DNA of 64,000 bases from Asanoa ishikariensis (lineage in GTDB: Bacteria; Actinomycetota; Actinomycetes; Mycobacteriales; Micromonosporaceae). The DNA is taken from NCBI RefSeq assembly GCF_900107455.1, contig NZ_FNQB01000002.1:1798001-1862000 (forward strand), written 5' to 3'. Position 1 is the first letter of the stretch. Each line of letters starts with the position of its first letter. A program made the position numbers and the translations under genes. Under the pieces are notes generated by a model, which searched no databases, had not been told where the DNA came from, and saw only the letters and a program-made list of their open reading frames with translations. This document shows positions 1-64,000 of this stretch, in pieces.

Positions 1-642
1 GACCAGGTCGTACTGCCCGGCCCGCGGCGCGTTCACGCCGCTGAAGGTCAGCTCGCCGCGGCGGTAGCCGACCCCGGTGACCACCCGGCCGCCGGAGGCG
101 GAGTCGACCTGCCGCGTCCTGGCCCAGCCGTCGAGATCGGCGGCCTCGGCCTCGAGCACCTGGGTCGTCGGCCGGCCGACGACCTCCTGCCGGGTCGGCT
201 CCTTGGTCGACTTGGCCGGTGACGTCGGTGCGTGCGCCGGCGGCCGGACCGCGCCCCGGCTGGCCGGTGGTTTGGTCGGCCGGACGGTCGGCACCTCGCT
301 CGGCGTGACGTCGGGCCCGGCCGAAGCCGTCGGCGCTGGCAGCACGAGCTGGTTGGGCGGATCGGGCTGGTCCATGGCCGAGATCAGCAGGGGTACGCCG
401 GCCGCCACCGCGATCGTGGTGAGCGAGGCCACGACGGCGAGCATCGCGCGCCGGCCCGGTCGGCGAATGCCGGAGAACGGTGTCCCACCGTCGTCGCCGA
501 TCACGGATCCACTCCGCGGTTGCGCCGTCACCGCCGGAATCACCTGGGTGACCTGGTTGTCGTCAGCGTCGGCGGACAGCTCCGCCGGTGGCAGCCAGCC
601 GCCGATCCGCAGCTCGCCGGGTTCCTCGCCGGCCGTGGACAT
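1..642 (-). CDS. Membrane-anchored protein with C-terminal CBM6/35-like domain (partial)
   Basis: The gene reads off the left edge of the window, so its C-terminus is missing. The visible 214 residues start at ATG 642 with a charged cytoplasmic N-terminus of about 60 residues. One hydrophobic segment follows (about residues 65-88), then a Pro/Thr/Ser-rich linker, then the start of a beta-sandwich whose EAEAADLDGWA-type opening and SGG..V motif are typical of carbohydrate-binding modules of the CBM6/CBM35 type. The likely role is a surface-exposed, single-pass protein that binds polysaccharide; substrate is unknown. The cytoplasmic tail contains a VTQVIP motif also seen in the protein at 59804-60901. 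It is divergent from the EcsC-like gene. Domain call is by pattern only. Confidence 0.6.
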   Translation of the reverse strand, partial: MSTAGEEPGELRIGGWLPPAELSADADDNQVTQVIPAVTAQPRSGSVIGDDGGTPFSGIRRPGRRAMLAVVASLTTIAVAAGVPLLISAMDQPDPPNQLVLPAPTASAGPDVTPSEVPTVRPTKPPASRGAVRPPAHAPTSPAKSTKEPTRQEVVGRPTTQVLEAEAADLDGWARTRQVDSASGGRVVTGVGYRRGELTFSGVNAPRAGQYDLV

Positions 643-816
643 GCGCGCCCTCACGGTTCTTGATCACGGTCAGTCAGGCCGGCACGCTACCGCACTTCGC
701 CCCGGTCGGTGAAGCACGGAACGGGTATCCGACTCCACCGCCCGGTCGAGCCTGGGCGTGACGGTGGTGCGGTTGGGGTACAAAGAGTGCCTTCCCGAAT
801 CCCCCCGGAGGACGCA

Positions 817-1581
817 GTGACCCACCCAGAGACGGGTGCCGACACCCCGCCCCCCATGCCGACGTCGGCAGCGGAGCCCGCTCCCGACGTCGACGCCGCC
901 ACCGCGCCACCGGCCGGCCTGTGGGAGAGGATGAAGGCCGATCCGCAGTACGCGCCGGAGCACCTCGCGTTGGAGGCGGTGCGCCGGCTCGGCCCCGAGG
1001 CGCACCAGTGGCAGGAGCGCACGCGCGCGCAGCGGCCCGGCATCCCGCCGGACGCGCTGGCCGACCTCGCCGTCCGGCGGTTCGTCAACCTGGCCCGGCT
1101 CTCCGGCGCCGTCTCGGGCGCGACCGGCATCGCGGGCGCCGTGCTCGACGTCGGCGTGCTCGCCTGGAACCAGGCCCGGATGGTGCTGCACGTGGCGGCG
1201 GCCTACGGCGTCGACCCGCGCGAACCCGAGCGGGCCACCGACCTGCTGGTGCTGCAGAAGGTCCACAAGGTCGCCGAGACGGCCCGGTTGGCCCTGGGCG
1301 TCGCGGCCGGCCGGGAGCGGGCGGGCACGCTGCTGCGCGGCAGCGGCGCACCCATGCACCGGGTGCTGGCCAAGCTCGGCGTCAAGCTGGCCCAGATGGC
1401 CGGCATCCGGGCAGCCAAGCGGATCTTCGCGAAGATCGTGCCGGGCGCGGCGATCATCCTCGGCACGTGGGCCAACTCCTCGGCCACCACCGACCTGGCC
1501 CAACGGACCCGCGAGCTCTACCGCCCGCGCGCCGCGTACTGGTCGACCCCGCCGCAGCTACCTGGACCGCGCCAGCCCTAG
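817..1581 (+). CDS. EcsC family protein
   Basis: This 254-residue protein has a disordered Pro/Ala-rich N-terminus, then an alpha-helical domain resembling the EcsC family: PQYAPEHLALEAVRRLGP near the front, and a central Gly/Ala-rich amphipathic segment followed by AAAYGVDPREPER. EcsC is named after a Bacillus ABC-transporter locus; its biochemical role is not established. I chose GTG 817 because GGAGGA ends 4 bases upstream; an in-frame ATG at 709 would add 36 low-complexity residues with no ribosome site. The gene faces the response regulator at 1578 tail to tail with a 4-bp overlap. No signal peptide is seen. Function remains unassigned. Confidence 0.65.
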   Translation: MTHPETGADTPPPMPTSAAEPAPDVDAATAPPAGLWERMKADPQYAPEHLALEAVRRLGPEAHQWQERTRAQRPGIPPDALADLAVRRFVNLARLSGAVSGATGIAGAVLDVGVLAWNQARMVLHVAAAYGVDPREPERATDLLVLQKVHKVAETARLALGVAAGRERAGTLLRGSGAPMHRVLAKLGVKLAQMAGIRAAKRIFAKIVPGAAIILGTWANSSATTDLAQRTRELYRPRAAYWSTPPQLPGPRQP

Positions 1582-2246
1582 TCCGTCCATGATGGCCGGA
1601 CGAGGCCGGCTTCGTATGCGTAGACGACCAACTGCGCGCGGTCGCGGGCGGACAGTTTGACCATCGCCCGGCTGACGTGGGTCTTCGCGGTGGCCGGGCT
1701 GACCACCAGGTGCGCCGCGATCTCGTCGTTGGACAGGCCCGCACCGACCAGCGCGACCACCTCGCGCTCCCGGTCGGTGAGCTGGTTCGGTGGCGGCAGC
1801 GGCGGCACCGCCCGGCGGTCCCGCGATGCGAACTCGGCGATCAGCCGCCGGGTGACGCCAGGGGAGAGCAGTGCGTCGCCGGCCGCCACCGCGCGCACGC
1901 CGCGGATCAGCTCGACCGGCTCGGTGTCCTTGACCAGGAAGCCGGAGGCGCCGACCCGGAGCGCCTCGAACAGGTACTCGTCGAGCTCGAACGTGGTCAG
2001 GATGACGATCCGGGTGGCCGACAGCGCCGGGTCGGTGGTGATCCGCCGGGTGGCCTCCAACCCGTCGACGCCGGGCATCCGGATGTCCATCAGCACCACG
2101 TCGGGCCGGCTGGTCGCCGCCGCCCGCACCGCCGCCAGGCCGTCGCCGGCCTCGGCGACCACGGTGATGTCGGCCTCCGCGTCGAGCAGGGCACGGAAGC
2201 CGGCGCGTACGAGCGCCTGGTCGTCGGCCAGCAGCACGCTGATCAT
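1578..2246 (-). CDS. NarL/FixJ-family response regulator
   Basis: A 222-residue two-component regulator. The receiver domain (about 1-120) has the acidic pair D8/D9, the phospho-acceptor D54 in the VVLMDIRMPG motif, and K in GFLVKD. The C-terminal LuxR-type helix-turn-helix (about 150-215) shows LTDREREVVALVGAGLSNDEIA and the recognition helix around ATAKTHVSR. It overlaps the 3' end of the upstream histidine kinase by 4 bp (ATGA), so the pair is translationally coupled and the kinase is the likely phosphodonor. The target genes are unknown; no adjacent transporter is present, in contrast with the OmpR system at 40-43 kb. Confidence 0.93.
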   Translation of the reverse strand: MISVLLADDQALVRAGFRALLDAEADITVVAEAGDGLAAVRAAATSRPDVVLMDIRMPGVDGLEATRRITTDPALSATRIVILTTFELDEYLFEALRVGASGFLVKDTEPVELIRGVRAVAAGDALLSPGVTRRLIAEFASRDRRAVPPLPPPNQLTDREREVVALVGAGLSNDEIAAHLVVSPATAKTHVSRAMVKLSARDRAQLVVYAYEAGLVRPSWTD

Positions 2247-3457
2247 CGGTCGGATTGTCCACTGTCAGGCAGGACCGCCTCGACCCGCCAACCGCTGCCG
2301 CCGGGGTCCGGGCCGGCGGTGAGCGTGCCGCCCAGGGCGATCGCCCTGGCCCGCATCCCGGCGATCCCGTTGCCGCCCTCACCCGCCGGACCGGGCGGCG
2401 GACCGTCGTCGGAGACGCTCACCGTGACCTGGCCCGGCTCGTACGCCACCGACACTGTCGCCGACGCCGCCGGTCCGGCATGCCGGCGCACGTTGGTCAG
2501 CGCCTCCTGCACGATCCGGAACGCGGCCCGGTCGACCTCGGCCGGCAGCGGCCGGGCCGCCCCGGTCACGGTCGTCTCGACCGGGAAGCCCGCGCCCGAG
2601 GTCAGCTCGTCCAGCCGGTCCAGTCCCGGTGCCGGTGTCCGCGGCGCCGCCTCCTCGGCCGGCCGCAGGGCGGCCAGCACCGAGCGGACCTCGCGCAGCG
2701 CTTCCGCGCTCGCCGACTTGATCACTGTGAGCGCCTCCCGGGCCTGTTCGGGCCGCTGGTCGATCAGGTGGAGCCCGACCCCGGCCTGCACGTTGATCAG
2801 GGACAGGTGGTGGCCGAGCACGTCGTGCAGCTCGCGGGCGATCCGCAGCCGCTCCTCGCTGGCCTGCCGCCGCTCCTGTTCTTCCTGTATCCGCCGCTGT
2901 TCGGCGCGCATCCGGGCGAGCGCGGCGCGCTGGGCGCGGTGTCCCCGGCTGAACTCGCCGGCCGCGAGCACCGCGACGAGCCAGGCACCGGCCACCACGG
3001 CGTGCCGGGGCGTCACGGCCGATGAGTCCAGCACGTCGAGGGCACCGAGGAACCACCAGCCGCAGGCGATGTACGCGGTCACGGCAGTGGCCGACAGCAC
3101 CAGCGCCGGCACCCGGCGGCCCTGCGCGACGGCGGCGAAGTAGGCGGCCGTGGCGGCCAGGAAGAACGGGCCGTAAGGGTGGCCGGAGAACGCGTACCCC
3201 AGGGTGGCGGTGAGCACGACCGCGAGCACCGGCAACGGTGCTTGGCGCCGCCAGGCCAGCGCGACCGAGGCGACGAGCAGCAGCGCCGCCCGGGGATAGC
3301 CGAGCTCGGCGTGCACCTCGCGCGCCGCCGCCTGGGCGCCGATCACCTGCACCAGGGACACCAGCGTGGCCAGGCCGGTGCCGTGCCGCCCATACCGTCG
3401 CTCGCTCCCGGGCCGTGCCCAGGGCGCGCGAGGCCAGGCGTCCTGCGGCGCGTGCAT
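2243..3457 (-). CDS. NarL-type sensor histidine kinase (HisKA_3)
   Basis: This 404-residue membrane kinase has an N-terminal block of about four to five hydrophobic helices (residues about 28-150) with almost no extracytoplasmic loop, so it probably senses a membrane signal. A coiled-coil (RAEQRRIQEEQERRQASEER) leads into the HisKA_3 box with the phospho-histidine in RIARELHDVLGHHLSL, then a HATPase with N-box (ALTNVRRHA) and G-box (GNGIAGMRARA). I chose ATG 3457; a GTG at 3478 is an alternative and neither has a strong ribosome site. It is the first gene of a two-gene operon with the regulator at 1578-2246. Confidence 0.9.
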   Translation of the reverse strand: MHAPQDAWPRAPWARPGSERRYGRHGTGLATLVSLVQVIGAQAAAREVHAELGYPRAALLLVASVALAWRRQAPLPVLAVVLTATLGYAFSGHPYGPFFLAATAAYFAAVAQGRRVPALVLSATAVTAYIACGWWFLGALDVLDSSAVTPRHAVVAGAWLVAVLAAGEFSRGHRAQRAALARMRAEQRRIQEEQERRQASEERLRIARELHDVLGHHLSLINVQAGVGLHLIDQRPEQAREALTVIKSASAEALREVRSVLAALRPAEEAAPRTPAPGLDRLDELTSGAGFPVETTVTGAARPLPAEVDRAAFRIVQEALTNVRRHAGPAASATVSVAYEPGQVTVSVSDDGPPPGPAGEGGNGIAGMRARAIALGGTLTAGPDPGGSGWRVEAVLPDSGQSDR

Positions 3458-3656
3458 GGCACCGACGCTAGGGCACACCGCACACCCGGGTCATCCGCCG
3501 GGAGACCGGCCCGGCATACCGCGTGGGGAGTATGGACGCCACATGCGCCACACCCGTCTACTCCCTGCGTAGTAGCGGAATAGACGTCACAGGCCGCAGG
3601 CAATCGGTCGCGGAAAGGAGCAGTCTTGTAGAAGGTCGACATGAGCGGAGGGAGCC
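3458..3656. promoter_or_regulatory. Divergent intergenic region with short palindrome
   Basis: This 199-bp spacer separates the divergent histidine kinase and DUF1707 genes and must hold both promoters. It contains a 5-bp inverted repeat, CTACT at 3558-3562 and AGTAG at 3571-3575, and a good ribosome site (GGAGGGAG) before ATG 3657. A 42-codon open frame (3532-3660) also fits here and overlaps the next start as ATGA, but its ribosome site lies too close to the ATG; I do not call it. Confidence 0.3.
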
Positions 3657-4166
3657 ATGACCACGCCAACAGGCCCGCGGCTTCGAGCCTCGGACGCCGA
3701 ACGCGAACAGATCGCGACCATCCTGCGTGCCGCCATGACCGAGGGGCGGCTCAACCTCGACGAGGGCGAGAAGCGGCTGGCCGCGGCGTACGCAGCGACG
3801 TACCGCGACGAACTCGGCCCGCTGACCGCGGACCTGCCCGACGGTGGCCGCGCGGCCCTCGCGCGCTCGCCCGAGGCGCAGGACCAGGCGAAGGCCGAGA
3901 TGCGGATGTTCGTGCGCCGCCGGGCGGGCATCCTGACCGCCATCGGGGTGCTCTTCGCCGCGCTGTGGATCGCCAACGGTGCGCTGTTCTTCCCGATCTT
4001 CCCGTTGATCGTCCTGCTGTTCTTCCTGCACTGGGCCAGTTGGGGGAGGCGCGCGTACTACTCGCGCTCCAACCGTGGCGACTGGTACTCGCGGGGCGAC
4101 GTGCAGGGTCGCGGCGACTGGCGGGGGCGACGCGACTGGTACGGGCACGGTCGCTACGGCCATTGA
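3657..4166 (+). CDS. DUF1707 and 2TM-domain membrane protein
   Basis: A 169-residue protein. Residues about 8-60 form a DUF1707 domain: RASDAEREQI, then EGRLNLDEGEKRLAAAYAA and LTADLP, the standard signature of this short actinobacterial module. Two closely spaced hydrophobic segments (about 90-130) form a hairpin in the membrane, and the tail is rich in Arg, Gly, Trp and Tyr (repeated RGDW-like units), probably cytoplasmic. DUF1707 has no proven biochemical role and often sits at the N-terminus of small membrane or envelope-stress-type proteins. The start is fixed by GGAGGGAG just upstream. It is monocistronic or possibly read with the next gene 34 bp downstream. Confidence 0.85.
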   Translation: MTTPTGPRLRASDAEREQIATILRAAMTEGRLNLDEGEKRLAAAYAATYRDELGPLTADLPDGGRAALARSPEAQDQAKAEMRMFVRRRAGILTAIGVLFAALWIANGALFFPIFPLIVLLFFLHWASWGRRAYYSRSNRGDWYSRGDVQGRGDWRGRRDWYGHGRYGH

Positions 4167-4200
4167 TGGAGCTCTGGGTCCGGCCGGGTAGGTTGCACCT

Positions 4201-5451
4201 ATGCGCCCGGCCGGACCTCTAGCCCTGCTGGCACTACTGGCCACTCTGGTGGCCGGCTGCGCCAAAGATCCGGCGCCGCCCGAGGTCGCGCCGACCGGCA
4301 ACGTGTCGCCAGGCACGGGCCTGGCCCCGGTGCCGATCGCCGGCACCGACCACACGGTCAACCTGCCCAAGGGCTGGACCGCGGCCGTGTACGCGCGCGT
4401 GCCCAAGGCCCGCTTCCTGCTCGCCCTGCCGGACGGCGCCGTGCTCGTCTCCCGGCCCGACGCGGGCCAGGTGATGCGCGTCCCGGCCGGCGGAGGCGAA
4501 CCGGCCACCTTCCTGTCCGGCCTCGACCGCCCGCACGACATGGTGCTCGCCACCGTCGGCGGGCGGCAGTGGATCTACGTGGCCGCGGTCGACCGGGTGG
4601 TCCGCTATCCCTACACGGCCGGCGCCGCCACGGCCGGTGCCGCCGAGGTGGTGGTCGACGGGCTGCCTGACGAGAGCCTGCCGGAGCTCGGCGGCAAGTA
4701 CGGGCACGTGCTCAAGAACATCGCGTTGGACGGCGACACCCTCTACGTCTCGATCGCGTCGACCTGCAACGCGTGCGCCTCCGACACTGTCAGCGACCCG
4801 ATCCGCGGCTCGGTCTACCGCTGGGACGCCGCCGGCCACAACTCCGGGAAAGCGTTGGTGGCAAAGGGGTTGCGCAACGCCGAGGGGTTGGCGATCGCGC
4901 CGGGCACGCACGACCTCTGGGTCGTGGTCAACAACCGCGACAACATCATCGACCCGGCGACGGGCAGCAAGGACACCGCGTACGTCGACAACCACCCGCC
5001 CGAGGAGTTCATCAGGGTCAAGCAGGGTGGCTTCTACGGCTGGCCGTTCTGCAACCCGGATCCGTCTGGCGGGCTGCGCAACATGCCGTTCCAGCGCGAC
5101 TACGAGCTCAACCGGGACGGCGCGGCGGCCGACTGCGAGGCCGCGACCCCGGTCGACGTGGGCATCCAGGCACACTCGGCGCCGCTCGGCCTGACCTTCG
5201 TGCCGGACCTGGGCGCGGTGATCGCCTTGCACGGCTCCTGGAACCGCAGCAAGCCGACCGGCTACAAGGTCATCAACTTCCCGTGGGTCGACGGCCGCCC
5301 CGGCGACCAGCACGACCTGGCCACCGGCTTCCTCGGTGCCGAGTCGCCGTGGGCCAGGCCGGTCGACGTCGCCCTCCTCGCCGACGGTTCGCTGCTGGTC
5401 AGCGACGACTTCGGCGGCAACGTGTTCCGCTTTACCCCGCCGCCGGGTTAG
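4201..5451 (+). CDS. PQQ-type sugar dehydrogenase-like lipoprotein
   Basis: A 416-residue exported protein. The N-terminus is a lipoprotein signal with lipobox LVAGC, so C20 should be lipidated and the enzyme anchored outside the membrane. The rest is a beta-propeller of the soluble glucose/sorbosone dehydrogenase fold: NLPKGW, a repeated LPDGAVLVS strand motif, GGKYGHVLKNIALDGDTLYVS, and FIRVKQGGFYGWPFCNP near residue 280. These proteins oxidise sugars or related alcohols, usually with PQQ; the true substrate cannot be told. Cysteines near 193 and 196 (CNAC) and in FCNP may form disulfides. No PQQ synthesis genes are in the window. Confidence 0.8.
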   Translation: MRPAGPLALLALLATLVAGCAKDPAPPEVAPTGNVSPGTGLAPVPIAGTDHTVNLPKGWTAAVYARVPKARFLLALPDGAVLVSRPDAGQVMRVPAGGGEPATFLSGLDRPHDMVLATVGGRQWIYVAAVDRVVRYPYTAGAATAGAAEVVVDGLPDESLPELGGKYGHVLKNIALDGDTLYVSIASTCNACASDTVSDPIRGSVYRWDAAGHNSGKALVAKGLRNAEGLAIAPGTHDLWVVVNNRDNIIDPATGSKDTAYVDNHPPEEFIRVKQGGFYGWPFCNPDPSGGLRNMPFQRDYELNRDGAAADCEAATPVDVGIQAHSAPLGLTFVPDLGAVIALHGSWNRSKPTGYKVINFPWVDGRPGDQHDLATGFLGAESPWARPVDVALLADGSLLVSDDFGGNVFRFTPPPG

Positions 5452-5472
5452 CCGGGTCGGGGGGACGGGTAG
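5446..5472 (+). promoter_or_regulatory. Possible SigB-type promoter
   Basis: GGTTAG (5446-5451), a 15-bp spacer and GGGTAG (5467-5472) resemble the actinobacterial SigB/SigH consensus (G..T N14-16 GGGTA). It ends 9 bp before the ATG of the small membrane protein gene at 5482, so the transcript would have almost no leader. GC-rich sequence gives such matches by chance, hence low confidence. Confidence 0.25.
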
Positions 5473-5481
5473 GCGTCCCGT

Positions 5482-5757
5482 ATGACCGGAAACCGTCCCG
5501 GAGGTCAGCCGCGCGGGGCGCGGGGCACCGTCGGGCATCCGTACTCCGCGTTGAACCTGCGTCTGGCCCTCGCTGTCTTCGGTCTGGTCGTCTTCGCCGT
5601 GCTGACCTGGCTCGCGGCCCGGGCCGACCTGCTGGTGCTGTCCGTGCTCTGCGGCGTGGTCGTGCTGACCGCGGCCGTCGACCTGATCATCATCCAGCGC
5701 CGCCGCCGGGCGCGCCACCGGGCGGAGCCGGGGGTGCACCACTCGCTCTTCGAGTAA
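5482..5757 (+). CDS. DUF6343-like small membrane protein
   Basis: A 91-residue protein with a basic, Gly-rich N-terminus (about 1-20), two adjacent hydrophobic helices (about 28-45 and 50-72) and a cytoplasmic Arg-rich tail. The segment HPYSALNLRLALAVFGLV matches what I know of the DUF6343 family of actinobacterial small integral membrane proteins; function is unknown. It lies 30 bp after the sugar dehydrogenase lipoprotein gene, with its own possible stress-type promoter inside that gap, and ends just before the ArsR regulator's operator-like sequence. Confidence 0.6.
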   Translation: MTGNRPGGQPRGARGTVGHPYSALNLRLALAVFGLVVFAVLTWLAARADLLVLSVLCGVVVLTAAVDLIIIQRRRRARHRAEPGVHHSLFE

Positions 5758-5770
5758 GAGACGCCCGCGA

Positions 5771-5804
5771 TCACAGAATTTTGTTTGCAGAATTATCTCT
5801 GTGA
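5771..5804. promoter_or_regulatory. Operator-like inverted and direct repeat upstream of ArsR gene
   Basis: An AT-rich island in a GC-rich background. It has exact 7-bp inverted arms, TCACAGA (5771-5777) and TCTGTGA (5798-5804), enclosing a direct repeat of CAGAATT (5774-5780 and 5788-5794). It sits 17 bp before the chosen ATG of the ArsR-family gene, where the promoter must be, and fits autoregulation of the regulator-exporter operon. Binding is inferred from position and symmetry. Confidence 0.6.
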
Positions 5805-5821
5805 TTGGTACGGTCCGTCGC

Positions 5822-6409
5822 ATGGCGGATCGCATCATCACCGAGGTCGATGAGCTGAAGGCGGTTACGCACCCGCTGCGGGTGCGGATGTTGGGTGCGT
5901 TGCGGGCCGACGGGCCGGCCACGGCGACCGAGCTGGCCCGGCGCTTCGACACCGACACCGGCACCACCAGCTATCACCTGCGCAAGCTGGCCCGGCACGG
6001 GTTCGTCGAAGAGGCCGAGCAGCGCGACGGCCGCGAGCGGCGCTGGCAGGCCAGCCACCCGACCACCTCGTGGGACACCGCTGAGCTGGCGAAGACCGCC
6101 GAGGGTCGCGCCGCGGTGTCGCTCATGCGCCGGCACCAGCTCGCCGCGCTCCAACGTGGGGTCTCGGCCTACGAGGTGGCGGAGGCCGACCTGCCGCCGG
6201 AGTGGGTGGCCGCCGCCGGGATGAGCGACCTGCGGGCCAGGCTGTCGGCGCGGTCCCTGCTCGAGCTGGAGCGGGAGATCCTCGAGCTGATCGACGCGCA
6301 CGTCGCGGCCGACGCCGACGACCCGGACGCCAGGCCGGTGCTGCTGCACTTCGGCGGCTTCCCGCGGATCGACCCGCCGGGCTGGTCCGACGTGGCGGAC
6401 GAGTCATGA
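5822..6409 (+). CDS. ArsR-family transcriptional regulator
   Basis: A 195-residue DNA-binding protein. Residues about 10-90 form a winged helix: VTHPLRVRMLGALRADGPATATELA, recognition helix TSYHLRKLARHGFV, and the wing around GRERRWQA. There is no metal-binding Cys pair as in true ArsR, so this is the helix_turn_helix_5 type that senses other ligands. A C-terminal helical region (about 100-195) is likely for dimerisation and ligand binding. I prefer ATG 5822 over GTG 5801, since the latter lies inside the operator-like palindrome. Its stop overlaps the start of the MFS gene by 4 bp, so it probably controls that exporter. Confidence 0.85.
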   Translation: MADRIITEVDELKAVTHPLRVRMLGALRADGPATATELARRFDTDTGTTSYHLRKLARHGFVEEAEQRDGRERRWQASHPTTSWDTAELAKTAEGRAAVSLMRRHQLAALQRGVSAYEVAEADLPPEWVAAAGMSDLRARLSARSLLELEREILELIDAHVAADADDPDARPVLLHFGGFPRIDPPGWSDVADES

Positions 6410-7692
6410 CCGGCCGCGGTGCCGAGCGGCGCTACGCGCTGCTGGTCTTCCTGTTCTGGCTGCCCACCGGGCTCTACCTGGCGACCAAGGTCCTGCTGAT
6501 GCTGGAGCGCGGCATGAGCGTCGCCGCCATCGGCACGGTCGTGCTGATCTTCTCGCTGACGACGGCGGCGCTCGAGCTGCCGACGGGCGGGCTCGCCGAC
6601 GTGATCGGGCGGCGCACGGTGCTGGCCGCCTCGGCCGTGGCCAGCTTCGCCGGCCTGGCCCTGCTCGCGGTCGCCGACGTTTTCTGGCTGTTCGCCGCCT
6701 CGGCCGTGCTGCGCGGCATCGCGCGGGCGCTGTCCAGCGGACCCGACGAGGCCTGGTTCGTCGACACGATGCACGCGGCCGAGGGGCCGGACGCGTCGCT
6801 GACCCGCGGCCTGGCCCGGGGCGAAGCCTCGTCGTCGGTCGGGCTCGGCATCGGCACCCTCGTCGGAGGCGCGCTGCCACTGGCGGTCGGCGCGGTCTTC
6901 TGGCTGCCCGCGCTGGCCGTCCCGGTGGCGATCGCCGCCCTGGTCGAGCTGCTCCGGCTGCTGGTCACGGTGTTCGGCATGCCGGAGCCGCCGCGGCCGC
7001 GGACCTCGTTCGGTGCCGTGTTGCGCGGGGTGCCGGCGACCGTCGCCGCCGGGCTCCGGCTCGGCCTGCGCGACGGGGTGCTGGCCCGGCTGCTGCTGGC
7101 CGCCGCGGGGGTCGGGGTGGCGCTGTCCGCGATCGAGCTGCTCACCCCGGGCTGGCTGGCCGGGCTGGTCGGCGACCCGGAGCGGGGCGCGTCCACCTAC
7201 GCGGTGGTCGCGGCGGCCGGGTTCGGCGCGAACGCGGTGGGCAGCCTGCTCGGCCCGTGGGCGCAGCGCCGCCTCGGCTCGGCGGTGCGGGCCGGTGTCG
7301 CGGGCATCGCACTCGGCGCGGCGGCCCTGGTCGGGGTCGCGCTCGCCGGGCCGGCCCTGCACGAGGCGACGATCGGCGTGCCGGTCGTCGCGGCGGCCTA
7401 CCTGCTGCTGTTCGTCGGGCTCGGCGTGACCGCGGCACCGCAGGCCGCGCTGCTGCACGCCCGGGTGGCCTCCACCGAACGCGCGACAGTGATCTCGGTG
7501 CAGTCGCTGGCCTTGCAGGCCGCGGGAGCGGTCGGGTCCGTCTGCTTCGGCGCGCTCGCCACCGCCCGGGGTGCGGCCTTCGCGTTCGGCGCGGCGGGGG
7601 TAGCGCTTGCCGCCGCCGCCCTCGTGGTGGCCCGGATCCGCGTCACCGACCCCGCACCAACTCCGCTCCGCGAGCCGACGCCCGCGTTGTAG
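6406..7692 (+). CDS. MFS transporter coupled to ArsR-family regulator
   Basis: A 428-residue integral membrane protein with about 12 helices. The loop 2-3 signature of major facilitator proteins is visible as ELPTGGLADVIGRRTVLAAS (residues about 59-78), and a second PTG-like half repeats after residue 220. The start is ATG 6406, which overlaps the regulator stop as ATGA. Such regulator-exporter pairs generally expel toxic compounds or metabolites; the substrate is unknown. The gene ends 140 bp before the next gene in a region with repeats. Confidence 0.85.
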   Translation: MTGRGAERRYALLVFLFWLPTGLYLATKVLLMLERGMSVAAIGTVVLIFSLTTAALELPTGGLADVIGRRTVLAASAVASFAGLALLAVADVFWLFAASAVLRGIARALSSGPDEAWFVDTMHAAEGPDASLTRGLARGEASSSVGLGIGTLVGGALPLAVGAVFWLPALAVPVAIAALVELLRLLVTVFGMPEPPRPRTSFGAVLRGVPATVAAGLRLGLRDGVLARLLLAAAGVGVALSAIELLTPGWLAGLVGDPERGASTYAVVAAAGFGANAVGSLLGPWAQRRLGSAVRAGVAGIALGAAALVGVALAGPALHEATIGVPVVAAAYLLLFVGLGVTAAPQAALLHARVASTERATVISVQSLALQAAGAVGSVCFGALATARGAAFAFGAAGVALAAAALVVARIRVTDPAPTPLREPTPAL

Positions 7693-7712
7693 GTCCCCCG
7701 AACCCATCATCG

Positions 7713-7773
7713 GCGCGGCCACTGCGGCCTGACCGCGCCTTGGCCACCTTGGCCGCGCTCGCCCTGACCGCGC
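7713..7773. repeat. Intergenic inverted and direct repeats (possible terminator)
   Basis: Downstream of the MFS gene the arms GCGCGGCCA (7713-7721) and TGGCCGCGC (7750-7758) could form a stem, and an 11-bp direct repeat CCTGACCGCGC occurs at 7728-7738 and 7763-7773. There is no T-tract. It may act as a terminator for the upstream operon, since the next gene has its own short leader. The rest of the 7693-7830 gap shows nothing else. Confidence 0.3.
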
Positions 7774-7830
7774 GACGCCGAGGGACCGGGCTCGTGTAGC
7801 AAGGCGTGCCAGCGGGTAGTTATCGACCGC

Positions 7831-8787
7831 ATGACGGTCTATGGCTGGCACGCCTCGCACGAGCAGGTCCATCCCCGCGCACTTCTCGACGCCGCGGTAG
7901 CGGCCCAGGAGGCCGGGTTCGGCGCCGCGATGTCCTCCGACCACTTCTCGCCCTGGAGCGCCCGCCAAGGGGAGTCCGGCTTCGCCTGGTCGTGGCTGGG
8001 TGCCGCGTTGCAGGCCACCGACCTCCAGTTCGGGGTGGTCAACGCGCCGGGTCAGCGTTACCACCCGGCGATCGTCGCGCAGGCGATCGGGACGTTGGCG
8101 GCGATGTACCCGGGGCGGTTCTGGGCCGCGCTCGGCACCGGCGAGGCCAGCAACGAGCACATCACCGGTGGTGGCTGGCCGCGCAAGGACCTGCGGGCCG
8201 CCCGGCTGCGGGAGTGCGTCGACGTGATCCGGGCCCTGCTGGCCGGCGAGGAGGTCAGCCACGACGGGCTGGTCACCGTCGACCGGGCGCGGCTGTGGAC
8301 CCGGCCGACGGAACCGCCGGCTCTCGTCGGCGCCGCGGTCAGCGTCGAGACCGCGGAATGGTGTGCCGAGTGGGCCGACGGGTTGATCACCGTCAACGCG
8401 CCGCACGAGCACCTGCGCCGGATGGTCGCCGCCTACCGCGACGCCGGCGGGCGTGGGCCGGTCTGCCTTCAGGCGCACCTGAGCTGGGCCGGCAGTGACG
8501 AGGAGGCGGAGGCGATCGCGTACGAGCAGTGGCGGTCCAACGTCTTCCCGCCGCCGGTCTGCTGGGACCTCGAGCTCACCGACCACTTCGACGCCGTCTC
8601 GAAGGACGTGCCCAGGGAACGGGTGGCCAAGACCGTGGACATCTCCGCCGACCTCGGCTGGCACGCGGCCCGGCTGCGCTCGTACGCGGAGATCGGTTTT
8701 GACCGGATCTATCTGCATCACGTGGGTCAGGAGCAAGCCGCCTTCATCGACGCGTTCGGTGCGAAGGTCCTGCCGCAACTGGACTGA
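7831..8787 (+). CDS. LLM-family flavin-dependent oxidoreductase (TIGR03885-like)
   Basis: A 318-residue TIM-barrel protein of the luciferase-like monooxygenase superfamily. The opening GWHASHEQVHPRALLDA, the motif MSSDHFSPWSARQGESGFAWSW, LGTGEASNEHITG and the C-terminal YLHHVGQEQAAFIDAFG match my memory of a subgroup (TIGR03885) described as probable non-F420 flavin oxidoreductases. Whether FMN or F420 is used cannot be decided by eye. The protein lacks a signal peptide and is cytoplasmic. It stands alone, with a short leader (TAGTTAT about 14 bp before the ATG could be a -10 box). Confidence 0.8.
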   Translation: MTVYGWHASHEQVHPRALLDAAVAAQEAGFGAAMSSDHFSPWSARQGESGFAWSWLGAALQATDLQFGVVNAPGQRYHPAIVAQAIGTLAAMYPGRFWAALGTGEASNEHITGGGWPRKDLRAARLRECVDVIRALLAGEEVSHDGLVTVDRARLWTRPTEPPALVGAAVSVETAEWCAEWADGLITVNAPHEHLRRMVAAYRDAGGRGPVCLQAHLSWAGSDEEAEAIAYEQWRSNVFPPPVCWDLELTDHFDAVSKDVPRERVAKTVDISADLGWHAARLRSYAEIGFDRIYLHHVGQEQAAFIDAFGAKVLPQLD

Positions 8788-8825
8788 CTGGTCGCGGCCC
8801 ACCGCACCCACATAGCATTCCGCGC

Positions 8826-10406
8826 ATGGAAGGCCTGAACGAGATCGTCATCCTGCTGGCGGTCGCCGTCTTCGGTGCGGCGCTCGCCCGCAAGATCGGG
8901 TTTCTCTCACCGATCGTCCTGATGATTCTCGGCCTCGCACTGTCGTTCCTGCCCGGCTTCCCGACCTTCCACCTCGAGCCCGAGTTCGTGCTGATCGGCG
9001 TCCTGCCACCACTGCTCTACGTGGCCGCGCTGCAGACCTCGGTGCCGGCGTTCCGATTCAACCTGCGGCCGATCCTGCTGCTCGGCATCGGGCTCGTGGT
9101 GTTCACCGCGCTGGCGGTCGGCTTCGTGGTGCACCTGATCCTGCCGCAGGCGCCGTTCGCGATCTGCGTGGCGCTCGGCGCGGTGGTGGCCCCGCCGGAC
9201 GCGGTCTCGGCGACCGCCATCGCGCGGCGGATCGGCCTGCCCCGCCGGGTCGTGACGATCCTCGAGGGCGAGAGCCTGATCAACGACGCCACCGCGCTGG
9301 TGCTGCTCCGGGTCGCCACCGCCGCCGCGACCGGTGGCGCGGTCGGCTTCGGCGCGGTCGGCGAGCAGATCCTGATCTCGGCGGGCGGCGGCATCGCGAT
9401 CGGCATCGCCGGCGCGGTGATCTTCGGCTTTCTGCACAAGCGGATCAAGGACCCGCTGCTCGACAACGCGCTCTCGCTGCTCACCCCGTGGGCCGTCGTG
9501 CTGCCGTCCGAGGCCATCCACGCCTCCGGCGTCGTCGCGGTGGTGGTCACCGGCCTCGCGCTCGGCCACCGCATGCCGACCCTGATGGCGGCCGGCTCGC
9601 GGCTGCAGATGGACGCGTTCTGGCGGCTGGTCCGCTTCCTGCTCGAAGGCCTGGTCTTCCTGCTGGTCGGCCTCCAGTTGCGCACCGTCATCGACGACAT
9701 CAGCACACCCTGGGGCACCGTGATCGGCGCGACGTTCGCGGTCATCGGGACGCTGATCCTGACCCGCTACATCTGGGTGCTGCCCGGCGGCTGGATCCCC
9801 CGGATGTCGGCCCGGGTACGCGGCCGCGAGGGCAGTTTCACCTGGCAGCACCCGGTGATCATCGGCTGGGCCGGCATGCGCGGCGTGGTCACGCTGGCCG
9901 CCGCCCTGGCGTTGCCCAGCGTCGGCACCGGCGAGGGCGAGGCCCTCTATCCGCGCGACGTGTTCATCTTCATCGCGTTCGCGGTGATCCTCTTCACGCT
10001 GCTGGTCTTCGGCCTGACCCTGCCGACCTTCTCGCGCAAGCTCGGGCTGCCGCCGGAGGACCCGACGAAGGACTTCCTGGCCGAGGCCGCGGTGCAGCAG
10101 GCCGCCGCCCGGGCCGCCAAGGAGCGGCTGGAGGCCAGCTCCGAAGGCGCGCCCCAGTCGGTGGTCACCCGGTTGCGGCAACAGGTGGTCGACCGCACCA
10201 ACACCGCGTGGGAACGCCTGGGCGGGGACGGGCGGGAGACCCCGTCAGCGGCGTACGGTCGACTTCGGCAAGAGATGATCGACGCCGAGCGCGAGGTGTT
10301 CCGGACGGCCCGTGACGAGGGCCGCATCCCGGAAGAGGTGCTCAACCGCGCCTACCGCGACCTGGATCTCGAGGAATCTCTGCTCACTCGCCGCGAAGAG
10401 GACTAA
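8826..10406 (+). CDS. CPA1-type Na+/H+ antiporter
   Basis: A 526-residue protein with about 12 membrane helices followed by a hydrophilic tail of about 110 residues (about 415-526). The family ND motif is in LEGESLINDATALVLL (near residue 158), and the R-rich AGMRGVVTLAAALALP motif near residue 350 is typical of NhaP/CPA1 exchangers, which swap cytoplasmic Na+ or K+ for protons. The tail is charged and helical (ERLEASSEG, QQVVDRTN) and is probably regulatory. The stop codon shares one base with the start of the UBP zinc-finger gene (TAATG), which couples the two. Confidence 0.9.
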   Translation: MEGLNEIVILLAVAVFGAALARKIGFLSPIVLMILGLALSFLPGFPTFHLEPEFVLIGVLPPLLYVAALQTSVPAFRFNLRPILLLGIGLVVFTALAVGFVVHLILPQAPFAICVALGAVVAPPDAVSATAIARRIGLPRRVVTILEGESLINDATALVLLRVATAAATGGAVGFGAVGEQILISAGGGIAIGIAGAVIFGFLHKRIKDPLLDNALSLLTPWAVVLPSEAIHASGVVAVVVTGLALGHRMPTLMAAGSRLQMDAFWRLVRFLLEGLVFLLVGLQLRTVIDDISTPWGTVIGATFAVIGTLILTRYIWVLPGGWIPRMSARVRGREGSFTWQHPVIIGWAGMRGVVTLAAALALPSVGTGEGEALYPRDVFIFIAFAVILFTLLVFGLTLPTFSRKLGLPPEDPTKDFLAEAAVQQAAARAAKERLEASSEGAPQSVVTRLRQQVVDRTNTAWERLGGDGRETPSAAYGRLRQEMIDAEREVFRTARDEGRIPEEVLNRAYRDLDLEESLLTRREED

Positions 10407-10675
10407 TGGGGGCACGAATGACCTGCGACGACATCACGCTGGCCGAATCACCGGAGCCGCAGACCACCGAGGGCTGTCAGGACTGCCTGGCCGCGGGCGA
10501 GCACGACTGGGTGCACCTGCGCCTCTGCGAGTCCTGCGGCCACATCGGCTGCTGCGACTCCTCGCCGAACCGGCACGCCACGGCCCACTTCAAGGAAACC
10601 GGCCACCCGGTCATCAAGTCCTTCCAGCCCGGCGAAAACTGGAAATGGTGCTTCGTCCACGAAACGCTTGGCTGA
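10406..10675 (+). CDS. UBP-type zinc-finger protein
   Basis: An 89-residue soluble protein (85 if ATG 10418 is used). It carries the Cys/His pattern of a UBP-type (ZnF-UBP) finger: C..C in EGCQDCLAAGEHDWVHL, C..C in LRLCESCGHIGCC, then HATAHFKETGHPVIKSF. In eukaryotes this fold binds the free C-terminus of ubiquitin; in actinobacteria it occurs beside or fused to Na+/H+ antiporters and its ligand is unknown. Here it overlaps the antiporter stop by one base, which argues for a joint role, perhaps regulating the antiporter tail. Confidence 0.85.
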   Translation: MGARMTCDDITLAESPEPQTTEGCQDCLAAGEHDWVHLRLCESCGHIGCCDSSPNRHATAHFKETGHPVIKSFQPGENWKWCFVHETLG

Positions 10676-10682
10676 CGAGTGA

Positions 10683-10711
10683 GAAGGGGTGTCGCATCGC
10701 GACACCCCTTC
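10683..10711. terminator. Strong bidirectional terminator
   Basis: A perfect 13-bp stem (GAAGGGGTGTCGC at 10683-10695 pairing with 10699-10711) with a 3-nt loop, followed by GGATTTTC. It lies exactly between the convergent UBP-finger gene and the secreted protein gene at 10721, so it can terminate both transcripts. Confidence 0.9.
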
Positions 10712-10720
10712 GGATTTTCA

Positions 10721-11917
10721 CTAGCCGGCCTCGCCCGGGTCGGTGGGGAGATCGGGTAGGTCGTCGAACCATGGGTCGTACCAGGTCGGGCCGTCGGTCG
10801 GGACCGGTGGCAGGGTCGGCGGGACCGTCGGCACCGGCGGGATCGTCGGGATCGGCGGGTTGGTCGGAATCGGTGGGACGGTCGGAACCGGCGGGTTCGT
10901 AGGCACCGGTGGGACGGTCGGAGGCGGCGTCCAGGCGGGTTCGCCGTAGGTCTGTGGCCGGGCGTAGTAGAGGTTGCCGTCCTCGGCCACGAACGCGATG
11001 TCGTGGGTGCCGCGGACGAACGTGCCGCCCTCGACCGAGGCGCCGCCCGAGGCCTCGAAGCGGGCCGTGCCGCTCGCCTTGTGGCTGGTCGCGTCCTTCA
11101 TGAAGTCGTCGCCGGTCCGGCCCGGGTCCGTGGTGAAGACCCAGAGCCGCTCGTGGTCCTGCACCATCATCCGGGTGCGGTCGTCGGAGATGCTCGCCGC
11201 CGAGATGTTGTCGACGTCGCGGCCGAAACGGCCGATCCGGGTCAGCCGCGCCTCGCCCGAGGTCCCGGACGGCAGGTCCACGCGGTAGACCGGCGTGCCG
11301 CTGGTCTTCGCGAACACGTAGAAGTGCCCGTCCAGCCAGAGCAACGCCTCCGAGTTGTACGTGCTGCAGCCCGGCTTCGTGTTGTCCGGGAACCGCAGGG
11401 TGTACGAGGCGACCACCTCCAACGGCCCGGAACCGCCCGGTGCCGGCTCGGCCACCCGCAGCAGCCGCTGCTGGTCCTTGCAGTTGTTGGCGCCCAACTG
11501 ACCGATCCACAGCGCACCGGCGTCGTCGACGGTCAGGTCCTCCCAGTCCTCGTTCTTCGCGCCCGTGACCGGGTACGACGGGAACAACTCGTCGCCGCGC
11601 ACCGCCTCCGGCATCCCGCCCGCCGAGATCCGCATGCCCCAGATCGCGTCGCGCGGCTTGCCGGGCTTGCTGGACCCGCCGTCGCGGAGCCAGTAGTACA
11701 TGCCCGGGTAGGTCTTGCTCGCGATCAGCCCGGACGCCTCCGAGGCGGGCAGCTTCACGCCGAGCGGCGGCATCCGGCCCGGGAAGATCGGCGCGTCCCT
11801 GACCTTCTCCGGTGCGGGGTCGGCGCTCGCGTCGGTGCCGCCGACGGTGACGGCGTACCAGCCCGCCAGCGAGGCCGCCGCGAGCGCGACGACGCTCCAC
11901 AGTGATCGTCTGCGCAC
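10721..11917 (-). CDS. Secreted beta-propeller-like protein with Pro-rich tail
   Basis: A 398-residue exported protein starting at GTG 11917, which has GAGGAGG 7 bases upstream. An N-terminal hydrophobic signal or anchor (VRRRSLWSVVALAAASLAGWYAVTVGG) is followed by a beta-rich domain with strand repeats such as DLTVDDAGALWIGQLG, SEALLWLDGHFYVFAK and RMMVQDHERLWVFTTD, suggesting a propeller. Two cysteines (NNCKD, GCSTY) may bridge. The last about 65 residues are Pro-rich hexapeptide repeats and then a W/D-rich end. I do not recognise a named family. The tail could span the cell wall. It is divergent from the Nramp-like gene. Confidence 0.6.
   Translation of the reverse strand: MRRRSLWSVVALAAASLAGWYAVTVGGTDASADPAPEKVRDAPIFPGRMPPLGVKLPASEASGLIASKTYPGMYYWLRDGGSSKPGKPRDAIWGMRISAGGMPEAVRGDELFPSYPVTGAKNEDWEDLTVDDAGALWIGQLGANNCKDQQRLLRVAEPAPGGSGPLEVVASYTLRFPDNTKPGCSTYNSEALLWLDGHFYVFAKTSGTPVYRVDLPSGTSGEARLTRIGRFGRDVDNISAASISDDRTRMMVQDHERLWVFTTDPGRTGDDFMKDATSHKASGTARFEASGGASVEGGTFVRGTHDIAFVAEDGNLYYARPQTYGEPAWTPPPTVPPVPTNPPVPTVPPIPTNPPIPTIPPVPTVPPTLPPVPTDGPTWYDPWFDDLPDLPTDPGEAG
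10797..10930 (-). repeat. Hexapeptide-coding tandem repeat
   Basis: Within the C-terminal coding region of the secreted protein, about five to six 18-bp units encode PP[V/I]PT[N/V/I]. The repeat is in frame and lies outside the folded domain, so it can expand or shrink without loss of frame. Confidence 0.8.
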
Positions 11918-12051
11918 CTGGGCCTCCTCGTTAAGCGAGCCGGTCTCTCCTATTCGTAACATAAAGGACAGTCCGGACGATGAGGACTCTACGGGTTTGA
12001 TGCCTGTCAATATGGGGAAGGAGGGCCGGCACTCTGCCCCGGGAGGCTTCC

Positions 12052-13479
12052 ATGACCCAGACCGCCGCCGATCGTTTCCGCAGCCGTCACGTACGACACG
12101 AGGTCAAGGTCCGTGATCTGCCCGAAGCTCCACGATCACACTGGCGGATCATCGGGCCGGGGGTGATCGCCGCAGGCGTCGGGCTGGCCTCCGGCGAGTT
12201 CATCCTGTTCCCGTACATCGCCTCGCAGGTCGGTCTGGTCTTCCTGTGGGCGGCCGCGGTCGGCCTGATCACCCAGTGGTTCCTCAACATGGAGATCGAG
12301 CGCTACACGCTGGCGACCGGCGAGACCGCGTTGACCGGCTTCTCGCGTACCTGGCGGCACTGGGGTCTGGTGTTCGCGATCCTGACCTACTTCGCCAACC
12401 TCTGGCCCGGCTGGGCGACGAGCTCCGCGACGATGCTGACCTACATCTTCGGCGGTGAGCCGCGCTGGATCGCGATCGGCATGCTCGCCGTGATCGGCGT
12501 GACGCTGACCCTGGCGCCGGTGATCTACACCGTCCTGGAGCGGGTCGAGTTCCTCAAGGTCGGCCTGGTCATCCTCTTCATCGTGATCGCGGTGATCTTC
12601 GCGGTCACCAGCGACGCCTGGTCGTCGCTCGGGCACGACGTGGTCCGCCCCGAGTTCCCGACCGAGCTCGGCTTCGCGCTGATGCTCTCCGCGCTGGTCT
12701 TCGCCGGCGCCGGCGGCGGCCAGAACCTCGTGCAGAGCAACTGGATCCGGGACAAGGGCTTCGGCATGGGCGCGTACGTGCCGCGTCTGGTCAGCCCGAT
12801 CACCGGCAAGGAGGAGGCCGCGCCCGACTCGACCGGCTTCGTCTTCGAGGACAACGACGCCAACCTGGCCCGCTGGAAGCAGTGGTGGAAGCTGGCCAAC
12901 AAGGAGCAGCTCTACACCTTCGTGCTGATCACCATCGTGACCATCACGCTGATGTCGCTGCTGTCGTACTCGACCGTCTTCGGCGTGCCCGGGCTGGCCA
13001 ACGGCGTCGGCTTCCTGGAGGTCGAGGGGGAGCGGCTCAAGGAGCTCGTCGGCGAGTGGTTCGGCGTCCTGTTCTGGGCCATCGGCGCGATCTCCCTGTT
13101 CGCCGCGGCGATGGGCATCGTCGACTACACCAGCCGGCTGGCCGCGGACGTGCTCAAGGTCAGCTACCTGCGCCGCGTCTCCGAGAGCCGGATCTACTTC
13201 GCGCTGGTCTGGGGCCTGGTCCTGATCGGCGTCCTGGTCCTGGTCGGCGGCTTCGACCAGCCACTGGTCCTGCTGGTCATCTCCGCCTGCGTCGGCGGCC
13301 TGATGATGTTCCTCTACTCAGGACTGCTCCTGCTGGTCAACCGCAAGTTCCTGCCGGAACGCGTGCGCCCGCGCGGCATCCGCGTCATCGCCCTGATCTG
13401 GGGCGTCCTGCTCTTCGGCGTCTTCTCCGTGCTGACCATCAAGGAACAGGGAGCCAAGCTGCTCGACTGGCTGGGGTGA
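12052..13479 (+). CDS. Nramp-family transporter lacking the canonical metal-site motifs
   Basis: A 475-residue integral membrane protein with about 11 helices of the Nramp/SLC11 fold. It starts at ATG 12052 behind GGGAGG. In classical Nramp the first helix carries DPGN and the sixth carries MPH, which bind Mn2+ or Fe2+. Here helix 1 reads GPGVIAAGVGLASGEFIL and helix 6 reads FAGAGGGQNLVQSNW, so both motifs are replaced. The substrate may therefore not be a transition metal. A cytoplasmic loop (about 250-280) is long and charged. It is monocistronic and divergent from the secreted propeller-like protein. Confidence 0.8.
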   Translation: MTQTAADRFRSRHVRHEVKVRDLPEAPRSHWRIIGPGVIAAGVGLASGEFILFPYIASQVGLVFLWAAAVGLITQWFLNMEIERYTLATGETALTGFSRTWRHWGLVFAILTYFANLWPGWATSSATMLTYIFGGEPRWIAIGMLAVIGVTLTLAPVIYTVLERVEFLKVGLVILFIVIAVIFAVTSDAWSSLGHDVVRPEFPTELGFALMLSALVFAGAGGGQNLVQSNWIRDKGFGMGAYVPRLVSPITGKEEAAPDSTGFVFEDNDANLARWKQWWKLANKEQLYTFVLITIVTITLMSLLSYSTVFGVPGLANGVGFLEVEGERLKELVGEWFGVLFWAIGAISLFAAAMGIVDYTSRLAADVLKVSYLRRVSESRIYFALVWGLVLIGVLVLVGGFDQPLVLLVISACVGGLMMFLYSGLLLLVNRKFLPERVRPRGIRVIALIWGVLLFGVFSVLTIKEQGAKLLDWLG

Positions 13480-13548
13480 AATCCCTACGGGAGGCCAGGG
13501 GGAGTTTCCCGATGTCGTCTAGGGCGGCGAGCTTGGAAGTCTTCGGTC

Positions 13549-14106
13549 ATGACCACCACGACCAGGCTCACCGCCCTCGCGGCGCCGTTGCTCATGCTGA
13601 TCTACGGGATCAACCGGTACGTCGACGGGCTCGACGGCGACCGCGGCAACGGGATCGCGTGGGACATCGGCCACACCGCGTTCTTCTTCGCGTTCGTGCT
13701 GTTCGCCGTGCTCGCGGTCAGCCTCCACCGGATCGTGCCGGTGCCCGAGCGCTGGCAGCGCCACCTGCGCGACGGCGCGTTGGTCGCCGCGCTGATCGGT
13801 GCCGCCTCGTTCCTGTGGGTGACGCTCACCGACCTGGTGCCGGCGATCCCGACCGGGCTGCCCGAGTGGGCCATGGCGGCCCTGCCGGCGCTGTTCCAGG
13901 TCGGCATGCTGACGCTGTTGGGTCAGCTCGTGGCAGCCCGCCGGGTGCCGATCTGGACCCCGCTGGTCATGCTGTTCGGCTTCATGCTGATCGTCGTCAA
14001 CCTCGACCTGCTGCCGTTCGCCTCCGTCGTGATCCTCGCCGGACTGTCGCCGCTAGCCCGCAAGGAACCGGTCAGTTCGGGCTCACCCCGACCAGTTGGT
14101 CCTTGA
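13549..14106 (+). CDS. Polytopic membrane protein of unknown function
   Basis: A 185-residue protein with about five to six hydrophobic helices: LAAPLLMLIYGI, TAFFFAFVLFAVLAVSL, GALVAALIGAASFLWVTL, ALPALFQVGMLTLLGQLV and PLVMLFGFMLIVVNLDLLPF. No cofactor or catalytic motif is seen. I do not recognise the family; a small permease or a membrane-stress protein are possibilities. The last 35 bp overlap the 3' end of the convergent DUF2252 gene, so the final hydrophilic residues are encoded antisense to it. Confidence 0.7.
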   Translation: MTTTTRLTALAAPLLMLIYGINRYVDGLDGDRGNGIAWDIGHTAFFFAFVLFAVLAVSLHRIVPVPERWQRHLRDGALVAALIGAASFLWVTLTDLVPAIPTGLPEWAMAALPALFQVGMLTLLGQLVAARRVPIWTPLVMLFGFMLIVVNLDLLPFASVVILAGLSPLARKEPVSSGSPRPVGP

Positions 14107-15475
14107 CATGGTCGCGGAAGGCTACGTAGTCCAGTTCGTTCTGGTCCGCGTAGTCCTCCGCGTACTCCACGATCGCCTTGTCGAAGCGGTCGGAGCCGCC
14201 CAGGTAGGCGCCGATCGCGACCGGGTCGCCCGACCGGGCGTGTGCCCGGGCCAGCGTCCAGCCGCACATGCGGGCGTACAGCGCCAGGCCCTCGGGGCGC
14301 ATCCGCTCGATCGGCGCGGAGAACTTCCAGTCGCGTAGCTGGCGGACGTAGAAGTCCCGGGTCGCGCCGTCCGGGGCCTTGACCCGGGTCCAGCCCAGGA
14401 AGATGTCGCTGAGGGCCTGCATCAGGTGCTGGCCCGCGACCACCCGCTCACCCTGGTTGCGGAACCGGCTCGCACCGGCGTACCGCGCGAGCACCGACTT
14501 CTGTGCCTCCTTGGCCTGGAGGAACAGCGGCTCTCCGTCGCTGGTCTCCAGCAGCACGATCCAGGCCCGGGTGCCGACGCTGCCGACGCCGACGACCTTG
14601 CGGGCCACCTGCACCAGCTCGAACTCGCCCAGCAGGTGCCGGCGGTCGGTCGGCAGGCTGCGCTGGTACGACTGGACCACGCTACCGAGCAGCTCGTAGA
14701 CGATGTCGACCTCGAGCCCGCTGAACACCTCTTCGATCGGGACGATGGTCGGCGGCTGGCTGATGATCCGCCGGCGCCCGTCGACCACTGTGGTCAGCTT
14801 CGTCAGCGCCTGCCGGCTGTCCTTGCCCCGCGCCTTGGCCAACACCGAGGTCGCCTCGCTGTACGCCTTCGGCCGGATCTGCTCGCGGAACCGCCCGATG
14901 GTCGACTCGACGTCGAGGTGCGCGTACCAGACCGCCAGGACACCCTGTTCGGCGAAGGTCCGGATGTTCTTCCGGTACGCCTCGACCCCGGACCGGACGA
15001 TCTCCTTGCGGGCCTTGCGCTTGAAGCCGTTGTCCCGCGCCGCTACCGCGAGGCTGGCCGCCAGGCGCTTGACGTCCCACTCGAACGGGCCCGGCAGCGT
15101 CTCGTCGAAGTCGTTGCAGTCGAAGACCAGCCGCCGCTCGGGTGACGCGAACGCCCCGAAGTTCGACAGGTGGGCGTCACCGCAGAGCTGCACCTCCAGG
15201 TCTGAGCGCGGTGCCTCGGCGAGGTCCGCGGCCATCGGCAGCGCGGCGCCGCGGAAGTAGGTGAACGGCGAGACCGCCATCCGCGCGTGCCGGACCGGGA
15301 CGAGCTCCGGTACGCGCGACTCGGCCTGGCCCATCAGCAGCGCGATCGGATCACGGCCGGCCTCGACCCCGGTCGCGGCGTGCGCGTCGAGCGGCACCTC
15401 GTTGCGGACCGCACGGCCGGCGGCGATCCGTTCGGCTCGCCCAGGGTGGGCGTGACCGTTGCCGGCGGCGCTCAC
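14072..15475 (-). CDS. DUF2252 family protein
   Basis: A 467-residue cytoplasmic protein. The family signature is clear: VRHARMAVSPFTYFRGAALPMAADL, VQLCGDAHLSNFG, RLVFDCNDFDETLPGPFEWDVKRLAASL (residues about 65-150). The HLSNFG and DFDE elements resemble the catalytic loop and metal site of aminoglycoside-phosphotransferase-like kinases, so an ATP-dependent kinase-like activity is plausible but unproved. I chose GTG 15475 because it overlaps the stop of the upstream gene as GTGA with GAGGAG just before; GTG 15490 is an alternative. It forms an operon with the duplicated ABM-like gene. Confidence 0.85.
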   Translation of the reverse strand: MSAAGNGHAHPGRAERIAAGRAVRNEVPLDAHAATGVEAGRDPIALLMGQAESRVPELVPVRHARMAVSPFTYFRGAALPMAADLAEAPRSDLEVQLCGDAHLSNFGAFASPERRLVFDCNDFDETLPGPFEWDVKRLAASLAVAARDNGFKRKARKEIVRSGVEAYRKNIRTFAEQGVLAVWYAHLDVESTIGRFREQIRPKAYSEATSVLAKARGKDSRQALTKLTTVVDGRRRIISQPPTIVPIEEVFSGLEVDIVYELLGSVVQSYQRSLPTDRRHLLGEFELVQVARKVVGVGSVGTRAWIVLLETSDGEPLFLQAKEAQKSVLARYAGASRFRNQGERVVAGQHLMQALSDIFLGWTRVKAPDGATRDFYVRQLRDWKFSAPIERMRPEGLALYARMCGWTLARAHARSGDPVAIGAYLGGSDRFDKAIVEYAEDYADQNELDYVAFRDHVKDQLVGVSPN

Positions 15476-16077
15476 GGCTCCTCGATCCACGGCGTGTGCA
15501 GGTCGAAGTACCTGGTCTTGTGGACCTGGAGTTTCGCCAACTCGGCGGCTTCCTCGGCCAGCTTCGGCGGGAGCGGCTTGCGCTCACCCGCGCGGGCGGC
15601 CGGTTCGTCGGTGAAGTAGACGGCCATCGTGTACTCGCCGTCGCCGTACGAGCAGGCGGTGGTGCCGAGCACGTCGGGCCGGAACTGGGCCCACTCCTCC
15701 GAGTCACCGAGCAGCAGCGTCAGCGCGCGGTCGCGGTCGCTGCCCTGGCCCTGGAGGATCTGCACGAACCCGGCCTGGTTCGGGTCGCCGGGCCGTTCGG
15801 CGACGGCGTCGTCGGCGTCGTGGAACTGGACCTCGCCGTCGAACAGCTTCGACGTGCGCTGCCACCACTGGTCCTGCTCGGGCCGTTCGCTGTTGCGCTG
15901 GGCCGAGTGGATGTCGGTGAAGCAGGCGAGGCCGATGAACTCGCCGTCGTCGGTCACCCCGCCCGTCGAGTTGATCCACCCCTCCGCGCCGGGCGACAGG
16001 TCCCGGATCCACTGGTCCATAGCGGCTTTCAGCTGCCCTGGGTCGCGCACGTGACCCTGGATGATCTGGACGAACAT
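15472..16077 (-). CDS. Duplicated ABM-like domain protein
   Basis: A 201-residue soluble protein with a clear ribosome site (GGAGG) before ATG 16077. It contains two related halves: MFVQIIQGHVRDPGQLKAAM with W and GFIGLACF-like strands (residues 1-90), and again FVQILQGQGSDRDRALTLL with YTMAVYFTD (about 105-165). This looks like an internally duplicated ferredoxin-like antibiotic-biosynthesis-monooxygenase (ABM) fold, which may act as a heme or flavin-free oxygenase or simply bind small molecules. It is translationally coupled to the DUF2252 gene and divergent from the exporter at 16183. Function is unassigned. Confidence 0.65.
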   Translation of the reverse strand: MFVQIIQGHVRDPGQLKAAMDQWIRDLSPGAEGWINSTGGVTDDGEFIGLACFTDIHSAQRNSERPEQDQWWQRTSKLFDGEVQFHDADDAVAERPGDPNQAGFVQILQGQGSDRDRALTLLLGDSEEWAQFRPDVLGTTACSYGDGEYTMAVYFTDEPAARAGERKPLPPKLAEEAAELAKLQVHKTRYFDLHTPWIEEP

Positions 16078-16182
16078 CACGAGCCTCCTTGCCGGGACGA
16101 GGGGGACACTCACCTTCAAACCTACGACGAGTCGGGGCGCAAAACGGCAAATCGACCGTATGGGGTAAATGTCACGATTAGT

Positions 16183-17784
16183 ATGACGGCGGTGACGTCC
16201 GCGCCCCGTGTCCGGACCGGCGAACGCGACACGCCGTCCGCGCCGGCCCAGGCCGGGCTGGTGCTGACCGCGCTGATCCTGGTGGCCTCGGTGGCCAACC
16301 TGAACCTCTCGGTGGCCAACGTCGCGCTGCCCGACATCGGCCGGGCGTTCGACTCCTCGCAGACCCGGCTGGACCTGATCGCGATCGGCTACTCGCTCGG
16401 GCTCGCCGTGTCGGTGCTCTATCTCGGCGCGCTCGGCGATCGGCACGGCCGCAAGCTGATGCTGCTGATCGGCGTCGCGCTGGCCATGCCGATCAGCGTG
16501 CTGGCCGCCTGGTCGCCCTCGGACATCGTGCTGATCGTGGCCCGGATCCTCGGCGGGGTGTCCGCGGGCATGGCCTACCCGACCACCCTCGCACTGATCA
16601 CCGCGCTGTGGTCCGGCCCGGCGCGGACGAAGGCGATCGCCCTCTGGTCCGGCGTGGGCGGCGCGGTCGCGGCGCTGGGTCCGACCATCGCCGGCGCGGT
16701 CCTGGAGGCCTTCTGGTGGGGCTCCGTCTTCCTGGTCACCCTGCCGCTCGCCGCGGTCGCACTGGTGCTGGCCGCCGTGCTGGTGCCTGGCCACGTCAAC
16801 GAGGGCGGCGGGCGGGTCGACAACCTCGGCGGCGTGCTGTCCATCCTGCTGGTCGGCGCGCTGGTGCTCTCGATCAACGACGCCGCGGTGCCGGGGGCCG
16901 GGCCGCGGGCGATCATCCTGGGCGTGATCGCGGTGGTCGCGGCCGTACTTTTCGTGCGCCGCCAGCGCAGGGCGGCCAACCCGCTCTACGACCTGACGTA
17001 CGCCGGGCGGCGGCTGTTCTGGGTCGCGGCCTGCGCCGGCATCATCGTGTTCGGCTCGCTGATGGGCGCGATGTTCGTGGGCCAGCAGTTCCTGCAGAAC
17101 GTGCTCGGCTACTCGACGCTCAAGGCCGGCCTGTCGATCCTGCCGGCCGCCGCGCTGATGGTGCTGGTCGCGCCCCGCTCGGCGGTGCTCGTCCGGCGCC
17201 GCGGCTCCCGGATCACCCTGCTGCTCGGCTACGTGTTCTGCCTGCTCGGCTTCGTCGCGATGCTGCTGCTCTGGAAGGAGGACATCGCGTTCTGGCGGGT
17301 GGCGCTGGCGTACGGGCTGATCGGCATCGGCGTCGGGCTGGCCGGGACGCCCGCGTCGCACGCGCTGACGAGCTCGGTGCCGGTGCGCCGGGCCGGCATG
17401 GCCTCCGGCACCGCCGACCTCCAGCGCGACCTCGGCGGGGCGGTGCTCCAGTCGGTGTTCGGCGCGCTGCTCACCATCGGCTACGGTGCGGCGTTCGCCC
17501 GCGAGCTGGCCGGCGCGCCGGCGTCCTACCAGCCGGCGATCGACGAGACCCAGACCGAGCTGGAGAACTCCTTCGCCAGCGCCGTCGACACCGCACAGCG
17601 CTATCCGCAGTACGCGGAGCAGATCATCGGCGCCGCTCGGGAGGCGTTCCTGGACGGCGACCAGTGGACCTACGCCGCCGGCATCGGCGCGATCGCGTTC
17701 GGGGCGCTGCTGGTGTTCTTCGCGTTCCCCAAGCACGAACAGGAGCAGGAACTGCTCCGCGAGTACGCGTCAGCCGACCGCTAG
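16183..17784 (+). CDS. DHA2-type (14-TM) MFS drug exporter
   Basis: A 533-residue membrane protein with about 14 helices. Motifs of the EmrB/QacA family are present: NVALPDIGRAFDSS after the first helix, GALGDRHGRKLMLLIG in loop 2-3, and RILGGVSAGMAYPTTLALI in helix 5. Such proteins export drugs or metabolites using the proton gradient. The start ATG 16183 follows an AT-rich divergent promoter region (16078-16182). No regulator of TetR or MarR type lies beside it, so control is unknown. A C-terminal extracellular loop (about 440-500) with Gln/Glu-rich helix is present, as in QacA relatives. Confidence 0.88.
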   Translation: MTAVTSAPRVRTGERDTPSAPAQAGLVLTALILVASVANLNLSVANVALPDIGRAFDSSQTRLDLIAIGYSLGLAVSVLYLGALGDRHGRKLMLLIGVALAMPISVLAAWSPSDIVLIVARILGGVSAGMAYPTTLALITALWSGPARTKAIALWSGVGGAVAALGPTIAGAVLEAFWWGSVFLVTLPLAAVALVLAAVLVPGHVNEGGGRVDNLGGVLSILLVGALVLSINDAAVPGAGPRAIILGVIAVVAAVLFVRRQRRAANPLYDLTYAGRRLFWVAACAGIIVFGSLMGAMFVGQQFLQNVLGYSTLKAGLSILPAAALMVLVAPRSAVLVRRRGSRITLLLGYVFCLLGFVAMLLLWKEDIAFWRVALAYGLIGIGVGLAGTPASHALTSSVPVRRAGMASGTADLQRDLGGAVLQSVFGALLTIGYGAAFARELAGAPASYQPAIDETQTELENSFASAVDTAQRYPQYAEQIIGAAREAFLDGDQWTYAAGIGAIAFGALLVFFAFPKHEQEQELLREYASADR

Positions 17785-19065
17785 CGGCTGCGGCGCGGCG
17801 CCCGCCGGCCGGCGCCGGACGACCAGCAGCGCCGCGGTCGCGAGGCCGACGAGCCACATCGGCGCGTACGTGACGGCCAACTGGACGCGGCTGGGTTGGC
17901 CGACCTCGTCGTTGACCAGCACGCTGGACTGGGTGATGAGGCTGATCAACGGCGGCAGGGTCAGCACCAGGGTGACCAGCCCGCACAGTGCGCCGGCCGC
18001 GGACGTGCGGGCCAGCGCGGCGGCGAGAGTGAAAGCGGCGAACGGCATACCGAACATGGCCAGGGCGGTGCCGTCGGACTGCGTCGTGGCCAGCACCAGC
18101 GTGAGCAGCGAGACCACCACGAGCCCGGCGGCGTCCCAGGGCACCGCCGGGAGGCGCCGGGCCAGCAGGACGCCGGCGATGGCGGCGACGACGCCGAGCA
18201 GCGGAATGAAGTCGTGCGTCCACGCGATGCCCAGGTTGCGCCCGCTGGCCGTGAACAGGGCGCCCGTGGCGCCGGCGCAGACCAGCGCGAAGCGGGCCGC
18301 GTCGGTCCCGGCGGCCCGGCCGCTCCATCCGACGAGCCACCAGGTCATACCGAGCCAGACGGCGAGCGTGCCCACCAGCACGAGGACGGCCACCGCCGCC
18401 GGGGACTGGGCGACGGCGCGGTCGGCGTACTGCATGTGGAAGACCGCACCGACGACGGCGCCGACCAGCGCGATCCGGCTGACCGCGACGAGACCCGGCG
18501 TCCGGGCTTCCTCGGCCGGCCGGACCAGGATCGCGGCGGCCGTGGCGAGCACCAGGGCGAGGACGTCGGCCCAGCCCAACTGGCGCAGCTCCGGCAGTCT
18601 CGGGAGCAGGTCCGGTGCGATCGCGAGGTTCACCAGCAGACCGGCGGTCAACGCGGCGATCGGCCAAGGATCTCCGTCGGCCGGGGAAGCGGGCAACACC
18701 GCCACGGCGACGGCGCCGAGCACGATGCCGCCGACCAGGGCCGCGAGTGGACGGACGAGCGGGTGCAGCTCACCGAAGGCGGAGTCCGCGTCCAGCGGCG
18801 CGTACGCGGCGAGCAGGCCCGCCACGAGCAGCCCCGCCGCCACCACCGGCCAGCCACGGGCGCGGCCCCGGACCTGCGCGCCCGCGGCGACGCCGACGAG
18901 GAGCAGGACGATCGAGCCGGTGGCGGAGACGATCCTCGCCACGCCCTTGGTGTCGGCCCCGACCGGGAAGCTTTCGAGGCCGTAGACCAGCGTCTCGCCG
19001 ACCGGTCCGAAGACGACGATGCCGACCGCGAGGGCGGCCAGCGTCACCAGTACCCGTCTGATCAT
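17770..19065 (-). CDS. Polytopic membrane protein coupled to PP2C phosphatase
   Basis: A 431-residue protein made of about 12 to 13 hydrophobic helices with short loops. No transport or enzyme motif is recognised. Its ATG at 19065 overlaps the stop of the PP2C gene as ATGA, so both are made together; the membrane protein may be a target or partner of the phosphatase. Helical loops with Arg/Glu (RPAEEARTPG) face the cytoplasm. The 3' end overlaps the convergent exporter gene by 15 bp. Function unknown. Confidence 0.7.
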   Translation of the reverse strand: MIRRVLVTLAALAVGIVVFGPVGETLVYGLESFPVGADTKGVARIVSATGSIVLLLVGVAAGAQVRGRARGWPVVAAGLLVAGLLAAYAPLDADSAFGELHPLVRPLAALVGGIVLGAVAVAVLPASPADGDPWPIAALTAGLLVNLAIAPDLLPRLPELRQLGWADVLALVLATAAAILVRPAEEARTPGLVAVSRIALVGAVVGAVFHMQYADRAVAQSPAAVAVLVLVGTLAVWLGMTWWLVGWSGRAAGTDAARFALVCAGATGALFTASGRNLGIAWTHDFIPLLGVVAAIAGVLLARRLPAVPWDAAGLVVVSLLTLVLATTQSDGTALAMFGMPFAAFTLAAALARTSAAGALCGLVTLVLTLPPLISLITQSSVLVNDEVGQPSRVQLAVTYAPMWLVGLATAALLVVRRRPAGAAPQPLAVG

Positions 19066-19790
19066 GGCGTTTCCTCCAGGTCGGCGACGATCACCGTGAT
19101 GTTGTCGGGGCCGCCGGCGCGCCGGGCCAGGTCGATCAGGCGGGCCGCGCAGGCCGCGCGCTCCGGGTGGGTACGCAGCACGTCCGAGATCGTGTCCTCG
19201 CGCACCACATTGGACAGGCCGTCGCTGCACAACAGCCAGCGGTCGCCGGGAAGCGGCGTGAGCGTGGTGAAGGCCGGCTGGACCGGGTCGCCCTGGAGCG
19301 CCTGGGTGACCACCGCGCGGCGCGGGTGCACGTGCGCCTCGTCCGGGGTGATCACGCCCTCGTCGACCAGCATCTGCACGAACGTGTCGTCCTTGGTCAT
19401 CTGCTGGGTGCGGCCGTCGCGGTGCAGGTAGGCCCGCGAGTCGCCGACGTGGGCCAGCGCCACGGCGCTGTTGTCGGGCGCGAACAGCAGCGCGGTCAGC
19501 GTCGTACCCATGCCGTCGCGGGTCGGGTCCTCGGCCACCGCGGCCCGGATGCGGTCGCCAGCGGCGTCGATCACCTCGCGCATCGCGTCGACGAGCTCGG
19601 CCGGCGGACGGTCGGCGTCGGCCGCCACGATCGCCTCGATCGTGATGGCGCTCGCGAGGTCACCGGCGGCCATCCCGCCCATCCCGTCGGCGACGGCGAG
19701 CAACCGGGCACCCGCGTGCATCGCGTCCTGGTTGGCTCGCCGGACCAGGCCGCGGTCGGTGAGTGCGACGGACCGCAGCAGAAGCGTCAT
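19062..19790 (-). CDS. PP2C-type serine/threonine protein phosphatase
   Basis: A 242-residue cytoplasmic phosphatase of the PPM family. Metal-binding aspartates are in VADGMGGMAAGD, HVGDSRAYL, CSDGLSN and GGPDNIT, the complete set for two Mn2+/Mg2+ ions. The opening (LLLRSVALTDRGLVRRANQDAM) is like PstP/PrpC proteins that reverse Hanks-type kinase signalling. No kinase gene is in the window. There is no C-terminal membrane anchor, unlike PstP, but it is coupled to a polytopic membrane protein. No convincing ribosome site precedes ATG 19790. Confidence 0.92.
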   Translation of the reverse strand: MTLLLRSVALTDRGLVRRANQDAMHAGARLLAVADGMGGMAAGDLASAITIEAIVAADADRPPAELVDAMREVIDAAGDRIRAAVAEDPTRDGMGTTLTALLFAPDNSAVALAHVGDSRAYLHRDGRTQQMTKDDTFVQMLVDEGVITPDEAHVHPRRAVVTQALQGDPVQPAFTTLTPLPGDRWLLCSDGLSNVVREDTISDVLRTHPERAACAARLIDLARRAGGPDNITVIVADLEETP

Positions 19791-19937
19791 GGCAGGCAGG
19801 ATGCCAGGATGTGCGCCGGTTGTCTCTAGTAGATCACCTTCTCGGCCATCCGGTTCGCACCGTCCGGCCATCCGGATGTACCGCGAAGAGTCCAAGATCA
19901 GATAGTGCGCGACCGGAAAGGCCGGGAGAATGGCGCG

Positions 19938-20843
19938 ATGACTGACATAGGGCGGCTCGCGCCCGGCGCGGCGCGCGACTGGTGCGGCACGATGCCGGTG
20001 CACCGCCGGCTGTTGGACAGCGACCCGGGTTACGCCCGCGCCCGCGAAGAGATCGAGACCTTCACGTTCGGCGCCGCCCGCGAGGAGCCGCCGCCGCTGG
20101 GACTGGTGACCATCCCGACGATCGTGCACGTGGTCTGGTCCCAGGCCGCGCAGAACATCGGCGACGACCAGGTGGCGACCCAGATGGAGGCGCTCAACCG
20201 CGACTTCCGCAAGCGCAACGTCGACCTCGTGCTGCTGCCGTCGGTGTGGGCCCCGATGGCGGCCGACGCCGACATCGAGTTCGTGCTGGCCGACGTGACC
20301 CGCACCCGCACCGACGTGGGTTCGTTCGACACCGACGACAGCGTCAAGTCGGCGCGCAGCGGCGGCGTCGACCCGGTGTCCACCGACACCCATCTCAACC
20401 TGTGGGTCTGCCAGCTCGGCGGTGGCCTGCTCGGCTATGCCCAGTTCCCGGGCGGCCCGCCGGAGACCGACGGCGTCGTGGTCACCCACACGGCGTTCGG
20501 CTCGTCCGGCACCGCGACCGCGCCGTTCGACCTGGGCCGCACCTTGACCCACGAGGTCGGCCACTGGCTCAACCTGCGACACATCTGGGGCGACGACGGC
20601 GACGGCTGCGGCGGCGACGACTTCGTGGCCGACACGCCCAACCAGGCCGGCCCCAACTACGGGCGACCGACGTACCCGAAGGTGTCCTGCAACAACGCGC
20701 CGCACGGCGACATGTTCGTCAACTACATGGACTACACCGACGACGCGGCCATGGTCATGTTCACGCTGGGCCAGGCGGCCCGGATGGCGGCCGCCCTGCG
20801 CGGCCCGCGCTCGGGCCTGCTGGCGGCGGCGGCCACGTCGTGA
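19938..20843 (+). CDS. M43-type zinc metalloprotease without signal peptide
   Basis: A 301-residue protein of the pappalysin-like M43B family. The metzincin zinc site HEVGHWLNLRH is at residues 205-215 (ligands H205, H209, H215; catalytic E206), and the Met-turn is NYMDYTDD (M264). Cysteines 224 and 251 match the usual disulfide region. Most relatives are secreted, yet here the chosen start (ATG 19938, after GGGAGAA) gives a hydrophilic N-terminus with no signal peptide, and no upstream in-frame extension supplies one. Its stop overlaps the start of a 108-residue protein as GTGA. Confidence 0.88.
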   Translation: MTDIGRLAPGAARDWCGTMPVHRRLLDSDPGYARAREEIETFTFGAAREEPPPLGLVTIPTIVHVVWSQAAQNIGDDQVATQMEALNRDFRKRNVDLVLLPSVWAPMAADADIEFVLADVTRTRTDVGSFDTDDSVKSARSGGVDPVSTDTHLNLWVCQLGGGLLGYAQFPGGPPETDGVVVTHTAFGSSGTATAPFDLGRTLTHEVGHWLNLRHIWGDDGDGCGGDDFVADTPNQAGPNYGRPTYPKVSCNNAPHGDMFVNYMDYTDDAAMVMFTLGQAARMAAALRGPRSGLLAAAATS

Positions 20844-21166
20844 CGGCACCGCCCGCGGCCCTCTTCCGGCGGTGGGTGCACGTGCGGGAGGAGGACGCCG
20901 CCGGCGTACGCGTCTTCCGCCCCGCCGACCGCCCGCTCCCGCCGGCCCGCGGGCGTGAGGGCATCGAGTTCCGCTCCGACGGCACGTTCGCCGACCTGCG
21001 ACCCGGCCCGACCGACGCGCCCGTGGCGTCGGTCGGCCGGTGGAGCCTGCCGGCCCCGGCCCGGATCGCCCTGACCTACCCGCCGGGCGCCCGGTCCGCC
21101 GGCGCACCCACGGGCTACGAGATCGTCGAGGTCACCGCGGACCTCCTGCGCCTACGCCCGATCTAG
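20840..21166 (+). CDS. Small beta-rich protein coupled to M43 protease
   Basis: A 108-residue soluble protein, GTG 20840, overlapping the protease stop by 4 bp. It has alternating strand-like segments (RWVHVREED, VRVFRPAD, GIEFRSDGTFADL, VGRWSL, IALTYP, YEIVEVTADLLRLRP), suggesting a small lipocalin-like barrel. I do not recognise a named family. Small beta-barrel inhibitors encoded next to metalloproteases are known (Inh beside serralysin), so a role as inhibitor or chaperone of the protease is a reasonable inference. Its stop codon overlaps that of the convergent TerC gene in the palindrome CTAG. Confidence 0.65.
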   Translation: MTAPPAALFRRWVHVREEDAAGVRVFRPADRPLPPARGREGIEFRSDGTFADLRPGPTDAPVASVGRWSLPAPARIALTYPPGARSAGAPTGYEIVEVTADLLRLRPI

Positions 21167-22104
21167 GCGCGGCGGTTGCGCACGGCGCTGGCCACGACCG
21201 CGATCGCCAGGACGCCGATGATCGCGGTCAGGGACGGGCCGACGCCGATCTCCGGTGCGGCGACGTGTGAGCCGCGCAGTGCCTCGAAGACGAGCTTCAC
21301 GCCGATGAAGCCGAGGATCACCGCGAGCGCGACCGGGAGGTAGACGACGCGCTCCAGCAGGCCGCCGACCACGTAGTAGAGCTGGCGCAGGCCGAGCATC
21401 GCGAACGCGTTGGCGGTGACGATCACGTACGCGCTCTGCGTCAGGCCGAACGCCGCCGGCAGCGAGTCCAGCGCGAACACCAGGTTGGCCAGGCCGATCG
21501 CGGCGATCACCAGCGGGATCGGGGTGAGCACCCGGCGCGCGTCGACCATGGTGGTGAACCGCCGGCCCGCGTACACGTCGGTGGCCGGGATCAGCCGGGA
21601 CAGCAGCGTGATGCCGGGCGGCTTCTCCTCCTCGCCGCCCTTGTCGCGCAGCGAGCCGAGCAGCTTCACGGCCGTGTAGACCAGAAACGCGCCGAACAGG
21701 TAGAACAGCCAGTTGAAGGCGTGCACCGCGGCGCTGCCGGCGGCGATGAACACGATGCGCAGGGCGAGCGAGATCAGGATGCCGACGGTCAGCACCTCTT
21801 CGACCGCTCCCGGCGGCACCGCGAACCGGCCGATGATCAGCATGAAGACGAACAGGTTGTCGGCGCTGAGGCTGTATTCCGTCACGTAGGTGGCCACGAA
21901 CTGCTCGGCCGTCTCCCGGCCCAGCCAGAACGCGATGACGACGGCGGCGACCAGCGCCAGGCCGACGTAGAGGCCGATCCAGCGCGCGGCACCGGCCGGC
22001 GTGATCGCGTCCTTGCGGCGGGACACGGCGAGCAGGTCGACCGCGAGCAGAGCGACCAGGATGACCGTGGTCAGCACCCAGCCCAGCACCGACACACCCA
22101 CCAC
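21163..22104 (-). CDS. TerC-family integral membrane protein
   Basis: A 313-residue protein with about 9 membrane helices. The family motif SADNLFVFMLIIGRFAVP is present near residue 80, and FALDSLPAAFGLTQSAYVI near 230 is the second half-repeat; acidic residues in these helices (D, E) are the conserved metal or proton-handling positions. TerC/Alx proteins act in Mn2+ export or metal insertion into exported proteins. It ends a minus-strand series with glgX and a GH13-like gene, 45 bp downstream of the latter, though a functional tie is not obvious. Confidence 0.9.
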   Translation of the reverse strand: MVGVSVLGWVLTTVILVALLAVDLLAVSRRKDAITPAGAARWIGLYVGLALVAAVVIAFWLGRETAEQFVATYVTEYSLSADNLFVFMLIIGRFAVPPGAVEEVLTVGILISLALRIVFIAAGSAAVHAFNWLFYLFGAFLVYTAVKLLGSLRDKGGEEEKPPGITLLSRLIPATDVYAGRRFTTMVDARRVLTPIPLVIAAIGLANLVFALDSLPAAFGLTQSAYVIVTANAFAMLGLRQLYYVVGGLLERVVYLPVALAVILGFIGVKLVFEALRGSHVAAPEIGVGPSLTAIIGVLAIAVVASAVRNRRA

Positions 22105-22149
22105 GCGCCTCCCCAGGCCGCCGCACCCAAACCCGAAGGAGAATAGTCC

Positions 22150-23004
22150 TCAGGGTTGGTCGAAGCGGCAGCAGGCGATCACGGCCGCCGACTCCGGAGG
22201 CAGGTCGACGCTGGTGTAGGTGATGCTCACGCCCGGGGTGGTGGTGAACAACACCGACTTGGGCACGCCGTGCAGGCCGACCCGGGCCGGCGCCATGCCG
22301 ATGTTGGCCGCCACCACGAGCGCACCGCGCCGCATGGTGATCACCTCGGCGCCGCGGCGGATCGGCCTGGTCGGTTCGGGTCGGGCGGCGGCCAGGTCGG
22401 GGTGGGCCCGGCGCAGGGCCGTGAGCTCGCGCAGCGTCGCCGCCGGCAGGTCGTCGGACCGCGACAGCAGCGGGGTCAGCGGCGCCGTCAGCAGCAGCGT
22501 CGCCGCCACGTCGCGCAGCCCGGTCAGCGTGGCCACGGCGCCCGGCGGCGGCGGTGCGAGCGGCAGCACGGGATCGGGGTCCTCGGTCCGCCACAGCCAC
22601 GCGCTGACGCCGTCGAGGGTGCCGAGCACCCCGCCCTCGGCCGGCACGAGGAACCGGTTGGACTCGGCCAGCGTCAGTGGTCGGCCGAGGTGGTCGGAGA
22701 GCGCGCCGACCGCGGCCGCGAACTCGCCCAGTGGCACGGGCGCCGGCGGGCCGTCCAGGCGCACGCCGTCGAGGGCGAAGCCGGCCAGCCACTGCACGAC
22801 GTGGTCGACCACGGCCGGGCCGAGGATGCGATCGCTGGCCAGCCGCAGCGTGACGCCGAGCCCGCGCGCCCGGGCGGCCACGACGAACCGACGCAGCAGG
22901 TCGTCGTCCTCCGGCGGCTCGATCTCGACGGTGTCGACACCGAGGTCGGCCAGCGCGGTCACGGCGGACAGGTCGTCCAGCGCGTAGACGACCCGGCCGG
23001 ACAC
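22150..23004 (-). CDS. Truncated GH13-like protein coupled to glgX
   Basis: A 284-residue protein that looks like only the second part of an alpha-amylase-type (GH13) barrel plus C-terminal sandwich. FALDGVRLDGPP corresponds to the catalytic nucleophile region (normally GFRxD) and LTLAESNR to the acid/base region (normally IAE), so both residues could be kept, while conserved region I and the usual NHD region IV are not evident. It begins one base after the stop of glgX (TGAGGTG), so it is coupled to it. It may be a glycan-binding accessory or a degenerate TreZ/GlgX relative. Confidence 0.6.
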   Translation of the reverse strand: MSGRVVYALDDLSAVTALADLGVDTVEIEPPEDDDLLRRFVVAARARGLGVTLRLASDRILGPAVVDHVVQWLAGFALDGVRLDGPPAPVPLGEFAAAVGALSDHLGRPLTLAESNRFLVPAEGGVLGTLDGVSAWLWRTEDPDPVLPLAPPPPGAVATLTGLRDVAATLLLTAPLTPLLSRSDDLPAATLRELTALRRAHPDLAAARPEPTRPIRRGAEVITMRRGALVVAANIGMAPARVGLHGVPKSVLFTTTPGVSITYTSVDLPPESAAVIACCRFDQP

Positions 23005-23005
23005 C

Positions 23006-25120
23006 TCACACTTCCCGGTCGAAGACGAGCAGGCTGCGCTCCGCGACGGTGGTCCGGGCGCCGGCGGCGACGGTCAAGGGCGGGTCCTGGGTCTCAGCGG
23101 CGGTCCAGGCCGAGGTGTCGAAGACGACCTGCCACTTCTCGCCGTACTCGGCCGGCGGGAGGGCGAACGGGAGCGGCTCGTGGTGGCCGTTGAAGCAGAG
23201 CAGGAACGAGTCGTCGACCTGGCGCTGCCCGTACCGGCCGCGCTCCTTGATGCCCTCGCCGTTGACGAACAGGGTGAGCGCGTTGACCTCGCTGTCCCAG
23301 TCCGCCATCGGGGTGCCGTCGAGGGCGAACCAGGCCATGTCGGCGACCGGCGTGGTCACGTCCCGGACAGCGACCGGCGCGCCGGTGAAGAACCGGCGGC
23401 GGCGGAAGATCCGGTGCCGGGCGCGGAAGGCGGCCAGCCGGCGGACGAAGGCCAACAGGGCGTCGTCCACCTCGACCCAGTCGACCCAGGTGAGCTCGTT
23501 GTCCTGGCAGTAGCCGTTGTTGTTGCCGCGCTGCGTGCGCCCGAGCTCGTCGCCGTGGCCGAGCATGGGCACGCCCTGGGAGAGGAACAGGGTGGCGAGG
23601 AAGTTGCGGCGCTGCCGGGCCCGAAGGGCCAGCACAGCAGCGTCTGACGTCGGGCCCTCCACGCCGCAGTTCCACGACCGGTTGTCGGACGAGCCGTCGT
23701 TGTCGTCCTCACCGTTGGCCGCGTTGTGCTTGCCGTTGTACGACACCAGGTCGCCGAGCGTGAAACCGTCGTGGCAGGTGACGAAGTTGATGCTGGCCAC
23801 CGGCCGGCGCCCGTCGTCCTGGTAGAGGTCGGCCGAGCCGCTGATCCGGGTGGCGAACTCGGCGAGGGTGTCCGGTTCGCCGCGCCAGAAGTCGCGGACG
23901 GTGTCCCGGAACTTGCCGTTCCACTCCGTCCACAGTGGCGGGAAGTTGCCGACCTGGTAGCCGCCCGGCCCGACGTCCCACGGCTCGGCGATCAGCTTGA
24001 CCGTGCTGACCACCGGGTCCTGCTGCACCACCTCGAAGAACGTCGAGAGCCGGTCGACCTCGTAGAACTCCCGGGCCAGGGTGGCCGCCAGGTCGAACCG
24101 GAACCCGTCGACGTGCATCTCCTGGACCCAGTACCGCAGCGAGTCCATGATCAACTGCAACGAGATCGGGCTGCGCACGTTGAGCGAGTTGCCGGTGCCG
24201 CTGTAGTCCACGTAGTACCGGGGGTCCTCGTCGGACAGCCGGTAGTAGCCGAGGTTGTCCAGCCCCTTGAAGCACAGCGTCGGCCCGAGGTGGTTGCCCT
24301 CGCCGGTGTGGTTGTAGACGACGTCCAGGATCACCTCGATGCCGGCCGCGTGCAGCGCCCGCACCATGCCCCGGAACTCCTGCACCTGCTGGCCGTGCCG
24401 GCCCATCGCCGAGTAGCCGTGGTACGGCGCGAAGTAGCCGATGGTGTTGTAGCCCCAGTAGTTGCGCAGTCCCCGGTCGGTGAGGTGCTGGTCGTGCACG
24501 AACTGCTGCACGGGCATGAGCTCGACCGCGGTGACCCCGAGCGTGGTCAGGTGCTCGATCGAGGCCGGGTGGGCCAGCCCCGCGTACGTGCCGCGCAGCT
24601 CGTCAGGAACACCGGGGTGCTGGGCGGTCAGGCCCTTGACGTGCGCCTCGTAGATCACGGTGTCGTGGTACGGCGTCCGCGGCGGGCGGTCGTTGCCCCA
24701 GTCGAAATAGGGGTTCACCACGACGGCCTTGGGCAGGTACGGCGCCGAGTCGGTGGTCGACATCGCGTCCGGGTCGGCCAGGTCGTGCCCGTAGACCGCC
24801 GGGTGCCAGTGGATGTCGCCGTCGACGGCCTTCGCGTACGGGTCGAGCAGCAGCTTGTGCGGGTTGCAACGCAGCCCCTTGGCGGGGTCCCAGGGCCCGT
24901 AGACCCGGAAGCCGTAGCGCTGGCCCGGCTGGACGCCGGTCAGGAACACGTGCCAGACGTACGCGTCGACCTCGGTCAGGTCGATCCGCTGCTCGTCGCC
25001 CGCGGCGTCTAACAGGCACAGCTCGACCGCCTCGGCGACCGCCGAGTACACCGCGAAGTTCGTGCCGACCCCGTCGTACGTAGCACCGAGCGGGTAGCGC
25101 CGGCCGGGCCATACCAGCAT
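23006..25120 (-). CDS. glgX: Glycogen debranching enzyme GlgX
   Basis: A 704-residue GH13 isoamylase-type enzyme that hydrolyses alpha-1,6 branches in glycogen limit dextrin. An N-terminal CBM48-like domain (PLGATYDGVGTNFAVYS) precedes the barrel. Catalytic regions are VDGFRFDLAATLAREF (nucleophile Asp), KLIAEPWDVG (acid/base Glu) and NFVTCHDGFTL (HD). The C-terminus has the family LCFNGHHEP strand. Start ATG 25120 has little ribosome site, so the message may be leaderless; a palindrome lies 18-40 bp upstream. No other glycogen genes are adjacent. Confidence 0.95.
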   Translation of the reverse strand: MLVWPGRRYPLGATYDGVGTNFAVYSAVAEAVELCLLDAAGDEQRIDLTEVDAYVWHVFLTGVQPGQRYGFRVYGPWDPAKGLRCNPHKLLLDPYAKAVDGDIHWHPAVYGHDLADPDAMSTTDSAPYLPKAVVVNPYFDWGNDRPPRTPYHDTVIYEAHVKGLTAQHPGVPDELRGTYAGLAHPASIEHLTTLGVTAVELMPVQQFVHDQHLTDRGLRNYWGYNTIGYFAPYHGYSAMGRHGQQVQEFRGMVRALHAAGIEVILDVVYNHTGEGNHLGPTLCFKGLDNLGYYRLSDEDPRYYVDYSGTGNSLNVRSPISLQLIMDSLRYWVQEMHVDGFRFDLAATLAREFYEVDRLSTFFEVVQQDPVVSTVKLIAEPWDVGPGGYQVGNFPPLWTEWNGKFRDTVRDFWRGEPDTLAEFATRISGSADLYQDDGRRPVASINFVTCHDGFTLGDLVSYNGKHNAANGEDDNDGSSDNRSWNCGVEGPTSDAAVLALRARQRRNFLATLFLSQGVPMLGHGDELGRTQRGNNNGYCQDNELTWVDWVEVDDALLAFVRRLAAFRARHRIFRRRRFFTGAPVAVRDVTTPVADMAWFALDGTPMADWDSEVNALTLFVNGEGIKERGRYGQRQVDDSFLLCFNGHHEPLPFALPPAEYGEKWQVVFDTSAWTAAETQDPPLTVAAGARTTVAERSLLVFDREV

Positions 25121-25137
25121 TACCGCAGACTAGCGGC

Positions 25138-25160
25138 TTTTGGTCCATTTTGAACCAAAA
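25138..25160. promoter_or_regulatory. AT-rich palindrome upstream of glgX
   Basis: Arms TTTTGGT (25138-25144) and ACCAAAA (25154-25160) with a 9-bp centre. On the minus strand it overlaps a plausible -35 (TTCAAA) placed 16 bp before a TAGTCT -10 box, so it may be an operator for glgX; it could also be a weak terminator for the upstream sigma-factor gene. Confidence 0.4.
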
Positions 25161-25195
25161 TCAGGCTGGTACGGCCCGGGGTGCGATCAGGACGG

Positions 25196-25996
25196 TCAGA
25201 CGGTCTCGCCGAAGTGGCCGCGGAGCTTGGCCAGGGCGCGGGTGAGCAGGCGGGAGACGTGCATCTGGGAGACGCCGATCTGGTCCGCGATCTGCGACTG
25301 CGTCAGGTTTCCGTAGAAGCGCAGCGTCAGGATCTTCTGCTCGCGCTCGTCGAGGGTGGCCAGCGCGGGCCCGAGCGCGACGCGCAGCTCGGCCAGCTCG
25401 AACGAGGTGTCCTCGGAGCCGAGCAGGTCGCCGAGCTCCGTCCCGCGGTCGCTGTCGCCGGTCGGGGTGGACAGCGAGACCGCGTTGTAGGCCCGGGCGC
25501 CTTCGAGGCCTTCCAGGACCTCTTCCTCGGTGACCTTGAGGTGGGCGGCGATGTCGGCGACCGTCGGGGAGCGGCCCAGGGTCTGGAGCAGGGTGCTGTT
25601 GGCCTCGGAGATGGCGAGGCGGAGCTCCTGGAGCCGGCGGGGGACTCGGATGTCCCAGGTGCGGTCGCGGAAGTGGCGCTTGAGCTCGCCGATGATGGTC
25701 GGGATGGCGTAGCCGGCGAAGTCGACGCCGCGCGAGGGGTCGAACTTGTCGACTGCCTTGATGAGGCCGATCGCGGCGGTCTGGAGCAGGTCGTCGGTGG
25801 GCTCGCCCCGGCCGCTGTAGCGGTGGGCGAGGTGGTTGGCCAGCGGGAGCCACGCCTCGATGGTGCGGTCGCGCAACGACGAGCGCGACGGGTGGTCGGC
25901 CGGCAGGGCGGCCAGGGCGGCGAGCAACTCGGTCGCGCTGTCGTTGAGCGTGCCGGTACGGGTTGCGCCGACCTTTTCCGCGGTCTGCACGGTCAT
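25196..25996 (-). CDS. SigB/SigF-subfamily RNA polymerase sigma factor
   Basis: A 266-residue group 3 sigma factor. Region 2 shows LIKAVDKFDPSRGVDFAGYAIPTIIGELKRHFRDRTWDIRVPRRL (about 85-130), region 3 has GRSPTVADIAAHLKVTEEEV, and region 4 ends in LTQSQIADQIGVSQMHVSRLLTRAL. This subfamily directs stress or sporulation genes and is usually held by an anti-sigma kinase; no such partner is adjacent, though an HATPase-bearing SpoIIE protein is at 57.6 kb. ATG 25996 is chosen because GGAGGT lies 6-7 bases upstream; frames further upstream lack support. It is divergent from the purine catabolism operon. Confidence 0.92.
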   Translation of the reverse strand: MTVQTAEKVGATRTGTLNDSATELLAALAALPADHPSRSSLRDRTIEAWLPLANHLAHRYSGRGEPTDDLLQTAAIGLIKAVDKFDPSRGVDFAGYAIPTIIGELKRHFRDRTWDIRVPRRLQELRLAISEANSTLLQTLGRSPTVADIAAHLKVTEEEVLEGLEGARAYNAVSLSTPTGDSDRGTELGDLLGSEDTSFELAELRVALGPALATLDEREQKILTLRFYGNLTQSQIADQIGVSQMHVSRLLTRALAKLRGHFGETV

Positions 25997-26081
25997 TGGG
26001 GGGACCTCCGTTATGTGCAGTGCTGATGTTTGCTGTGGAGCACGTACTAACCGTTCGGCACTCACCGTAGCCCGACCGGCC

Positions 26082-26160
26082 AGCGAAAAGCTAGCCGAAA
26101 GGCCGATGTATATAGCGCGCGAAAGGGGCATATCGGGGTGTAACGTCCAAGCTTTTCGCT
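26082..26160. repeat. Spaced inverted repeats between sigma factor and purine operon
   Basis: AGCGAAAAGCT (26082-26092) and its exact complement AGCTTTTCGCT (26150-26160) are 57 bp apart. A second partly overlapping pair, CTAGCCG (26091-26097) and CGGCTAG (26165-26171), extends the symmetry. The region between is relatively AT-rich (TGTATATAGCG). The arrangement between two divergent genes suggests paired binding sites for one regulator, possibly with looping. Confidence 0.5.
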
Positions 26161-26182
26161 CTAACGGCTAGGGTTCCGGGGC

Positions 26183-26746
26183 ATGACTGCCGGGCTAGTT
26201 CTCGCCGCCGGAGCCGGCCGGCGCTACGGCGGACCTAAGGCGCTCGTCCACCGCGACGGCGCCCTGCTGGTCGAGCACGCCGTAATAACCGCGCGCGCGG
26301 GCGGGCTCGATCCCGTCTACGTCGTGGTCGGCGCGGCCGCCGAACGGGTGCGCGCCGAGGCCGACCTCGGCGACGCCGTGCTCGTCGACAACCCCGACTG
26401 GGAGACCGGCATGGGCTCGTCACTGCGCGTCGGCCTGACCGCCCTCGCCGCCACTGGCGCCACCGCCGCCGCCGTGCTGCTGGTGGACATGCCCGGCATC
26501 ACGCCGGAAGCCGTGGCCCGGGTCACCGCCGCCGCCGGCCCGGGCACGCTGGCCATGGGTGGCTACGCCGACCGGCGCGGCCACCCGGTCGTGCTGGGTC
26601 GCGACCACTGGGCCGGGGTCGTCGACACCGCCACCGGCGACGCGGGCGCCCGCGCCTACCTGCGCGCCCACGACACCGAGGTCACGGTCGTGCCCTGCGG
26701 CGACGTCGCCGACGACACCGACCTGGATACGCCGGACAACCCTTGA
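26183..26746 (+). CDS. MobA/MocA-like molybdenum cofactor nucleotidyltransferase
   Basis: A 187-residue nucleotidyltransferase. The signature LAAGAGRRYGGPKALV (residues 6-21) binds the nucleotide phosphates, TGMGSSLRVGL and LLVDMPGITPEAV carry the metal-binding Asp, and GHPVVLGRDHW completes the fold. Enzymes of this type (MocA, PucB) attach CMP to molybdopterin, giving the cytosine dinucleotide form used by xanthine dehydrogenase family enzymes. Leading an operon that encodes such an enzyme strongly supports this role. It ends in TTGA, overlapping a possible TTG start of the next gene. Confidence 0.85.
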   Translation: MTAGLVLAAGAGRRYGGPKALVHRDGALLVEHAVITARAGGLDPVYVVVGAAAERVRAEADLGDAVLVDNPDWETGMGSSLRVGLTALAATGATAAAVLLVDMPGITPEAVARVTAAAGPGTLAMGGYADRRGHPVVLGRDHWAGVVDTATGDAGARAYLRAHDTEVTVVPCGDVADDTDLDTPDNP

Positions 26747-27615
26747 TCGGGGGCGCTCCCTGGAGTAGTCATGCGGTATCAACTTTTAAGGGGGACGTCA
26801 TCGCCGACGTCGACCGGTTCAACCGACTCACGCCCGCCGAGGCCGAGCGTGAGTTGTTCGCCTGCTGTGCCGTGCCTGGCTGGGCGGAGGCGGTCGCGGC
26901 CGGTCGCCCGTACCCCGATCGCGCCGCGCTGCTGGCCTCCGCCGACGCCGGGCTGCGCCGGCTAACCTGGTCCGACGTCTCGCTGGCGATCTCCGCGCAT
27001 CCGCGGATCGGCGAGCGGCCCGCCGGCGGCCACCGGGAGTCCACCTGGTCGCGGCAGGAGCAGTCCGGGGTGGCCGCCGACGCCGACACCCGCACCGCGC
27101 TCAAGCGGGCCAACCTCGACTACGAACGCCGGTTCGACCACGTCTTCCTGATCTTCGCGACGGGCAAGTCGCAGGCCGAGATCCTCGACGCGGTCCGGCA
27201 CCGGCTCGACAACGACGACGAGACTGAGCACCGCGTGGTCCAGGAGGAGCTTCGCAAGATCGCGTTGCTGCGGCTGGAACGGCTGGTCACCGACGCGACG
27301 GCGCCGCTGTCCACCCACGTGCTCGACCTCGGCCGGGGCAAGCCTGCCGCGGGCGTCGCGGTCAAGCTCGAGCGGGGCGCCGAGACCCTGGCCAAGGGGC
27401 GCACCGACGACGACGGCCGCCTGCGGGACTGGGTGCCGGCGGAGGGCTGGGCGGCCGGCGACTACCGGCTGGTCTTCGACGTCGCCGGCTACCTCGACGA
27501 CCCGACGTTCTTCCCCGAGGTCGTCATCGGCTTCCGGGTCAGCGAGCCCGGAGCGCACCACCACGTGCCGTTGCTGCTCAACCGGCACGGCTACACGACC
27601 TACCGGGGGAGCTGA
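26743..27615 (+). CDS. Fused OHCU decarboxylase (UraD) and 5-hydroxyisourate hydrolase (UraH)
   Basis: A 290-residue fusion. Residues about 22-180 are UraD: FNRLTPAEAERELFACC, the catalytic-His motif SAHPRIGER, then helices to LERLVTD. Residues about 185-290 are the transthyretin-like UraH, with STHVLDLGRGKPAAGV at its start and the family C-terminal YRGS. The protein hydrolyses 5-hydroxyisourate and decarboxylates OHCU to S-allantoin, the two steps after uricase. The start is uncertain: only TTG 26743 (overlapping the previous stop as TTGA) is in frame, while ATG 26771 with a good ribosome site is out of frame across a run of five G. Confidence 0.9.
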   Translation: MIGGAPWSSHAVSTFKGDVIADVDRFNRLTPAEAERELFACCAVPGWAEAVAAGRPYPDRAALLASADAGLRRLTWSDVSLAISAHPRIGERPAGGHRESTWSRQEQSGVAADADTRTALKRANLDYERRFDHVFLIFATGKSQAEILDAVRHRLDNDDETEHRVVQEELRKIALLRLERLVTDATAPLSTHVLDLGRGKPAAGVAVKLERGAETLAKGRTDDDGRLRDWVPAEGWAAGDYRLVFDVAGYLDDPTFFPEVVIGFRVSEPGAHHHVPLLLNRHGYTTYRGS

Positions 27616-27619
27616 GCCG

Positions 27620-28477
27620 ATGGCGATCACCCTGGGCGACAACCGGTACGGCAAGGCCGAGGTCCGCCTCGTCCGGGTGGTCCGCGACGGCCCCCGGCAC
27701 GACCTGCGGGACCTGACCGTCAGCGTCGCGCTGGCCGGCGACCTGGCCGCCGCGCACCGCGGCGACAACAGCGGCGTGCTGCCCACCGACACACAGAAGA
27801 ACACGGTGTACGCGTTCGCGAAGCGCTACGGCGTCGACGAGCCGGAGGCGTTCGGCCTGCTGCTCGCCCGGCACTTCGTCGACACCCAGCCGGGCATCCA
27901 TTGGGCCCGGGTCGACCTCGTCGAGCACCCGTGGTCGCGGCTCGGCCCGCACTCGTTCTCGCGCGACGGCGGCCCGACCCGGCAGGCCAGCGTCACCGTG
28001 ACCGGCGAGGCGTCCCACGTGGTCAGCGGGCTGGCCGGGCTGGTCCTGCTGAACACCACCGACTCCGAGTTCCACGGTTACGTCCGCGACGGCTACACCA
28101 CGTTGCCGGAGACCACCGACCGCGTCCTGGCCACCGAGGTCGCCGCCCGATGGCGCTGGGCCTCGATCGGCGACGGTCCGCCGTGGGGTGCCTCGTTCCA
28201 GGGGGTACGCGACGCGCTGGTGGCCGCGTTCGTGGACACCTACAGCTACTCGCTGCAGCAGACCCTCTACGCGATGGGCAGCCGGGCGCTCGAGCAGCGA
28301 GAAGAGCTCGCCGAGATCCGGCTGACGCTGCCGAACAAGCACCATTTCCTGGTCGACCTGGCGCCGTTCGGGCTGGGCAACGACAACGAGGTGTACGTCG
28401 CCACCGACCGTCCGTACGGGCTGATCGAAGGCACCGTGTCGCGCGACGACGCGCCGCCGGCGCCGGAAGCGTGGTGA
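27620..28477 (+). CDS. Urate oxidase (uricase)
   Basis: A 285-residue cofactor-free urate hydroxylase with two tandem T-fold domains. The first contains LPTDTQKNTVYAFAKRYG, which carries the conserved Thr-Lys pair, and the second LTLPNKHHFLVDLAPFGLGNDNEVYVATDRPYG, ending the active site. It converts urate, O2 and water to 5-hydroxyisourate and H2O2. The start ATG follows four bases after the UraD-UraH stop; its own stop lies within GTGATCATG at the next gene start. No C-terminal peroxisomal-type signal, as expected in bacteria. Confidence 0.95.
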   Translation: MAITLGDNRYGKAEVRLVRVVRDGPRHDLRDLTVSVALAGDLAAAHRGDNSGVLPTDTQKNTVYAFAKRYGVDEPEAFGLLLARHFVDTQPGIHWARVDLVEHPWSRLGPHSFSRDGGPTRQASVTVTGEASHVVSGLAGLVLLNTTDSEFHGYVRDGYTTLPETTDRVLATEVAARWRWASIGDGPPWGASFQGVRDALVAAFVDTYSYSLQQTLYAMGSRALEQREELAEIRLTLPNKHHFLVDLAPFGLGNDNEVYVATDRPYGLIEGTVSRDDAPPAPEAW

Positions 28478-28479
28478 TC

Positions 28480-29337
28480 ATGGAGTTCCTGCGACCGTCC
28501 GACTGGGACGAGGCCCTGGCGGCCAAGGCGGCGCACCCCGACGCGATGCCGATCGCCGGCGGCACCGACGTGATGGTCGACCTCAACTTCGACCGGTCCC
28601 GCCCGACCGCGCTGCTCGACCTGACCCGGGTGACCGCGCTGACCGACTGGGGCACCGACGGCGACCTGCTGCGGGTCGGCGCCGGCGTCACGTACCGGCG
28701 GCTGATCGACGAGCTGGCCGGGCGGGTGCCGGGTTTGGCGCTGGCGTCCCGGACGGTCGGTTCGCCGCAGATCCGCAACCGGGCCACGGTCGGCGGCAAC
28801 CTGGGCTCCGCCTCGCCGGCCGGCGACGCGCACCCGGCGCTGCTGGCGGCCGGCGCGCTGGTCGAGCTCGCGTCCACGCGGGGCACCCGGCGGGTGCCGG
28901 TCACCGAGTTCTTCGTCGGTCCCAAGCGGTCGGTGAAGACGCCCGACGAGCTGATCGCCGCCTTCCTGGTGCCGGCGCGGCCCGGCGTCGAGCAGTTCGC
29001 CAAGGTCGGCACCCGCAACGCGATGGTGATCGCGGTCTGCTCGTTCGCACTCGCGCTCGACCCGCAGACCCGCGCGGTCGGCACCGGGATCGGCTCGGCC
29101 GGCCCGACCCCGCTGCGGGCCACCGAGGCGGCCGAGTTCCTCGCCGCCGAGCTGCCGTGGGAGACCCGCGGCGCGGTGCCGGCGGCGGTGAGGGCGCGGT
29201 TCGGCGAGCTGGTCGGCGCGGCCGCGCGGCCGATCGACGACGTGCGCGGCAGCGCGGACTACCGGCGGCACGCGCTGGCCGTGCTGGCCCGCCGGACGCT
29301 GGCCTGGGCCTGGACCGATCTGGGAGGTGCGGCATGA
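28480..29337 (+). CDS. Xanthine dehydrogenase FAD-binding subunit
   Basis: A 285-residue protein with the FAD-binding fold of the CO dehydrogenase/xanthine dehydrogenase family. PIAGGTDVMVDL and RNRATVGGNLGSASPAGDAHPALLAAGA are the flavin-binding loops (residues about 24-36 and 103-130), and a CO_deh_flav_C domain follows. It passes electrons from the iron-sulfur subunit to NAD+. I chose ATG 28480; GTG 28474, which overlaps the uricase stop as GTGA, would add two residues. The stop overlaps the next start as ATGA. Confidence 0.93.
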   Translation: MEFLRPSDWDEALAAKAAHPDAMPIAGGTDVMVDLNFDRSRPTALLDLTRVTALTDWGTDGDLLRVGAGVTYRRLIDELAGRVPGLALASRTVGSPQIRNRATVGGNLGSASPAGDAHPALLAAGALVELASTRGTRRVPVTEFFVGPKRSVKTPDELIAAFLVPARPGVEQFAKVGTRNAMVIAVCSFALALDPQTRAVGTGIGSAGPTPLRATEAAEFLAAELPWETRGAVPAAVRARFGELVGAAARPIDDVRGSADYRRHALAVLARRTLAWAWTDLGGAA

Positions 29338-29801
29338 GGGTCACCTGCGTGGTCAACGGCGAGACCCGCCAGGCCGACGACGTCTGGCCGGGCGAGAGCC
29401 TGCTCTACGTGCTGCGCGAGCGGCTCGGCCTGCCTGGCGCGAAGAACGCCTGCGAACAGGGCGAGTGCGGCTCGTGCACGGTCTACCTCGACGGGCTGCC
29501 GGTGTGCGCCTGCCTCGTCGCGGCCGGCCAGGCCGACGGCCGCACGATCACCACCGTCGAGGGCCTCGCGCCCGGCACCGGCGAGGAGCAGCTCGACCGG
29601 GTCCAGCGGGCGTTCCTCGCCACCGGCGCCGTCCAGTGCGGCTTCTGCACCCCCGGTCTGATCGTGGCGGTGCACGACCTGTTGGCCCGCGATCCCGCGC
29701 CGACCGACCCGGACATCCGCGAGGCGCTGGCCGGCAACCTCTGCCGGTGCACCGGCTACGAGAAGATCATGGAAGCCGTCCGGCTGGCGGCGACGTCATG
29801 A
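29334..29801 (+). CDS. Xanthine dehydrogenase [2Fe-2S] subunit
   Basis: A 155-residue iron-sulfur protein. The plant-ferredoxin-type cluster is bound by CEQGECGSCTVYLDGLPVCAC (residues about 40-60) and the second cluster by GFCTPG and NLCRCTGY (residues about 100-145). It relays electrons from the molybdenum site to FAD. GGGAGG precedes ATG 29334, and both ends overlap neighbouring genes by 4 bp, so stoichiometric production with the other subunits is expected. Confidence 0.96.
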   Translation: MRVTCVVNGETRQADDVWPGESLLYVLRERLGLPGAKNACEQGECGSCTVYLDGLPVCACLVAAGQADGRTITTVEGLAPGTGEEQLDRVQRAFLATGAVQCGFCTPGLIVAVHDLLARDPAPTDPDIREALAGNLCRCTGYEKIMEAVRLAATS

Positions 29802-31150
29802 TCCTCATCGAGAACTGCGCGATCGCCACGGTCGACGCCGCCGGCACCGAGTACTCCGACGGGCACGTGGTGATCGGCGACGACGGCCGGATCGCCGCGG
29901 TCGGTGAGGGGCACGCCGGCCGGTTCGAGTCGATCCGCCGGGTCGACGGCACCGGGTGCCTGCTCACCCCCGGCCTGGTCAACACGCACCACCACCTCTA
30001 CCAGTGGGCGACCCGCGGGCTGGCTCCCGACGGCACGCTGTTCGAGTGGCTGACCACGCTCTACCCGATCTGGGCCGGGATCGACGAGGAGACCGTCTCG
30101 GCGACCACCGCGGCCGGCCTCGGCTGGCTGGCCCTGTCCGGCTGCACGACCAGCACCGACCACCACTACGTCTACCCGGGCGGCGCCGGTGACCTGATGG
30201 CCGCCCAGGTGGCCGCGGCGCAGGAGGTCGGCCTGCGGTTCCACCCGACCCGGGGCTCGATGGACCTCGGCCGCTCGGCCGGCGGGCTGCCACCCGACGA
30301 GGTGGTGGAGAAGACCGACGAGGCGCTGGCCGCGACGGAAGAGGCGATCACCCGCTACCACGACCCCGCGCCGGACTCGATGCTGCGGATCGCGGTCGCG
30401 CCCTGCTCGCCGTTCTCGGTCACCGGCCGGCTGATGGAGGAGGCGGCGGCGCTGGCGCGGCGGCACGGCGTGCGGCTGCACACCCACCTGGCCGAGACCG
30501 CCGACGAGACCGACTTCTGCCGCGAGCAGTTCGGCTGCACCCCGGTGGAATACGCCGAACGGCTCGGCTGGCTCGGCGACGACGTCTGGCTGGCGCACGC
30601 GGTGCATCTCGACGACCCCGCGATCGCCAAGCTGGCCGCGACCGGCACCGCCGTCGCGCACTGCCCGAGCTCCAACGCCCGGCTCGGCGCCGGCATGGCC
30701 CGGGTGCGCGAGCTGCTCGACGCCGGCGTGCCGGTCGGGCTCGGCGTCGACGGCGCGGCCTCGCAGGAGGCCAACCAGCTCGGCGCCGAGTTGCGCCAGG
30801 CGCTCTACACGGCCCGGCTGCGCGGCGGGCCGACCGGGCTGACCGCCCGCGAGGCGTTGCGGCTGGGCACGATGGGCGGCGCGCGCTGCCTCGGCCGGGA
30901 GGGCGAGCTCGGCTCCATCGAGCAGGGCAAGCTGGCGGACCTCGCGCTGTGGCGGCTCGACGACCTCGGGCACGCCGGCATCGACGACCCGGTCACCGCG
31001 CTGGTCTTCGGCCCACCGGCCACGTTGGAGCTGCTCACCGTCGGCGGGCGGACCATCGTGGAGTACGGGGAGCTGCGTACCGCCGACGACCGTGACCTGA
31101 CCCGGCGCACCCGCCGCGCCCACCGTGCGCTGATGCGGAGGGCCCGATGA
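29798..31150 (+). CDS. 8-oxoguanine deaminase-like amidohydrolase
   Basis: A 450-residue metal-dependent amidohydrolase. The metal site motif PGLVNTHHHLYQWATRG is at residues about 60-76, followed by FEWLTTLYPIWAGI and LSGCTTSTDHHYVYPGG, which resemble 8-oxoguanine deaminases and AtzB relatives more than GuaD. Further ligands are in HTHLAET, AHAVHL and LGVDGAAS. It should convert 8-oxoguanine (or guanine) to urate (or xanthine), feeding the same pathway. The gene sits between two xanthine dehydrogenase subunits with 4-bp overlaps on both sides. Confidence 0.88.
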   Translation: MILIENCAIATVDAAGTEYSDGHVVIGDDGRIAAVGEGHAGRFESIRRVDGTGCLLTPGLVNTHHHLYQWATRGLAPDGTLFEWLTTLYPIWAGIDEETVSATTAAGLGWLALSGCTTSTDHHYVYPGGAGDLMAAQVAAAQEVGLRFHPTRGSMDLGRSAGGLPPDEVVEKTDEALAATEEAITRYHDPAPDSMLRIAVAPCSPFSVTGRLMEEAAALARRHGVRLHTHLAETADETDFCREQFGCTPVEYAERLGWLGDDVWLAHAVHLDDPAIAKLAATGTAVAHCPSSNARLGAGMARVRELLDAGVPVGLGVDGAASQEANQLGAELRQALYTARLRGGPTGLTAREALRLGTMGGARCLGREGELGSIEQGKLADLALWRLDDLGHAGIDDPVTALVFGPPATLELLTVGGRTIVEYGELRTADDRDLTRRTRRAHRALMRRAR

Positions 31151-33405
31151 GCACACTCACGCGCGAGCCGACCACCGTCGCGGGCGGCGTCGGCACCTCG
31201 GCCCCCCGCCCCGACGGCGTCCTCAAGGTGTCCGGCGAGTTCGCCTACTCGTCCGACCTGTGGGCCGACGAGATGCTGTGGGGCGCGACGGTCCGCTCGC
31301 CGCACCCGAGCGCCGAGATCCGCGCCGTCGACATCACCGGGGCGCTGGCCGTGCCCGGCGTCTACGCCGTGCTGACCGCCGCCGACGTGCCCGGCGCCAA
31401 GCGCTATGGGCTCGAGATCGTCGACCAGCCGGTGCTCGCCGTCGACGAGGTCCGCTACGAGGGCGAGCCGGTGGCGCTCGTGGCCGCCGACCACCCGGAG
31501 ACCGCCCGCCGGGCCGCCGCCCGGATCAAGGTGGAATACGCGGTACGCGCCCCGGTCACCGACCCCGAGGAGGCGCTGTCCCGCGGCGACCTGGTCCGGC
31601 ACGTGCCGGTGCACCGGTTCGCCTCGGCCGGCGGCGACGCGCTGACCGCCGACGTGGTGGTCACCGGCACGTACGAGGTCGGCATGCAGGACCAGGCGTT
31701 CCTCGGTCCCGAGTCCGGGCTCGCGGTGCCGGCCGAGGACGGCGGCATCGACCTGTTCGTCGCCACCCAGTGGCTGCACGTCGACCAGAAGCAGGTGGCC
31801 GCATGTCTCGCACTTGCGCCGGAGCAGGTGCGGCTGCGGCTGGCCGGCGTCGGCGGTGCCTTCGGCGCCCGCGAGGACCTGTCGATGCAGGTGCACGCCA
31901 GCCTGCTCGCGCTGCACACCGGCAAGCCGGTCAAGATGGTGTACGGCCGGGAGGAGTCGTTCTTCGGCCACGTGCACCGGCATCCGGCGCGGCTGGAGTA
32001 CGAGCACGGCGCCGACCGGACCGGCAAGCTGGTCTACGTCAAGGCGCGGATCGTGCTCGACGGCGGCGCGTACACCTCGTCGACCCCCGCCGTCGTGGCC
32101 AACGCGGCCACCCTCGGCGTCGGGCCCTACGACGTGCCGACGGTCGTGGTCGACGCGTACGGCGTCTACACGAACAACCCGCCCTGCGGCGCGATGCGCG
32201 GCTTCGGTGCGGTGCAGGCATGCTTCGCGTACGAGTCGCAGATGGACAAGCTGGCCGCCGCCATCGGTGTCGACCCGGTGGAGGTCCGCCGCCGCAACGC
32301 GATGACGACCGGCTCGGTGATGCCGACCGGCCAGATCGTGTCCGGCCCGGCGCCGGTGGAAGAGCTGCTCTCGCTCGTGCGCGACCGGCCGTTGCCGCCC
32401 GAGGCCACCGGTGACCCGCGCGAGCGGCCCGGCGGGGTCGCCAACACCACCCGCGGCGAGGGCGTGGTGCGCGGCGTCGGCTATGCGATCGGCATCAAGA
32501 ACGTCTGCTTCTCCGAGGGCTTCGACGACTTCTCGACCGCCCGGGTGCGGCTGTCCGTGCTCGGCGGCGAGCCCGCGGTGCTCGTGCACACCGCCGCCGC
32601 CGAGGTCGGCCAGGGACTGGTCACCGTGCAGGCGCAGATCGCCCGCACGGAGCTCGGCGTCAGCCAGGTCACCGTGGCCACCGCCGACACCTCGGTGGGC
32701 AGCGCCGGCTCGTCGTCCGCGTCCCGCCAGACGTACATGACCGGTGGCGCGGTCCGGGCGGCCTGCCAGGCGGTGCGCGCCACGGTGCTGGAGCGCACCG
32801 GTCGCGCCGATGCTCTGTCGCTCGTCGACGGCAAGGTCGTGGCGTCCGACGGGTCGGTGGTGGCGTCGCTGGTCGAGCTGCTCGGCGAAGGGGACGTCGA
32901 GGAGACCGTGGAGTGGCGGCACAAGCCGACCATGCCGCTCGACCCGGTCACGGGCCAGGGCGACGCGCACGTGCAGTACGCGTTCGCCGCCCACCGCGCG
33001 GTCGTCGACGTCGACACCGAGCTCGGCCTGGTCCGGGTGGTCGAGATCGCCACCGCGCAGGACGTCGGCAAGGCGGTCAACCCGCAGGCGGTCGTCGGCC
33101 AGATCCAGGGCGGCACGGCCCAGGGGCTCGGGCTCGCGGTGATGGAGGAGATCCAGGTGGTCGACGGGGTGATCCGGAACCCGTCCTTCACCGACTACCT
33201 GATCCCGACCATCCTCGACATGCCGCCGATGGAGGTCGACGTGCTGGAACGCGGTGACCCGGACGCGCCCTACGGCCTACGCGGGGTGGGCGAGCCACCG
33301 ACCATCTCCTCGACGCCCGCGGTGGTGGCGGCCATCCGCGCGGCCACCGGGCTGGCCCTGACCCGTGTGCCGGTGCGCCCGGACCACATCGCGCTGGCCC
33401 CATGA
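31147..33405 (+). CDS. Xanthine dehydrogenase molybdopterin-binding subunit
   Basis: A 752-residue catalytic subunit. Motifs along the chain include GGAFGAREDL (Mo cofactor loop), PPCGAMRGFGAVQACFAYE (substrate-side Arg), AEVGQGLVTVQAQIA (cofactor binding Gln) and the C-terminal LRGVGEPPTISS that carries the catalytic Glu. It hydroxylates hypoxanthine and xanthine to urate. The adjacent MobA/MocA-like gene suggests a dinucleotide cofactor. The Mo, FAD and FeS subunits are separate, as in many Gram-positive bacteria, and their order (FAD, FeS, deaminase, Mo) is interrupted by the deaminase. Confidence 0.95.
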   Translation: MSTLTREPTTVAGGVGTSAPRPDGVLKVSGEFAYSSDLWADEMLWGATVRSPHPSAEIRAVDITGALAVPGVYAVLTAADVPGAKRYGLEIVDQPVLAVDEVRYEGEPVALVAADHPETARRAAARIKVEYAVRAPVTDPEEALSRGDLVRHVPVHRFASAGGDALTADVVVTGTYEVGMQDQAFLGPESGLAVPAEDGGIDLFVATQWLHVDQKQVAACLALAPEQVRLRLAGVGGAFGAREDLSMQVHASLLALHTGKPVKMVYGREESFFGHVHRHPARLEYEHGADRTGKLVYVKARIVLDGGAYTSSTPAVVANAATLGVGPYDVPTVVVDAYGVYTNNPPCGAMRGFGAVQACFAYESQMDKLAAAIGVDPVEVRRRNAMTTGSVMPTGQIVSGPAPVEELLSLVRDRPLPPEATGDPRERPGGVANTTRGEGVVRGVGYAIGIKNVCFSEGFDDFSTARVRLSVLGGEPAVLVHTAAAEVGQGLVTVQAQIARTELGVSQVTVATADTSVGSAGSSSASRQTYMTGGAVRAACQAVRATVLERTGRADALSLVDGKVVASDGSVVASLVELLGEGDVEETVEWRHKPTMPLDPVTGQGDAHVQYAFAAHRAVVDVDTELGLVRVVEIATAQDVGKAVNPQAVVGQIQGGTAQGLGLAVMEEIQVVDGVIRNPSFTDYLIPTILDMPPMEVDVLERGDPDAPYGLRGVGEPPTISSTPAVVAAIRAATGLALTRVPVRPDHIALAP

Positions 33406-34577
33406 CGCTTCCGGAGTCGGTCTACCGGGACCTCGACGCGCAGCTCGCCCCCGTCGACGCGGTGCTGCGGGCGAGACCGCGGGCCGCGGTGACCGGGCGG
33501 CAGCCGGTGCACACGGTCTACGTACCCGCTGACAAGTTCGGGCCCTCCGTGGTCTCGGCGTGGGGCTCCGCGGCGCTCGCCGCCCTGGACGCGTCCTCCG
33601 CGCTGCCGTTCCCCGAGGAGCTGCGCGACCGGGTGGTGGCCAAGCTGGCCCGCGAGCCGGTCGAGGACCTGCGGATCGACTTCGAGGACGGCTACGGCGA
33701 CCGCGGTGACGACGTCGAGGACGCCGCGGCGGCCGCCGCCGGTGCCGCGCTGCTGTCGCTGTCCCCAGCACCGCCGTTCGTCGGCCTGCGGATCAAGTCG
33801 CTGGAGGAAGGCACCCGCCGGCGCGGCGTACGCACGCTGGACCTGTTCCTGTCCGCCGTGGACGGTGCCCTGCCGCCCGGCTTCGTGGTGACCGTGCCGA
33901 AGGTGAGCGCGCCGGCCCAGGTGGCGGCGATGGCCCGGCTCTGCGCCCAACTCGAGCTGGCCCACGGCCTGCCGGCGCGCTCGCTGCTGTTCGAGGCCCA
34001 GGTCGAGACCCCACTGGCGGTGCTCGGCCCGGACGGCACCGCGACGGTGTCCCGATTGGCGGCGGCGGCCCAGGGTCGGTTGGTCGGCCTGCACTACGGC
34101 ACCTACGACTACAGCGCGGCGCTCGGCGTCGCGGCGGCCGAGCAGAGCCTCGCCCATCCGGTCGCCGATCACGCCAAGGCGGTCATGCAGGTGGCGGTGG
34201 CAGGCACCGGCGTGCGGCTGTCCGACGGGTCGTGCAACATCCTGCCGGTCGGCCCCGGCATCCAGGCGGCCTGGCAGCTCCACCACCGGTTGGTGCTGCG
34301 CTCCCTGGCCCGCGGCTTCTACCAGGGCTGGGACCTGCACCCCGCGCAGCTACCGACCCGGTTCGCGGCCACCTACGCGTTCTTCCGGGGTGGCTCGGCC
34401 CCCGCGGTCGAGCGGCTCGGCGCCTATCTCGAACGCCGATCCTCTGGGATCCTGGACGAGCCGGCGACGGCCCGGGCCCTGGCCGGTTTCCTGTTGCGCG
34501 GCCTGGACTGTGGCGCCCTGGACCCGCCCGAGGTGCCGTTCACCCGTCCGGACCTGGAGGCGCTGTGGGCTTCGTGA
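33402..34577 (+). CDS. DUF6986 HpcH/HpaI aldolase-like protein
   Basis: A 391-residue protein related to the HpcH/HpaI aldolase and citrate-lyase beta superfamily: the acidic metal-site motif DLRIDFEDGYGDRGDD is near residue 90-105, SLLFEAQVETPLAVL near 195, and LHYGTYDYSAALG near 230. It matches my memory of the DUF6986 family, which recurs in actinobacterial purine or ureide clusters. The barrel and Glu/Asp metal site fit a C-C lyase or malate-synthase-like condensation acting on glyoxylate or ureidoglycolate. That is inference; no substrate is known. It overlaps both neighbours. Confidence 0.8.
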   Translation: MTLPESVYRDLDAQLAPVDAVLRARPRAAVTGRQPVHTVYVPADKFGPSVVSAWGSAALAALDASSALPFPEELRDRVVAKLAREPVEDLRIDFEDGYGDRGDDVEDAAAAAAGAALLSLSPAPPFVGLRIKSLEEGTRRRGVRTLDLFLSAVDGALPPGFVVTVPKVSAPAQVAAMARLCAQLELAHGLPARSLLFEAQVETPLAVLGPDGTATVSRLAAAAQGRLVGLHYGTYDYSAALGVAAAEQSLAHPVADHAKAVMQVAVAGTGVRLSDGSCNILPVGPGIQAAWQLHHRLVLRSLARGFYQGWDLHPAQLPTRFAATYAFFRGGSAPAVERLGAYLERRSSGILDEPATARALAGFLLRGLDCGALDPPEVPFTRPDLEALWAS

Positions 34578-35887
34578 TCCGCTCGACCCGGGTGGTGCTG
34601 CCCGACGGCTCGGTCGACCCGGCCGGTGTCGAGATGCGCGACGGGCGGATAGCCGCGGTGCTGCCCGGCCGGCCCCGCGCGGACATCGACCTCGGCGACC
34701 TGGTGCTGATGCCCGGCCTGGTCGACACCCACGTGCACGTCAACGAGCCGGGCCGCACCGAGTGGGAGGGCTTCGGCTCCGCGACCCGGGCCGCGCTGGC
34801 CGGCGGGGTGACCACGATCATCGACATGCCGCTCAACTCGCTGCCGCCGACCGTGTCGGCCGAGGCGCTGGCGGCGAAGCAGGCGGCGGCCGCCGGCCAG
34901 TGCCACGTCGACGTGGGCTTCTGGGGTGGCGCGATCCCGGGCAACGCCGGCGACCTGGCCGCCCTGCACGCGGCCGGGGTGTTCGGCTTCAAGGCGTTCC
35001 TGGCCGACTCCGGCGTGCCCGAGTTCCCGCCGGTGACCTCGGCCGAGCTACGCGCCGCGATGGCCGCCGTGGACGCGCTGTTCCTGGTGCACGCCGAGGA
35101 CCCGGACCGGCTGGGGGTGTCCCCGGCGTCGCGGGTCTATGCGGACTTCGAGAGTTCGCGCCCCGGCGCGGCCGAGTGCTCGGCGGTCGGCGCGGCGCTG
35201 GACGCCGCCGAGGCGACCGGCTCGCGGGTGCACATCCTGCATGTCTCCGACGCCGACGCCGCCACCGTGGTCGAGGCCGGCCGGGCCCGCGGCGTGCGGG
35301 TGACCGCGGAGACCTGCCCGCACTACCTCACCCTGGACGCGGCCGAGGTGCCCGACGGCGCGACCGAGTTCAAGTGCTGCCCGCCGATCCGCGGCGCGGC
35401 CAACCGCGACCGGCTCTGGGCCGCGCTCGCGGCGGGCGGGCTCGACATCGTGGTCTCGGACCACTCACCGTCGACGCCGGCCCTCAAGCACCCCGAGACC
35501 GGCGACTTCGCGGCGGCCTGGGGCGGCATCGCGTCCCTCCAGCTCGGCCTGCCGCTGGTCTGGACCAGCGCCGCCGCCCGCGGTCACGATCTCGCGGACG
35601 TGGTGCGGTGGATGTCCAGCGGCCCCGCCGACCTGGTCGGCCTGCACCACAAGGGACGGATCGCGCCCGGCGCCGACGCCGACCTGGTGGCCTTCGACCC
35701 GGACGCCACCTTCACCGTGCGGCCGGACGGGCTGCACCACAAGCATCCGGTCACCCCGTACGCCGGCCGGCGGTTGACCGGTGTGGTCCGCCGGGTCTGG
35801 CTCGGCGGCACCAAGGTGACGCCCGGCGACCCGCCGCGCGGCCGGCTGCTGACCCGCTCCGCCGACCTGCTGGAGCCGGCCCGATGA
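34565..35887 (+). CDS. allB: Allantoinase
   Basis: A 440-residue cyclic amidohydrolase that opens allantoin to allantoate. The metal-binding motif LMPGLVDTHVHVNEPGRTEWEG is at residues about 48-70, with the bridging-Lys region FGFKAFL near 142, HAEDPDR, RVHILHVSD, and the final Asp ligand in VVSDHSPS. The start GTG 34565 has GGAGG 4-5 bases upstream and overlaps the previous gene by 13 bp; GTG 34574 (GTGA overlap) is an alternative. The next gene begins inside its stop as ATGA. Confidence 0.94.
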   Translation: MGFVIRSTRVVLPDGSVDPAGVEMRDGRIAAVLPGRPRADIDLGDLVLMPGLVDTHVHVNEPGRTEWEGFGSATRAALAGGVTTIIDMPLNSLPPTVSAEALAAKQAAAAGQCHVDVGFWGGAIPGNAGDLAALHAAGVFGFKAFLADSGVPEFPPVTSAELRAAMAAVDALFLVHAEDPDRLGVSPASRVYADFESSRPGAAECSAVGAALDAAEATGSRVHILHVSDADAATVVEAGRARGVRVTAETCPHYLTLDAAEVPDGATEFKCCPPIRGAANRDRLWAALAAGGLDIVVSDHSPSTPALKHPETGDFAAAWGGIASLQLGLPLVWTSAAARGHDLADVVRWMSSGPADLVGLHHKGRIAPGADADLVAFDPDATFTVRPDGLHHKHPVTPYAGRRLTGVVRRVWLGGTKVTPGDPPRGRLLTRSADLLEPAR

Positions 35888-36906
35888 CCGCGTGGCTGGC
35901 CCTTCCCGACCTGGCGTCCCGGCGCCTCGGCGGTGGTGTGGTCGGCACCAACGATGAGCTGTTCGCCGCCGCCGACAACCTGGTCACGCCGGAGCCGCCG
36001 GGGTTCACCCCGCGCACGTTCGGCCCCAAGGGCCAGGTGTACGACGGTTGGGAGACCCGCCGCCGCCGCTCGCCCGGTGAGGACTGGGCGATCGTCCGGC
36101 TGGGCGTGCCGGGCCGGGTGCGCGGGGTCGTGGTCGACACCTCGCACTTCACCGGCAACTTCCCGCCCGAGGCATCGGTCTTCGGCTGCCGGCTGGGCGG
36201 CCATCCCTCGCTGGACGACCTGAATGCGGCCGACTGGGCGCCGCTGCTGTCCCGTTCGCCGCTGGCCGGTGACACGGCCAACCCGTTCGACGTCTCGGTC
36301 GACCAGCTCGTGACCCACGTCAAGCTGGTGATCCACCCCGACGGGGGAGTGGCCCGGCTGCGCGTGCACGGCGAGGTCGTGCCGGACCCGGTCCGCTTCC
36401 CGGACGGCTGGCTCGACCTGGCCGCGGTCGACAACGGCGGCCGGGTGGTCGGGTGCAGCGACCTGTTCTACGGTGCGCCCAGCCAGCTCATCGAGCCCGG
36501 GCTGGCGCGCACGATGGGCGAGGGCTGGGAGACCCGGCGGCGCCGCGACTCCGGCAACGACTGGGTCGTCGTGCGGCTCGCGGCGCCCGGCCGGATCCGC
36601 CTCGCGGAGCTGGACACCTCACACTTCAAGGGCAACGCACCCGGTGCGGCCGCGCTGCGCGGCGTCGACGAGCGCAAGGCCGACCCGGCCGACGAGAGCG
36701 CCTGGCGCGACCTCCTGCCGCACACCCCGCTGCGTCCGGACACCCGGCACCGCTTCGAGGTCCGCACCGATCCGGTCACCCACGTGCGCCTCGACATCCA
36801 TCCCGACGGCGGCATGGCCCGGCTGCGGCTGCACGGCCACCTCGACGACGGAGTGCTCGACACGCTGCGCGCGGCGTGGCAGCCGCGGGCCGGTGGAGGA
36901 AACTGA
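35884..36906 (+). CDS. alc: Allantoicase
   Basis: A 340-residue protein of two homologous beta-sandwich halves. Each has the same set of motifs: KGQVYDGWETRRRR with VVVDTSHFTGNFP in the first, and GEGWETRRRRDSGNDWVVVRL with AELDTSHFKGNAP in the second, and each ends with HPDGG.ARLR.HG. The enzyme cleaves allantoate to ureidoglycolate and urea. It completes the urate-to-ureidoglycolate chain encoded by the operon. The following SepF-like gene starts 4 bp after its stop. Confidence 0.95.
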   Translation: MTAWLALPDLASRRLGGGVVGTNDELFAAADNLVTPEPPGFTPRTFGPKGQVYDGWETRRRRSPGEDWAIVRLGVPGRVRGVVVDTSHFTGNFPPEASVFGCRLGGHPSLDDLNAADWAPLLSRSPLAGDTANPFDVSVDQLVTHVKLVIHPDGGVARLRVHGEVVPDPVRFPDGWLDLAAVDNGGRVVGCSDLFYGAPSQLIEPGLARTMGEGWETRRRRDSGNDWVVVRLAAPGRIRLAELDTSHFKGNAPGAAALRGVDERKADPADESAWRDLLPHTPLRPDTRHRFEVRTDPVTHVRLDIHPDGGMARLRLHGHLDDGVLDTLRAAWQPRAGGGN

Positions 36907-36910
36907 GGCA

Positions 36911-37150
36911 ATGCTCAAAACCGTCCGGCCGCGCAGCTACAGCGACGTCATCCACGTCGGACACCTCTTCTGCCACGACGTGACCGTGGTGATGGACCTG
37001 ACCGACCTGGGCGACGGCGACCCCACACCCCTGGTCGACTTCGCCGCGGGCCTGATCGTCGCCCGCGACGGTGCCATGGAGAAGCTCGCACCCAAGGTCT
37101 TCATGCTCACCCCCCGCGTCAGCTTGTCGCCAGCGCCTCGGTCGGAGTGA
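36911..37150 (+). CDS. Stand-alone SepF-domain protein
   Basis: A 79-residue protein that matches the C-terminal core of the cell-division protein SepF: LKTVRPRSYSDVIHVGHLF, VVMDLTDLGDGDPTPLVDFAAGL, and EKLAPKVFMLTP. SepF links FtsZ to the membrane through an N-terminal amphipathic helix, but that helix and the linker are absent here. It lies 4 bp after the allantoicase stop, so it is probably cotranscribed with purine breakdown genes. Whether it binds FtsZ or has been recruited elsewhere is unknown. Its last 32 bp overlap the convergent permease gene. Confidence 0.8.
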   Translation: MLKTVRPRSYSDVIHVGHLFCHDVTVVMDLTDLGDGDPTPLVDFAAGLIVARDGAMEKLAPKVFMLTPRVSLSPAPRSE

Positions 37151-38318
37151 GGCGGGCGGCGCGGACCGCTGGATAGACCCCGGCCGCCACGCCGACCAGC
37201 AGGGCGGCGCCGATGCCGACCGCCACCGAGGCCACCGGGACCACCGCCGGCCAGCCCTGGTAGCCGGCGTACCCGACGGTCGCGAGCACGCCCAGCACCG
37301 TGCCCGCGGCCCCGCCCGAGAGCGAGAGCAGCACGGACTCGGTGAGGAACTGCGCCCTGATCTGCCCTCGGTTGGCGCCGAGGGCCCGCCGCAGGCCGAT
37401 CTCCCGGCGCCGTTCCAGCACCGAGATGAGCATGGTGTTCGCCACGCCGACCCCGCCCACCAGCAGGGCCACCCCGGCCAGGCCGAGGAAGAGCCCCGCG
37501 AAGGCCGTCTCGGTGGCCTGCTTGGCGGCCAGCGCGTCGGACGGGCGGCTGACCTGGACCAGGCCGGGTAGCTGCGGGTCGAGGGTGGCGGGCAGCACGC
37601 CGCGTACGTCGTTCAGCGCCTCCTCGCGGGCCCGCACGTAGACGACGGTCGGGTGGCCGTCGAAGCCCAGGACGCCGCGGGCCGGCTCCCAGCCGACCAG
37701 CGCCGACCGTTCGAGGTCGGGAGCGAGCGGCATCGGGTCCAGCACCCCGACCACCGAGAACCAGTGGTCGTCGATGCTGACCTGCGGCAGCGGCTGGCCC
37801 GGGACGAGGGCGACGCCGAGCCGGCTCGCCGCGACATAGCCGAGCACCACCGTCGGGAACTGCTCGTCGGCACCGAGGAAGCGGCCGGAGCGGACCCGGC
37901 CGTTGACGGTCTCGAGCAGGTCGCCGCGCGCGGCCAGCACGGTGAGCCCGGACGTGTCGTGCGGGTCGACCAGGTCGCTGCGGCGCACCACGGCGTGCGT
38001 GTTGGCCACGGCGCTGGTCGCCAGCACCGGACCGATCCGCTCGACCATGGCCACGGAGTTCTCGGGCAGGAGCACCGGCGGCTTCTGGTCCGGCACCGGC
38101 TGCACGCGCAGCAGGTTGGTGCCCAGCGCCGAGAGCTGGTCGGCGAGGTCCCGCTGGCTGGAGGCCGGGATGCCGGCGACGACGACCATCGTGGCGATGC
38201 CGATCGAGATGCCGAGCGCGGACAGGACGGCCCGCATCCGGCGGGCGGTGATGCCGAGCAGGCCGAGCCGCAGCACGTCGACCGGTGCGAGCCGGATCGG
38301 CTCCGGCGGCCGGTTCAC
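37119..38318 (-). CDS. MacB-type ABC transporter permease
   Basis: A 399-residue permease of the FtsX/MacB type with one N-terminal helix ([24 protein letters not shown]), a large extracytoplasmic domain (residues about 50-270) and three C-terminal helices flanking the signature [33 protein letters not shown]. Such permeases do not pass substrates through the membrane but drive envelope-side transfer (mechanotransmission). GTG 38318 overlaps the ATPase stop as GTGA. It is the last gene of the four-gene lipoprotein-adaptor-ATPase-permease operon. Confidence 0.9.
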
Positions 38319-38998
38319 CGGACGCTCCCGGTGTCGACCACGATCCGGCCGTCGCGGATCTCCACCCGGCGGGGCAGCCGAGCGGCGATCTCCCGATCGT
38401 GGGTGATGACGGCGATCGTCGTGCCCTCGGCGTGCAGGCCGCTCAGCAGGGCCAGCACCGCCTCACCGGTGGCGGTGTCCAACGCACCCGTCGGCTCGTC
38501 GGCAAGCACCAGCGCCGGGTCGTTGACCAGGGCCCGGGCGATCGCCACCCGTTGGCGCTCACCGCCGGAGAGCTGGTGCGGCAGGTGGTCCACCCGGTGC
38601 GCCAGCCCGACCCGGCCCAACGCCTCGACCGCCATCGCGCGCCTCCGGCGCCGGGGCACGCCCGCGTAGAGCAGCCCGGTGGCGACGTTCTCGACGGCGT
38701 CGACCCCGGAGTTGAGGTGGAACTGCTGGAAGACGAAGCCGAGCCAGCGGCCCCGCAGCGCGGACAGGCGGCGGTCCGGGAGGCTGGTGACGTCGTGGCC
38801 CGCGACGCGTACCCGGCCGCTGGTGGGCAGGTCGAGAGTGCCCATGATGTGCAGCAGCGTCGACTTGCCGGACCCGGACGGCCCGACGATGGCGACGAGC
38901 TCTCCGGCGTGGATGGTCAGCGACACCTCGTCGAGCGCGGTGACGCCGCCCGGGTAGCGCTTGCTGACCCCTTCCACGCTCAGCACCGGTGCGCTCAC
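38315..38998 (-). CDS. MacB/LolD-type ABC transporter ATPase
   Basis: A 227-residue ATP-binding subunit. Walker A is [20 protein letters not shown] (residues about 35-54), the Q-loop lies in [10 protein letters not shown], the signature is [16 protein letters not shown], Walker B is [13 protein letters not shown] and the switch His is in [10 protein letters not shown]. This sequence pattern is that of the LolD/MacB branch. The start GTG 38998 overlaps the adaptor stop (GTGA). Together with the permease it forms an export or peptide-detoxification pump. Confidence 0.95.
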
Positions 38999-40065
38999 GA
39001 GGCCGTCACGACCTCGAGGCCCTCGGCGACCCCGGCGCCGCTGATCTCGACCAGGCCGCGGGCGAACATGCCGGTCTCCACGGCGACCAGCGCGCCGCCC
39101 GGAAGCTGGAGGGCGTGGCCGCCCTCGCGGAGCGCGACGAGCGCGTCCACCGGGACGGCGAGCACCCCCTTGTGCGTGGTCGAGGTGAACTCGACCCGCA
39201 CCTCGGCGGCGTCCAGCGCCGCCACGTCCTTCGCCTTGTCGGGCGCGACCAGGATGTCCACCGTCGGCGGGGCGCCCTCGCCGGTGCCACCGTCGCTGCC
39301 GCCGCCCTTGACGGTGCGCGAGACGGAGGCGACCCGAGCCTTGATCTCCTTGCCGTCGGGCAGCACGACGCGCACCGCGGCGCCCACCTTGACGGTGTTG
39401 GCCTCCCCGGCGCCGACCGGCACGGTGACCAGCTTCGTTCGTTCGGTGACGGCCAGCAGCTCGGCCGCGACCTCGTCGCCCGGCAGCGCCTGCACGGTGC
39501 TCACCCGGACGGGTCCGGGCAGCACGACGGCCTGACCGACGCCGATCTTGCCCGTGGGTTCCAGCCCGAGCGACTCCTGCCACTTCTTGATCGCGGAGAG
39601 CAGCTTCGTGCCCACCACCACCTTGCCGTCCTTCGCCGGCTTGACCCCGGTCTCGTAGCCGAGCGCCGCGAGGTTGTCCGCGACGACCCGGACGTCACTG
39701 CCGGTCAGCCCGGCCTTGTCGATCGTGCGGAACAGCGGCGTGCCGCCGAACAGGACCGGGACGGGCCGGTCGTCGACCCAGTAGAGCGGCTTGCCCCGGC
39801 CGACCGTGTCGCCGACCCTGGGCAGCCGGGTGACGATGCCCGTGCCCGCGCCCTTGACGACCCGCTCCGGGCCGAAGCCGAGCGTGCCGCGCAGCGTCTG
39901 GGTGTCCGAGAGGTCGGTGCGGGTCACCTTGATCGTGGCGAGGGCCGGCGGGGGGGCGCCGGCCTCCGCGCCTTTGGCTCCACCGCGCAGGACCAGCACC
40001 GCACCGGCTGCGACCCCGAGCGCGACCACGACCACGGCGACGATCGCGGCTTTACTTCTTGCCAC
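38995..40065 (-). CDS. MacA-like membrane-fusion adaptor with PG-binding-like domain
   Basis: A 356-residue periplasmic-adaptor-type protein with a single N-terminal membrane anchor (residues about 6-27). Halves of the lipoyl/beta-barrel domains ([26 protein letters not shown] and [23 protein letters not shown]) surround an inserted peptidoglycan-binding_1-like helical domain ([39 protein letters not shown], about 120-180). This arrangement is common in actinobacterial export operons and would hold the complex in the cell wall. It overlaps the lipoprotein gene by 14 bp. Confidence 0.85.
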
Positions 40066-40645
40066 CGAAGATCTCCATCGTGCAGCTCTTCTCCGCCTTC
40101 GCCATCTCGTCCTCGTCGAGGCCCGGGCCGGCGGTGTTCACGTCGTCGTCGTACGTCCAGCCGGAGCCGTCGGGCAGCGAGTGGATGTTCGCTCCACGCT
40201 TGCGCAGGCACTGCACGTAGTCGTTCCACTGGCTCACGTAGTTCGGGTTCTTGTCCCGGTCGAGCTCCGGCGGCTGGAGCGGCAGCTTGTTCTCGCAGGC
40301 CACGTACGCCGCCTTCGGCTCGCCGCTCTGGTCGAGCGAGAGCCCGCCGCCGTCACCGACCGCACCGGCCGACCGGCCTTCGTTCTTCTTCACCCCGTGC
40401 TCGAACAGGCAGACGTTGTACGCCTGCCACAGAGCGTTCTCCTCCTCGTCCGTCGAGTCGAGACGAAGCTGCGGTCGGCCGCCGTCCGTCGCGGCGTCGC
40501 TGGCGGAGACCTTGACGTCCGGCGTGGTCAACGTGGCGACCTCGGTGCCGTTGTCCGCGCCTGGTGCCCCACCGCATCCGGTGAGTGCCGCGGCGAGCAG
40601 GACGGCGGCCGCCAGCAGGGCGGTTCGCGGGGTGGATTTCGTCAT
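40052..40645 (-). CDS. Lipoprotein with four-cysteine domain shared with the adjacent kinase
   Basis: A 197-residue lipoprotein, lipobox LTGC with C24 as the acylation site. After a Thr/Asp-rich linker the folded part (about 70-195) has four cysteines, C79, C117, C146 and C188, and the motif WTY...PGL at residues 163-176. The sensor region of the divergent kinase (41423-43225) has the same four cysteines, C163, C197, C225 and C269, with W at +17 and PGL at +28 from the third cysteine in both. I know no named family. It leads the adaptor-ATPase-permease operon and may bind the ligand sensed by the kinase. Confidence 0.75.
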   Translation of the reverse strand: MTKSTPRTALLAAAVLLAAALTGCGGAPGADNGTEVATLTTPDVKVSASDAATDGGRPQLRLDSTDEEENALWQAYNVCLFEHGVKKNEGRSAGAVGDGGGLSLDQSGEPKAAYVACENKLPLQPPELDRDKNPNYVSQWNDYVQCLRKRGANIHSLPDGSGWTYDDDVNTAGPGLDEDEMAKAEKSCTMEIFGGKK

Positions 40646-40665
40646 GCGGCGACCGTCCCGAACGA

Positions 40666-40687
40666 CTGTCAGAAACCTGTGAGGAAC
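40666..40687. promoter_or_regulatory. Tandem 11-bp direct repeat, likely OmpR-type operator
   Basis: Two adjacent 11-mers, CTGTCAGAAAC (40666-40676) and CTGTGAGGAAC (40677-40687), differ at two positions. On the minus strand this reads TCACAG-N5-TGACAG, the spacing of binding boxes for OmpR/PhoB-family regulators (compare the PhoP box of M. tuberculosis). It lies 21 bp upstream of the lipoprotein start and 59 bp upstream of the regulator start. Confidence 0.6.
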
Positions 40688-40746
40688 CGATGGCCATCCT
40701 GTAGTCGCAGTTCAGCGGCGGGGTCAACCGACGTAGAGTCGCCGCC

Positions 40747-41433
40747 GTGCGCGCTCATGTCGTGGTGGCCGAGGACGACGAGAAGCAGGCCGAGCTCGCC
40801 CGCCGCTACCTGGAGCGGGACGGGCACACGGTCGTCGTGGTCCCCGACGGCCGCGCCGCGCTGGAGCAGATCCGCCGGCATCCGCCCGCCCTGGTCGTCC
40901 TCGACGTGATGATGCCGGGGGTCGACGGCCTGGACGTGTGCCGCATCCTCCGGCAGGAGTCCGACGTGCCGGTGCTGATGCTGACGGCCCGGTCGACCGA
41001 GGACGACCTGCTGCTCGGCCTGGACCTGGGCGCCGACGACTACATGACCAAGCCGTACAGCCCGCGGGAGCTGGTCGCGCGCGTGCGGACCCTGCTGCGG
41101 CGCGGCCAGCGGACCGCCGCGGACCCGGTGCACCGGGTGGGCGGCCTGGGCGTGGACCCGGTGCGCCACGAGGTGACCTGCGACGGCCGGACCGTCGACT
41201 GCACGCCCGGTGAGTTCGCACTGCTCGAGGCGATGGCCGCGCAGCCCGGCCGGGTGTTCACCCGGGACCAGTTGCTCACCCGGCTGCACGGTTTCGACCG
41301 CTACATCACCAACCGCACGGTCGACGTACACGTGATGAACCTCCGCAAGAAGATCGAGCCCAACCCGCGCAAACCGAGCCGCCTGGTCACCGTGTACGGC
41401 GTCGGCTACAAGCTGGTCGACCGTGCCCCGTGA
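40747..41433 (+). CDS. OmpR/PhoB-family response regulator
   Basis: A 228-residue regulator. Receiver domain: acidic cluster E9/D10/D11, phospho-acceptor D53 in ALVVLDVMMPG, and K in DYMTKPYSPREL. The C-terminal winged helix (about 128-225) shows CTPGEFALLEAMAAQPGRVFTRDQLL and TVDVHVMNLRKKIEPNP. GTG 40747 is the start. It is transcribed with the kinase (11-bp overlap) and is divergent from the lipoprotein-pump operon, which it probably controls through the 11-bp repeats. Confidence 0.95.
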   Translation: MRAHVVVAEDDEKQAELARRYLERDGHTVVVVPDGRAALEQIRRHPPALVVLDVMMPGVDGLDVCRILRQESDVPVLMLTARSTEDDLLLGLDLGADDYMTKPYSPRELVARVRTLLRRGQRTAADPVHRVGGLGVDPVRHEVTCDGRTVDCTPGEFALLEAMAAQPGRVFTRDQLLTRLHGFDRYITNRTVDVHVMNLRKKIEPNPRKPSRLVTVYGVGYKLVDRAP

Positions 41434-43225
41434 GGTCCCGCTGCGCCGCAGCCTGCTGTTGCGCCTGCTGGCGCTGGCCGTCCTGGTGGCGCTCGCGTCC
41501 ATCGCGGCGACCGCGTGGCTGGCGGTGCGCACGACCACCGGCGCGATCCGGCAGGAGCAGGGCCAGACGATCGCCGACGACGCGCGGATCTACGACACCC
41601 TGCTCGGCTACGCGGCGACGCACCCGGACTGGACCGGTGTCCAGGACACCCTGCGGCCGCTCGCCCGGCGGGTCGGCCGGCGGGTCGCGCTGACCACCGG
41701 GTCCGGCACGCCGATCGCGGACTCGGCGCCGTCGGCGGGTCAACTGCCCGCGAAACCGTCGGCGACGATCGACGCGCTCTCCGTGGACGCCACCCTGAGC
41801 CCGGAGTCGGGCGGCGCCGACCGGATCGACCCGCGCGCGGTCGGGCCGTACCTGCTGCCGCCCGACGAACGCGCCGCGCTGCGCGCCAGGGCCGACGTGG
41901 CGGTCACGTGCCTGCGGGGTCGCGGGAAGATCGAGGCGTCGGTGGTCGACACACCCAGTGGGCGCCCCCGGATCGAGACCGAAGGCCCGAACCAGCCCGA
42001 CGACATCATCTGCCTGGACGCGCGCGCGGACCTGGCCGCTCCGACGGCCACCGAGACCAAGGCGCTCGGCCAGCTCAACGCCCTGGTGAACACCTGCCTG
42101 GCCCGGCGCCAGGTGCCCGCGGTGCGGGTCGCGCAGGACCAGACCTGGACCTGGCGGGACTCGGCCGCGGTCGCCAGCCCGGGCTTGTCGCGGAAGGAGC
42201 AGGAGGACAACCGGGCGGTCAACGCGTGCATCGGCGGCAGCCGGCGGGAACAACTCCTCCCGTTCGTGGCCCCGGCCGCGACGCTCTTCGTCGCCGACCC
42301 GGGCGGCCGCCCGTCGGCCAAGTTCGACCTGTCCCCGGCCAACCGGGCCCGGATCGTGCTCGTCGCGGGACTCGTGCTGTTGGTGACCGTCGTCGTCACC
42401 GTGCTCGCCGGCATCCGGCTCACCCGCCCGCTGCACGCGTTGACCGCCGCGGCGCAGCGGATGCGCGACGGTGACGGCGCCGCCCGGGTGCGGGTGACCG
42501 GCCGCGACGAGATCGCCCGGCTGGCCGAGGCCTTCAACGACATGGCGGAACGGCGAACGCGCCTGGAGCAGCTACGCCGGGCGATGGTCGGCGACGTCGC
42601 GCACGAGATGCGTACCCCGGTCAGCAACATCCGGGGCTGGCTGGAGGCCGCCGAGGACGGGGTCGTGGTGGCCGACCGGCGCCTGCTCGGCTCGCTGCTG
42701 GAGGAGGCCATCCTGCTCCAACACGTGATCGACGACCTCCAGGACCTGGCCCAGGCCGACGCGGGGGCGCTGCGGCTGCACGCCGAGCACGTCTACCTCG
42801 CCGACCTGCTGGCCCAGGTCGCCGCGACCCACCCGGGCGTCCTGCTGCGGGTCGACGGTGACCCGGAGTTGTTCGCCGACCCGGTGCGGCTCCGGCAGAT
42901 CGTCGGGAACCTGGTCGCCAACGCGGTGCGGCACACGCCCCCGGGCGGGTCCGTGACGGTGAGCGCCCAGGTGGCCGGCTCCGAGGTGGTCATCGCCGTC
43001 GCCGACACCGGCACCGGGATCAGCGCCGAGGACCTGCCCCGGGTGTTCGAGCGGTTCTGGCGGGCGGAGAAGTCCCGGAGCCGGCGCAGCGGGGGCAGCG
43101 GCCTCGGCCTCGCCATCGTCCGCAAGCTCGTCGAGGCGCACGGCGGGACGGTCACCGCCACGAGCGTCGTCGGGCAGGGCTCGACCTTCACGGTCCGGTT
43201 GCCCGGGCAGGGTCCTGTGTCGTAA
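41423..43225 (+). CDS. Sensor histidine kinase with extracytoplasmic four-cysteine domain
   Basis: A 600-residue kinase, GTG 41423. Two membrane helices (about 10-33 and 310-330) enclose a sensor region of about 275 residues whose second half carries C163, C197, C225 and C269, closely matching the lipoprotein encoded across the divide. A HAMP domain (RLTRPLHALTAAAQRM) leads to HisKA with phospho-His H394 (GDVAHEMRTPVSN), then the HATPase with NAVRHTPPGG, ADTGTGISAEDLPRVFERF and SGLGLAIVRKLVEAHGG. It should phosphorylate the OmpR-type partner in response to an envelope signal. Confidence 0.93.
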   Translation: MPREVPLRRSLLLRLLALAVLVALASIAATAWLAVRTTTGAIRQEQGQTIADDARIYDTLLGYAATHPDWTGVQDTLRPLARRVGRRVALTTGSGTPIADSAPSAGQLPAKPSATIDALSVDATLSPESGGADRIDPRAVGPYLLPPDERAALRARADVAVTCLRGRGKIEASVVDTPSGRPRIETEGPNQPDDIICLDARADLAAPTATETKALGQLNALVNTCLARRQVPAVRVAQDQTWTWRDSAAVASPGLSRKEQEDNRAVNACIGGSRREQLLPFVAPAATLFVADPGGRPSAKFDLSPANRARIVLVAGLVLLVTVVVTVLAGIRLTRPLHALTAAAQRMRDGDGAARVRVTGRDEIARLAEAFNDMAERRTRLEQLRRAMVGDVAHEMRTPVSNIRGWLEAAEDGVVVADRRLLGSLLEEAILLQHVIDDLQDLAQADAGALRLHAEHVYLADLLAQVAATHPGVLLRVDGDPELFADPVRLRQIVGNLVANAVRHTPPGGSVTVSAQVAGSEVVIAVADTGTGISAEDLPRVFERFWRAEKSRSRRSGGSGLGLAIVRKLVEAHGGTVTATSVVGQGSTFTVRLPGQGPVS

Positions 43226-44638
<1,413 letters not shown>

Positions 44639-44649
44639 CGGACGGCGAC

Positions 44650-44674
44650 GGTTATCCGGTCGAAGATCGGGGAA
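44650..44674 (+). promoter_or_regulatory. Possible SigB-type promoter of stress-like gene
   Basis: GGTTAT (44650-44655), a 13-bp spacer and GGGGAA (44669-44674) resemble a SigB-type promoter (GTTT N13-15 GGGTAT), about 25 bp before the ATG. The match is partial. It would agree with the annotation of the following gene as a general-stress-type protein and with a SigB/F factor in the window. Confidence 0.3.
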
Positions 44675-44698
44675 GTGGTACGCGACCGAGGAGGAACC

Positions 44699-45289
44699 AT
44701 GACCCAACCTTCGACCCCGCCCGGGCCTGGCGGCGTACCAGTGGCACCCGCCGGCTCCGGCGCTCCGGTGCCCGGCCGTGGTCTCGGTGGCGGTCTCTTC
44801 GGTGGTGCCCCGGTCGCCGACCAGGGCCCGAGCCGGCCGACGGTGACCGTCGCGACCTTCACGGACTACGCGGCGGCGCAGCGGGCCGTCGACTACCTCT
44901 CCGACAACCAGTTCCCGGTGGAGACCACGGCCATCGTCGGGAGCGGGCTGCGCCTGGTGGAAAACGTGCTGGGCCGGCTGACCACGGGCCGGGCCGCGCT
45001 CGCCGGCGCCGGCAGCGGTGCCTGGTTCGGCCTGTTCATCGGTCTGCTGTTCGGCATCTTCACGGACGCCAACTGGTTCGCCGTCGTGTTCTCCGCGCTG
45101 GCGATCGGTGCCTTCTGGGGCGCGCTGTTCGGTGCCATCGGCCACGGCGTGACCCGCGGCCAGCGCGACTTCACCTCGCGTAGCTCGCTCCAGGCCACCG
45201 AGTACGCGGTGATGGTCGACGCCGAGCACTCCGAAGCGGCCCGCCAGCTCCTGACCCGGATGAACTGGCAGGCCAGCGGCGCCAGCTAG
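44699..45289 (+). CDS. General-stress-17M-like membrane protein
   Basis: A 196-residue protein. The first about 45 residues are Pro/Gly-rich and disordered. Residues about 50-90 (TVTVATFTDYAAAQRAVDYLSDNQFPVETTAIVGSGLRL) match the YflT/GsM-type heat-induced stress domain, followed by two membrane helices (about 105-145) and a soluble ACT-like tail (EYAVMVDAEHSEAARQLLTRM). Family members are induced by general stress but their role is unknown. GAGGAGG precedes ATG 44699. A strong hairpin follows the stop. Confidence 0.75.
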   Translation: MTQPSTPPGPGGVPVAPAGSGAPVPGRGLGGGLFGGAPVADQGPSRPTVTVATFTDYAAAQRAVDYLSDNQFPVETTAIVGSGLRLVENVLGRLTTGRAALAGAGSGAWFGLFIGLLFGIFTDANWFAVVFSALAIGAFWGALFGAIGHGVTRGQRDFTSRSSLQATEYAVMVDAEHSEAARQLLTRMNWQASGAS

Positions 45290-45295
45290 GTTTTG

Positions 45296-45325
45296 GGGCG
45301 CCGTCCTTGCTCAAGGGCGGCGCCC
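45296..45325. terminator. Hairpin terminator between convergent genes
   Basis: A 14-bp stem (GGGCGCCGTCCTTG at 45296-45309 with CAAGGGCGGCGCCC at 45312-45325, one T-G pair) directly after the stress-like gene, preceded by TTTT. It also covers the last codons and stop of the convergent gene at 45311, so it probably serves both sides. Confidence 0.8.
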
Positions 45326-46069
45326 TATGGCCCACCACTCGCGGCGCGGCCGGGGTAGCGCCGGCAGCGGAGTGCTGCCGTCGAACGCCGCCTCGGTGCC
45401 GTCCGCGACCAGCTCCACCAGGTCCGCGCCGTAGGCACCCGGCTGGCGGATCTTGAGCACCAGGCAGAACGGGTCGCTGTCCCCATACTTGCGCTGCAAC
45501 TCCCGGTGATGCCCGGCGAGGTAGCGAGCCGCCGCCAGGTTGCTCAGCGCGGTCTGCCCGACGAGCAGGAAGACCGGGTGCGCGGTGGGCAGGGCGCGAG
45601 CGAGCAGCACGTGCGCCTCCTCGTGGGGCAGGCGGTCGTAGCGCTGCGTGCCGACGAAGATCGGCACGGTCTCGTCGGCCTCCTCGAAGGTCGTCACCCG
45701 GACGCCCGGCATGAGCGCCGCGAGGTGTGCGCTGGTCCGGGGGTTGCTCTCCGGGCCGCCGATGCAGAACTCGGTGACCTTGCCCAGCTCCTTGGGCGCC
45801 TCCGCCGCCGGCACGAGATCGGCCCGCGCACCGCACTCCTTGACGATCGCGCCGAGCTCGACGATGGCACCCATGTCGTTGCGGTGCACACTGGACACCT
45901 TCGGCGAGGACCAGTGCCGGCCGGCGATCAGGAGACTCGGCGCGCCCGCCCGCAGCCCGAAGAACCCGCGCATCCGGGCCAACCGCCGATAGGACACGGC
46001 CCGCTGCACCATCCAGGCCGCGACAGCAGCGAGCGCGCTCGCCACCAGATTGATCGCCAGGTCAGTCAC
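45311..46069 (-). CDS. Membrane-anchored protein of unknown function
   Basis: A 252-residue protein with one N-terminal membrane helix (LAINLVASALAAVAAWMVQRAV) and a cytoplasmic alpha/beta domain. Conserved-looking elements are GAPSLLIAGRHW, SVHRNDMGAIVELGAIVKECG, TEFCIGGPESNPRTSAHLAAL, VFLLVGQTALSNLAAARYL and GADLVELVAD. The CIGGPESNPRT and LVGQTALSNLAAARYL segments suggest Rossmann-like nucleotide or small-ligand binding. I recall similar unnamed proteins in other actinobacteria but no function. Its stop is inside the terminator hairpin. Confidence 0.6.
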   Translation of the reverse strand: MTDLAINLVASALAAVAAWMVQRAVSYRRLARMRGFFGLRAGAPSLLIAGRHWSSPKVSSVHRNDMGAIVELGAIVKECGARADLVPAAEAPKELGKVTEFCIGGPESNPRTSAHLAALMPGVRVTTFEEADETVPIFVGTQRYDRLPHEEAHVLLARALPTAHPVFLLVGQTALSNLAAARYLAGHHRELQRKYGDSDPFCLVLKIRQPGAYGADLVELVADGTEAAFDGSTPLPALPRPRREWWAIGRRP

Positions 46070-46090
46070 GGCGACACATTAGACGGTCTC

Positions 46091-46675
46091 TCACTTGTAG
46101 TTCAGTTCCCCGGCTTCGATCGGTGGCGCCAGGCGGTTCTCCTCGGGTGCGAGGGGGCAGGCCCAGCGGTCGTCGTACGCGCATGACGGGTTGTAGGCGT
46201 AGTTGAAGTCCAGCCGGACCCGGTCGGGGCCGAGCAGGGTCACCCCGCGGCCGAAGGTGCCCTTGACCGTGTCCGTCAGGTAGCGGCCGGCGCCGTAGGT
46301 GCGCGGGCCGGCCGTGCCGTCGCGGAACGGCAGGAACAGGCCGCCGCCGTACGCCTCGATCCAGAACAGCGTCAGCGGCCCCCACGGGGTGTCCGCGATG
46401 CCTACCCGCCGGTACGTCACGACCCCGTCCGGGCCGCCCGTGTCGATGGTCAGGCCTCCGGTCGCCGGGCGGACCGGTGCCTCCGCGATCGCGTCCGGGT
46501 TGGCCGGGAAGTGGGGCAGACCCCGGAACGTCGGCCGCTCGTCCGGCGGGATCGGTGACTGCGGGTGCTCGGCGAACAGCGCGTCGCGCCCCGCCCGGAA
46601 GCCCGCCAGGTCGACGTCGGAGAGGTAGAGGCGAGCCACCCGTTCGCGCCAATCCGCCAGGTCAAGGTCATCCAC
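46091..46675 (-). CDS. DUF1684 family protein
   Basis: A 194-residue cytoplasmic protein of DUF1684: WRERVARLYLSDVD, FRAGRDALFAEHPQSPIPP, FRGLPHFPANPD, then a beta-barrel-like core (LTLFWIEAYGGGLFLPFRDGTAGPRTYGAGRYL) and the terminal Cys motif DFNYAYNPSCAYDDRWACPLAPEENRL, the family hallmark. The function is unknown. Start codons are unclear; GTG 46675, 46684 and 46702 are all in frame, and I chose the shortest because it agrees with usual family lengths. It is divergent from the MarR gene. Confidence 0.85.
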   Translation of the reverse strand: MDDLDLADWRERVARLYLSDVDLAGFRAGRDALFAEHPQSPIPPDERPTFRGLPHFPANPDAIAEAPVRPATGGLTIDTGGPDGVVTYRRVGIADTPWGPLTLFWIEAYGGGLFLPFRDGTAGPRTYGAGRYLTDTVKGTFGRGVTLLGPDRVRLDFNYAYNPSCAYDDRWACPLAPEENRLAPPIEAGELNYK

Positions 46676-46716
46676 ATCACCCACGTTAGCCGGGAACAAC
46701 ACGGCCGGGGCGGAAG

Positions 46717-46745
46717 TTGTTCAGATTTGAAAGAACAGGTACCTT
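46717..46745 (+). promoter_or_regulatory. Promoter and possible operator of MarR gene
   Basis: TTGTTC (46717-46722), a 17-bp spacer and TACCTT (46740-46745) make a plausible housekeeping promoter in an AT-rich stretch. The spacer and -35 contain an imperfect palindrome (TTCA-GATT-TGAA at 46720-46732), a fitting site for an autoregulating MarR protein. The expected transcript start would be at or next to the start codon, so the exact start is open. Confidence 0.4.
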
Positions 46746-46754
46746 GGAGGTGTG

Positions 46755-47225
46755 ATGAGAGACGAGAAGTTGAGCCCGGAGGAGTTGGCCGCCTGGCGTG
46801 CGGTCGTCGAGTCCAGCCAGCGGCTGCTCATCACCATCGAGGACGACCTGCGGAAGGCGAGCGAGTTGACGCTCGCCGACTACAACGTGTTGGTGCAGCT
46901 CGCCGAGGCGCCCGGGCGGCGACTTCGGATGGGTGACCTCGCCACCAAGCTGATCTTCGCGCCGAGCCGGCTCACCTACCAGATCGGCACGATGGAGAAG
47001 CGCGGACTGGTCACCCGCGAGCCCTGCCCGGACGACCGGCGCGGCAGCGAGGCCGTGCTCACCGAGGCCGGGTTGGCGGCGCTGCGCGCTGCCGCACCCG
47101 GGCATCTCGGCTCCGTCCGGAGGCATTTCATCGAGGACCTCGACGCCGCCGACCTCGCCGCGCTCACCAAGATCTTCACCCGCATCGACGAGCGGCTGAG
47201 CGCCGCCCGCACCGAGTCCCGCTAG
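46755..47225 (+). CDS. MarR-family transcriptional regulator
   Basis: A 156-residue winged-helix regulator. ELTLADYNVLVQLAEAPGRRLRMGDLATKLIFAPSRLTYQIGTMEKRGLVTREPCPDDRRGSEAVLTEAG covers the DNA-binding helices and wing. ATG 46755 follows GGAGG; GTG 46752 is possible. It lies 26 bp before the pirin gene, a frequent MarR-pirin arrangement in actinobacteria where the regulator is expected to repress both and to release DNA on binding an aromatic ligand. It may also control the divergent DUF1684 gene. Confidence 0.92.
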   Translation: MRDEKLSPEELAAWRAVVESSQRLLITIEDDLRKASELTLADYNVLVQLAEAPGRRLRMGDLATKLIFAPSRLTYQIGTMEKRGLVTREPCPDDRRGSEAVLTEAGLAALRAAAPGHLGSVRRHFIEDLDAADLAALTKIFTRIDERLSAARTESR

Positions 47226-47251
47226 GAACCGAGCCCGCTAGGAGTAGTCCG

Positions 47252-48241
47252 ATGCCAGCCATCACCGTCGACGACGTTCTCGTCCTGCCCCGCCTGCCCC
47301 GCCTCGACCCTGCCACCACCACGATCCGCCCGGTCCGGTCGCTGACCACCGCGCCGAGCGGCTTCGAGGGTGAGGGCTTCCCGGTGCGCCGCGCGTTCGC
47401 GGGCGTGTCGCTGACCGACCTCGACCCGTTCATCCACCTCGACCAGATGGGCGAGGTCGACTACGCGCCGGGCGAGCCGAAGGGCACCCCCTGGCACCCG
47501 CACCGTGGCTTCGAGACCGTCACGTACATCATCGACGGGATCTTCGACCACCAGGACTCCAACGGCGGTGGCGGCACCATCACCAACGGCGACACGCAGT
47601 GGATGACAGCGGGCAGCGGCCTGCTGCACATCGAGGCGCCGCCGGAGCACCTGGTGATGAGCGGCGGCCTGTTCCACGGCCTCCAGCTCTGGGTCAACCT
47701 GCCGCGGGCCAACAAGATGGACCCGCCGCGCTACCAGGACATCCGCGGCAAGGAGTCGGGTCTGCTGACCACGCCGGACGGTGGCGCGCTGATCCGGGTC
47801 ATCGCCGGTGAGATCGCCGGCCAGTCCGGCCCGGGCACCACCTTCACGCCGATCACCATCGCGCACCTGACGATCCAGCCCGGCGCCGAGGTCGACCTGC
47901 CCTGGAACCCGGACTTCAACGCCCTGGTCTACGTCCTGGGCGGCAAGGGCACGGTCGGCGTCGACAAGCGCCCGATGCACACGGGCCAGCTCGCCGTCCA
48001 CGGCGCGGGCGACGCGCTGCGGATCACCGCCGACCTCCAGCAGGACGCGCACACGCCGGCCCTGGACCTCTACATCATGGGCGGCCAGCCGATCCGTGAG
48101 CCGGTCGCGCACTACGGCCCGTTCGTGATGAACACGCGCGCGGAACTGGCCAAGGCCTTCGAGGACTACCAGGCCGGTCGCCTGGGCGTCATCCCCGCGT
48201 CGCGCGTGCCGCACTCGTCCGGCGAGGGCGACCGCCCGTAA
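47252..48241 (+). CDS. Pirin family protein
   Basis: A 329-residue bicupin. The N-terminal cupin holds the metal ligands in HPHRGFETVTYIIDG and LLHIEAPPEH (His pair, His, Glu), and the C-terminal cupin is without them. Pirins bind iron; some act as quercetinases or redox sensors. GGAG precedes ATG 47252 by about 8 bases. It follows the MarR regulator and is probably under its control. The substrate is unknown. Confidence 0.93.
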   Translation: MPAITVDDVLVLPRLPRLDPATTTIRPVRSLTTAPSGFEGEGFPVRRAFAGVSLTDLDPFIHLDQMGEVDYAPGEPKGTPWHPHRGFETVTYIIDGIFDHQDSNGGGGTITNGDTQWMTAGSGLLHIEAPPEHLVMSGGLFHGLQLWVNLPRANKMDPPRYQDIRGKESGLLTTPDGGALIRVIAGEIAGQSGPGTTFTPITIAHLTIQPGAEVDLPWNPDFNALVYVLGGKGTVGVDKRPMHTGQLAVHGAGDALRITADLQQDAHTPALDLYIMGGQPIREPVAHYGPFVMNTRAELAKAFEDYQAGRLGVIPASRVPHSSGEGDRP

Positions 48242-48250
48242 AGCAGAGTC

Positions 48251-48379
48251 CTAGGCGGTCACCACGAAGATGGCGATCACGCCCAGGATGACCATTATCA
48301 GGATGGCGAGGAGGAGCCCCTGTTCGGAGTTGGACTCCCGCGTACGGCTTTCCGACTCCGGGATGATCTCACTGCTCAT
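48251..48379 (-). CDS. Small single-TM protein (42 aa)
   Basis: A short gene: ATG 48379, preceded by GGGAGG at a good distance, stop TAG at 48251. It encodes a charged N-terminus (MSSEIIPESESRTRESNSEQ) and one hydrophobic helix of about 20 residues ending at the C-terminus, so it would be a small tail-anchored membrane protein. It is convergent with the pirin gene. No family is recognised; coding potential rests on the ribosome site and the amphipathic design. Confidence 0.55.
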   Translation of the reverse strand: MSSEIIPESESRTRESNSEQGLLLAILIMVILGVIAIFVVTA

Positions 48380-48534
48380 CGGGGCCTCCCTACATGCCGT
48401 CCTTCGACAATGACGGTAGGCGCGCCGTTACGGAGAGAAATCACGGTTTCGCGCCACGGGTGGCGGTTCTGTGTCAACGTGTCGGCCCGCCCGGGCAGGT
48501 GTGACGGCCTCGCGTTCTGGGAAATGCCCCATGG

Positions 48535-50112
48535 ATGCGGATAGAGGACTGGTTTCTCACCCGGGCGGAGCGCGGCAATCCCGCCTCAGACCTACCCACG
48601 TGGAGCGAAGGCAATCACTGCGAGCCGCTGGTGCACGGCGCCAGCTACTTCGCCGATCTCGTCCGCACTGTCGACGGGCTGGTCAAGGGTGATCACCTGC
48701 TGTTCACGGACTGGCGGGGTGACCCGGACGAGCGGCTCCTGCCCGACGGCCCGACCGTCGCCGAGCTCTTCTCCCGTGCGGCCGAGCGGGGCGTGGTCGT
48801 CAAAGGGCTGGTGTGGCGCTCGCATCTGGACAAGCTCCAGTACAGCGAAGAGGAGAACCGGCACCTCGGCGAGCTCGTCGGGGCGGCGGGCGGCGAGGTG
48901 CTGCTCGACCAGCGGGTCCGCCGAGGCGGCTCGCACCACCAGAAGATGGTGGTGCTCCGCCGTCCCGGGGACCCGGCCGGCGACGTCGCGTACGCCGGTG
49001 GAATCGACCTCTGCCACAGCCGCCGCGACGACGGCACGCACCTCGGTGACCCACAACCGGTGACCATGGCCGGCGCGTACGGGAAGCGCCCGCCCTGGCA
49101 CGACGTCCAGCTCAAGCTCCGCGGCCCGGTCGTCGACGTGCTGGACCAGGTGTTCCGCGAGCGCTGGCAGGACCCGATGCCGTTGGACATCGAGAACCCG
49201 CTGGCCTACCTCGGCGACCGGCTAAGGCACGCCGACCTGACCGCGGACCCCCTGCCGGAGCGCCCGCCGGCCGCGCCCCGGGTCGGTCCGCACGCCGTGC
49301 AGGTGTTGCGCACCTACCCGGCGGTCCGGCCCCGCTACCCGTTCGCCCCGGACGGCGAGCGCACCGTGGCCCGTGGCTACCTGAAGGCGGTCCGCCGCGC
49401 CCGCCGGCTGATCTATCTGGAGGACCAGTACCTCTGGTCGACCGAGGTGGCGACGCTCTTCGCGGAAGCCCTCAAGGCGAACCCCGAGCTGCACCTGGTC
49501 GCCGTGGTGCCGCGCCATCCCGACATCGACGGCCGGCTGGCCCTGCCGCCCAACCAGGTCGGCCGCGAGCTCGCGCTGCGGCTCTGCCGGGAGGCGGCCC
49601 ACGACCGGGTGCACGTCTTCGACGTGGAGAACCACAAAGGCACTCCCGTGTACGTGCACGCGAAGGTCTGCGTCATCGACGACGTCTGGGCGAGCGTGGG
49701 CTCCGACAACTTCAACCGTCGCTCGTGGACCCACGACAGCGAGCTCTCCTGCGCCGTGCTCGACGAGACCCGCGACCCGCGCGCGCCGCAGGACCCGGGC
49801 GGTCTCGGTGACGGCGCCCGGGTCTACGCCCGCGATCTGCGGCTGCGCCTGATGGGCGAGCACCTGGACCGCACGGACACCGACGACCTGGTCGACCCGG
49901 CCGTGGCGGTCGCGGCGATGACCGAGTCAGCCGAGGCGTTGGACGCGTGGCACCGTGGCGGTCGCACCGGCCCGCGCCCACCGGGTCGCCTGCGCGCGCA
50001 CGCACCGGAACGGCTGCCGCGCCTGACCCGTCTGTGGGCCCTGCCGCTCTACCGCCTGCTCTACGACCCCGACGGCCGCCCCCTCAAGCACCGCCTGCGC
50101 GGCACGTTCTAA
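48535..50112 (+). CDS. Phospholipase D-like protein
   Basis: A 525-residue protein of the PLD superfamily with two HKD motifs. The second, HAKVCVIDD (H375, K377, D382) followed by GSDNFN, is canonical. The first, HHQKMVVLR (H135, K137), has Arg at residue 142 where Asp is usual, followed by AYAGGIDLC. There is no signal peptide, so the substrate (phospholipid, cardiolipin-type transfer, or nucleic acid) acts from the cytosol or membrane surface. A long Arg/Pro-rich C-terminus (about 460-525) is basic and may bind membrane. The stop lies in a large palindrome. Confidence 0.88.
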   Translation: MRIEDWFLTRAERGNPASDLPTWSEGNHCEPLVHGASYFADLVRTVDGLVKGDHLLFTDWRGDPDERLLPDGPTVAELFSRAAERGVVVKGLVWRSHLDKLQYSEEENRHLGELVGAAGGEVLLDQRVRRGGSHHQKMVVLRRPGDPAGDVAYAGGIDLCHSRRDDGTHLGDPQPVTMAGAYGKRPPWHDVQLKLRGPVVDVLDQVFRERWQDPMPLDIENPLAYLGDRLRHADLTADPLPERPPAAPRVGPHAVQVLRTYPAVRPRYPFAPDGERTVARGYLKAVRRARRLIYLEDQYLWSTEVATLFAEALKANPELHLVAVVPRHPDIDGRLALPPNQVGRELALRLCREAAHDRVHVFDVENHKGTPVYVHAKVCVIDDVWASVGSDNFNRRSWTHDSELSCAVLDETRDPRAPQDPGGLGDGARVYARDLRLRLMGEHLDRTDTDDLVDPAVAVAAMTESAEALDAWHRGGRTGPRPPGRLRAHAPERLPRLTRLWALPLYRLLYDPDGRPLKHRLRGTF

Positions 50113-50275
50113 GGCCGCGTCCTGTCGCTCATCGCGGCCTGCGACGGGCCCAGCCGCCGTCTGGCGGCGTCCCGGGATCACCCAGATACAACACCGGTAT
50201 CCGGGCAATCCCGAGCCACCACCAGACGACACCTGGACTCCGTCTCGGCTCACGATGAGCGACAGGACGCGGCCT
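50112..50275. repeat. 164-bp nested inverted repeat between convergent genes
   Basis: Perfect 23-bp outer arms (50112-50134 and 50253-50275), then symmetric inner pairs about the same centre (50193): GACGG/CCGTC, GTCTGG (50159-50164)/CCAGAC (50222-50227), CGGGAT (50173-50178)/ATCCCG (50208-50213), GATAC (50185-50189)/GTATC (50197-50201). It fills the entire gap between the PLD and methyltransferase genes and touches both stop codons. It may be a bidirectional terminator, a structured RNA, or a MITE-like element. Confidence 0.9.
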
Positions 50276-51407
50276 ACAGCGACCAGTCCCGGGGCACGTA
50301 GATCGGGGCCTCCGGGTCGCCGGCCAGGACCATCGCCGCCCGCCACTGTTGGATGGCCGGCATGCCCTCGTCGACCCAGCGGTCGATGAGGATGCCCGCG
50401 TCGGTGGCGTAGTCCTCCGCGTGTGGCCCGGCCGCCACGATCGCGCCGTCGGCCCGGATCGCCGCGCCGCCCGTCCGGGTCTCGTCGAGCAGCACGCAGC
50501 CCGTGCCGCCGTCGAACTGGGCGCCGGTGGTCCGGCGGTCCCAGGCTCCGATCGCGAACCACAGGTCGTGGTAGCGCAGGCCGTTCAGCGCTGTGCGCCA
50601 GCGGGCCGGCAGCCGCAGCGTCGGCACGATCTCCGCCGGGCCGCGCACCGGCGCCGGGTGTGCCCACGGGTAGCGCGCGCCGAGCGGGCCGGCCGCCGCC
50701 ATGAAGCCGGCGCCGCAGACGCCGTCCGCCCAGATGTCGGCCCGCGCCGGCCAGCCGGGCGCCGCCCGGCCGTCGGCCGGCTGGCTCCAGACCCGCAGCA
50801 CCGGGTTGTTTCCGGCGTGCGTGACCGGCGCGACCATCAGCCCGCCCGGCACGAGCTGCGCCAGCCAGTGCGGTGACACCCCGGTGACGCCGACGGTGAC
50901 CATGACCCGGTCGTACGGCGCACCGGCCGGTTCGCCGAGGTAGCCGTCGCCGACCCGGACCCGCGCGCCGGTGACGCCCGCCGCGGCCAGTGCGGCCGCC
51001 GCCCGCGCGGCCACGTCGGGCTGGACGTCGACACTGGTCACGTCCGCGCCGACGGCCGACATCAGCGCCGCGTTGTAGCCGGTGCCCGCGCCGATCTCCA
51101 GGACCCGCATGCCGGCGGTGACGCCGAGCTCCTCGATCATCAGGGCCATCAGGGACGGCTGGCTGGACGAGCTGACCGGGCGTCCGTTGTCGAGTTTGGT
51201 CACCAGCGCGTCGTTGCGGTAGGCGCCGGCGAGGAAGTCCTCGTCGCCCGGCCGCAGCAGACCCGCGTCACTGTCGTGAAAGCCCTCGGCGAGGAACACT
51301 TCGCGGGGCACGGTCGCGAACGCCAGGGCCAGGTCGTCGCGGGTGAGCCCACCGTCGTCGCGCAGCACGTCGACCAGACGGGCGCGCAGCGCGGGGGCGT
51401 CGGTCAT
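50274..51407 (-). CDS. PCMT-like (protein-L-isoaspartate O-methyltransferase) methyltransferase
   Basis: A 377-residue protein. The N-terminal two thirds are PCMT-like: FATVPREVFL near 33-42, a substrate-loop SSSQPSLMALMIEELG, the SAM-binding motif VLEIGAGTGYNAALMSAVGADVTSVD (about 103-128) and PYDRVMVTVGV. The final about 150 residues are an added domain of unknown role. PCMT enzymes repair isoaspartate, but actinobacterial forms with extensions may modify peptides. ATG 51407 overlaps the phosphotransferase stop as ATGA, so the two are coupled. Downstream is the large palindrome. Confidence 0.85.
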   Translation of the reverse strand: MTDAPALRARLVDVLRDDGGLTRDDLALAFATVPREVFLAEGFHDSDAGLLRPGDEDFLAGAYRNDALVTKLDNGRPVSSSSQPSLMALMIEELGVTAGMRVLEIGAGTGYNAALMSAVGADVTSVDVQPDVAARAAAALAAAGVTGARVRVGDGYLGEPAGAPYDRVMVTVGVTGVSPHWLAQLVPGGLMVAPVTHAGNNPVLRVWSQPADGRAAPGWPARADIWADGVCGAGFMAAAGPLGARYPWAHPAPVRGPAEIVPTLRLPARWRTALNGLRYHDLWFAIGAWDRRTTGAQFDGGTGCVLLDETRTGGAAIRADGAIVAAGPHAEDYATDAGILIDRWVDEGMPAIQQWRAAMVLAGDPEAPIYVPRDWSL

Positions 51408-52603
51408 GCACCTACGGTAGGCCGCGCAGCGGCTCGCAGACACCGGGGCACGTCGGCGACATGGTACGGATGTTCGGCCGGCTCGATTTTCGCCAGGAAA
51501 TGGGCGTACACCGCGGCTGAACGCACCTCGGCGACCGGGCCCAGCACCGCGATCGCCGTCTCGGGGTCGCAACCCGGAACGGCCGACCGCCAGCGCGCCG
51601 CCCAGGCCGCTCGCAGGCCGGCGGCCGCGTCGTCGCCGACGCGCTCGCTCAGCCGGAGGATGTCGAACACCGGGCTGCCGACGAACGAGTCGCCCCAGTC
51701 GATCACCACGGGGTCGCCGGCCCCGGCCACGCGGGTGTTGCCGGGGTGCAGGTCGCCGTGCACCAGCGTGTCCGGCAGGCCACAGGCCCGAGCGGCGGCG
51801 AGCCGCTCGACGAGGTCGGGGAGCACCTCGTCGACGGCGGGCCGGTGCGGTGCCAGGGTCGACCGGATCCACTCCGCCAGCCGGGCGTCCCGCCGGTCGG
51901 GCAGGCCGGCCGCGACGAGCATGTCGACATCGGACAGCGCGGCGAGTTGGATCTCGTGCGCGGTCACGCCGATCCGGTGGCGGCCGGCGAGGTCGGCCTC
52001 GTACCAGTCGTCGCCCGGCACGTGGTCCAGCAGGAGCCGGCCGTCGCCTCCCTCGGCGAGCAGGTCCGGCGCCCGGCCCGGCGCGACGTCCGCCAACCAG
52101 CGCAGTGCCGCGGCCTCGTGCAGGAAGAACGGCGGCACCTGTTTGAGCCAGGCCCGCCGCCCACCGTCGGCGTCGAGCCGCCAGATCGCCGACAGGTTCC
52201 AGGTGCGGTGCTGGTGTGCGGTGACGCCCGCCCAGCCCCGCTCGGTCAGCCGTGCTGTCGCCCAGGCGATGCTCCGCGCCGGGCCGCCGGGCTCGGCGTA
52301 GGGCGCGCGGTGGGGCTGCGGGTCGGTCACCGCAGCGGGGTCGACGCCGGCCTCGGCCAGGGGCACCGCCCCGGCCGGGGCGGCCGCGCACTCGGCCAGG
52401 TAGGTGACGGTGCCGCCGGGCATCGCCGGCCGGTCGGCACTGAGCAGCCGCAGGATCGTGACGTCGAGGCCGAAGTGCACCCGGGCGCCGTCGACGACGT
52501 CGGCCGACTCCTGCCACCAGGGCACCGGCACCGGGTACGGCGGCAGCACACCGAGCGGCGTGCCGTGGGCGTCGACGAGCACCAGGCGGGCGAGGCGGGT
52601 CAC
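51404..52603 (-). CDS. Aminoglycoside phosphotransferase-family kinase with N-terminal Nudix-like region
   Basis: A 399-residue protein. Residues about 1-75 (RLVLVDAHGTPLGVLPPYPV, TVTYLAECA) look like a reduced Nudix-type beta-grasp region lacking a Nudix box. The C-terminal part is an APH-fold kinase: LLLDHVPGDDW, the catalytic loop VHGDLHPGNTRV, and the metal motif VVIDWGDSFVGSPVFDI. The substrate is unknown; antibiotic resistance is possible but many such proteins phosphorylate cell metabolites. It is coupled to the PCMT-like gene. Start GTG 52603. Confidence 0.8.
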   Translation of the reverse strand: MTRLARLVLVDAHGTPLGVLPPYPVPVPWWQESADVVDGARVHFGLDVTILRLLSADRPAMPGGTVTYLAECAAAPAGAVPLAEAGVDPAAVTDPQPHRAPYAEPGGPARSIAWATARLTERGWAGVTAHQHRTWNLSAIWRLDADGGRRAWLKQVPPFFLHEAAALRWLADVAPGRAPDLLAEGGDGRLLLDHVPGDDWYEADLAGRHRIGVTAHEIQLAALSDVDMLVAAGLPDRRDARLAEWIRSTLAPHRPAVDEVLPDLVERLAAARACGLPDTLVHGDLHPGNTRVAGAGDPVVIDWGDSFVGSPVFDILRLSERVGDDAAAGLRAAWAARWRSAVPGCDPETAIAVLGPVAEVRSAAVYAHFLAKIEPAEHPYHVADVPRCLRAAARPTVGA

Positions 52604-52645
52604 GGCCGGGACGCTAGCCGCCTCCGGTGCCGCACGCGACCGGGT

Positions 52646-53002
52646 TTAGGGCCTCGCCATCCGGGGGCCGATCGGCACGACCTGGTTGAGGACGGGCTCG
52701 CCGGGCGCCGGCTCGACCGGGTCCGTGAGCCCGAGCAGCTCCTGGCGGGCGTTGAGCAACACCATGATCAGCTCGTCGAGGCGGGCCGGGGTGAGTCCGT
52801 AGCGTCCGATCGGATGGGCCGACAGCACGGTCGGCGGTGTGCCCGCGTCGATCGCCTGTCCGATGGTCAGCACGACCTGGTCGGGCGCGCCGCCGGCATG
52901 GTCGAGCTGGGCGAGGAACTGGTTGGCCAGCTCGACCCGGGGCATTCCGTCGGCCACCCAGTGCACGGGCGCCTCGGGCCGGGCGTACTCATTGGTGCTC
53001 AC
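52646..53002 (-). CDS. Hypothetical small protein
   Basis: A 118-residue soluble protein, GTG 53002. Predominantly helical; segments such as VELANQFLAQLDHAGG and LDELIMVLLNARQELLGL suggest a helical bundle, and the C-terminus is Pro-rich. No motif or family is recognised and no clear ribosome site precedes the start. It is divergent from the phosphoesterase gene across 60 bp and 42 bp upstream of the phosphotransferase gene in the same direction, so it may head that operon. Confidence 0.55.
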   Translation of the reverse strand: MSTNEYARPEAPVHWVADGMPRVELANQFLAQLDHAGGAPDQVVLTIGQAIDAGTPPTVLSAHPIGRYGLTPARLDELIMVLLNARQELLGLTDPVEPAPGEPVLNQVVPIGPRMARP

Positions 53003-53062
53003 CTATTGACCATGACACAGGTAAAGCCCTACCGCACTGCGGCGAGCGATAGCGTACGAAGG

Positions 53063-53554
53063 ATGCTGGTCGTCATCATGTCCGACACCCACCTGCCCAA
53101 GCGGGCCAAGGACCTCCCTGCTCCACTGTGGATGATCGTGGACGAGGCCGATGTCGTGGTGCATGCCGGCGACTGGGTCGACGTCGACCTGCTGGACCGG
53201 CTGGAAGCGCGGTCCCGCCGGCTCGTGGCGGTCTACGGCAACAACGACGGCCCGGCGTTGCGGGACCGGCTGCCCGAGGTGGCCCGGGCCGACCTCGACG
53301 GCGTGCGGCTGGCGGTCGTGCACGAGACCGGCGCCGCGACGGGCCGGGAAGCGCGCTGCGCCGCGCGCTTCCCGGACACCGACGTGCTGGTCTTCGGCCA
53401 TTCCCACATCCCGTGGGACACCGTGGCGCCGACCGGTCTGCGGCTGCTCAACCCCGGCTCACCCACCGACCGGCGCCGGCAGCCGCACCACACCTTCATG
53501 ACCGCCGAGATCAGCGACGGAAGGTTGACCGCGGCGAGCCTGCACCGGCTCTAG
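53063..53554 (+). CDS. YfcE/MJ0936-type metallophosphoesterase
   Basis: A 163-residue calcineurin-fold phosphoesterase. Metal ligands are in VIMSDTHLP (D, H), VVHAGDWVD, VYGNNDGP (N, D), VVHETG and FGHSHIPW. Proteins of this small family cleave phosphodiesters such as cyclic nucleotides with Mn2+ in vitro; the natural substrate is unknown. ATG 53063 lies after GAAGG. It ends just before the convergent beta-lactamase-fold gene. Confidence 0.92.
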   Translation: MLVVIMSDTHLPKRAKDLPAPLWMIVDEADVVVHAGDWVDVDLLDRLEARSRRLVAVYGNNDGPALRDRLPEVARADLDGVRLAVVHETGAATGREARCAARFPDTDVLVFGHSHIPWDTVAPTGLRLLNPGSPTDRRRQPHHTFMTAEISDGRLTAASLHRL

Positions 53555-53557
53555 GTC

Positions 53558-54571
53558 CTAGCCGCCGTTGGACGGCTGGTAGCGCGGCGCCCGGGCGATC
53601 CGTGCGACAGCCTCGCCGGTGAGGGTGTCGACCGTGTCGATGAACGAACGGCCCATCTTCGAACGGGCCTGGACGGCCGGGTGGGTGGCGCCGAAGTCCT
53701 CGGCGCCGGACTGGCCGTCGGCGAACAGGGCGTATGTCACCACCGGCGCACCCGCCCGGTCGAAGATGATGCCGGCCTCGTGCCGGGCGTTGTCGAACCA
53801 GCCGGCCTTGGTGGCGACCCGCAGCCGCTCGTCGGACGACATCACGCGGCGGATGCCGTCGGTGAACGCGATCGGTGCCCGCAGCCGCGAGAGGATCGCG
53901 GCCGTCGAGGCGGGGGAGAGCAGCGTGCCGGCGACGAGCTGGCGCAGCAGGTCGTGCGTCTCGCGCGGGGTGGAAACCCCGAGGAAGAACCGGTTGGGGT
54001 TGGCCACCGGCTGGACCTGGGTGTGCGGGAAGCCCTTGGCGACCAGGATCTCGTTGATCTCCAGGGCCGGGGCGACCAGGCCGCAGAGCCGGACCGCGGT
54101 GTCGTCGGAGACGGTCAGCAGCGCGGCGAGCACGTGGCCGAGGGTGACGGAGCTCGGGTACGCGCCGTCCAGGCTGAAGATGCCGTCGCCGCCGGGGACC
54201 ACGATCGCGGCCGTCACGTCGACGCGCTGGTCGAGGGTGAGCAGGCCGCGGTCGACCTTGTCGAGCACCGCGACCGCCACCGCGATCTTGTTGACGCTGT
54301 AGGCCTCGAGCACCGTGTCGCTCTCGTCGTTGACCGCGACCTCGCTCGACCCGGCCACCGTGACGTAGGCCTGCCAGTTGCCACCGGCGGCCGTGCTCTC
54401 CTTCTGGTAGACCCGGCCGATCTTGCGTGCGGCCTTCAACGGCGTCGGCTCGGCGCCGGACGCGGCGGCCGGCGGGGCCGCCGAAGCGACGGCCGGGGCG
54501 CCGAAGACAGCCCCGGCCGTGGCCAGCGTGCCGAGCCCGAGTGCGGTGCGACGGTTGAGTGACGAACCCAT
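53558..54571 (-). CDS. Tat-exported beta-lactamase-fold serine hydrolase (copy 1)
   Basis: A 337-residue class A beta-lactamase/DD-peptidase-fold protein. The signal has a twin-arginine start (NRRTALGLGTLATAG) and an Ala-rich end around residue 32. Active-site residues are S92-V-N-K95, SDD in LLTVSDDTAVRL, and KAG in VATKAGWF. The general base Glu of the omega loop (ExxLN) of true class A enzymes is not evident, so efficient beta-lactam breakdown is unlikely. ATG 54571 follows GGGGAGGG. It lies 66 bp after its close paralogue (54638-55660). Confidence 0.82.
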   Translation of the reverse strand: MGSSLNRRTALGLGTLATAGAVFGAPAVASAAPPAAASGAEPTPLKAARKIGRVYQKESTAAGGNWQAYVTVAGSSEVAVNDESDTVLEAYSVNKIAVAVAVLDKVDRGLLTLDQRVDVTAAIVVPGGDGIFSLDGAYPSSVTLGHVLAALLTVSDDTAVRLCGLVAPALEINEILVAKGFPHTQVQPVANPNRFFLGVSTPRETHDLLRQLVAGTLLSPASTAAILSRLRAPIAFTDGIRRVMSSDERLRVATKAGWFDNARHEAGIIFDRAGAPVVTYALFADGQSGAEDFGATHPAVQARSKMGRSFIDTVDTLTGEAVARIARAPRYQPSNGG

Positions 54572-54637
54572 GCGAAAACCCTCCCCGTTGGACAGACCGC
54601 TCGATCCAACCATGAAAAGGCTTCACTCGCCGCCCCG

Positions 54638-55660
54638 CTAACCTCCGTTGGACGGCTCGTGCAGGTCGAAGTCTTCGATGCGGACAGCCGGGTCGCCGGG
54701 CAGGGTGTTGACCGCGTCGAGGAACGCGCGTCCCATCCGTGCCCGGGCCCGGACGGCCGGGTGGGTGGCGCCGAAGTTGCCGGCACTGCCCTGCCCGTTC
54801 GCGAAGATGGAGTAGGTCAGCACCGGCCGGCCCGCCTTGCTGAAGATGATGCCGGCCTCGTGCCGGCCGTCTCCGAACCAGCCGGCCTTGGTCGCGATCC
54901 GGCCACGCTCCAATGACGACATCTCCCGGCGGATCCCGTCGGTGAACGCGATTGGCGAGCGCAGCCGCGACAGCATCACCCTGGTCGACGCGGCGGAGAG
55001 CAGCTTGCCCGCGACCAGCTTGCGCAGCAGCGTGTGCATCTCCCGAGGGGTGGTGCGACCCAGGTAGAACTGGTTCGGGTTGCCCACCGGCTGCACCTGC
55101 GTGCGGGTGAAGCCCTTCTTGCGCAGGATCTGGTTGATCTCCGCCGCCGGCGCGACCAGGCCGCAGAGACGGGATGCCGTGTCGTCGGAGACGGTCAGCA
55201 GCGCGGCGAGGACGTGGCCGAGGGTGACCGAGCTCGGGTACGCGCCGTCGAGGCGGAAGATGCCGTCGCCGCCGGCGGCCACGATGCCCGAGGTCACGTT
55301 GACCCGCTGGGTGAGCGAGAGCAGCTTGCGGTCGACCTTGTCGAGCACCGCGATCGCCACGGCGAGCTTGTTGACGCTGTACGCCTCGACCACGGTGTCG
55401 ACCTGGTCGGCGACCGCGACGACCTCACGCGTGGAGGCCACCGTGACCAGGGCGTGCCAGTTGCCTTTCGCGACCGCGATCTCCCGCTGGTAGACCTGGC
55501 CCACCTTGGCCGCCGCCTCCTGTGGCGTCGACTCGACGACCGGCGCGCCGTCGATCGCGTCCGGGTCCGCTGCCGCGGGCGACTGCAGGCCCAGGACCGC
55601 TCCTGCGGTCGCCATGGTGCCCAACCCGATCGCGGTGCGCCGGTTGAACGCTGTAATCAT
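54638..55660 (-). CDS. Tat-exported beta-lactamase-fold serine hydrolase (copy 2)
   Basis: A 340-residue paralogue of the next gene downstream; the two align along their length, with the same Tat signal (NRRTAIGLGTMATAG), S95-V-N-K98, SDDTASRLCGL, KAG in IATKAGWF and the same C-terminal PSNGG. It is the older or younger half of a tandem duplication. The omega-loop Glu is also not seen. Both may be cell-wall DD-peptidases or decoys. ATG 55660 follows a GGGGG run. Confidence 0.82.
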   Translation of the reverse strand: MITAFNRRTAIGLGTMATAGAVLGLQSPAAADPDAIDGAPVVESTPQEAAAKVGQVYQREIAVAKGNWHALVTVASTREVVAVADQVDTVVEAYSVNKLAVAIAVLDKVDRKLLSLTQRVNVTSGIVAAGGDGIFRLDGAYPSSVTLGHVLAALLTVSDDTASRLCGLVAPAAEINQILRKKGFTRTQVQPVGNPNQFYLGRTTPREMHTLLRKLVAGKLLSAASTRVMLSRLRSPIAFTDGIRREMSSLERGRIATKAGWFGDGRHEAGIIFSKAGRPVLTYSIFANGQGSAGNFGATHPAVRARARMGRAFLDAVNTLPGDPAVRIEDFDLHEPSNGG

Positions 55661-55712
55661 GCCAAAACCCCCGTATCGACATTTGTGGGCATTACAGCAT
55701 GAAATCGGGTGA

Positions 55713-56969
55713 CTACGCTCCGGAAGCGTCAGTCGTTCGCTCGCCCGCGCGATCGAGCAATGCCATCACCGGCGTCGCCGCGATCCCGTGCACCACCACC
55801 GAAACCACGACCGCCAGCCCGGCCGTGGCCCAGATCAACGGCTCGCCAGGGAAGTCGGCGTGCGAGGTGGCGTACGCGAGGTAGTAGAACGAGCCGATGC
55901 CGCGGATGCCGAACGCCGCGATCACCCAGTGCTCGGCGGGCCGCCCGGGCGCACCGCGCAGCGAAAGCCAGCCGGCCAGCGGCCGGACCACGAAGACCAG
56001 GGCCAGCGCGACCAGTGCGGCCTGCCAGGTCAGCGGGGCCAGCAGCCCGGACACCACCGCGCCGCCGAAGAGCAGGAGCAGCAGGACGGTCAGCAGCCGC
56101 TCGACCTGCTCGGCGAAGTCGTGCAGCACCTGGTGGTACTCGCTCGAGCGCTCCGCCGACCGGATCGCGCGGGCGGCGACGAACACCGCCAGGAACCCGT
56201 ACCCGCCGGCCACCTCGACCACGCCGTACGCGAGAAAGGTCGCGGCCAGGGCCAGGAAGCCCTCCGAGTGCCGGGCCAGCCGGAGCGTCTCGGAACGGGC
56301 CCGGAAGAACAGCTTGCCCAGCAGCTTGCCGATCAACAGCCCGCCGGCCACCCCGACGAGTCCTTTGTAGAGGACGTCCACGCTCAGCCACTCGGCCAGC
56401 CAGCCGCTGGGCGAGGTGCCGTGCTGCACGATCAGGATGGCCGCGTACACGAAGGGAAACGCCAGCCCGTCGTTGAGTCCGGCCTCCGAGGTGAGCGCGA
56501 AGCGCACCTCGTCCTCGGAGTCCTCCTCGTCGGTCGGCTCGCCGACCTGGACGTCGGCGGCGAGCACGGGATCGGTCGGCGCGAGGGCGGCGCCGAGGAG
56601 CAGCGCGGTGGCCGGCACGAGCCCGGCCCACCACCAGCCGAGCAGCGCGACCGCGAAGATGGTCAAGGGCATCGCGATGGCCAGCAGTCGCCAGGTGGAC
56701 GACCAGCGTCGCCAGCCGAGCGGGCGGTCGATCTTCAGCCCGGCGCCCATCAACGCCACGATCACGCCGATCTCGGTCAGGTGGGTGGTCAGCACCGGAT
56801 GGCGGAGCGGGTCGGGCACGGGCAACACGGGCAGTGCGAAGACGATCATGCCGAGCAGGAGGAACGCGATCGGCATCGACAGTGGACGGCGCTCCAGCGC
56901 CCGGGGGAGCACGCCGGCCAGCAACGCACCGACACCGAGGATCGCGAACGCGGCGTCGGCGGCGCTCAC
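55713..56969 (-). CDS. CPA-type cation:proton antiporter
   Basis: A 418-residue membrane protein with about 12 helices. Family motifs are GAALAPTDPVLAADVQVG (residues about 123-140), the ND motif in SEAGLNDGLAFPFVYAAI, and AAFGIRGIGSFYYLAYA near 360. It exchanges Na+ or K+ for H+. A charged loop with Glu/Asp (PTDEEDSEDEV) near residue 145 is unusual and may be regulatory. GTG 56969 overlaps the HAD gene stop as GTGA, so both form an operon. Confidence 0.88.
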   Translation of the reverse strand: MSAADAAFAILGVGALLAGVLPRALERRPLSMPIAFLLLGMIVFALPVLPVPDPLRHPVLTTHLTEIGVIVALMGAGLKIDRPLGWRRWSSTWRLLAIAMPLTIFAVALLGWWWAGLVPATALLLGAALAPTDPVLAADVQVGEPTDEEDSEDEVRFALTSEAGLNDGLAFPFVYAAILIVQHGTSPSGWLAEWLSVDVLYKGLVGVAGGLLIGKLLGKLFFRARSETLRLARHSEGFLALAATFLAYGVVEVAGGYGFLAVFVAARAIRSAERSSEYHQVLHDFAEQVERLLTVLLLLLFGGAVVSGLLAPLTWQAALVALALVFVVRPLAGWLSLRGAPGRPAEHWVIAAFGIRGIGSFYYLAYATSHADFPGEPLIWATAGLAVVVSVVVHGIAATPVMALLDRAGERTTDASGA

Positions 56970-57634
56970 GCCTTGGTCAGCGGCGAGTCGTCGAGGTGGG
57001 CGAGCAGGTCGGCGGGATCCTCGTACACGGCGACCGCGCCGGCGCCCGCGAGCTCGGCCCGGGACGTGCCACCGCAGGTGAGCGCCACGCACGGCACACC
57101 GAGCTTGGCGCAGGCGGCGACGTCCCAGATGGAGTCGCCGACGTACACGGCCTGGGCGACCGACAGGCCCACCACGCGCAGCGCGGCCTCGATGATGTCG
57201 GGCTCGGGCTTGGTCCGTAGCGCGTCATCCGACGAGGTCGCGCCGTCGATCACGTCGTCGACGGCCAGCGCGCGCCGCATCGCGGTCAGCTCCTCGGGTG
57301 TCGCGGAGGACGCGATCGCCACCCGTTGCCCGCGCTCGTGGCAGGCGCGCAGCAGGTCGGCCGCGCCGGGCAGCGGTCGTAGCTGGGACAGGTACGGCGC
57401 GTACCGCTCGGTGTGCACCGCCCGGACCAACTCGTCCCGGGACCGGTCGCGCTCCACGCCGAGCAGATGGTCGAGCAGGCGGTCGGAGCCCATCCCGACG
57501 GCGCGGTGGATCTGCGCTATCGGCACGTCGTGCCCGCCGGCGCGAAAGCCCTCCCACCACGTGACCGCGTGCAGATAGGTGCTGTCGACCAGGGTGCCGT
57601 CAACGTCAAAAAGGACGCCTACCGGTGGGCTCAT
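56966..57634 (-). CDS. HAD-family phosphatase
   Basis: A 222-residue haloacid dehalogenase-type phosphatase. Motif I LFDVDGTLVDS (nucleophile D, acid D) is at residues 8-18, a helical cap follows (HRAVGMGSDRLLDHLLG), motif II AIASSATPEE, motif III TKPEPD and motif IV VGDSIWDVAACAKLG. It resembles phosphoglycolate phosphatases and beta-phosphoglucomutase-like enzymes; the substrate cannot be told. The ribosome site at ATG 57634 is weak. It is cotranscribed with the antiporter. Confidence 0.9.
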   Translation of the reverse strand: MSPPVGVLFDVDGTLVDSTYLHAVTWWEGFRAGGHDVPIAQIHRAVGMGSDRLLDHLLGVERDRSRDELVRAVHTERYAPYLSQLRPLPGAADLLRACHERGQRVAIASSATPEELTAMRRALAVDDVIDGATSSDDALRTKPEPDIIEAALRVVGLSVAQAVYVGDSIWDVAACAKLGVPCVALTCGGTSRAELAGAGAVAVYEDPADLLAHLDDSPLTKA

Positions 57635-57651
57635 TGCAGCCCGTTACCCCG

Positions 57652-59682
57652 TCAGGCAGCGTTCGATGCACGGATTCCGATCTCGAACCAGACGGTCGAA
57701 CCACGCACCGCCGGGTCGGTGCCCCACGCGTCGCTCAGCTCCTCGATCAGCCCGAGCCCGCGACCGCGGCTGCTCAGCGTCTCCGCGTGGGCGCGGGTGA
57801 CCGCGCCGCGGGTGCCGGTGTCGGAGACCGCCACCAGCAGGCGTTCGGCGCTCAGGTCGACCTGCACCCGCGCGGCCGTGCCGGCGTGCAGCAGCGCGTT
57901 GGTGGCCAGTTCGCTGGCGCACAGCACCGCGGCGCCGATCACCTGCTCGGGCACGTTCCAGGCGGCGAGCTGGGCCGACATCCAATGCCGGACCCGGCCC
58001 GGCGCGGTCGGCTCGGCCGGGATCTCCATGCCCGCCGAGCGGCTGGGTGCGGTCGCGTGCTCGACCGCGAGCACGGCGACGTCGTCGTCGGTGGTCCCGC
58101 CGACGGCGGCACAGGCGACGGCGCACAGGCTGCGCGGGTCGCCACCGTTGGCGGCGCCGACGGTGGCCGCCACCTTCTCCAGCCCGGCCCCCAGGTCGAG
58201 GCCCCGCCGTTCGACCACGCCGTCGCTGAACAGCAGCAGCGTGCTGCCGGGCTCCAGCCGGGCCGCCGCCGACCGGCGCGCGCCGCCGAGTCCGAGCGGC
58301 GTGCCGACCGGCACGTCGAGGTAGTCGGCGCCGCCGCCGGCATGCCGGATCAGCGGCGGCGGATGCCCGGCGGTGGCGACGGTCAGGAGCCCGTCCCGTT
58401 CGATCACCGCGTACGCCACCGTCACGAACAGCTCGTCGGTGCGCGCCTCCTCGCCCAGGCTGGCGACCAGCCGGTCGAGGCCGGTGAGCACGCTGGTCGG
58501 CTCCGGATCGGTGAGGGCCAGCGCGCGCAAGGCCGCCCGCACCTGGCCCATCAGCGCGGCCGCCCGCACGTCGTGCCCGGCCACGTCGCCGAGCACCACC
58601 GCGAGCCGGCCGCCGGGCAGGGCGAACGCGTCGTAGAAGTCACCGCCGGCCGCGTTGCCGTCGACGCCCGGGTCGTAGCGGGCGGCGAGCCGGAACCGGG
58701 GGTCGTCGGGCAGGTTCTCCGGCAGCATGCTGCGCTGGAGCAACTGCGCGGTGCCGTGCTGGTTCTCGAACCGGCGGGCCCGTTCGGCGGCCTGCGCGAC
58801 GAGCTTGGCGGCCGCGGTCAGCAGCGCCCGCTCGGCGGGCGACCACGGGTACTGGTCGTGCCGGCCGACGGTCAGCGCCCCGCGCAGCGAGGGCGTGCGC
58901 AGCGGGAGGGCGCCGAGCGCGCGGACCTTCTGGTCGTGCCGGTCCAGCGCGGACTCGCGCAGCGGGTGGCCATCGGCGGTGAACCGGGCGAGCCCGGCTC
59001 CGGCCGCGACGGCCAGCGGTGACACCGAGTCGGCCGCGATCCGGCGCCACACCGGGGGCAGCCGCTCGTCGGCGTCGTCGAGGACCTCGCCGCGGACCCG
59101 GCGGACCACCCGCCAGTCGTCGCCGTCGTCGACCCCGAACGCCACCTGGTGCACGTCGGGGAAGGACAGGCCGTAGCCCAGGGCCACCCGGGCGACCTCG
59201 TCGAGCGTGAGCGTGCCGGCCAGCGACTCGGCCAGCTCACTGAGCCCCTGGAGCCGGTGCGCGACCGGGACCGGCTCGACGGCGACGACCAGCACGCCGG
59301 CGATCCGGCCGGTGCCGTCGCGCACCGCGGACAGCCCGCGGCTCGGCAGGGCCGGGTCGGGCTCACCCTCGTCGGTCGACGGCCACTCCGGGTCACGGGG
59401 CGCGAACCCGGTGTGGTGGGCCTCGCGGACCGCCGCGCCGGCCGGGCCGTCCCAGACGGCACCGAACACCTCGGCCGCGGGTGCGCCGTAGGCGTCCGGG
59501 TGGCGGTCGCCGAGGAGCTGCCCGTACGCGTCGTTGTAGATCAGGCGCAGCCGGTCACCGTGCAGGAACGCCATCGCCACCGGTGAGCCGAACACCAGGT
59601 CGACGACCGCGAGCAGCCCCGGATCCCAGCCGTCGGTCGCCACGCCCGCAGGCGGCGGCGACGACGGTCCGGAGCCTGACAT
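57652..59682 (-). CDS. PAS-GAF-SpoIIE-HATPase regulator
   Basis: A 676-residue multidomain signalling protein: PAS-like sensor (about 20-120), GAF (about 155-310), PP2C/SpoIIE phosphatase (about 330-545, with GGDFYDAFALPGGRLAVVLGDVAGHDVRAA, LLLFSDGVVERR and DDDVAVLAV) and an anti-sigma-type HATPase (about 555-676, with ELATNALLHAGTAARV and SRGRGLGLIEELSDAWG). It combines phosphatase and kinase modules used to control anti-sigma antagonists and may regulate a SigB/F-type factor such as the one at 25 kb. No transmembrane segment is seen. ATG 59682 is chosen; in-frame upstream sequence is not plausible. Confidence 0.88.
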   Translation of the reverse strand: MSGSGPSSPPPAGVATDGWDPGLLAVVDLVFGSPVAMAFLHGDRLRLIYNDAYGQLLGDRHPDAYGAPAAEVFGAVWDGPAGAAVREAHHTGFAPRDPEWPSTDEGEPDPALPSRGLSAVRDGTGRIAGVLVVAVEPVPVAHRLQGLSELAESLAGTLTLDEVARVALGYGLSFPDVHQVAFGVDDGDDWRVVRRVRGEVLDDADERLPPVWRRIAADSVSPLAVAAGAGLARFTADGHPLRESALDRHDQKVRALGALPLRTPSLRGALTVGRHDQYPWSPAERALLTAAAKLVAQAAERARRFENQHGTAQLLQRSMLPENLPDDPRFRLAARYDPGVDGNAAGGDFYDAFALPGGRLAVVLGDVAGHDVRAAALMGQVRAALRALALTDPEPTSVLTGLDRLVASLGEEARTDELFVTVAYAVIERDGLLTVATAGHPPPLIRHAGGGADYLDVPVGTPLGLGGARRSAAARLEPGSTLLLFSDGVVERRGLDLGAGLEKVAATVGAANGGDPRSLCAVACAAVGGTTDDDVAVLAVEHATAPSRSAGMEIPAEPTAPGRVRHWMSAQLAAWNVPEQVIGAAVLCASELATNALLHAGTAARVQVDLSAERLLVAVSDTGTRGAVTRAHAETLSSRGRGLGLIEELSDAWGTDPAVRGSTVWFEIGIRASNAA

Positions 59683-59803
59683 GCCAGCAGCGTAACCGCC
59701 GTTCGCCGCGGAGGCTCGCCGACGGTTGACGGCTGTGGGGATTGCCGGAGGCCGCGTACGGGTAATGCCGTGCGCTGACATCCACCCCGACGGAAGGTCT
59801 GAC

Positions 59804-60901
59804 ATGGACATCGGTGACGCGCTCACCGACATGTGGCGATCTGTGCTCCTCTTCGTGCCGAAGGCGCTGGCGTTCCTGGCGATCCTGCTGGTCGGCTACC
59901 TGATCGCCCGTGTGGTGCGCAAGCTGGTCGACGCCCTGCTGACCCGGGTCGGTTTCGACCGGGCGGTGCGGCGTTCCGGGATCGGAGAGCGGCTGGACAG
60001 ATCCCGCTACGACGCCAGCGACATCCTCGCCCGCCTGGCCTACTACGCGATCCTGCTGTTCGCGCTCCAGTTGGCCTTCGGGATCTGGGGACCCAACCCG
60101 ATCAGCGACCTGATCTCCGCGGTGGTCGGCTGGCTGCCGAAGGCGTTCATCGCGATCGTCATCCTGGTCGTCGCCACGGCGATCGCCAGTGCCGTCCGCG
60201 ACCTGATCGGCGGTGCGCTCGGCGGCCTCTCGTACGGCCGGCTGATCGCGACCGTGGTCTGGGTCTTCATCGTCGGCCTCGGCGTGATCGCCGCGCTCAA
60301 CCAGGTCGGCATCGCCACCACCGTGACCCAGCCGGTGCTGGTCGCCGTGCTCGCCACGGTCGCCGGCATCCTGATCGTCGGGGTCGGCGGCGGGCTGATC
60401 CGGCCGATGCAGGGGCGCTGGGAGCGCTGGCTCGACCGGGTGGCAACGGAGTCCGCGGTGATCCGCGAGCGGGCGCAGGCGTACCAGGCCGAGAAGGCGG
60501 CCGCCGAGCAGCGGCGGGTCGACGAGGCGGCGGAGGCCGAGCGGTCCCGCACCGAGGCGGCCCGGGTCGAGGCGGCCCGCGCTGAGGCGCAGCGGCGCGA
60601 GGCGGCCGCGCGGGCCGACATCGACCGGGCCGAGACCACGGTGATCAGCACCGAGGCCGAGCAGACCCAGGTGATCCCGCGGCCTGAAGAGGCGCACATC
60701 GTGCCCGGTATGCGCGAACCGACACCGGCGCAGGGCCTGCCGGTCGCCGGTGCGCAGCCTCCGGCCGCCGACGAGCCGGCGGCGACGGCCACTGCGGAGC
60801 GGGGTCGCGGCAAGCCGAGCGTGGCTGACCCGGCCTCGCCGGCCGAGCGGGAAGCGGAGCAGACGCAGGTGATCCGGCCGCAGGACAGCAAGGAGGCCTA
60901 G
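59804..60901 (+). CDS. Conserved TM-helix (CmpX-like) protein with coiled-coil tail
   Basis: A 365-residue protein. The N-terminal about 215 residues contain five helices with two TM_helix repeats (VGYLIARVVRKLVDALLTRVGFDRAV and VVATAIASAVRDLIGG), related to the pore helices of mechanosensitive channels but without the MscS domain. From residue about 220 a long Ala/Glu/Arg coiled coil (EKAAAEQRRVDEAAEAERSR) follows, then a Pro-rich tail with two QTQVI motifs. GGAAGG precedes ATG 59804. It may be a membrane-tension or scaffold protein. Confidence 0.8.
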   Translation: MDIGDALTDMWRSVLLFVPKALAFLAILLVGYLIARVVRKLVDALLTRVGFDRAVRRSGIGERLDRSRYDASDILARLAYYAILLFALQLAFGIWGPNPISDLISAVVGWLPKAFIAIVILVVATAIASAVRDLIGGALGGLSYGRLIATVVWVFIVGLGVIAALNQVGIATTVTQPVLVAVLATVAGILIVGVGGGLIRPMQGRWERWLDRVATESAVIRERAQAYQAEKAAAEQRRVDEAAEAERSRTEAARVEAARAEAQRREAAARADIDRAETTVISTEAEQTQVIPRPEEAHIVPGMREPTPAQGLPVAGAQPPAADEPAATATAERGRGKPSVADPASPAEREAEQTQVIRPQDSKEA

Positions 60902-60925
60902 GCGTCCGGAGGCGCCGGCCGGTCG

Positions 60926-61138
60926 CTATTCCGCGTTGTCGGGGACCGGCTGGCGCCGCTGCGCGTCATCGACCAGGATCAAGGTCCCGATCATCATCCC
61001 GACCAGGATGCTGAGCAGCCAGGAGTCGTCGTGCAGCAGGTGGGCGGAGATCGGTGCCTGAACGGCGATCGCCAGGAAGGCGAGCCAGGCGAAAAGGCGC
61101 TGGCTGCCCGTGAGAATGCTGGGGGTCGTCTCGCGCAT
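60926..61138 (-). CDS. Small membrane protein (70 aa)
   Basis: A 70-residue protein from ATG 61138 with two hydrophobic helices (LFAWLAFLAIAVQAPISAHLL and WLLSILVGMMIGTLILV) separated by a short HDDS turn, and a charged C-terminus. No family is known to me. It is divergent from the lipoprotein gene at 61271 and convergent with the coiled-coil protein gene. Confidence 0.6.
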   Translation of the reverse strand: MRETTPSILTGSQRLFAWLAFLAIAVQAPISAHLLHDDSWLLSILVGMMIGTLILVDDAQRRQPVPDNAE

Positions 61139-61270
61139 TCCCGCAAGTCTGCCCGGCGGTCCGGCATGTACCAGTCGGCCGTTCGGGCGACTTTGACTGA
61201 CCTGTCCGGGTTGGACCACAACGCCGATCAAGCGGTGCGTCCGCCGGGCACGCCGAGTATGCAGACAGCT

Positions 61271-62005
61271 ATGACTCGAATGGCGCGGGCCGTCGTACCG
61301 CTGCTGGCGCTCTTCCTCGCGGCCTGTGCGGCGCCCGGCCCGGCGCGCCCGCGACCGCACTGGGCCTACGAACCGGTCCGGGCGGGGCAGCCGGCGGGCC
61401 ACACCGTGACCGACTCGCGCGACGGCCTCGACGCGGCCGTCTTCGCGCTCGACAGCGGCGTCACCACGGTGACCATGCGGGTCGCGGACCTGGGCGACGA
61501 CCTCTACCGGGTACGCACGGCGGACGACGCCGGGATCGCGCCGTGGGTGCAGCGTGACGGCGCCGACCTGCGCCTGCTCACCCAGGGCACCGGGCTGCCC
61601 GGCCCGGCCGCCGTCGACGTCACGCTGCATCGCGGGGTGCGCTGGCACCTGCGGCTCGGCGGTGGCGCCGAGGACGAGCGGATCGACCTGCGCGGCGGCG
61701 ACGTGTCGGCGGTCGAGTTCGTCGCCGGAGTCGGGCGGGTCGAGCTCGCCCTGCCCGCGCCGCGCGGGACGGTCCCGGTGCGGATGACCGGTGGCGCCGG
61801 CGAGTTCCAGATGCGGCTGGTCGACGATGCTCCGGTCCGGGTACGGGTCGGCGGCGGCGCCGGCAGCGTGGTGGTCGACGGCACGACGCGCACCGGGATA
61901 CCGGGCAATACGGTCATCGAGGGCGCGGGTTGGTCGTCGGCGACCGACCGCTACGACGTCGACCTGGCCGCCGGGGTGTCGCGGTTCGTGCTCGACCACG
62001 GCTGA
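61271..62005 (+). CDS. Lipoprotein with beta-rich (adhesin-like) domain
   Basis: A 244-residue lipoprotein; lipobox LAAC with C19 if ATG 61271 is used (ATG 61259 and 61280 are alternatives). The body is nearly all short beta strands with Gly turns (WHLRLGGGAEDERIDLRGGDVSAVEFVAGVGRVELALP), a right-handed beta-helix or toastrack-like fold as in LiaX/YvlB-type domains. It ends with FVLDHG. The function is unknown; a cell-envelope ligand or structural role is likely. Confidence 0.65.
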   Translation: MTRMARAVVPLLALFLAACAAPGPARPRPHWAYEPVRAGQPAGHTVTDSRDGLDAAVFALDSGVTTVTMRVADLGDDLYRVRTADDAGIAPWVQRDGADLRLLTQGTGLPGPAAVDVTLHRGVRWHLRLGGGAEDERIDLRGGDVSAVEFVAGVGRVELALPAPRGTVPVRMTGGAGEFQMRLVDDAPVRVRVGGGAGSVVVDGTTRTGIPGNTVIEGAGWSSATDRYDVDLAAGVSRFVLDHG

Positions 62006-62043
62006 CCGCGCACGGAGAGCGCTCTCATCCTTATCATCGCTCG

Positions 62044-63285
62044 GTGACATCCCCCTCCGTGCGACCGATCCGCCTCTCGCTCCTGATCTTGTCGTACTTC
62101 GCGTTCATCAGCCTCGGCCTCCCCGACGGTCTGCTCGGTGTTGCCTGGCCGTCGATCGCGGGCGACTTCGGGGTCGCCACCGAGGCGGTCGGCCTGCTGC
62201 TGATCGCGGCCACCACCGGCTACTTCATCTCCAGCGTGGCCGCCGGCTTCACCATCGCCCGGGTCGGCGTCGGCTGGCTGCTGGCGTTCAGCACCGCGGC
62301 CGCCAGCGCCGCGCTGGCCGGGTACGCGTTCTCCCCGGCGTACGCGGTGATGGTGCCGTTCGCCCTGCTCGCCGGTTTCGGTGGCGGCGCGATCGACTCG
62401 GGACTCAACGCGTACGCGGCGGCGGCGTTCGGTGCCAAGCACATGAACTGGCTGCACGCGTTCTTCGGCCTCGGCGTCGCGATCGGCCCACTGATCATGA
62501 CCGCGGTGATCAGCGGCGGGCTGGGCTGGCGTTGGGGGTACGGCATCGTCGCGTCCGCGCAGGCCTGCCTGGCGCTGGCGTTCTTCCTGACGGTCCGCCG
62601 GTGGGTCCGGCACGGTGAGGTCTCCCGGCCCGCACCCGATCCCGAGGTGGCGGTCCCCGTCGGCGACGCGGTCGCCACCGCGGTGGCGGTCAAGCCCGCG
62701 ACGAAGGTACGCACCCGCGAGACGCTGGCCCTCCCCGCCGTCTGGCTCGGCGTGCTGGCCTTCGCGGTCTACGTAGCGGTCGAGGCCGGCGCGGGACTCT
62801 GGGCGTTCCTGCTGCTCACCGAGTCGCGCGGGGTCAGCGCCACGGTCGCCGGCCTGTGCGTGTCGCTGTACTGGGGCATGCTCTTCGTCGGCCGGGTCGT
62901 GCAGGGCGTGGCCTCGGAGCGGTTCGACCCCAAGAAGATCCTGGTCGGCAGCCTGTTCGGAATGGCGGCCGGCTCGTTGTTGGTGGCGCTACCGCTGCAC
63001 GCCGCCGTGACGGTCTTCGGCCTCGCCGTGATCGGCTTCGCCGCCGCACCGGTCTTCCCGCTGCTCACCCTGACGACGGCCGACCGGGTCGGCCAGGCAC
63101 ACGCGGACCGCGCGATCGGCATGCAGATCGGCGGCGCGGGCCTCGGCGGCTCACTCATCCCGGCCGGCATCGGCATCCTGCTGAGCGAGTTCGGCGCGGG
63201 CGCCCTGGGCACCTGCCTGGTCATCCTGTCGATCCTGCTGATCGCCTTCTACGCCGCCGCCACGAAAGCCAAGGTCCCCGCCTAA
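62044..63285 (+). CDS. MFS transporter
   Basis: A 413-residue membrane protein with about 12 helices starting at GTG 62044. The early motif FAFISLGLPDGLLGVAWPSIAGDFGV resembles the fucose-permease/FHS-like branch, and the half-repeat AGFGGGAIDSGLNAYAAAAFG fits that group (conserved Asp in GAIDSGLN). A loop with Pro/Ala/Val (PAPDPEVAVPVGDAVATAVAVKP) lies between the halves. The probable substrate is a sugar or metabolite; this cannot be fixed. It ends 7 bp before the convergent serine hydrolase gene. Confidence 0.82.
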   Translation: MTSPSVRPIRLSLLILSYFAFISLGLPDGLLGVAWPSIAGDFGVATEAVGLLLIAATTGYFISSVAAGFTIARVGVGWLLAFSTAAASAALAGYAFSPAYAVMVPFALLAGFGGGAIDSGLNAYAAAAFGAKHMNWLHAFFGLGVAIGPLIMTAVISGGLGWRWGYGIVASAQACLALAFFLTVRRWVRHGEVSRPAPDPEVAVPVGDAVATAVAVKPATKVRTRETLALPAVWLGVLAFAVYVAVEAGAGLWAFLLLTESRGVSATVAGLCVSLYWGMLFVGRVVQGVASERFDPKKILVGSLFGMAAGSLLVALPLHAAVTVFGLAVIGFAAAPVFPLLTLTTADRVGQAHADRAIGMQIGGAGLGGSLIPAGIGILLSEFGAGALGTCLVILSILLIAFYAAATKAKVPA

Positions 63286-63292
63286 AAGGGGT

Positions 63293-64000
63293 TCAGTCGC
63301 GGCTCGGTGTCCAGCCGGTGGCGCGGAAGCGGGCCGCGTCGCCGGGGCGGCGGTCGTCGAAGAGGGTGCCGGACGGTGCGACCACGCGCACCGCGTCGAC
63401 GTAGATCCCGCGGCCGTGCGGCGCCGCCGCCGTGGTCGAACGCCAGCGCAGGTGGGTCGTCCCGGCCGGCAGCGGCGCGGCGGCGGTCAACCACCGGCGT
63501 CCCTGGAACCCGGCGAACGTCCCGTCGGTCGACCACCGGTAGCCCGGCGCCCGCAGCAGCGACGGCACGAGACGCCACGTCCGCCCGCCGTCCGCGGAGG
63601 CCTCGAGCGCACCCGTGTCGGGCGACGCCGTGTCGTACCAGAGGTCGAACGAGGCCCGGGCACCGTCGCGCGGCACCCGCACCGGGATCGTCAGCGTGGC
63701 CGTCGCGTTGTCGGCCGTGCCGGCGAACCAGGCGGTGGGACCCTGGGTCGGCCGCACGGGCAGCGCCATCGCCAGGTCGGTGCCGACCGCGGCGCGGGAC
63801 GGGTTGTTGTTGCCCCACTCCCGGGTCGGGTGCACCCGGTTGGTCAGCAGGATGGCGAACGAGTGCGCCAGCGGGTCGATCACGATCGAGGTGCCGGTGA
63901 ACCCGGTGTGCCCGGCGGTCACCGGCGAGCTCAGGGCGCCCATGTAGCGTCGCTGGTCGAGCTCGAAGCCCAGGCCGTGGGCGTGGGTGGGGAACGCGCC
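63293..64000 (-). CDS. Beta-lactamase-family serine hydrolase, C-terminal part (partial)
   Basis: The gene reads off the right edge of the window; only 235 C-terminal residues are visible and the active-site Ser is outside. GLGFELDQRRYMGALSSP, AGHTGFTGTSIVIDP (HTGFTG acts as the KTG-equivalent) and LLTNRVHPTREWGNNN are typical of class C beta-lactamase-type esterases and DD-peptidases. A second domain (about 75-235) with TLTIPVRVPRDG, SFDLWYDT and DAVRVV looks like an immune-inhibitor-A-like or MAM-type beta domain. An exported protein is probable. Confidence 0.8.
   Translation of the reverse strand, partial: GAFPTHAHGLGFELDQRRYMGALSSPVTAGHTGFTGTSIVIDPLAHSFAILLTNRVHPTREWGNNNPSRAAVGTDLAMALPVRPTQGPTAWFAGTADNATATLTIPVRVPRDGARASFDLWYDTASPDTGALEASADGGRTWRLVPSLLRAPGYRWSTDGTFAGFQGRRWLTAAAPLPAGTTHLRWRSTTAAAPHGRGIYVDAVRVVAPSGTLFDDRRPGDAARFRATGWTPSRD

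What the first reader, a model, noticed from the sequence alone, without database searches (positions are those of the whole stretch)
40052..43225. A four-cysteine domain shared by a lipoprotein and the divergent sensor kinase
The lipoprotein (40052-40645) has C79, C117, C146, C188 and the kinase sensor region (41423-43225) has C163, C197, C225, C269; the intervals are 38/29/42 and 34/28/44. From the third Cys, W lies at +17 and PGL at +28 in both, and both start CLxxRx after that Cys. The two genes sit on opposite sides of one promoter region, one operon encoding lipoprotein, adaptor, MacB-type ATPase and permease, the other the regulator and kinase. This suggests one ligand (peptide, lipid II-type compound, oxidant or metal) is bound by both, with the lipoprotein acting as capture or signal protein. 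I know no named family for the domain.
Basis: partly seen in the sequence, partly recalled or inferred. Interest (0 to 1): 0.85.

Follow-up and report, generated by a model that had tools for sequence, protein, structure and literature searches.

The report
Lipoprotein and sensor share four-cysteine domain
A surface lipoprotein made with an export pump and the sensor that probably switches the pump on carry related versions of an unnamed, internally repeated four-cysteine domain, which suggests that pump and sensor recognise the same kind of envelope signal.

Summary
In detail: cysteines, intervals, W+17 and PGL+28 are as stated. In the window and 8 close relatives, cysteines and W+17 are kept in 9 of 9 pairs, PGL in 2 of 9. 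In the wider set, 55 of 56 kinase sensor regions have exactly four cysteines and 70 of 71 lipoproteins a lipobox cysteine plus four.

The resemblance is probably homology. An unanchored profile comparison puts the lipoprotein domain on the four-cysteine part of the kinase, all cysteines in register (62%, E 7.5e-5); shuffles and control families score far lower. Each is a tandem repeat; in the kinase it appears inserted into a PAS-like core.

Lipoprotein, MacB-type pump and two-component genes stay linked through rearrangements; an operator-like repeat occurs once in the genome, at this promoter.

"One ligand for both" is unproven: a sister lipoprotein branch serves the pump beside kinases lacking the domain, and 8 of 20 kinase genomes tested show no lipoprotein with three profiles. 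Best reading: a pump-associated recognition module also used as sensor domain.

The parts
40052..40645 (-). Lipoprotein, 197 aa, lipobox TGC24, four-Cys domain
   Evidence: no Pfam/NCBIfam above cut-off
40055..40465 (-). Four-Cys domain of the lipoprotein (residues 61-197): tandem repeat, C79/C117 and C146/C188
   Evidence: hhalign repeat 1 vs repeat 2 of the family E 3.5e-8, 0 of 50 shuffles
38995..40065 (-). Pump adaptor with PG_binding_1 domain; overlaps the lipoprotein gene by 14 bases
   Evidence: Pfam PF01471 E 1.6e-6
38315..38998 (-). ABC transporter ATPase
   Evidence: Pfam PF00005 E 4e-34; end from the ORF list
37119..38318 (-). MacB-type permease
   Evidence: Pfam FtsX E 2e-22 and MacB_PCD E 1e-14
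40667..40683 (-). Operator-like direct repeat CTNACA-N5-CTNACA between the two operons
   Evidence: 1 match in 64 kb, expected 0.03, 3 of 100 shuffles with a match; an 18-base form occurs once in the 9.09 Mb genome, here; 17 matches in 16 of 68 related loci
40747..41433 (+). OmpR-family response regulator
   Evidence: Pfam Response_reg and Trans_reg_C
41423..43225 (+). Sensor histidine kinase, 600 aa (gene overlaps the regulator gene by 11 bases)
   Evidence: Pfam HAMP, HisKA, HATPase_c
41831..42268 (+). Four-Cys domain of the kinase (about residues 137-282): two helix-hairpin-helix units, inserted in a PAS-like extracytoplasmic core
   Evidence: AF2 model, mean pLDDT 72 for the best of five; repeat 1 vs repeat 2 E 1.4e-5; core aligned to 3cwf_B and DctB on both sides of the insert

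Best explanation
A duplicated, probably disulfide-braced four-cysteine module serves as the extracytoplasmic recognition part of an envelope-stress or detoxification pump system. The lipoprotein presents it on the membrane beside the adaptor, ATPase and MacB-type permease, as capture or immunity factor. A related copy is inserted in the PAS-like sensor domain of the kinase, so the two-component system reads the same class of compound (most likely a membrane- or wall-active peptide or a wall precursor). The regulator then binds the CTNACA-N5-CTNACA repeat and switches on lipoprotein and pump. Shown here: the two domains, their duplication, their profile similarity, gene linkage, and a conserved repeat at the promoter. 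Predicted: the PAS-like core with the insert. Inferred: common descent (about 0.8), disulfides, regulator binding to that repeat, pump function. Conjecture: the shared ligand and its identity.
For: Unanchored profile match of the lipoprotein domain to the whole ectodomain, E 7.5e-5, Cys in register; E 1.7e-5 with larger Cys-anchored sets, none of 50 and 60 shuffles reaching it; six control families at most 17.8 against 31.1. Both internally duplicated. Kinase model: helix(C)-hairpin-helix(C) twice; better half of the lipoprotein model has that order. Four Cys in 55 of 56 kinases and 70 of 71 lipoproteins. Same six-gene layout in 8 of 8 close loci; linkage kept through rearrangement. Operator-like repeat. 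Of ten Streptomyces plasmid loci opened, four have a lipoprotein of the family within 3 kb of the two-component genes; in two of these the stretch shows the ATPase and permease too. Kinases without a detected lipoprotein keep all four Cys, so the domain can serve a sensor on its own.
Against: Homology probability 57-78% in the larger whole-set comparisons, 15.7% and 1.2% in smaller ones; HMMER does not link the two. Kinase repeat 2 matches the lipoprotein repeats poorly. Lipoprotein model poor (mean pLDDT 46); the five kinase models range from 51 to 72. No significant solved relative by sequence or Foldseek. Cognate-pair signal slight and carried by the window pair. CMREHG-type systems work with kinases lacking the domain. 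35 of 51 loci with the four-Cys kinase lack the exact repeat. No substrate, binding or expression data.
Confidence: 0.45

Rival explanations
1. The lipoprotein's domain binds the kinase's domain directly (like with like) and holds the kinase off; pump substrate or envelope damage removes it. The lipoprotein is a negative feedback regulator, as lipoproteins are proposed to modulate CseC and AfsQ2, and need not bind the same ligand.
For: Related domains in neighbouring products; lipoprotein and kinase stay linked through rearrangements; lipoproteins proposed to act on kinases are described in Streptomyces (PMC9739842, passages on CseA and AfsQ3).
Against: Kinases with four Cys occur in 8 of 20 tested genomes without a detected lipoprotein. 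Cognate-specific similarity is slight, which is not a test of interface coevolution.
Confidence: 0.25
2. The domains are not related by descent: two extracytoplasmic helical proteins acquired similar duplicated two-Cys helical hairpins, and the linkage reflects only a common regulon.
For: Profile probability below 95% throughout; sub-threshold Pfam hits of the lipoproteins to CHCH, Cx9C and PBP_GOBP show that helical Cys patterns give weak matches; HMMER is blind to the link.
Against: All four Cys in register in an unanchored comparison; shuffles that keep the Cys columns reach 13.3 against 33.4; both duplicated, with lipoprotein repeat 2 against kinase repeat 1 at E 2e-6.
Confidence: 0.2
3. 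The lipoprotein is a structural subunit of the pump and senses nothing; the kinase copy detects pump assembly or wall state by touching the adaptor or the wall.
For: The CMREHG-type lipoprotein lies beside pump genes in 20 of 20 loci fetched for it, with or without a kinase; the adaptor has a peptidoglycan-binding domain.
Against: Five fetched lipoprotein loci (L125-L129) show none of the pump or kinase genes within about 5 kb.
Confidence: 0.1

Closest known systems
CseA-CseBC and AfsQ3-AfsQ1Q2 of Streptomyces coelicolor (PMC9739842, passages read)
   Same: Lipoprotein encoded with an actinobacterial two-component system, proposed to act on the kinase
   Different: No shared lipoprotein and kinase domain is mentioned in the passages read; CseA and AfsQ3 sequences were not compared here; no MacB-type pump in those passages
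BvgS-type kinases with Venus-flytrap sensor domains (PMC4352136, search listing)
   Same: Works alike in outline: sensor domain of the kind used by transport-associated binding proteins (that part recalled)
   Different: No Venus-flytrap fold indicated; here small helical four-Cys repeats, predicted as an insert in a PAS-like core
MacAB and YknWXYZ pumps (PMC5985334, PMC4887032, search listings)
   Same: FtsX/MacB_PCD permease with ATPase and adaptor; YknWXYZ protects Bacillus against a peptide toxin
   Different: Adaptor with PG_binding_1, plus lipoprotein and linked two-component system; ATPase and permease on separate genes
NisI-NisFEG and BceAB-RS modules (PMC8003753, passages read)
   Same: Peptide-binding lipoprotein plus ABC pump (NisI); pump plus two-component pairing (Bce)
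   Different: BceS-type kinases lack an extracytoplasmic domain; this one has about 275 residues
HbpS-SenS-SenR of streptomycetes (PMC4991794, search listing)
   Same: Secreted accessory protein with a sensor kinase
   Different: Redox-stress system; no shared domain known to me (recalled)

Membership tests
MacAB-type pump | Permease with MacB periplasmic core and FtsX domains | tested here: met
   Pfam PF02687 E 2e-22, PF12704 E 1e-14
MacAB-type pump | MacA/HlyD-type adaptor | tested here: inconclusive
   Only PG_binding_1 above cut-off in the adaptor; no fold test done
MacAB-type pump | ATPase fused to the permease (as recalled for MacB) | tested here: not met
   ATPase and permease are separate genes
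MacAB-type pump | TolC exit duct | not tested
   No search made
Lipoprotein | Signal peptide with lipobox cysteine | tested here: met
   TGC at 24; lipobox pattern followed by exactly four Cys in 70 of 71; pattern only, no dedicated predictor
Extracytoplasmic PAS-like (PhoR/DctB type) sensor kinase | PAS-like core between the two membrane helices | tested here: inconclusive
CHCH / Cx9C proteins | CX9C motifs | tested here: not met
   Intervals 38/29/42 and 34/28/44; Pfam hits below gathering
BceAB-RS | Kinase without extracytoplasmic domain | tested here: not met
   About 275-residue region between the membrane helices
Venus-flytrap sensor kinases (BvgS) | Bilobed periplasmic-binding fold | tested here: inconclusive
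   Not listed; absence from these lists excludes nothing
CseA/AfsQ3 lipoproteins | Sequence relation to CseA or AfsQ3 | not tested
   No sequences fetched

The most novel reading that the evidence does not exclude
A copy of the lipoprotein's four-cysteine repeat was inserted into the sensor domain of a PAS-type kinase, so that pump-side capture protein and sensor compete for one pool of ligand: the kinase fires only when the lipoprotein and pump are saturated, a titration switch built from two copies of one previously unnamed domain. The sister systems with a domain-less kinase would be the state without it.
Probability: 0.25. Interest if true: 0.72.

Novelty: new variant of a known kind. Interest (0 to 1): 0.55.

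Why it matters
It points to an unnamed actinomycete domain: the CMREHG-type lipoprotein profile matches 75 of 296, and the kinase-ectodomain profile 45 of 296, class-level genomes sampled (some kinase matches cover only part of the profile). It links pumps to sensors, in Streptomyces and Micromonospora among others. If both copies bind the same compound, the lipoprotein is a soluble, assayable proxy for the ligand of a sensor kinase, and orphan kinase ligands become testable.

Full report
What is there. The window lies in a 9.09 Mb genome, by its relatives a Micromonosporaceae (inferred); the nearest named relative of the locus is Asanoa hainanensis. On the minus strand, overlapping genes encode a lipoprotein (40052-40645), an adaptor with a peptidoglycan-binding domain, an ABC ATPase and an FtsX/MacB_PCD permease; on the plus strand, an OmpR-family regulator and a 600-residue histidine kinase.

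What is conserved. The same six-gene divergent layout is present in 8 of 8 loci returned by the close search. There, W+17 is kept in 9 of 9 pairs (window included) and PGL in 2 of 9. In the wider set W+17 fades (11 of 71 lipoproteins, 14 of 56 kinases). Exactly four cysteines remain in 55 of 56 kinase sensor regions (310 residues from the match start; L116 has a fifth near the second membrane helix), and a lipobox cysteine plus exactly four in 70 of 71 lipoproteins. At class level, 20 of 20 kinases that I fetched from the 45 matching genomes again show four, although the C3-C4 loop reaches 146 residues in L169.

Is it one domain? The two window sequences give BLASTP E 4e-4 for one comparison. 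Family profiles give score 33.4, E 1.7e-5, probability 78% (59 lipoproteins, 55 kinases, segments cut around the cysteines). Shuffled columns reach at most 14.8 in 50, and shuffles that keep the Cys columns at most 13.3 in 60. An earlier set gave score 25.2, 15.7%, against at most 18.4 in 100 shuffles of each kind. With the lipoprotein domain (30 rows) against the whole ectodomain (29 rows), unanchored, the match falls on the four-cysteine part with all cysteines aligned (62%, E 7.5e-5). With 94 and 76 sequences it is 68%, E 5e-5, score 31.1, while six control families from the same loci score at most 17.8. The CMREHG branch (9 rows) against the kinases gives 26%, E 7e-4. Against: HMMER does not link the two in the own genome, the nine close sequences per side give 1.2%, and no comparison of lipoprotein with kinase reaches 95%; the best is 89%, lipoprotein repeat 2 against kinase repeat 1.

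Linkage. In 150 sampled family genomes (own included) 25 carry both, 8 and 8 only one, and 109 neither (Fisher P 6e-15; relatedness not corrected; both searches taken to have drawn the same genomes). 38 of 56 lipoprotein hits and 38 of 59 kinase hits lie within 12 kb of each other, with the regulator or the pump genes in between and in several orientations. Of the 18 unlinked lipoprotein hits, 11 sit beside the same pump genes with a regulator and a kinase whose sensor region the query did not match, 1 beside pump genes without a kinase, 5 without any of these genes, and 1 was not fetched. Two of the 11 (L099, L132) have four cysteines with altered spacing in the kinase.

Sister systems. The CMREHG branch is related (98%, E 2e-14) and its profile matches 75 of 296 class genomes. 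In 20 loci chosen mostly from its best matches (own genome twice) pump genes lie beside it in 20 of 20 (all three genes in 19; one is cut by a contig end), regulator and kinase in 16. Of 25 kinases of such systems inspected none has four cysteines in the sensor region; L099 and L132 are not in this count. The four-Cys kinase profile matches 45 of 296 class genomes, some in part. Of 20 such loci fetched, 4 have a lipoprotein by profile and 4 more a third, longer lipoprotein form, again with a lipobox and exactly four cysteines. Of 20 kinase genomes that I chose from the 45, 13 have no hit with the first lipoprotein profile; 11 of these also lack the second, and 8 of the 11 the third. The kinases of these 8 keep four cysteines (L162, L167, L168, L171; L208-L211). 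Of ten Streptomyces plasmid loci opened, four have a lipoprotein of the family within 3 kb, annotated 'hypothetical protein'; two others (L206, L207) show pump genes without a lipoprotein in the stretch.

Regulation. A direct repeat CTNACA-N5-CTNACA lies at 40667-40683 (-), 21 bases before the lipoprotein start codon. It is the only match in 64 kb (expected 0.03), and an 18-base form occurs once in the genome, here. In 68 related loci (not all independent; L011 and L133 are one place) there are 17 matches in 16 loci, all 23 to 86 bases upstream of the BLAST-matched start of a lipoprotein, regulator or adaptor gene; none in the 17 loci without a matched four-Cys ectodomain. 35 of the 51 loci with that kinase lack this exact form. 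It is a candidate operator, not a demonstrated one.

Mechanism. The best-supported reading is a pump-associated recognition module that also serves as the sensor domain of the kinase that probably controls the pump. That both bind one ligand fits but is untested: the sister systems suggest that the lipoprotein works without a matching kinase, and the kinase-only genomes that the kinase works without the lipoprotein. The main rival, like-with-like binding of lipoprotein to kinase, is not excluded. Cognate pairs are only slightly more alike than non-cognate ones (32 pairs: P 0.038 whole, 0.018 C3-C4, 0.34 C1-C2; without the window pair 0.11, 0.11, 0.31, which corrects three mispaired loci).

Novelty. 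No Pfam or NCBIfam family above cut-off in the regions scanned and no significant solved relative. Eight literature searches listed no paper that I recognised as describing the domain. Lipoprotein-assisted kinases, binding-protein-type sensors and MacB-type pumps are each known; the shared duplicated four-cysteine domain linking them is the new part.

Noticed in passing
G000:C4:413588-413953 and G000:C5:122808-123209 (own genome, outside the window; L181, L182): Two further CMREHG-type lipoprotein matches, each beside adaptor, ATPase and permease genes; the first also has a regulator and kinase of the domain-less type.
   Followed up: partly
L172, L174, L175, L177: Long lipoproteins (roughly 355-365 residues mature) with lipobox and exactly four Cys, divergent from the regulator and four-Cys kinase; a third branch missed by the first two profiles.
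   Followed up: partly
L078, L081, L094, L124: Tandem copies of the lipoprotein gene (two or three) in one locus.
   Followed up: no
L099 and L132: Kinase with four sensor-region Cys of altered spacing (last two only 11 apart) together with a CMRSHG-type lipoprotein: possible intermediate between the two system types.
   Followed up: no
window 43283-44638 (+): Glycosyl hydrolase family 6 with CBM2 directly downstream of the kinase.
   Followed up: no
window 33402-36906 (+): DUF6986 protein, amidohydrolase and allantoicase in a row, probably allantoin degradation (pathway recalled).
   Followed up: no
L199, L205: Streptomyces plasmid loci where the four-Cys kinase is followed by a small hypothetical protein and a class F sortase, with no pump or lipoprotein gene listed in the stretch.
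   Followed up: no
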